Part shown: positions 1 to 16,509 of the stretch, one piece after another
Layout of the letters: each line of letters starts with the position of its first letter
Position numbering within the stretch: position 1 is the stretch's first letter
Assembly (NCBI GenBank): GCA_903934275.1
Contig: CAIZNF010000638.1
Span: forward strand, 1-16,509
Length of the DNA stretch: 16,509 nucleotides
Source of the DNA: an uncultured Nitrosomonadales bacterium
Lineage (GTDB): Bacteria > Pseudomonadota > Gammaproteobacteria > Burkholderiales > Gallionellaceae
Direction of reading: 5' to 3'
Position numbers and translations under genes: made by a program
Notes under the pieces: generated by a model
Seen by the model: the letters and a program-made list of their open reading frames with translations, nothing else
The model's database searches: none
What the model was told of the DNA's origin: nothing

Positions 1-105
1 ATCCTTAACACCTTCACTTTCAACCAACTTCGACAGGATCATCACATTGGTGATCGAATCGTCGCAGATCACAACCGAAGAGTTTGATAAATCACGTATA
101 TCCAT
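1..105 (-). CDS. Response regulator receiver domain, N-terminal fragment
   Basis: This is the first 35 codons of a minus-strand gene that runs off the left edge. The translation has the beta1-alpha1 pattern of a CheY-like receiver: a hydrophobic strand VVIC, then the acidic pair D15-D16 that binds Mg2+, then SITNVMILSKLVESEG, the usual first helix. In the family a histidine kinase phosphorylates a later aspartate, which lies outside the window. The output domain is also outside, so the type of regulator cannot be named. The start ATG is preceded by AGGGG at a good distance and lies only 14 bases after the mutM stop. Cotranscription with mutM is therefore likely, though a functional link is doubtful. 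Confidence 0.75.
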   Translation of the reverse strand, partial: MDIRDLSNSSVVICDDSITNVMILSKLVESEGVKD

Positions 106-119
106 TGCTTAGCCCCTGG

Positions 120-935
120 TTATTTTTGACAGTGCTGACAGTAGAAACTGGAGCGCTGCCCCTGCTTGATTTGCTCGATAGGTGCGCCGCATTTTCTGCA
201 TGGTTCGCCGCTGCGCCCGTACACCCAATAGTGTTGCTGGAAATAGCCGGGCTGCCCCGAAGTGTTTACAAAATCACGCAGGCTGCTGCCGCCGAATTCG
301 ATAGCTTCGCTGAGCGTAGCGCGTATTTCGGAGACCAGTTTGGCATAACGCGACAGGCTGAGTTTCCCGGCGGGGAATTGCGGTTTTATACCGGCGCGGA
401 ATAGCGCCTCATTAGCGTAGATGTTACCCACGCCAACTACGATGCGGCTATCCATGATGCACTGCTTGATGGCAATACTGCGCCCGCGCGTGACCCGGTG
501 CAAATAGCGTGCATCGAAATTCTCTTCAAGCGGTTCAGGGCCGAGTGCGGCGAGCAGCGGGTGAGTAAACACATCGCCGCTATGCCACAGCACCGCGCCG
601 AAGCGGCGCGGATCGCGCAGGCGCATCAGCACGCCATCGTCCAACGCCAGATCGAAGTGATCGTGTTTTTCCGGCGGCGTATCGGCAGGCAGAATGCGCA
701 GGCTGCCGGACATGCCAAGATGCAAAATCAACGTGCCGCTGCCGCAATCCATCAGCAGATATTTTGCGCGACGGGTGAGCGAGACAATAGTTTGACCACG
801 CAACAGCTTTGGCAAATTTTTGGGGATAGGCCAGCGCAGCCTGGGATTGCGGATGACGACATCCGCAACGCACAGGCCAACAAGACATGGCGCCAGGCCG
901 CGCCGTGTTATTTCTACTTCAGGTAGCTCAGGCAT
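120..935 (-). CDS. mutM: Formamidopyrimidine-DNA glycosylase (Fpg/MutM)
   Basis: Base-excision repair enzyme that removes oxidised purines such as 8-oxoguanine and cleaves the DNA backbone by beta,delta-elimination. The 271-residue length is normal for the family. The mature N-terminus is PELPEVE, with the catalytic Pro2 (Schiff base) and Glu3. Lys58 sits in RRAKYL, equivalent to the conserved Lys57 of E. coli. The C-terminus carries the zinc finger Cys246-x2-Cys249-x16-Cys266-x2-Cys269, with the DNA-binding Arg261 just before the third cysteine. The start at 935 is fixed by the need for Pro at position 2. All key residues are present, so I expect a working enzyme. It is followed closely by the response regulator gene. 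Confidence 0.97.
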
Positions 936-1098
936 GGGGTTCTTCTCTATTGATTGTCATTCCACAAACCCGCATATTTTGCTGAAAATCAAGTAGTTAA
1001 GCATTTACCCCCCGTTTGTTATGTTGAATAAGTATTCCGGCATGTATTCCGCTTTAGATTACATGTTGGCTACATGACGAAGCTAACCAGGGGGCAAC

Positions 1099-1768
1099 AT
1101 GGCAAAAGTGAAAACGACAGTCAAAGCGGTAAAGGTGAAGCTGACAGCGGGAAGGATAGCAGACTTCAAATGCACCGCAGATAAGCAACAAACCTTCCTT
1201 TGGTGCGACACTGTGCCGGGGCTGTCCATTCGTGCAACGGCAAACGGCGCGAAGCCCTGCATATTCCAAGCCAAGGTTAGGGGCAAATCCATGCGCCTGA
1301 CCATTAGTGATGTGAGCGTGTGGAGCATTGCCGATGCGCAAACCGAAGGCCATCGCCTGCAATCGCAGATAGATAACGGTGATGGCCAGCACCAAGTGAA
1401 GACCGATAAGGAATCCGCCAAGATAGCCGCACAACAAGCCAAGGAATCGGAAGCCGCCGCGCTGGTGATGCAGGAAGCCCGCAAAGCGAATTGAAGCGAG
1501 CATTCTTTGCGCAAACATGAACGCGCCATGCAAAGGGCAGGACAGCCGCAAAAGCGTGGCAAGGAATTGACTGTAGCCGGTGAACTGGAATCACTGGCCA
1601 ATGTTCGTCTTGTTGACCTCACACCCGAGCGAATAAATAAGTGGGCAAGTGCTGAGGTGTTGATTCGCGCATCATCCGCACAGCTTACATTAAAGATGCT
1701 TCGGGCGTTTCCATTCTGGTGCGCCCGACACCACAACTACAAAGCAATCATCCTACAAAAAGCACTTG
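1099..1768 (+). pseudogene. Decayed tyrosine-recombinase (phage-type integrase) gene
   Basis: The first 131 codons (1099-1494, after a GGGGG ribosome site) resemble the N-terminal arm-binding domain of DUF4102-type integrases: LTAGRIADFKC, LSIRATANGAK, FQAKVRGKSMRLTI. The frame is closed by TGA at 1492-1494 but stays open in the same frame from 1495, where SEHSLRKHERAMQRAGQ followed by LVDLTPERINKWA looks like the core-binding domain. About 20 residues normally between these parts seem to be missing, and the TGA lies where a Trp codon before SEHS would be expected (my inference). The similarity stops near 1768 at the CGCAGATT repeat. The catalytic domain with its R-H-R-Y residues is absent, so the gene cannot recombine DNA. 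It is probably a relic of an integrated element. Confidence 0.8.
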
Positions 1769-1897
1769 TCCGCAGATTACGCAGATTTCCGCAGATTAAA
1801 CAAAGAATTGCCCCGTTTAGCGTACTCACCTTCTGGGTGATACTGTAATCATCGATAACTTCATGAAAATCTGCGTTAATCTGCGTAATCTGCGGAT
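1769..1897. repeat. Inverted repeat of CGCAGATT units
   Basis: The left arm (1769-1800) holds three copies of CGCAGATT in tandem with slightly different spacers. The right arm (1866-1897) holds the same units in reverse complement, AATCTGCG. The outer TCCGCAGATTACGCAGATT matches exactly between arms. About 65 bases separate them. The transcript could fold into a long imperfect hairpin. The similarity of the upstream gene to integrases ends exactly at the left arm, so the element marks the truncation point. I believe CGCAGATT-type tandem units occur in intergenic DNA of many bacteria, but cannot name this family. Confidence 0.8.
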
Positions 1898-1915
1898 TGA
1901 ACTGCCGTTTCTAGG

Positions 1916-1978
1916 ATCATCACAAGCAATGCCGCCACTAGCCCCGAAGCCCGCGAAACGCTTGGCAAGCCCAAGTAA
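1916..1978 (+). pseudogene. Possible C-terminal remnant of an unknown gene
   Basis: Between the inverted repeat and the radical SAM gene, one plus-strand frame reads IITSNAATSPEARETLGKPK and then a stop (TAA, 1976-1978). The composition is protein-like and there is no start codon. It may be the tail of the gene whose head is the truncated integrase, with the middle lost, but its frame differs from the integrase frame and I do not recognise the sequence. The rest of 1898-2002 shows nothing else I can name. Confidence 0.2.
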
Positions 1979-2002
1979 TCCATTGGCCCGTCATTGCTAG
2001 GT

Positions 2003-2947
2003 TTAACTTGCTTTTAGTTTAGCGCGTGCATACGAAATTCCCGCTTTTACCAACTCCTTTGCACCATAGCGGTCGCGCATATTGCAGTCGTCGCACAGTG
2101 CCGGGATGAGCGCCATGCCTTCGCGTTTGTCCAACACTTCGCGGATGCCGAGGTTCGCCACATGGCCGATTGGATGTTCGTGTTTGACATCGTTGTAGCA
2201 ATACAGATAATCGCCGCTCGCGGAAATAAAAACGTCGATGTTGCGCGGGATGCACTTGAAGCTGTTGCTGCGCCATTGCTGGAAGACATCCCGGACACTG
2301 GGAACGAAGTCGAATTCCTGTGAGCGCAGGCGGTATATCTCGATTATTTGCCGCAGCTTTTCGGTGTCCAACTCATGCTCTTGCAGGCTACCGCCGCGAT
2401 TGTACAAGGTGGGCGACATGGTGAGCATTTTAACACCCTGCGATTGCAGCCAGGCGATGGTATCCGGCAGGGACGGCAGGCATTCCGGCATGGGTGTGAG
2501 ACTGATAGCTAACTGCGTATGTTTGAAAAGTTTTTGCGCCAGCCGAATATTCTCCATAACGCGTGCCTGATCGAGATTGGCGTGCACCACGTTGTATACA
2601 GCCGGATCTATGCTGGAAAAAGAAATCAGCAGTAAATCGATTGCGCCGTCCAGGTGCCGGATGCGTTCGGCATCGAGTTGATGCCCGTTGCTCACCATAT
2701 CGAAGCGGATCGGGTGACCGCGCATATCATCCACAAATTCGAAAAACCGGGTGTGCGTGGTGGGCTCGCCATAACCTGCAACAACGACGCGAAACACGTC
2801 CTGCGGAGACAGGCGCTTCAGTACTTGATGCCAGGTTTCCTCCTTCATAAGCTGTGGGTATTCGATCAACCCCCTCGGGCACATCGGGCAAAGCGCGTTG
2901 CATTTGCTGGTCCACTCGACGTTGACGGCGATACGGTATGAACTCAT
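2003..2947 (-). CDS. Radical SAM protein with SPASM-like C-terminal cysteines
   Basis: A 314-residue radical SAM enzyme. Cys16-x3-Cys20-x2-Cys23 (CNALCPMC) binds the catalytic 4Fe-4S cluster that cleaves S-adenosylmethionine. GYGEP at residues 58-62 is the GGEP-like SAM-binding motif. A C-terminal set (Cys232, Cys250, Cys285, Cys288) with the typical VFISASGDYLYC pattern resembles the SPASM/twitch region, which holds one or two auxiliary clusters in enzymes that modify peptides or small molecules. I chose ATG 2947 rather than the longer frame reaching 3043, because the longer start would overlap the upstream gene deeply and adds only unstructured residues. This start overlaps the upstream stop as ATGA, so translation is coupled to the PPOX-type flavoprotein. 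The substrate is unknown. Confidence 0.88.
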   Translation of the reverse strand: MSSYRIAVNVEWTSKCNALCPMCPRGLIEYPQLMKEETWHQVLKRLSPQDVFRVVVAGYGEPTTHTRFFEFVDDMRGHPIRFDMVSNGHQLDAERIRHLDGAIDLLLISFSSIDPAVYNVVHANLDQARVMENIRLAQKLFKHTQLAISLTPMPECLPSLPDTIAWLQSQGVKMLTMSPTLYNRGGSLQEHELDTEKLRQIIEIYRLRSQEFDFVPSVRDVFQQWRSNSFKCIPRNIDVFISASGDYLYCYNDVKHEHPIGHVANLGIREVLDKREGMALIPALCDDCNMRDRYGAKELVKAGISYARAKLKAS

Positions 2948-3471
2948 TTTTCGGTACCTGGAAGCGGTTCGATTGGAACCAGACGGGGAATGTAGCTCGA
3001 GCAGCTCGGCACCACCAGCTCGATGTCTACAACAACGACGCATTCCGCCTGCGGAAACAGCTCCGCCATGGTCGCATTTTCATGAATAGATGCACGCCCG
3101 TTCACGCGCAGGCGTGCGCCGTCGCTAAAATCGATGAACAGCATGCTGACATAAGGGTTGAGCAGGATATTGCCGAGGCTCATGTAGGCACCATTGCCTT
3201 TCACGCGCGCTTCAAAATGCGGGAAAGCCAGGCGATTAGAGGCCAGCACCTTGACCAAACCGGGTCCGCCGCCCTTGAACGAACAGTCGCAGCGGCCATC
3301 GGGAGTGCTGGTGGCGAGAAAGAAGAATGATGCCGCCTCAATTCTGTGATGAACCTGTTCCGGGATGCGATCCCAGATAAGCTGGTCTATGCGTGCCTCG
3401 GTCCACAGCTCCGGGTTTCCCCAGCGTTGCTGCGCGTCAAGCTCTCCGGCATGGAAAGGCGATAAAGTCAT
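2944..3471 (-). CDS. Pyridoxamine 5'-phosphate oxidase-like FMN protein
   Basis: A 175-residue protein of the PPOX-type split-barrel flavoprotein family. Visible family features are FFFLATSTPDGRCDCSFKGG near residues 49-68, the strand LAFPHFEARVKGNGAYMSLGNILLNPYVSMLFIDF in the middle, and a C-terminal VPSCSSYIPR segment as in MSMEG_1061-like members. These proteins bind FMN, sometimes F420 or heme, and catalyse redox reactions; true PdxH function is unlikely because PdxH is longer and has different ends. The stop overlaps the start of the radical SAM gene by four bases, so the two products are made together. It is divergent from purD, with about 190 bases between the genes. Confidence 0.8.
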   Translation of the reverse strand: MTLSPFHAGELDAQQRWGNPELWTEARIDQLIWDRIPEQVHHRIEAASFFFLATSTPDGRCDCSFKGGGPGLVKVLASNRLAFPHFEARVKGNGAYMSLGNILLNPYVSMLFIDFSDGARLRVNGRASIHENATMAELFPQAECVVVVDIELVVPSCSSYIPRLVPIEPLPGTEK

Positions 3472-3596
3472 GGTAAAAATTCCAGTAATTAAGTTCTTGA
3501 GATTGCCGATCCGGTAAACTTCAATTGCCCGACAGAGACTGTTGTATTGCCGTAAAGTTCAAACTTTCGGCGAGGGATGCGAAAAACGGGGCGAAT

Positions 3597-3602
3597 TATA
3601 AT
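3597..3602 (+). promoter_or_regulatory. Candidate -10 box for purD
   Basis: A perfect TATAAT lies 63 bases before the purD start, in the 194-base space between purD and the divergent flavoprotein gene. No good -35 box is seen 16-18 bases upstream, so this is suggestive only. Confidence 0.35.
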
Positions 3603-3665
3603 ATCATTGGCATTGGCAACGAGGGTGGGCAATCTGCCCACCCCACTATGGATTGAGATTGTGTT

Positions 3666-4955
3666 ATGAAAATTTTGGTTATCGGTTCCGGCGGACGCGA
3701 ACATGCGCTGGCTTGGCGCTTGGCGCAGGGTGCCAAGGTGCAGAAGGTGTATGTCGCGCCGGGCAATGCGGGCACGGCGCTGGAAGACGGCGTGGAAAAT
3801 GTCGATATCGGCACCATTCCCGAACTGATCGGATTTGTGCAGCGCGAAGACATTTACATGACCGTGGTCGGCCCGGAAGTGCCGCTGGCGTCGGGCATCG
3901 TGGACGACTTTCGCGCCGTCGGGCTGAAAATATTTGGCCCGACCAAAGCCGCCGCGCAACTGGAATCCTCTAAAGATTTCGCCAAGCGTTTCATGGTGCG
4001 CCACAACATTCCCACCGCATTTTTCGAGACCTTCAGCGACATCAAGGCGGCGCGTGCCTATGTCGAAAAACACGGCGCGCCCATCGTCATCAAGGCTGAC
4101 GGGCTGGCGGCAGGCAAAGGCGTGGTGGTGGCAATGAGCAATGACGAAGCATTCGCCGCAATCGATATGATGCTGTCCGACAACAAGCTGGGTGACGCTG
4201 GCGCGCGCGTGGTGGTCGAGGAATTCCTCGCGGGCGAAGAGGCCAGCTTCATCGTCATGGTGGACGGCAAGAACGTGCTGGCGCTGGCGACCAGCCAGGA
4301 TCACAAGCGCCTGCTGGATGGCGACAACGGCCCCAATACCGGCGGCATGGGCGCATACTCTCCCGCGCCGGTGGTTACACCGCAGCTTCATGCGCGCGTG
4401 TTGCGCGAAGTGATCCAGCCGGTGGTGCGCGGCATGGAAAAAGAAGGCATCACCTACACCGGATTTCTGTATGCCGGGCTGATGATCGACGCGCAAGGCA
4501 ACGCCAAGGTGCTGGAATTCAACTGCCGCATGGGCGACCCGGAAACCCAGCCGATCATGCTGCGCCTGAAAAGTGATTTCGCGGTGATCGTCGAACACGC
4601 CATCAACGGCACGCTGAACCAGGTGGAAGCCGAATGGGACAAACGCACCGCACTCGGCATAGTTCTCGCAGCAGCCAATTACCCTGACACGCCGCGCAAG
4701 GGCGATGCCATCACCGGCCTGCCTGACAAACAACGGGCGAAAAACATGGAAGACGCGCATGTGTTCCATGCGGGCACGATCATGCAGGACGGCAAGGTAA
4801 TCACCAACGGCGGGCGCGTGCTGTGCGTCACCGCGCTGGGCACCATGGTGAAAATGGCGCAAAAATGCGCCTACGAACTCGCCGACACCATCCACTTCGA
4901 CGGCTGCCAGATGCGGCGCGATATTGGCTGGCGCGCGATTGCCAACAGGAAGTAA
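3666..4955 (+). CDS. purD: Phosphoribosylamine-glycine ligase
   Basis: Second step of purine synthesis in the cytoplasm: it joins 5-phosphoribosylamine and glycine using ATP. The 429 residues match the usual length. The N-domain begins MKILVIGSGGREHALAW, with the glycine-rich loop at 7-12. The ATP-grasp domain shows IKADGLAAGKG at 142-152, EEFLAGEEASFIVMVDG, and the Mg2+/glycine site EFNCRMGDPETQ starting at Glu284. The C-domain ends normally with ADTIHFDGCQMRRDIGWRA. It stands alone here, with a divergent neighbour upstream. The accessory block that follows separates it from tsaC and hemF; I recall purD and hemF lying close together in other betaproteobacteria. Confidence 0.97.
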   Translation: MKILVIGSGGREHALAWRLAQGAKVQKVYVAPGNAGTALEDGVENVDIGTIPELIGFVQREDIYMTVVGPEVPLASGIVDDFRAVGLKIFGPTKAAAQLESSKDFAKRFMVRHNIPTAFFETFSDIKAARAYVEKHGAPIVIKADGLAAGKGVVVAMSNDEAFAAIDMMLSDNKLGDAGARVVVEEFLAGEEASFIVMVDGKNVLALATSQDHKRLLDGDNGPNTGGMGAYSPAPVVTPQLHARVLREVIQPVVRGMEKEGITYTGFLYAGLMIDAQGNAKVLEFNCRMGDPETQPIMLRLKSDFAVIVEHAINGTLNQVEAEWDKRTALGIVLAAANYPDTPRKGDAITGLPDKQRAKNMEDAHVFHAGTIMQDGKVITNGGRVLCVTALGTMVKMAQKCAYELADTIHFDGCQMRRDIGWRAIANRK

Positions 4956-5007
4956 TCTCGCTCCTACCCATTTTTTTCCTCACTTGCGACGAATGATTGG
5001 CCTGAAA

Positions 5008-5039
5008 AACCTCGCGGCAAGCCGTAAGGTTCTTCTTTT
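5008..5039 (+). terminator. Candidate terminator after purD
   Basis: AACCT (5008-5012) pairs with AGGTT (5027-5031), and inside it CGGC pairs with GCCG, giving a hairpin with a small internal mismatch. It is followed by TCTTCTTTT. It lies 53 bases after the purD stop. The T-run is interrupted, so the call is moderate. The rest of 4956-5215 has no gene I can support. Confidence 0.4.
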
Positions 5040-5215
5040 AAATCCAGTCTTATTCTCACAATGATTGCCACAAAGCAGAATTGATGTTTTTTCCACCAGT
5101 ACAAAATCAGGGTGTTCGCAAAATTTCAACCTCATGATGCCATGGTCTGCGGGAAGCAGTTTGACGGTATGATTCGCCAATCCGCTCAGGGCTATAACTA
5201 AAACAAACGGGATTC

Positions 5216-7441
5216 ATGAACAAAGACCAACTCAAAAAACTGGAAGCCGATCTGTGGAGCGCCGCCGACAAGCTGCGCGCCAATTCCGATCTGAAGTCCA
5301 GCGAATACGCTACACCTGTGCTGGGGCTGATTTTCCTCAAGTTTGCCGATAACAACTACCGCCGCCACGAAACTGAAATTCACGCCGAGTACACCAAACT
5401 CAAAGGCACCCGCCGCGAAAAGAAAATCTCTGATATCGCCATCGAGAAATGCGGGTTCTATCTGCCCGATCATGCGCGCTACGAGCATCTGCTGAATCTG
5501 CCGGAAGAGAAGAACATCGCCAAGGCGCTCAAGGAGGCGATGAAGGCCATTGAAGAATACAAGCCCGAACTCGAAGGCGTGTTGCCCAAGGACGAATATG
5601 CCGCGTTGACGCGCACCGACAAAACCATCCCGCAGCAGTTGCTGCGCACCTTCGCCGATATTCCGGCGGATACCACCGGCGACCTGTTCGGGCAGATTTA
5701 CGAATACTTCCTTTCCGAATTCGCGCGCAGCGAAGGCCAGAAGGGCGGCGAGTTTTTCACGCCGCGTTCCGTGGTGCGCCTGATGGTCGAGATCATCGAG
5801 CCGCACGGCGGAAAAGTGTTCGATCCCGCCTGCGGCTCTGGCGGCATGTTTGTGCAGTCTGCCCAGTTCATCGCGGAACACCGCAAGGAGCTGAAAGGCT
5901 CGGAAAGCGGCGTGTATGTCTGCGGCCAAGAAAAAACGCGCGACACCGTCAACCTCGCCAAGATGAACCTCGCGGTCAACGGCCTGCGCGGCGAAATCAA
6001 GCAGGCCAACACCTACTACGAAGACCCGTACCAGAGTTTTGGCGCATTCGATTACGTCCTCGCCAATCCCCCGTTCAACGTGGACGACGTGAGCCTCTCC
6101 AGCGTGGAGAAGGACAAGCGCTTCAACACCTACGGCATCCCGCGCAACAAATCGAAAGTGAAGAAAGAAGACCAAGGCAAGGAAACCGTACCCAACGGCA
6201 ACTACCTGTGGATCAACCTGTTCGCCACCTCGCTCAAAGCGCAAGGCCGCGCCGCGCTGGTCATGGCGAATTCCGCATCCGATGCGCGCCACTCCGAAGC
6301 CGACATCCGCAAGACGCTGATCGAGCAAAACCTCATCTACGCCATGCTGACGCTGCCCTCGAACATGTTCTACACCGTCATACTCCCGGCCACGCTGTGG
6401 TTCTTCGACAAGGCCAAGACCGACGACAAAATCCTGTTCATCGACGCGCGCAACATCTTCACCCAGATAGACCGCGTACACCGCGAGTTCAGCGAAGAGC
6501 ACATCCAGAACATCGCCATCATCAGCCAGTTGCACAAGGGGCGGCGCGAGAAATTCGTGCAGCTCATAGACCGCTATTTCGCGGCAGGCATGCAGCGACT
6601 GGTCGAGAACAAAGCCAACGTCGAACCCGTCTCCTCGCAACTGCTGGAAGTGCTGGACGACGCAGGCGGCAAACAGGCCGTGGGCGAATTGGTGCAGCAA
6701 TGGGCGGGGCTGGCCAAACTCAAGACCCGCTACGAGAAATATCTGCAACAACACTCGCCTGTCATTCCGAACACCTCAACTGTCATTCCGAGCGTATGTC
6801 CGTCTGTCATTCCGAACGTATGTGAGGAATCTTCCGCGCCATACAAGATTTCTCCCTCTGGTCGAAATGACAGTAGTGTCATTCCGAACGAACGTGAGGA
6901 ACCTTTAGCGCGTGGAAAATCCTCTATCACTGTCATCAATAAGGCGCAGCAGCAATTGCGCGAAGCGTTCGATCCTTTCTTCATCGCGCTGCACGAAGGT
7001 TTGAAGTACTTGGACAAGGTGGTGCATCAGCATGAAAAGCAAGAGGCTGAACAAGCAAAGGCTGAAGGTAAACGTGCCGCCACTGACCGCAAGACCAATG
7101 CGCTCAAGGGGGCGCTGGTGGAATTGCACAAGGAAGTGAAGAACGCTGAAATCTTTTACCAGCACATTCACTGGCTGCAGGAGCGTTTCCCCAAGGCGGA
7201 ATACGAAGATGTTACCGGCCTGTGTAAACTCGCCAGTCCAGTGGATTTACAGGAGCAGGATTATTCGTTGAATCCGGGTCGCTACGTCGGTGTGGTGGTC
7301 GAAGAGGATGGAAAAACAGAGGAGGATTTCATCTCTGACATGCTTTCGCTTGGTGGAGAATTGGCAACGCTCTCTGCCGCTTATTCGAAATTGGAGCCAG
7401 TGATTTTAAATAACCTGAAAGTGCTTGTCGGGGAAGTATGA
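5216..7441 (+). CDS. hsdM: Type I restriction-modification methyltransferase subunit HsdM
   Basis: Adenine-N6 methyltransferase subunit of a type I R-M complex; with HsdS it methylates host DNA, and with HsdR it forms the restriction enzyme. Residues about 3-130 form the HsdM N-terminal helical domain (LWSAADKLRANSDLKSSEY). The SAM-binding motif I is DPACGSGG at 203-210 and the catalytic motif IV is NPPF at 284-287. The C-terminal part is charged and helical. Residues about 515-572 do not look like HsdM: they read VIPNTSTVIPSVCPSVIPN and so on, because palindromic repeats are inserted in frame (6760 to about 6930). The 741-residue length is long, and falls to about 684 without the insert. The start ATG has only a weak ribosome site. 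The stop overlaps hsdS as ATGA. Confidence 0.95.
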   Translation: MNKDQLKKLEADLWSAADKLRANSDLKSSEYATPVLGLIFLKFADNNYRRHETEIHAEYTKLKGTRREKKISDIAIEKCGFYLPDHARYEHLLNLPEEKNIAKALKEAMKAIEEYKPELEGVLPKDEYAALTRTDKTIPQQLLRTFADIPADTTGDLFGQIYEYFLSEFARSEGQKGGEFFTPRSVVRLMVEIIEPHGGKVFDPACGSGGMFVQSAQFIAEHRKELKGSESGVYVCGQEKTRDTVNLAKMNLAVNGLRGEIKQANTYYEDPYQSFGAFDYVLANPPFNVDDVSLSSVEKDKRFNTYGIPRNKSKVKKEDQGKETVPNGNYLWINLFATSLKAQGRAALVMANSASDARHSEADIRKTLIEQNLIYAMLTLPSNMFYTVILPATLWFFDKAKTDDKILFIDARNIFTQIDRVHREFSEEHIQNIAIISQLHKGRREKFVQLIDRYFAAGMQRLVENKANVEPVSSQLLEVLDDAGGKQAVGELVQQWAGLAKLKTRYEKYLQQHSPVIPNTSTVIPSVCPSVIPNVCEESSAPYKISPSGRNDSSVIPNEREEPLARGKSSITVINKAQQQLREAFDPFFIALHEGLKYLDKVVHQHEKQEAEQAKAEGKRAATDRKTNALKGALVELHKEVKNAEIFYQHIHWLQERFPKAEYEDVTGLCKLASPVDLQEQDYSLNPGRYVGVVVEEDGKTEEDFISDMLSLGGELATLSAAYSKLEPVILNNLKVLVGEV
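6760..6924 (+). repeat. Palindromic repeat cluster inserted in frame within hsdM
   Basis: TGTCATTCCGA occurs at 6760, 6781, 6805 and (as GTGTCATTCCGA) at 6876. The third start opens a complete 68-bp element (6805-6872): a 29-base left arm ending GAGGAATCTT, an 11-base spacer, and a 28-base right arm AAGATTTCTCCC to TCGAAATGACA. The first two are short head fragments of 21 and 24 bases, and the last is a degenerate, incomplete copy. No stop is created and the frame downstream is kept, so the repeat is translated as part of HsdM. Confidence 0.92.
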
Positions 7442-8598
7442 CTGGATTTCATCAAATCAGCCTTGGCGACGTACTCACGCTTCAGCGTGGTTTCGATATT
7501 ACGAAGAGTGAGCAGACTGATGGCGAAATTCCGATTGTTTCTTCCTCTGGCATTTCGAGCTACCACAACAAATGGAAAGTAAAAGGGCCGGGAGTCGTTA
7601 TTGGTCGAAAGGGCACACTCGGCACTGTGCATTTTATCCCGTCAAATTTCTGGCCACACGACACCACGTTGTGGATTAAAGACTTCAAAGGGAACGATCC
7701 AAGATTCCTGAATTATTTTCTTCAAACCCTGAAGTTGGAAAATTTCGACGTTGGTGCATCCAATCCAACCCTGAACAGAAATCACGTTCACAAAATCAAA
7801 ATCATCTTTCCGAAAAAAGTAGAGACTCAGAAACGAATTGCGGCGACTCTTTCGGCGTATGACGAACTGATCGAAAACAACCAGCGGCGCATTGCGCTGC
7901 TGGAAAAAATGGCAGAGGAAATCTACCGCGAATGGTTTGTTCGTTTGCGCTTTCCCGGTCACGATAAGGTGAAGATGGTTAAAGGCGTGCCGCAGGGCTG
8001 GCGGCCTTCGTGTTTGGGAAGCGTCGCTAAATTCACGATGGGCCAGAGCCCGAGTTCAGAGTTTTACAATGAGCTTGGCAACGGTTTGCCTTTCCATCAA
8101 GGTGTCGGCACCTATGGTGAGCGATTTCCTCGAACCATCAACTATTGCAGCGAAGATGGTCGGCGAGCCCACAAAGGCGACATTATTTTCAGTGTGCGTG
8201 CTCCAGTGGGGCGTCTGAACATCGCGGATCGGGAAATGATTATTGGACGTGGTCTCTCAGCAATCAGACACAAGAAAGAGCGTAACCACTACTTGTATTA
8301 CCTGCTCAAAACGGCCTTCGTGAATGAAGATATTATCGGCAATGGTTCAATCTTCAATTCGGTTGGCAAGGACGAATTGGCGAAGTTTCCTGTTTTTGAG
8401 CCAGAACCAAGTCTTGTTGAAAAATTCGACGCGATAGCTTCAAAAATAGATGAGCAAATCACTGCGCTCATCCATGCGACTGAATGTTTGAAGTCGAGCC
8501 GCGATGCGCTTCTCCCCCGCCTCATCTCCGGCAAACTCTCCGTCGAAAATCTCGACATTCAATTCCCGCCCGGCATGATAGAAGATGCTCATGCCTAA
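7438..8598 (+). CDS. hsdS: Type I restriction-modification specificity subunit HsdS
   Basis: Sequence-recognition subunit of the R-M complex, 386 residues. It shows the usual plan: target-recognition domain 1 (about 1-130), a central conserved helix (about 132-170, KRIAATLSAYDELIENNQRR then EKMAEEIYREWF), target-recognition domain 2 (about 180-325), and a C-terminal conserved helix (about 328-370, KFDAIASKIDEQI then SRDALLPRLISGKLSVENL). Each recognition domain reads one half of a bipartite target, and the two helices set the spacing. The start overlaps the hsdM stop by four bases. The stop lies inside a relic of the hsdR start (ATGCCTAA). The target sequence cannot be read from the protein. 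Confidence 0.95.
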   Translation: MTGFHQISLGDVLTLQRGFDITKSEQTDGEIPIVSSSGISSYHNKWKVKGPGVVIGRKGTLGTVHFIPSNFWPHDTTLWIKDFKGNDPRFLNYFLQTLKLENFDVGASNPTLNRNHVHKIKIIFPKKVETQKRIAATLSAYDELIENNQRRIALLEKMAEEIYREWFVRLRFPGHDKVKMVKGVPQGWRPSCLGSVAKFTMGQSPSSEFYNELGNGLPFHQGVGTYGERFPRTINYCSEDGRRAHKGDIIFSVRAPVGRLNIADREMIIGRGLSAIRHKKERNHYLYYLLKTAFVNEDIIGNGSIFNSVGKDELAKFPVFEPEPSLVEKFDAIASKIDEQITALIHATECLKSSRDALLPRLISGKLSVENLDIQFPPGMIEDAHA

Positions 8599-8619
8599 CT
8601 TCATCGCCCGAGACAACCA
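8591..8619 (+). pseudogene. Relic of the hsdR 5' end overlapping the hsdS stop
   Basis: ATGCCTAACTTCAT at 8591-8604 is identical to the first 14 bases of hsdR at 10228-10241. The relic goes on as MPNFIARDN, against MPNFISEDQ in hsdR, and then loses similarity. Type I genes commonly overlap, and here the ATG overlaps the hsdS stop (TAA 8596-8598). The simplest reading is that hsdR once began here. A 14-bp target duplication is the alternative. Confidence 0.6.
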
Positions 8620-8628
8620 CAGCTCAAC

Positions 8629-8696
8629 TGTCATTCCGAACGCATGTGAGGAATCTTTGGTGCACTGCAAGATTTCTCCCTTCGGTCGAAATGACA
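8629..8696 (+). repeat. Palindromic repeat, complete copy after hsdS
   Basis: A 68-bp element with the same plan as the copy in hsdM: TGTCATTCCGAACG, left arm ending GAGGAATCTT, 11-base spacer, then AAGATTTCTCCC and TCGAAATGACA. A second partial end (GGTCGAAATGGCACCGG, about 8708-8724) follows directly. It lies at the left edge of the vapBC/GIY-YIG insertion. Confidence 0.92.
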
Positions 8697-8737
8697 CGGG
8701 GGTTGTCGGTCGAAATGGCACCGGAGCTGTGGCGGTC

Positions 8738-9160
8738 TTACAGTTCCCAAGGATTAAACACTTGCGGATACAGCGCGAAGTCCTGCACGTTGCGGGTGAC
8801 CACGGTGAGGCCGTGGCATTGGGCGGTGGCCATCAACAGGCCGTCCATCACCGGCATGGGTTGTCCGGCCAGTTCGGTGTGTGCGGCGATTTGCGCCCAG
8901 ACATGCAGCGCTGCGGCATCGAGCGGCAGGATGCGCCCGGCGAAGCGTTGTTCCACCTTGCCCAGCCATGCGGTGAGCTTCTGGCTGCGGCGCGAGTCGG
9001 CTTTGCGCAGCTTGAGGATGCCTTTTTCGATCTCGCCGAGGGTGATGACGCTGATGAACAGGCTGGCTTCGTCCTGTTCGTCCAGCCAAGTGATCACTTT
9101 AGTCGCGGGGGCTTTCTTGGCGTATTCGGAAAGCGCGCAGGTGTCCAGCAGCCAGCTCAT
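8738..9160 (-). CDS. vapC: VapC-type PIN-domain toxin
   Basis: A 140-residue PIN-domain RNase. The predicted metal-binding acids are Asp6 (WLLDTCALSEY), Glu43 (ITLGEIEKG), Asp106 (VMDGLLMATA) and probably Asp127 (TRNVQDF). VapC toxins cut tRNA or rRNA when free of antitoxin; the FitB-like C-terminus YPQVFNPWEL is typical. A longer frame is open to 9397, but the start at 9160 gives a proper PIN N-terminus and overlaps the antitoxin stop as ATGA, as is usual for these pairs. The pair runs opposite to the hsd genes and lies between hsdS and hsdR, so it appears to be an independent cargo module. Confidence 0.92.
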   Translation of the reverse strand: MSWLLDTCALSEYAKKAPATKVITWLDEQDEASLFISVITLGEIEKGILKLRKADSRRSQKLTAWLGKVEQRFAGRILPLDAAALHVWAQIAAHTELAGQPMPVMDGLLMATAQCHGLTVVTRNVQDFALYPQVFNPWEL

Positions 9161-9435
9161 AGTTCGATGTCGCGCCCGGTGTCGCGGCTGCGGGTAATGT
9201 TCAGGTCTTCGGCTGCGAGGTCGGGACGCAGCAGCGCGCTGGAGAGCTTGGTGCGGTGGCGGGTGAGCCGGGCGTACTCTTCCGCCGAGACCACCACTGC
9301 CGTGGGCTTGCCGTGGACGGTGACCGTTTGGGCATCGCCGCCCGCCGCCCGCTTGATAAGCTGGCTGAAGTTGCCCTTCGCTTCTTGCAGTTGCCAATGG
9401 CCCGTCGCTTCCTGTAGTTGTCGTTCGCTGTGCAT
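9157..9435 (-). CDS. Phd/YefM-family antitoxin partner of VapC
   Basis: A 92-residue antitoxin. The core LQEAKGNFSQLIKRAAGGD followed by TVTVHGKPTAVVVSAEEYARL is the Phd/YefM DNA-binding fold, in which dimers bind the operon's own promoter. The acidic C-terminal tail should block the toxin. A strong GGAGG ribosome site lies 5 bases before the ATG (positions 9441-9446). The N-terminus repeats LQEATGHWQLQEAKG, a small internal duplication that gives a slightly long leader before the usual domain start. Autoregulation is expected from the family; I see no clear operator. Confidence 0.88.
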   Translation of the reverse strand: MHSERQLQEATGHWQLQEAKGNFSQLIKRAAGGDAQTVTVHGKPTAVVVSAEEYARLTRHRTKLSSALLRPDLAAEDLNITRSRDTGRDIEL

Positions 9436-9528
9436 GATAGCCTCCGTTATTTCCGGCGTTAATTCTGGCCAGACTGGGCTGAATTTAGCACAAAGCTTGC
9501 GGGTTGGCTATGGGTAACTTCAATGGGC

Positions 9529-9595
9529 TGTCATTTCGACAGCATGGGGAAATCTTGCGGTGCGAGTAAGATTCCTCCCGTTGGTCAGAATGACA
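9529..9595 (-). repeat. Palindromic repeat, inverted copy before the GIY-YIG gene
   Basis: A 67-bp element: a 28-base arm from TGTCATTTCGAC to GAAATCTT, an 11-base spacer, and a 28-base arm from AAGATTCCTCCC to CAGAATGACA. Read on the minus strand it matches the copies at 6805 and 8629. It separates vapBC from the GIY-YIG gene and is opposite in orientation to the copy at 9974. Confidence 0.9.
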
Positions 9596-9651
9596 GCGAG
9601 GGGGCGATATGACAAGTTCGGGGTTTGCGCTTGGAATGAGAGGTGATACCG

Positions 9652-9966
9652 ATGGACAAGACCTACTACGTTTACCTGCTGACTAACTGGAACAACAAGG
9701 TGATGTATGTCGGTGTCACCAGTAATCTTGAACGCCGGGTCTATGAGCACAAGAACAAGCTGGTTGAAGGGTTTACCGAAAAGTACAACGTCAATAAACT
9801 GGTTTACTTTGAGACTACAAACGACGTGATGGCAGCGATTGAACGGGAGAAGCAGATCAAGAAGTGGCGGCGGGAGAAGAAAAATAATTTGATGATTGTG
9901 GCAAATCCAGAATGGAAGGATTTGAGTTTGGAGTGGGGGAAAGATTTCTCCTTTCAGTCGAAATGA
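9652..9966 (+). CDS. Small GIY-YIG endonuclease
   Basis: A 104-residue single-domain GIY-YIG protein of the YhbQ/UPF0213 type. The signature is YYVYLL at 5-10 and YVG at 19-21 within MYVGVTSNLERRVYEHK. The catalytic Arg is Arg28 and the metal-binding Glu is probably Glu66 in AIEREKQIKKW. GAGAGG 8 bases upstream supports ATG 9652 over the GTG at 9643. From codon 97 on (KDFSFQSK and the stop) the gene is made of a palindromic repeat end. Full repeats lie on both sides in inverted orientation. Family members nick or cut DNA; the substrate here is unknown. Confidence 0.9.
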   Translation: MDKTYYVYLLTNWNNKVMYVGVTSNLERRVYEHKNKLVEGFTEKYNVNKLVYFETTNDVMAAIEREKQIKKWRREKKNNLMIVANPEWKDLSLEWGKDFSFQSK

Positions 9967-10095
9967 CAAAGTTTGTCATTCCGAACGAATGTGAGGAATC
10001 TTGGTTTCACTACGCACTACAAGATTTCTCCCGGAGCCTGCCCTGAGCGAAGCCGAATGGGGTCGAAATGACAGGTAGGGTGGTTGAAATGACAG
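9940..10095 (+). repeat. Palindromic repeats after the GIY-YIG gene, one with a nested repeat
   Basis: A half element (about 9940-9967, AAGATTTCTCC to TCGAAATGACA) supplies the end of the GIY-YIG gene. A full element follows at 9974-10073, 100 bp long. Its spacer is 18 bases instead of 11, and its right arm is split by about 28 bases starting GGAGCCTGCCCTGAGCGAAG, which looks like another common intergenic repeat family. A last fragment, GGTTGAAATGACAGG, lies at about 10082-10096. Confidence 0.88.
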
Positions 10096-10140
10096 GTGAG
10101 GTGAGCTTGTACGTTTGATCGTTGCCTACAATTGTTCGTT

Positions 10141-10168
10141 AGTTAAGGGAAACGCGTTTCCCTTAACT
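10141..10168. promoter_or_regulatory. Perfect 28-bp palindrome upstream of hsdR
   Basis: AGTTAAGGGAAACG is followed at once by its exact reverse complement, giving 14-bp arms with no spacer. It ends 59 bases before the hsdR start. It could be a dimer operator controlling hsdR, a cruciform or a recombination site. It lacks a T-run, so it is not a standard terminator. The rest of 10096-10227 is AT-rich and may hold the hsdR promoter. Confidence 0.55.
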
Positions 10169-10227
10169 TAAATGGCTGGCAAGTTAACTTTACGAAATAT
10201 TTGGAACCTGAAACTTTTTGAATCCTT

Positions 10228-13200
10228 ATGCCTAACTTCATTTCCGAAGATCAGATCGAGCAGGCGCTGGTGCAGAAGCTCCAGCATCTGCACGGTTTCG
10301 ATGCGCTCGACTGCTACACGGAAAATGCGGAAGACTTGAACGACGGCTCAAACCGCGCCAACAAGCGTGATGTGATTCTGGTGGATCGGGTGCGGGAAGC
10401 CGCCATCCGTCTGAACCCGGACATCCCGCCTGCGGCCATTGAAGATGCGCTGGACAAGTTGCTCGACCGGCGGCAGGCGATGACGCTGATCGCCGCGAAC
10501 CGGGAAATCTATGGTCTGTTGCGTGACGGCATTCCGGTGGAATTTGACAACGCTCAGGGGGTGCGGCAACAGGAGCAGGTGCGGCTGCTGGATTTCAATG
10601 CGCCGGACGACAACCGCTACCTGGTCGTTACCCAGCTCTGGATCAAGGGCGAGCGCGGCTTCCGCCGCCCGGATGTGTTGCTTTACGTCAACGGCATTCC
10701 GCTGGTGTTTGTCGAGCTGAAAAACTCGAACGTGAAGTTGCGCAATGCCTACGACGATAACCTGACGACTTACAAGGCGGAGATTCCGCAGCTTTTTCTG
10801 ACCAATGCCTTTTGCGTGCTGTCCAATGCCATCGAGACCAAGGTGGGCAGCATCACGGCGGAGTGGGAGCATTTCTTCAACTGGCTGCGCGCGGATAACG
10901 AGAAGCAAAAGATCGACCGCGCCGCGATCCGCGAACAAGGCATCAGTTTGGAGGGCGTGATCGAAGGCTTGCTGCCAAGGCAGAGGCTGCTGGACTACAT
11001 GGAGAATTTCATTCTCTACTACAAGGAAAGTTCGAAAATCATCGCGCAGAACCATCAGTTCATCGGTGTGAACCGGGCTTATGAAGCTTTCCTAAAACGC
11101 GAGGAACTGGCGGGCAAGCTGGGCGTGTTCTGGCACACGCAGGGTTCGGGCAAGAGCTTCTCGATGATTTTTTATGCGCGCAAAATCTTCCGCAAGCAGA
11201 CGGGCAATTTCACCTTTGTAGTGGTGACCGACCGCGACGATCTGAACGGGCAGATTTACCGCAATTTTTTGAACACTCGCACGGTCAGCGAGGCGGAAGC
11301 CGCGCAGCCCAAGAACAGCGAGGAGATGCGCAAATTCTTAGGTCAGAACAAGCGGCTGGTGTTCACCCTGATTCAGAAATTCCGCTGGGACAAGGGGCGC
11401 GAGTATCCCGAGCTATCCGGGCGCAATGACATCATCGTGATCGTGGACGAGGCGCACCGCACGCAATACAAGTCGCTGGCGGAAAACATGCGCAAGGGTT
11501 TGCCCAGGGCGAACTATCTGGCGTTCACCGGCACGCCGCTGCTGGGGCGCGAGCGCAAGACCAATGCGTGGTTCGGCGGGTACGTTTCGGAATACAACTT
11601 CCAGCAGTCGATGGACGACGGCGCGACGGTGCCGCTGTTTTATGAGAAGCGCGTGCCGGAGGTGCTGATCCAGAACGAGGAGCTGAGCGAGGAGTTCTAC
11701 GAGATTCTGGAGAATGAAAATCTGGACGAGGCGCAGCAAGCCAAGCTGGAGCGGCGTTTTCCCAAAGAGGTTGAGGTCATCAAGCGCGACGACCGGCTGG
11801 AGAAGATTGCGCGGGACATCATCTATCACTTTCCCCGGCGCGGCTATCTGGGCAAGGGGCTATTTGTGGCGGTGGACAAATTCACCGCCGTGAAGATGTA
11901 CGACAAAGTACAAGATCAGTGGAAAGCAGCCTTGAAGGAACTGATCGGGCGTATCGGCAAAACGACAAACGACATCGAGAAGGCGCGGCTGAAGAAGATC
12001 GTCGAATACATGCGCGCAGTGGAAATGGCGGTGGTGGTCAGCGAGGACGCGGATGAGGAGACGAAGTTTGCTGCTCAAGGCTTGGCAATCAAGCCGCACC
12101 GCGCGCGCATGAACAAGCTGGACGCGCACGGCCACGACATCGAATACAACTTCAAAGACCCTGAAAGCTCTCTGCAATTGGTGTTCGTGTGCGCGATGTG
12201 GCTGACCGGCTTTGACGCGCCCACGCTTTCGACGCTGTATCTGGACAAGCCGATGCAGGGGCATACGCTGATGCAGACCATCGCCCGCGCCAACCGCGTC
12301 ACGTCGTGGAAGATCAACGGGGTGGAGAAGCGCAACGGCGAGATCGTGGATTACTACAACGTGTTCCGCAACATGAAACTGGCGCTGAAGGATTACGCGC
12401 AGGGCGGCGACGAAATTGATCCGCCGGTCAAGGAGAAGGCCGAGCTGTTCCGTTTGCTGGACGATGCGATTGAGCAGGGTTTGGCGTTCTGCCACGAGAA
12501 AGAGGTTGCGCTGCGCGAGGTGTTGGGCGGCGATGATGTATTCGAAAAATTGGGCCGCTTCAATATCTTTGCTAATGCCTTGCTGGCGAACGACGAATGG
12601 CGCAAAGGTTTCAACGTGTACGAGAACACCATCTCGTCGCTGTACGAGGCGTGCAAGCCAGAAGTGCTGGGGCGCGGCAAGGGGCGCGAGGTGGCGGCGT
12701 TCCAGTATTTGCGCGGGGTGATAGACAGCCTCATCGAGCAGAAGGACATCGACGCAATCAGCCTGAAGATTGCCGAGCTGCTGGACGAGAGCGTGGTGGT
12801 GAACGACGCGGAAGCATTCAAGGCGCGGCAATACGACGCGGAATACCAGATCATCCAAAAAGGCAAGACTTGGGACTTGAGTAAGATCAACTTCGACAAG
12901 CTGCGCGAGGAGTTCAAGCAGGCAACCTACAAGAACATCGAAATCGCCGACTTGCGCGCTTTCCTGCAATACAAGATCGAATTGATGCTGCGACAGAACG
13001 CGACGCGCACCGACTTTGCGCAGCGCTTGCAGGCGATCATTGATGCCTACAATTCAGGTGGCTCATCTACCGAAAATTCTTATGAAGAACTAATGAAGTT
13101 CACCGAGGATTTGCGCGCGGAGGAAGAGCGGCATATCCGCGAGGGGCTGACGGAGGATGAACTGGAAGTATTCGATCTGCTGAAGAAAGACAAGATGACG

Positions 13201-13455
13201 CAGGAGGAAACGCAGAAAGTCAGGCTCGCGGCCAAGTCGCTGCTGCATCGCTTGCTGGAAGAGCAACCCAAGGTACTGGTGCAGGATTGGTACAAGGATA
13301 CACAGACCCAGAAGCAGGTGCGTTCCGCTGTGGAAAAAGTGTTGGACAGCAACCTGCCGGAAAGCTACGACCGCGTGCTGTTCCGCGAGAAATGCGACAA
13401 CGTGTTTTACCTGATGCTCGACTATGCGAGCCATGGCAGGAAGTGGGCGGCTTGA
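10228..13455 (+). CDS. hsdR: Type I restriction endonuclease subunit HsdR
   Basis: Motor and nuclease subunit, 1075 residues, a normal length. It translocates DNA using ATP and cuts unmethylated DNA far from the target. The N-terminal PD-(D/E)xK nuclease shows Asp149, then Glu163-x-Lys165 (RRPDVLLYV, FVELKNS). The superfamily 2 helicase shows Walker A TQGSGKS at 304-310, DEAH at 407-410, FTGTP at 433-437 and motif VI QTIARANR at 683-690. The C-terminal helical part contacts HsdM-HsdS. No stop or frameshift is seen. No ribosome site is visible before the ATG, which fits a gene that formerly depended on coupling to hsdS; it is now separated from hsdS by about 1.6 kb of cargo. Confidence 0.97.
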   Translation: MPNFISEDQIEQALVQKLQHLHGFDALDCYTENAEDLNDGSNRANKRDVILVDRVREAAIRLNPDIPPAAIEDALDKLLDRRQAMTLIAANREIYGLLRDGIPVEFDNAQGVRQQEQVRLLDFNAPDDNRYLVVTQLWIKGERGFRRPDVLLYVNGIPLVFVELKNSNVKLRNAYDDNLTTYKAEIPQLFLTNAFCVLSNAIETKVGSITAEWEHFFNWLRADNEKQKIDRAAIREQGISLEGVIEGLLPRQRLLDYMENFILYYKESSKIIAQNHQFIGVNRAYEAFLKREELAGKLGVFWHTQGSGKSFSMIFYARKIFRKQTGNFTFVVVTDRDDLNGQIYRNFLNTRTVSEAEAAQPKNSEEMRKFLGQNKRLVFTLIQKFRWDKGREYPELSGRNDIIVIVDEAHRTQYKSLAENMRKGLPRANYLAFTGTPLLGRERKTNAWFGGYVSEYNFQQSMDDGATVPLFYEKRVPEVLIQNEELSEEFYEILENENLDEAQQAKLERRFPKEVEVIKRDDRLEKIARDIIYHFPRRGYLGKGLFVAVDKFTAVKMYDKVQDQWKAALKELIGRIGKTTNDIEKARLKKIVEYMRAVEMAVVVSEDADEETKFAAQGLAIKPHRARMNKLDAHGHDIEYNFKDPESSLQLVFVCAMWLTGFDAPTLSTLYLDKPMQGHTLMQTIARANRVTSWKINGVEKRNGEIVDYYNVFRNMKLALKDYAQGGDEIDPPVKEKAELFRLLDDAIEQGLAFCHEKEVALREVLGGDDVFEKLGRFNIFANALLANDEWRKGFNVYENTISSLYEACKPEVLGRGKGREVAAFQYLRGVIDSLIEQKDIDAISLKIAELLDESVVVNDAEAFKARQYDAEYQIIQKGKTWDLSKINFDKLREEFKQATYKNIEIADLRAFLQYKIELMLRQNATRTDFAQRLQAIIDAYNSGGSSTENSYEELMKFTEDLRAEEERHIREGLTEDELEVFDLLKKDKMTQEETQKVRLAAKSLLHRLLEEQPKVLVQDWYKDTQTQKQVRSAVEKVLDSNLPESYDRVLFREKCDNVFYLMLDYASHGRKWAA

Positions 13456-13460
13456 TGCTG

Positions 13461-13475
13461 AGCCGCTTTGCGGCT
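13461..13475. repeat. Short stem-loop after hsdR
   Basis: AGCCGC-TTT-GCGGCT forms a perfect 6-bp stem five bases after the hsdR stop. No T-run follows, so a terminator is not supported. It may protect the mRNA end or be chance. Confidence 0.4.
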
Positions 13476-13496
13476 AATAGTAATCATTGAGAAAAT

Positions 13497-13916
13497 ATGA
13501 GCGAAAAATCTGACAACCCCATTGCACTGACCGAAGCGCCCAGCGGTTACGACGATTGGCTGGTCGATCTAAATACACGCATCCACACCACCCAACAGCG
13601 CGCGGCACTGGCAGTGAACCGCGAACGGATGCTGCTCTACTGGCAGGTCAGGCGCAACATTTTGGAACGGCAGGCCAAACAGGGCTGGGGTGCAAAAGTG
13701 ATAGAACGGCTGTCGCATGACCTACGCACCGCCTTTCCTGATATGAAGGGATTTTTGCCGCGCAATCTCAAATACATGCGCGCCTTTGCCAAATCATGGC
13801 CGAACAACGAATTTGCGCAAGCGGTGCTTGCACAATTGCCTTGGTGTCATCAACTGGCCCTGCTGGACAAGTTGCGCTCAAAGGATGAGCGCCGCACTTG
13901 GCACAACAAGGAATGA
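13497..13916 (+). pseudogene. Truncated DUF1016 (YhcG-type) protein
   Basis: 139 codons that match the N-terminal helical domain of DUF1016/YhcG proteins: NRERMLLYWQVRRNILERQAKQGWGAKVIERLS, FPDMKGFLPRNLKYMRAFA and LPWCHQLALLDKLRSKDER. Full family members are about 330-370 residues and carry a C-terminal PD-(D/E)xK nuclease domain, which is missing here. Similarity ends near 13890, then a stop follows at once. Such genes often sit beside type I R-M loci. The start is 41 bases after hsdR with a weak ribosome site, so the stump is probably cotranscribed. A small stable product cannot be excluded, but I favour a broken gene. Confidence 0.8.
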
Positions 13917-14077
13917 GGCGCTCCGCAATTGATGTGGTTGGGGTATTTTCCGACAACAACAGCCCTAAACGCAACTGGTCGGATATGAAGCGGAAACTGT
14001 CTCATGAGGCTGGCTCCGGGCAACCATACGAAAAAATCGTATGGTCGAAGCTCACTGCGTCAGAAAGAACAGCGTAA
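13913..14077 (+). pseudogene. Fragment resembling Bro-N/antirepressor proteins
   Basis: A 54-codon frame opens with ATGA overlap on the DUF1016 stop. It reads SAIDVVGVFSDNNSPKRNW, SDMKRKLSHEAGSG and then EKIVWSKLTASE. This matches the pattern of the N-terminal domain of Bro/antirepressor (DinD-like) proteins, where VVDVV-LTDS-PR-YW-LK-KL precedes a QLKL-DGK segment. The domain's beginning and the whole rest of the protein are absent. The overlap with the upstream stop is probably an accident of the deletion that joined two gene pieces. Its stop overlaps the tsaC start (TAATG). Confidence 0.5.
14023..14045. repeat. Perfect stem-loop just before tsaC
   Basis: ACCATACGA and TCGTATGGT form a 9-bp stem around a loop of five A. 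It ends 31 bases before the tsaC start, inside the Bro-like fragment. There is no T-run. It could be an operator or an mRNA hairpin affecting tsaC. Confidence 0.5.
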
Positions 14078-14634
14078 TGGAAAGGATGAGCATTACAGGC
14101 CGCCCGCTCGCTGCCCATCTAAAACGCGGTGGCCTGATCGCCTACCCCACCGAATCCTGTTACGGGCTGGGCTGCGACCCGGACAACCGCAATGCGGTAC
14201 AGCGTCTGCTCAAACTCAAACAGCGCCCGCAGCGCAAAGGGCTGATCTTGATTGCGGTGAGCTATCAACAAGTGGCGCGCTATCTGCAACCGCTCACCCC
14301 CGCCGAACAGCGGCAACTGCATGAAGCGGGTGCACAAGCAATTACTTACCTGATGCCAGCCCATCATTCCGCGCCGCGCTGGCTGCGCGGCACGCATGAC
14401 ACGCTGGCGGTACGTCTTACCGCGCACCCTTTCGCCATGCAACTCTGCCGCAGCGTTGGCAGCGCGCTGGTTTCCACCAGCGCCAATCACAGCGGGCAGC
14501 GTCCCGCCAAGACTTACGCGCAATGCCAGCGATTGTTCGGGCGCAAGGTGTGGGTATTGCCGGGACGCGTAGGCAAGCGCAAGAAGCCTTCCACGATCCG
14601 CGCTTGGGCGGATGGCCAAATTATTCGTGAGTAA
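14077..14634 (+). CDS. tsaC: L-threonylcarbamoyladenylate synthase (TsaC/YrdC)
   Basis: Makes threonylcarbamoyl-AMP from threonine, bicarbonate and ATP, the first step of the t6A37 modification of ANN-decoding tRNAs. The 185 residues match short TsaC rather than long Sua5. Visible are AYPTESCYGLGCDPDN at 22-37, KQRPQRKGLILIA at 48-60, LAVRLTAHP at 110-118 and VSTSANHSG at 132-140, all close to E. coli TsaC. Oddly, the family's WPGP motif before the T-x-x-x-PA strand reads GAQA at 85-88, while the flanks are well kept. ATG 14077 is chosen on length; 14086 is a possible alternative and a longer frame reaches 14041. It belongs to the housekeeping part with hemF. Confidence 0.92.
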   Translation: MERMSITGRPLAAHLKRGGLIAYPTESCYGLGCDPDNRNAVQRLLKLKQRPQRKGLILIAVSYQQVARYLQPLTPAEQRQLHEAGAQAITYLMPAHHSAPRWLRGTHDTLAVRLTAHPFAMQLCRSVGSALVSTSANHSGQRPAKTYAQCQRLFGRKVWVLPGRVGKRKKPSTIRAWADGQIIRE

Positions 14635-14646
14635 TTCCATAATCCG

Positions 14647-14772
14647 TCTTTTCCGCGCAGGCGGAAATCCAACCAAAAGAATATTTTTCGCATAGCGAGA
14701 CAACATCTGAATTTATCCGCTACATGGGCTTCTTTAGTATTACTGGATTCCCGCCTGCGCGGGAATGACAAA
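14647..14772. repeat. Inverted pair of dRS3-like repeats
   Basis: The right unit (14747-14766) is ATTCCCGCCTGCGCGGGAAT, which fits the ATTCCC-N8-GGGAAT form of the Neisseria dRS3 repeat, and is followed by GACAAA. The left unit (about 14649-14670, TTTCCGCGCAGGCGGAAATCC) is a diverged copy in the opposite direction. Together they frame a small element filling most of the space between tsaC and hemF. Confidence 0.75.
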
Positions 14773-14786
14773 TCACCGGAGTAACA

Positions 14787-15686
14787 ATGAATAGCATAGC
14801 CGTAAAAAAATACCTGATCGAGCTGCAAGACCGTATTGTCACACGGCTGGAGCAAGTAGATGGCGGGAAATTCCTCCGCGACAACTGGAATAGGCCGGAT
14901 GGTGGGGGCGGCATCAGTTGCATCCTGGAAGACGGCAACGTACTGGAGCGCGGCGGCGTGGCGTTTTCGCATGTGACAGGCGACAGGATGCCGCCTTCCG
15001 CGACGGCGCATCGCCCGGAACTGGCAGGCCGCCGCTGGGAGGCGCTGGGCGTGTCTCTGGTGCTGCACCCGCGCAACCCCTACGCGCCCACCGCCCATGC
15101 CAACGTGCGCATGTTCGTCGCGATGAAGGACGGGGAAGCGCCGGTGTTCTGGTTCGGCGGCAGCATGGATCTGACGCCGTATTACGGCTTCGAGGAAGAC
15201 GCGGTGCATTTTCACCAAACCTGCAAGAATTCGCTCGCGCCGTTTGGCGATGGCCTGTACACAAAATACAAAAAATGGTGCGACGAATATTTTTATCTCA
15301 AGCACCGCAATGAGCAGCGCGGCATCGGCGGCATATTTTTCGATGACCTGAGCGAACCGGATTTTGCTACGGCGTTTGCCATCCAGCAAAGCGCCGGTGA
15401 TCATTTTCTGTCAGCGTATATTCCAATTCTGGAACGCCGCATGAACACACCCTACGGCGAGCGCGAACGCGATTTTCAGCTATACCGGCGCGGCCGCTAT
15501 GTGGAATTCAACCTGGTAATCGACCGCGGCACCATTTTCGGCCTGCAAACCAACGGTCGCACCGAGTCCATCCTGATGTCCATGCCGCCACTGGTGAAAT
15601 GGCGCTATGACTGGCATCCCGATCAAGGCACGCCTGAGGCAGAGTTATATAAAAAGTTTCTGCTGCCGAGGGATTGGGTTTTGTGA
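14787..15686 (+). CDS. hemF: Oxygen-dependent coproporphyrinogen III oxidase
   Basis: Late heme synthesis: oxidative decarboxylation of coproporphyrinogen III to protoporphyrinogen IX with O2, in the cytoplasm as a homodimer. The 299 residues match E. coli HemF. The four conserved histidines are present at 94, 104, 143 and 173 ([38 protein letters not shown]). The family signature [16 protein letters not shown] is at 123-138. The C-terminus [15 protein letters not shown] and DWVL is complete. CCGGAG lies 6 bases before the ATG. A single repeat pair separates it from tsaC. It implies growth with oxygen. Confidence 0.97.
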
Positions 15687-15788
15687 GCCTCTAGAAAATC
15701 CACATTTCATCCCAACTGCCGCGTTGCGGAAAAAATCTCTTGATGGCATTTGGGTGAAATCTGAATTTTCGGCGGCCCCCCATAGCTT

Positions 15789-15840
15789 TTGACTTTTGGA
15801 GGTTGGAGGCGATATTAAAATTTAGCCCATGAAGTATAAT
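15789..15840 (+). promoter_or_regulatory. Candidate promoters for the DUF971 gene
   Basis: TTGACT (15789-15794), an 18-base spacer and TATTAA (15813-15818) fit a sigma-70 promoter. A perfect TATAAT at 15835-15840 lacks a good -35 box. Both lie upstream of the gene at 15895. The rest of 15687-15894 holds no gene I can support. Confidence 0.45.
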
Positions 15841-15894
15841 TATTCTGCGGTGGCCAATGTGCCGCACAAAACTTTAAGGAGCTAATCTGGAATC

Positions 15895-16299
15895 ATGTCA
15901 GGACACCCTACAGAAATTAAATTACATCAACAATCCCGCTTGCTTGAAATCACGTTTGACGACGATGCCTGTTATCAGATGCCGTATGAGTTTTTGCGGG
16001 TCTATTCGCCGTCGGCCGAGGTAAGGGGGCATGGTGTCGGGCAGGAAACATTGCAGGTAGGCAAGAGGGACGTGGGAGTGCTCGAAGTCCTCCCGGTGGG
16101 CAGTTATGCGATGAAAATCGTATTTGACGATGGGCACGACTCCGGCCTTTATACCTGGGAGTATCTATACGATTTGGGCAAGCATCATGCCGAGTTGTGG
16201 CAAAACTATCTGGAGCGATTGACTGCTGTCGGGGGAAGCCGTGAACCTGGCAGCGAGCCTGAATCAAAGGGCTGCGGAAGCGGCTGTGGACATGCTTGA
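15895..16299 (+). CDS. DUF971 (GBBH-like N-terminal domain) protein
   Basis: A 134-residue protein with the DUF971/gamma-butyrobetaine-hydroxylase-like N-terminal fold: EIKLHQQSRLLEITFDDDACYQMPYEFLRVYSPSAEV at 7-43, then VGSYAMKIVFDDGHDSGLYTWEYLYDLG at 67-94. The domain occurs alone in many proteobacteria and is linked to iron-sulfur or ubiquinone gene neighbourhoods. The C-terminal CGSGCGH holds two Cys and a His that could bind metal. AAGGAG lies 13 bases upstream, a rather long spacing. An ApbC-like gene follows, which agrees with a role around iron-sulfur proteins, but the biochemical role is not known to me. Confidence 0.85.
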   Translation: MSGHPTEIKLHQQSRLLEITFDDDACYQMPYEFLRVYSPSAEVRGHGVGQETLQVGKRDVGVLEVLPVGSYAMKIVFDDGHDSGLYTWEYLYDLGKHHAELWQNYLERLTAVGGSREPGSEPESKGCGSGCGHA

Positions 16300-16453
16300 G
16301 CGGTTCGCAGTCCGCCATTTTTTGGCCAATAATTACCGTTTTGTAAGCCGGTTTGGATTTCGCCCGGTAGGCTACCAGCCATTGGGTTAAAATGCTCGGG
16401 CAGACTGGCATCAGTTTGGAGTCCAACCTTTTTTATGATTTCAGGAGTGAATA

Positions 16454-16509
16454 ATGAGTTTTAGCGAAGCCGATGTACAAGGCGCATTAAAAAATTTGAT
16501 TGATCAGAA
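16454..16509 (+). CDS. ApbC/Mrp-type iron-sulfur carrier, N-terminal fragment
   Basis: Only 18 codons lie inside the window, reading MSFSEADVQGALKNLIDQ. This matches the start of the MIP18-like N-terminal domain of ApbC/Mrp P-loop ATPases, which carry iron-sulfur clusters to target proteins. AGGAG lies 6 bases before the ATG. The ATPase domain is beyond the right edge, so the call rests on a short match. Confidence 0.65.
   Translation, partial: MSFSEADVQGALKNLIDQ

What the first reader, a model, noticed from the sequence alone, without database searches (positions are those of the whole stretch)
6760..6930. Palindromic repeat cluster translated inside HsdM
One full 68-bp element and three partial copies sit in frame in hsdM, adding about 55 residues of VIPN-type sequence at about 515-572. 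The frame and the downstream HsdM sequence are intact. This is like the in-protein palindromic elements known from Rickettsia, here in an R-M methyltransferase. It may mark a tolerant linker, or alter activity or phase.
Basis: partly seen in the sequence, partly recalled or inferred. Interest (0 to 1): 0.72.

Follow-up and report, generated by a model that had tools for sequence, protein, structure and literature searches.

The report
Translated palindromic repeats in HsdM loop
A bacterial DNA-methylating enzyme has a loop into which palindromic DNA repeats have been inserted and translated as extra protein; relatives fill the same loop with other such repeats, so it looks like a tolerant landing place that may help trace how these genes move between species.

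Summary
Confirmed. Four in-phase TGTCATTCCGA arms (one full 68-bp element, three partial copies) lie in an open 741-aa hsdM at 6760-6914. The protein is 52 residues longer than the 689-aa form of close homologues. In an AlphaFold2 model this stretch (515-566) has pLDDT under 50 and joins two helices of an arm that solved HsdMs seem to lack.

Its contents are not one family: several unrelated palindromic inserts were seen at DNA level. (2) Plain and element-bearing linkers alternate at least 10 times on an HsdM tree, and element-bearing ones share flanking residues, which points to exchange by recombination. (3) By an arm pattern, the element is confined to the R-M contig in a Nitrotoga genome and to hsdM in a Methylobacter; in the window's genome this subfamily occurs only in the R-M contig. 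So it probably arrived with the genes. (4) The inserted peptide evolves with little constraint.

Best explanation: a tolerant loop that acts as a sink for in-frame palindromic repeats, spread with a mobile R-M gene. It works like Rickettsia palindromic elements and intragenic REPs. No support for phase variation or an RNA role.

The parts
5216..7441 (+). hsdM, type I R-M methyltransferase subunit, 741 aa, open
   Evidence: N284 P285 P286 F287 invariant in the 65-row alignment
6760..6780 (+). partial element copy, start of the left arm (21-nt unit)
6781..6804 (+). partial element copy, start of the left arm (24-nt unit)
6805..6872 (+). full 68-bp palindromic element, translated VIPNVCEESSAPYKISPSGRND
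6877..6914 (+). partial element copy (left arm and part of the centre)
6758..6913 (+). codons 515-566: low-confidence (pLDDT under 50) stretch of the model, the inserted segment
7438..8598 (+). hsdS
8629..8696 (+). intergenic copy of the same element after hsdS; a copy in the same place in Nitrotoga L030 (9445)
9529..9596 (+). intergenic copy between the Phd/YefM and GIY-YIG genes; an arm in the same place in L030 (10315)
9941..10094 (+). cluster of arms at the 3' end of the GIY-YIG gene and upstream of hsdR
10228..13455 (+). hsdR

Best explanation
The segment is a cluster of REP-type palindromic elements inserted in frame into the tip loop of a helical arm of HsdM. The loop (between helices 499-516 and 565-617) is flexible and tolerant, so in-frame inserts are not purged, and it has collected translated palindromic inserts of several unrelated families in different bacteria. 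The version here (flanks EKYLQQ ... INAI or a variant) probably arose once, in an element-rich background such as Nitrosomonas, and then spread by horizontal transfer of the R-M cassette and by short-tract recombination between nearly identical hsdM alleles. Shown: in-frame insert, recurrent site, scattered distribution on the gene tree, weak constraint on the peptide, confinement of this subfamily to the R-M contig here. Inferred: what moved the element, the Nitrosomonas-like origin, recombination as the route, and that the enzyme stays active.
For: Model: pLDDT under 50 over 515-566 (block means 24-32 in 521-560) between confident helices. Insertions of 8 aa or more: 86 of 363 rows in the linker, 7 of 363 elsewhere; by source 35 of 120, 13 of 118 and 24 of 62 proteins, 13 of 62 loci, and the window. 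In 63 genes (62 of the 80 loci and the window) 20 have a linker of 19 codons or more; 7 of those 20 and 0 of the other 43 carry a strong inverted repeat there; density is 6 times that of the rest of the gene (7 against 22 repeats, binomial p 4e-4). Unrelated inserts with DNA evidence: TGTCATTCCGA; GGGCGGGTTYNRAACCCGCCC (L045; 11 further matches in C38 and 1 in C6 of its genome); GCAGGCTTCCAGCCTGC (L039; 2 further partial matches in its genome); GTAGGAGCGG..CCGCTCCTAC (L059, palindromic); the Cylindrospermum insert (L067, palindromic, with similar sequence in its flank). Linker state on linker-free trees: 19 changes, at least 11 forced by starred branches (183 rows); 14, at least 10 forced (37 rows chosen by me). 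Flank codons follow linker type: at nt 1500-1536 L074 is 97% identical to L030 and 78% to L027, while in the 60 nt before it is 88% and 93%. Arms by genome: Nitrotoga 6, all in the R-M contig; Methylobacter of L074 1, which is the hsdM copy; Nitrosomonas 53, 66, 24 and 8; 0 in G003 and G014 (plain linkers) and G002 (another insert). N/S 2.07 in the insert; 3.04 if changes were random and unweighted; 0.20 and 0.26 in the flanking gene.
Against: N/S rests on 8 short sequences, and the palindrome itself limits changes. The window's genome holds 14 further arms of a different ~83-bp subfamily, so the wider family is not absent; one of 40 relatives, G038 of the same genus, has one exact arm of the strict pattern. 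The genome is a 722-contig draft (5.7% contamination) in which repeats end contigs, so copies may be missed. No mover was identified. Independent insertions with similar flanks are not formally excluded. All three protein searches were seeded with insert-bearing proteins, and the 80 loci kept of 214 were ranked against the window's protein (search peptides lay outside the linker), which can inflate the share of inserts. 31 of 105 long linkers match no repeat type. LAPG-type and L059 inserts are single-copy in their genomes.
Confidence: 0.75

Rival explanations
1. Repeated independent transposition: the loop's DNA is a preferred target and elements insert anew each time; the scatter on the tree reflects many gains and losses.
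For: Several unrelated inserts at one site; many state changes.
Against: Element-bearing versions share flanking residues outside the element (EKYLQQ, INAI) that the plain form lacks. By the arm pattern the element is not found elsewhere in two carrier genomes, Nitrotoga outside the R-M contig and the Methylobacter of L074, so no local source is seen. No full arm lies within the fetched flanks of the 5 Y1 transposase genes.
Confidence: 0.15
2. The insert is functional and selected: a flexible tip that changes assembly or escape from anti-restriction proteins, or an mRNA hairpin that tunes the HsdM:HsdS ratio.
For: Recurrence at one site in distant bacteria and retention in an intact operon; the loop lies in an arm outside the conserved core.
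Against: Weak constraint on the peptide; 85 of the 120 closest relatives lack it; RNA folding z-score -1.35, 17 of 200 shuffles fold as well.
Confidence: 0.08
3. An ordinary hypervariable protein loop; the resemblance to DNA repeats is incidental.
For: 31 of 105 unique linkers of 19 residues or more match no repeat type; 25 of these come from the search with the Cylindrospermum protein.
Against: In the window the same DNA also occurs between genes at 65-68 bp; the L045 and L039 inserts recur, at least in part, in their own genomes.
Confidence: 0.02

Closest known systems
Rickettsia palindromic elements (RPE), above all RPE-4/6/7
   Same: Palindromic repeats inside ORFs, translated without breaking the frame; RPE-4/6/7 are rich in ATGAC, which also ends the element here (PMC3767692, passages seen)
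   Different: RPEs are given as 100-150 bp and recur in many unrelated genes of a genome; here the element is 66-68 bp, in one gene and its locus, and seems to travel with that gene
Intragenic REPs of the CGTC/GTAG super-families (PMC3733652; section 15 and passages seen)
   Same: Short palindromic arms paired in opposite orientation; intragenic dimers or groups encode 20-30 aa, clusters 43-82 aa; the authors consider neutrality in flexible linkers; CGTC repeats lack a dedicated transposase; two Xanthomonas recB genes carry different REPs at about the same site
   Different: Arms start TGTC, not CGTC or GTAG. The main text has no match for hsd, restriction or methyl, and in what I saw no single loop is used by many families and no repeat-bearing linker is exchanged between alleles
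MITEs fused in frame to ORFs (review PMC10969869, passages seen)
   Same: Short non-autonomous repeats making in-frame fusions
   Different: Target duplications or a related IS were not tested here

Membership tests
CGTC-tagged REP super-family | CGTC tetranucleotide at one end | tested here: not met
   13 of 13 GTCATT arms in 6700-10150 are preceded by T
CGTC-tagged REP super-family | Short palindromic arms, often dimers in opposite orientation | tested here: met
CGTC-tagged REP super-family | Copies spread through the genome | tested here: not met
   Window genome: this subfamily only in C638 (draft assembly); three Nitrosomonas genomes have 53, 66 and 24 arms, on many contigs in the listed part
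CGTC-tagged REP super-family | Not flanked by tyrosine transposase genes | tested here: met
   5 Y1_Tnp matches; no full arm pattern in their loci of 2.0-3.3 kb, only 6 bare GTCATT hexamers (one search had looked around the wrong frame in four of the five)
GTAG REP/RAYT (REPIN) | GTAG tag | tested here: not met
   13 of 13 arms begin TGTC
Rickettsia palindromic elements | Host is Rickettsia or Wolbachia | tested here: not met
Rickettsia palindromic elements | In-frame insertion in an ORF that stays functional | tested here: inconclusive
   Frame and operon intact; function not testable
Type I HsdM | HsdM_N and N6_Mtase domains, hsdS and hsdR beside it | tested here: met
Type I HsdM | NCBIfam equivalog TIGR00497 cut-off | tested here: not met
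   118 bits against 242.75: a longer subfamily

The most novel reading that the evidence does not exclude
The tip loop of this HsdM arm is a diversity site under selection: bacteria use whatever palindromic repeats pass by as raw material to change its length and sequence, for instance to escape anti-restriction proteins, and repeat-bearing and plain linkers are kept as a trans-species polymorphism exchanged by recombination.
Probability: 0.1. Interest if true: 0.8.

Novelty: new variant of a known kind. Interest (0 to 1): 0.52.

Why it matters
Protein-coding palindromes are known from Rickettsia and from scattered REP-tagged genes. Here one loop of one enzyme family has received such elements from several unrelated families in distant bacteria. 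That makes it a natural replicate experiment for how selfish repeats become protein, with element-free alleles as controls. The linker may also mark the movement of R-M genes: an element foreign to the rest of a genome points to an imported hsdM.

Tried and rejected
Phase variation: rejected, as all unit spacings are multiples of 3. mRNA hairpin: weak (z -1.35). A Y1/RAYT transposase as mover: no support; one search took the longest frame of each locus, which was the transposase only in L023, so I checked the whole loci (no full arm; six bare GTCATT hexamers). Plasmid source: no match for 6755-6940. Misbinned contig: purD occurs once in the genome, in this contig, and GC is even; not proof. 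Two-half mosaic HsdM: identity falls in the last ~50 residues, not at the linker edges alone. A strict arm pattern (8-nt spacer) made the element look rare everywhere; a wider spacer showed dispersed copies in Nitrosomonas. L099 was first noted as an insert of the same loop; its insert lies after residue 483, in a neighbouring loop of the arm. LAPG-type inserts (L028, L034) and the L059 insert occur once in their own genomes, so that they are repeats there is not shown. Peptide types known only from protein rows (GRSPLR, AIHELPL, HPQP, LERGGG, KSPLERG, KAFGDD) were called repeat translations from recall. The shuffle control is not usable because I picked the rows. A phylum sample gave a close hit in only 3 of 398 genomes, the window's own among them, too few for a survey. 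The first codon count was off by one for L031 and was redone. Rows dropped: 18 of the 80 loci were left out (some truncated or frameshifted, the others to limit numbers); none of the 17 of them that can be read there shows a long linker, so leaving them out raises the share of inserts. No paper search named this finding, but listings alone were seen for most papers.

Full report
Observation. The window holds a type I R-M locus (hsdM 5216-7441, hsdS 7438-8598, a PIN/Phd pair, a GIY-YIG gene, hsdR 10228-13455) downstream of purD. In hsdM the 11-mer TGTCATTCCGA occurs at 6760, 6781, 6805 and 6877, all in one codon phase; 2000 codon shuffles gave 0.0005 on average. The copy at 6805-6872 is complete: left arm, centre, inverted right arm. 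Four of the six frames of the element are open. Further copies lie between the genes of the same locus (8629, 9529, 9941-10094). Nitrotoga locus L030 has copies or arms in the same four places.

Homologues. Of the 120 best proteins, 85 have no insert, 31 have this element and 4 another insert at the same place. The usual plain linker reads AQYQEKHADETAVDKK; the element-bearing one of the window's nearest carriers reads EKYLQQ, the element in one or more copies, then INAI or a variant; Nitrosomonas carriers also have YLQQ before the element. Residues 1-510 are up to 97% identical between the two kinds.

One loop, many repeats. I aligned 363 HsdMs (300 proteins, 62 of the 80 loci, and the window). 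Extra stretches of 8 residues or more lie in this linker in 86 rows and elsewhere in 7 rows. Among 105 unique linkers of 19 residues or more, 74 fall into 13 peptide types and 31 do not. For several types I could see the DNA: strong palindromes in L045, L059 and L067, similar sequence in the flank of L067, and further matches in the genome for L045 (12 outside hsdM) and L039 (2, partial). For the types seen only as peptides, that they are repeat translations is recalled, not tested. Across 63 genes inverted repeats are six times denser in the linker than in the rest of hsdM (7 in 6,537 nt, 22 in 125,388 nt). Sampling is not free of bias: the protein searches were seeded with insert-bearing proteins, and the 80 loci were the best of 214 against the window's protein.

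How the linker moves. On a tree made without the linker columns the element state changes 19 times, at least 11 forced by starred branches (183 rows); in a 37-row careful tree 14 times, at least 10 forced (rows picked by me). P0006/P0025, P0005/P0014 and P0012/P0026 are starred sister pairs with different linkers. The shared flank residues, and at DNA level the change of L074 from closer to L027 (93% against 88%) to closer to L030 (97% against 78%) at the linker edge (36 nt only), point to exchange of a short tract. With the pattern GTCATTYCGAN{5,10}GRGRAATC Nitrotoga has 6 arms, all in the R-M contig; the Methylobacter of L074 has 1, the hsdM copy; the window's genome has 7 in this contig plus 14 of a different ~83-bp subfamily, many at contig ends; three Nitrosomonas genomes have 53, 66 and 24 arms and a fourth 8, of which 5 in the R-M contig; G003 and G014 (plain linkers) and G002 (another insert) have 0. 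With the strict pattern one exact arm was seen in a congener, G038. So the element most likely came with the R-M genes, and a Nitrosomonas-like source is plausible.

Literature. PMC3733652 (section 15 and passages) describes intragenic REPs, the idea of neutral insertion in flexible linkers, and two Xanthomonas recB genes with different REPs at about the same site; its main text has no match for hsd, restriction or methyl. PMC3767692 and PMC10969869 (passages) describe RPEs. Searches combining HsdM, restriction-modification or DNA methyltransferase with palindromic, intragenic or inserted repeats gave listings with no title or abstract start on this; the library lacks most subscription journals.

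Verdict. A real, in-frame cluster of REP-like elements in HsdM; the mechanism is most likely tolerance of a flexible tip loop plus horizontal spread of the gene. The kind is known; the convergence of unrelated repeats on one loop and the switching of linker alleles are what I did not find described.

Noticed in passing
window 9941-9968: The right arm of an element supplies the last residues and the TGA stop of the GIY-YIG ORF (KDFSFQSK*); the Nitrotoga locus L030 has an arm in the same place (10757).
   Followed up: partly
window 8738-9435: PIN-domain and Phd/YefM-like pair between hsdS and hsdR; relatives (PIN 95% and 91%, Phd 97% and 82%) lie downstream of hsdM in L027 (Sulfuriferula) and L030 (Nitrotoga); 6 of 80 loci have both.
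   Followed up: partly
window 13497-13916: Short ORF with only a DUF1016 N-terminal domain after hsdR, possibly a truncated gene.
   Followed up: no
window 14744-14770: Another palindromic repeat arm (TGGATTCCCGCCTGCGCGGGAATGACA) upstream of the ORF at 14787.
   Followed up: no
window 1769-1896: 29-bp inverted repeat, 93% complementary, 70 nt apart (TCCGCAGATTACGCAGATT...).
   Followed up: no
G000 contigs C60, C119, C154, C157, C208, C261, C287, C337, C373, C710: A different ~83-bp palindrome (GTCATTTCGAGCTCCGCGAGAAATC ... GATTCCTCACTTCGTTCGGAATGAC), often at contig ends, probably breaking the assembly.
   Followed up: partly
L067 7576-7713: Cylindrospermum hsdM linker holds a perfect 63-nt direct duplication within its insert.
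   Followed up: no
L099 7458-7548: A long palindromic insert in a neighbouring loop of the same HsdM arm (after window residue 483), with similar sequences elsewhere in the locus.
   Followed up: partly
window 7286-7438: The last ~50 residues of HsdM, which abut hsdS, are far more variable than the rest (35-62% identity against 79-100% in the other blocks outside the linker).
   Followed up: no
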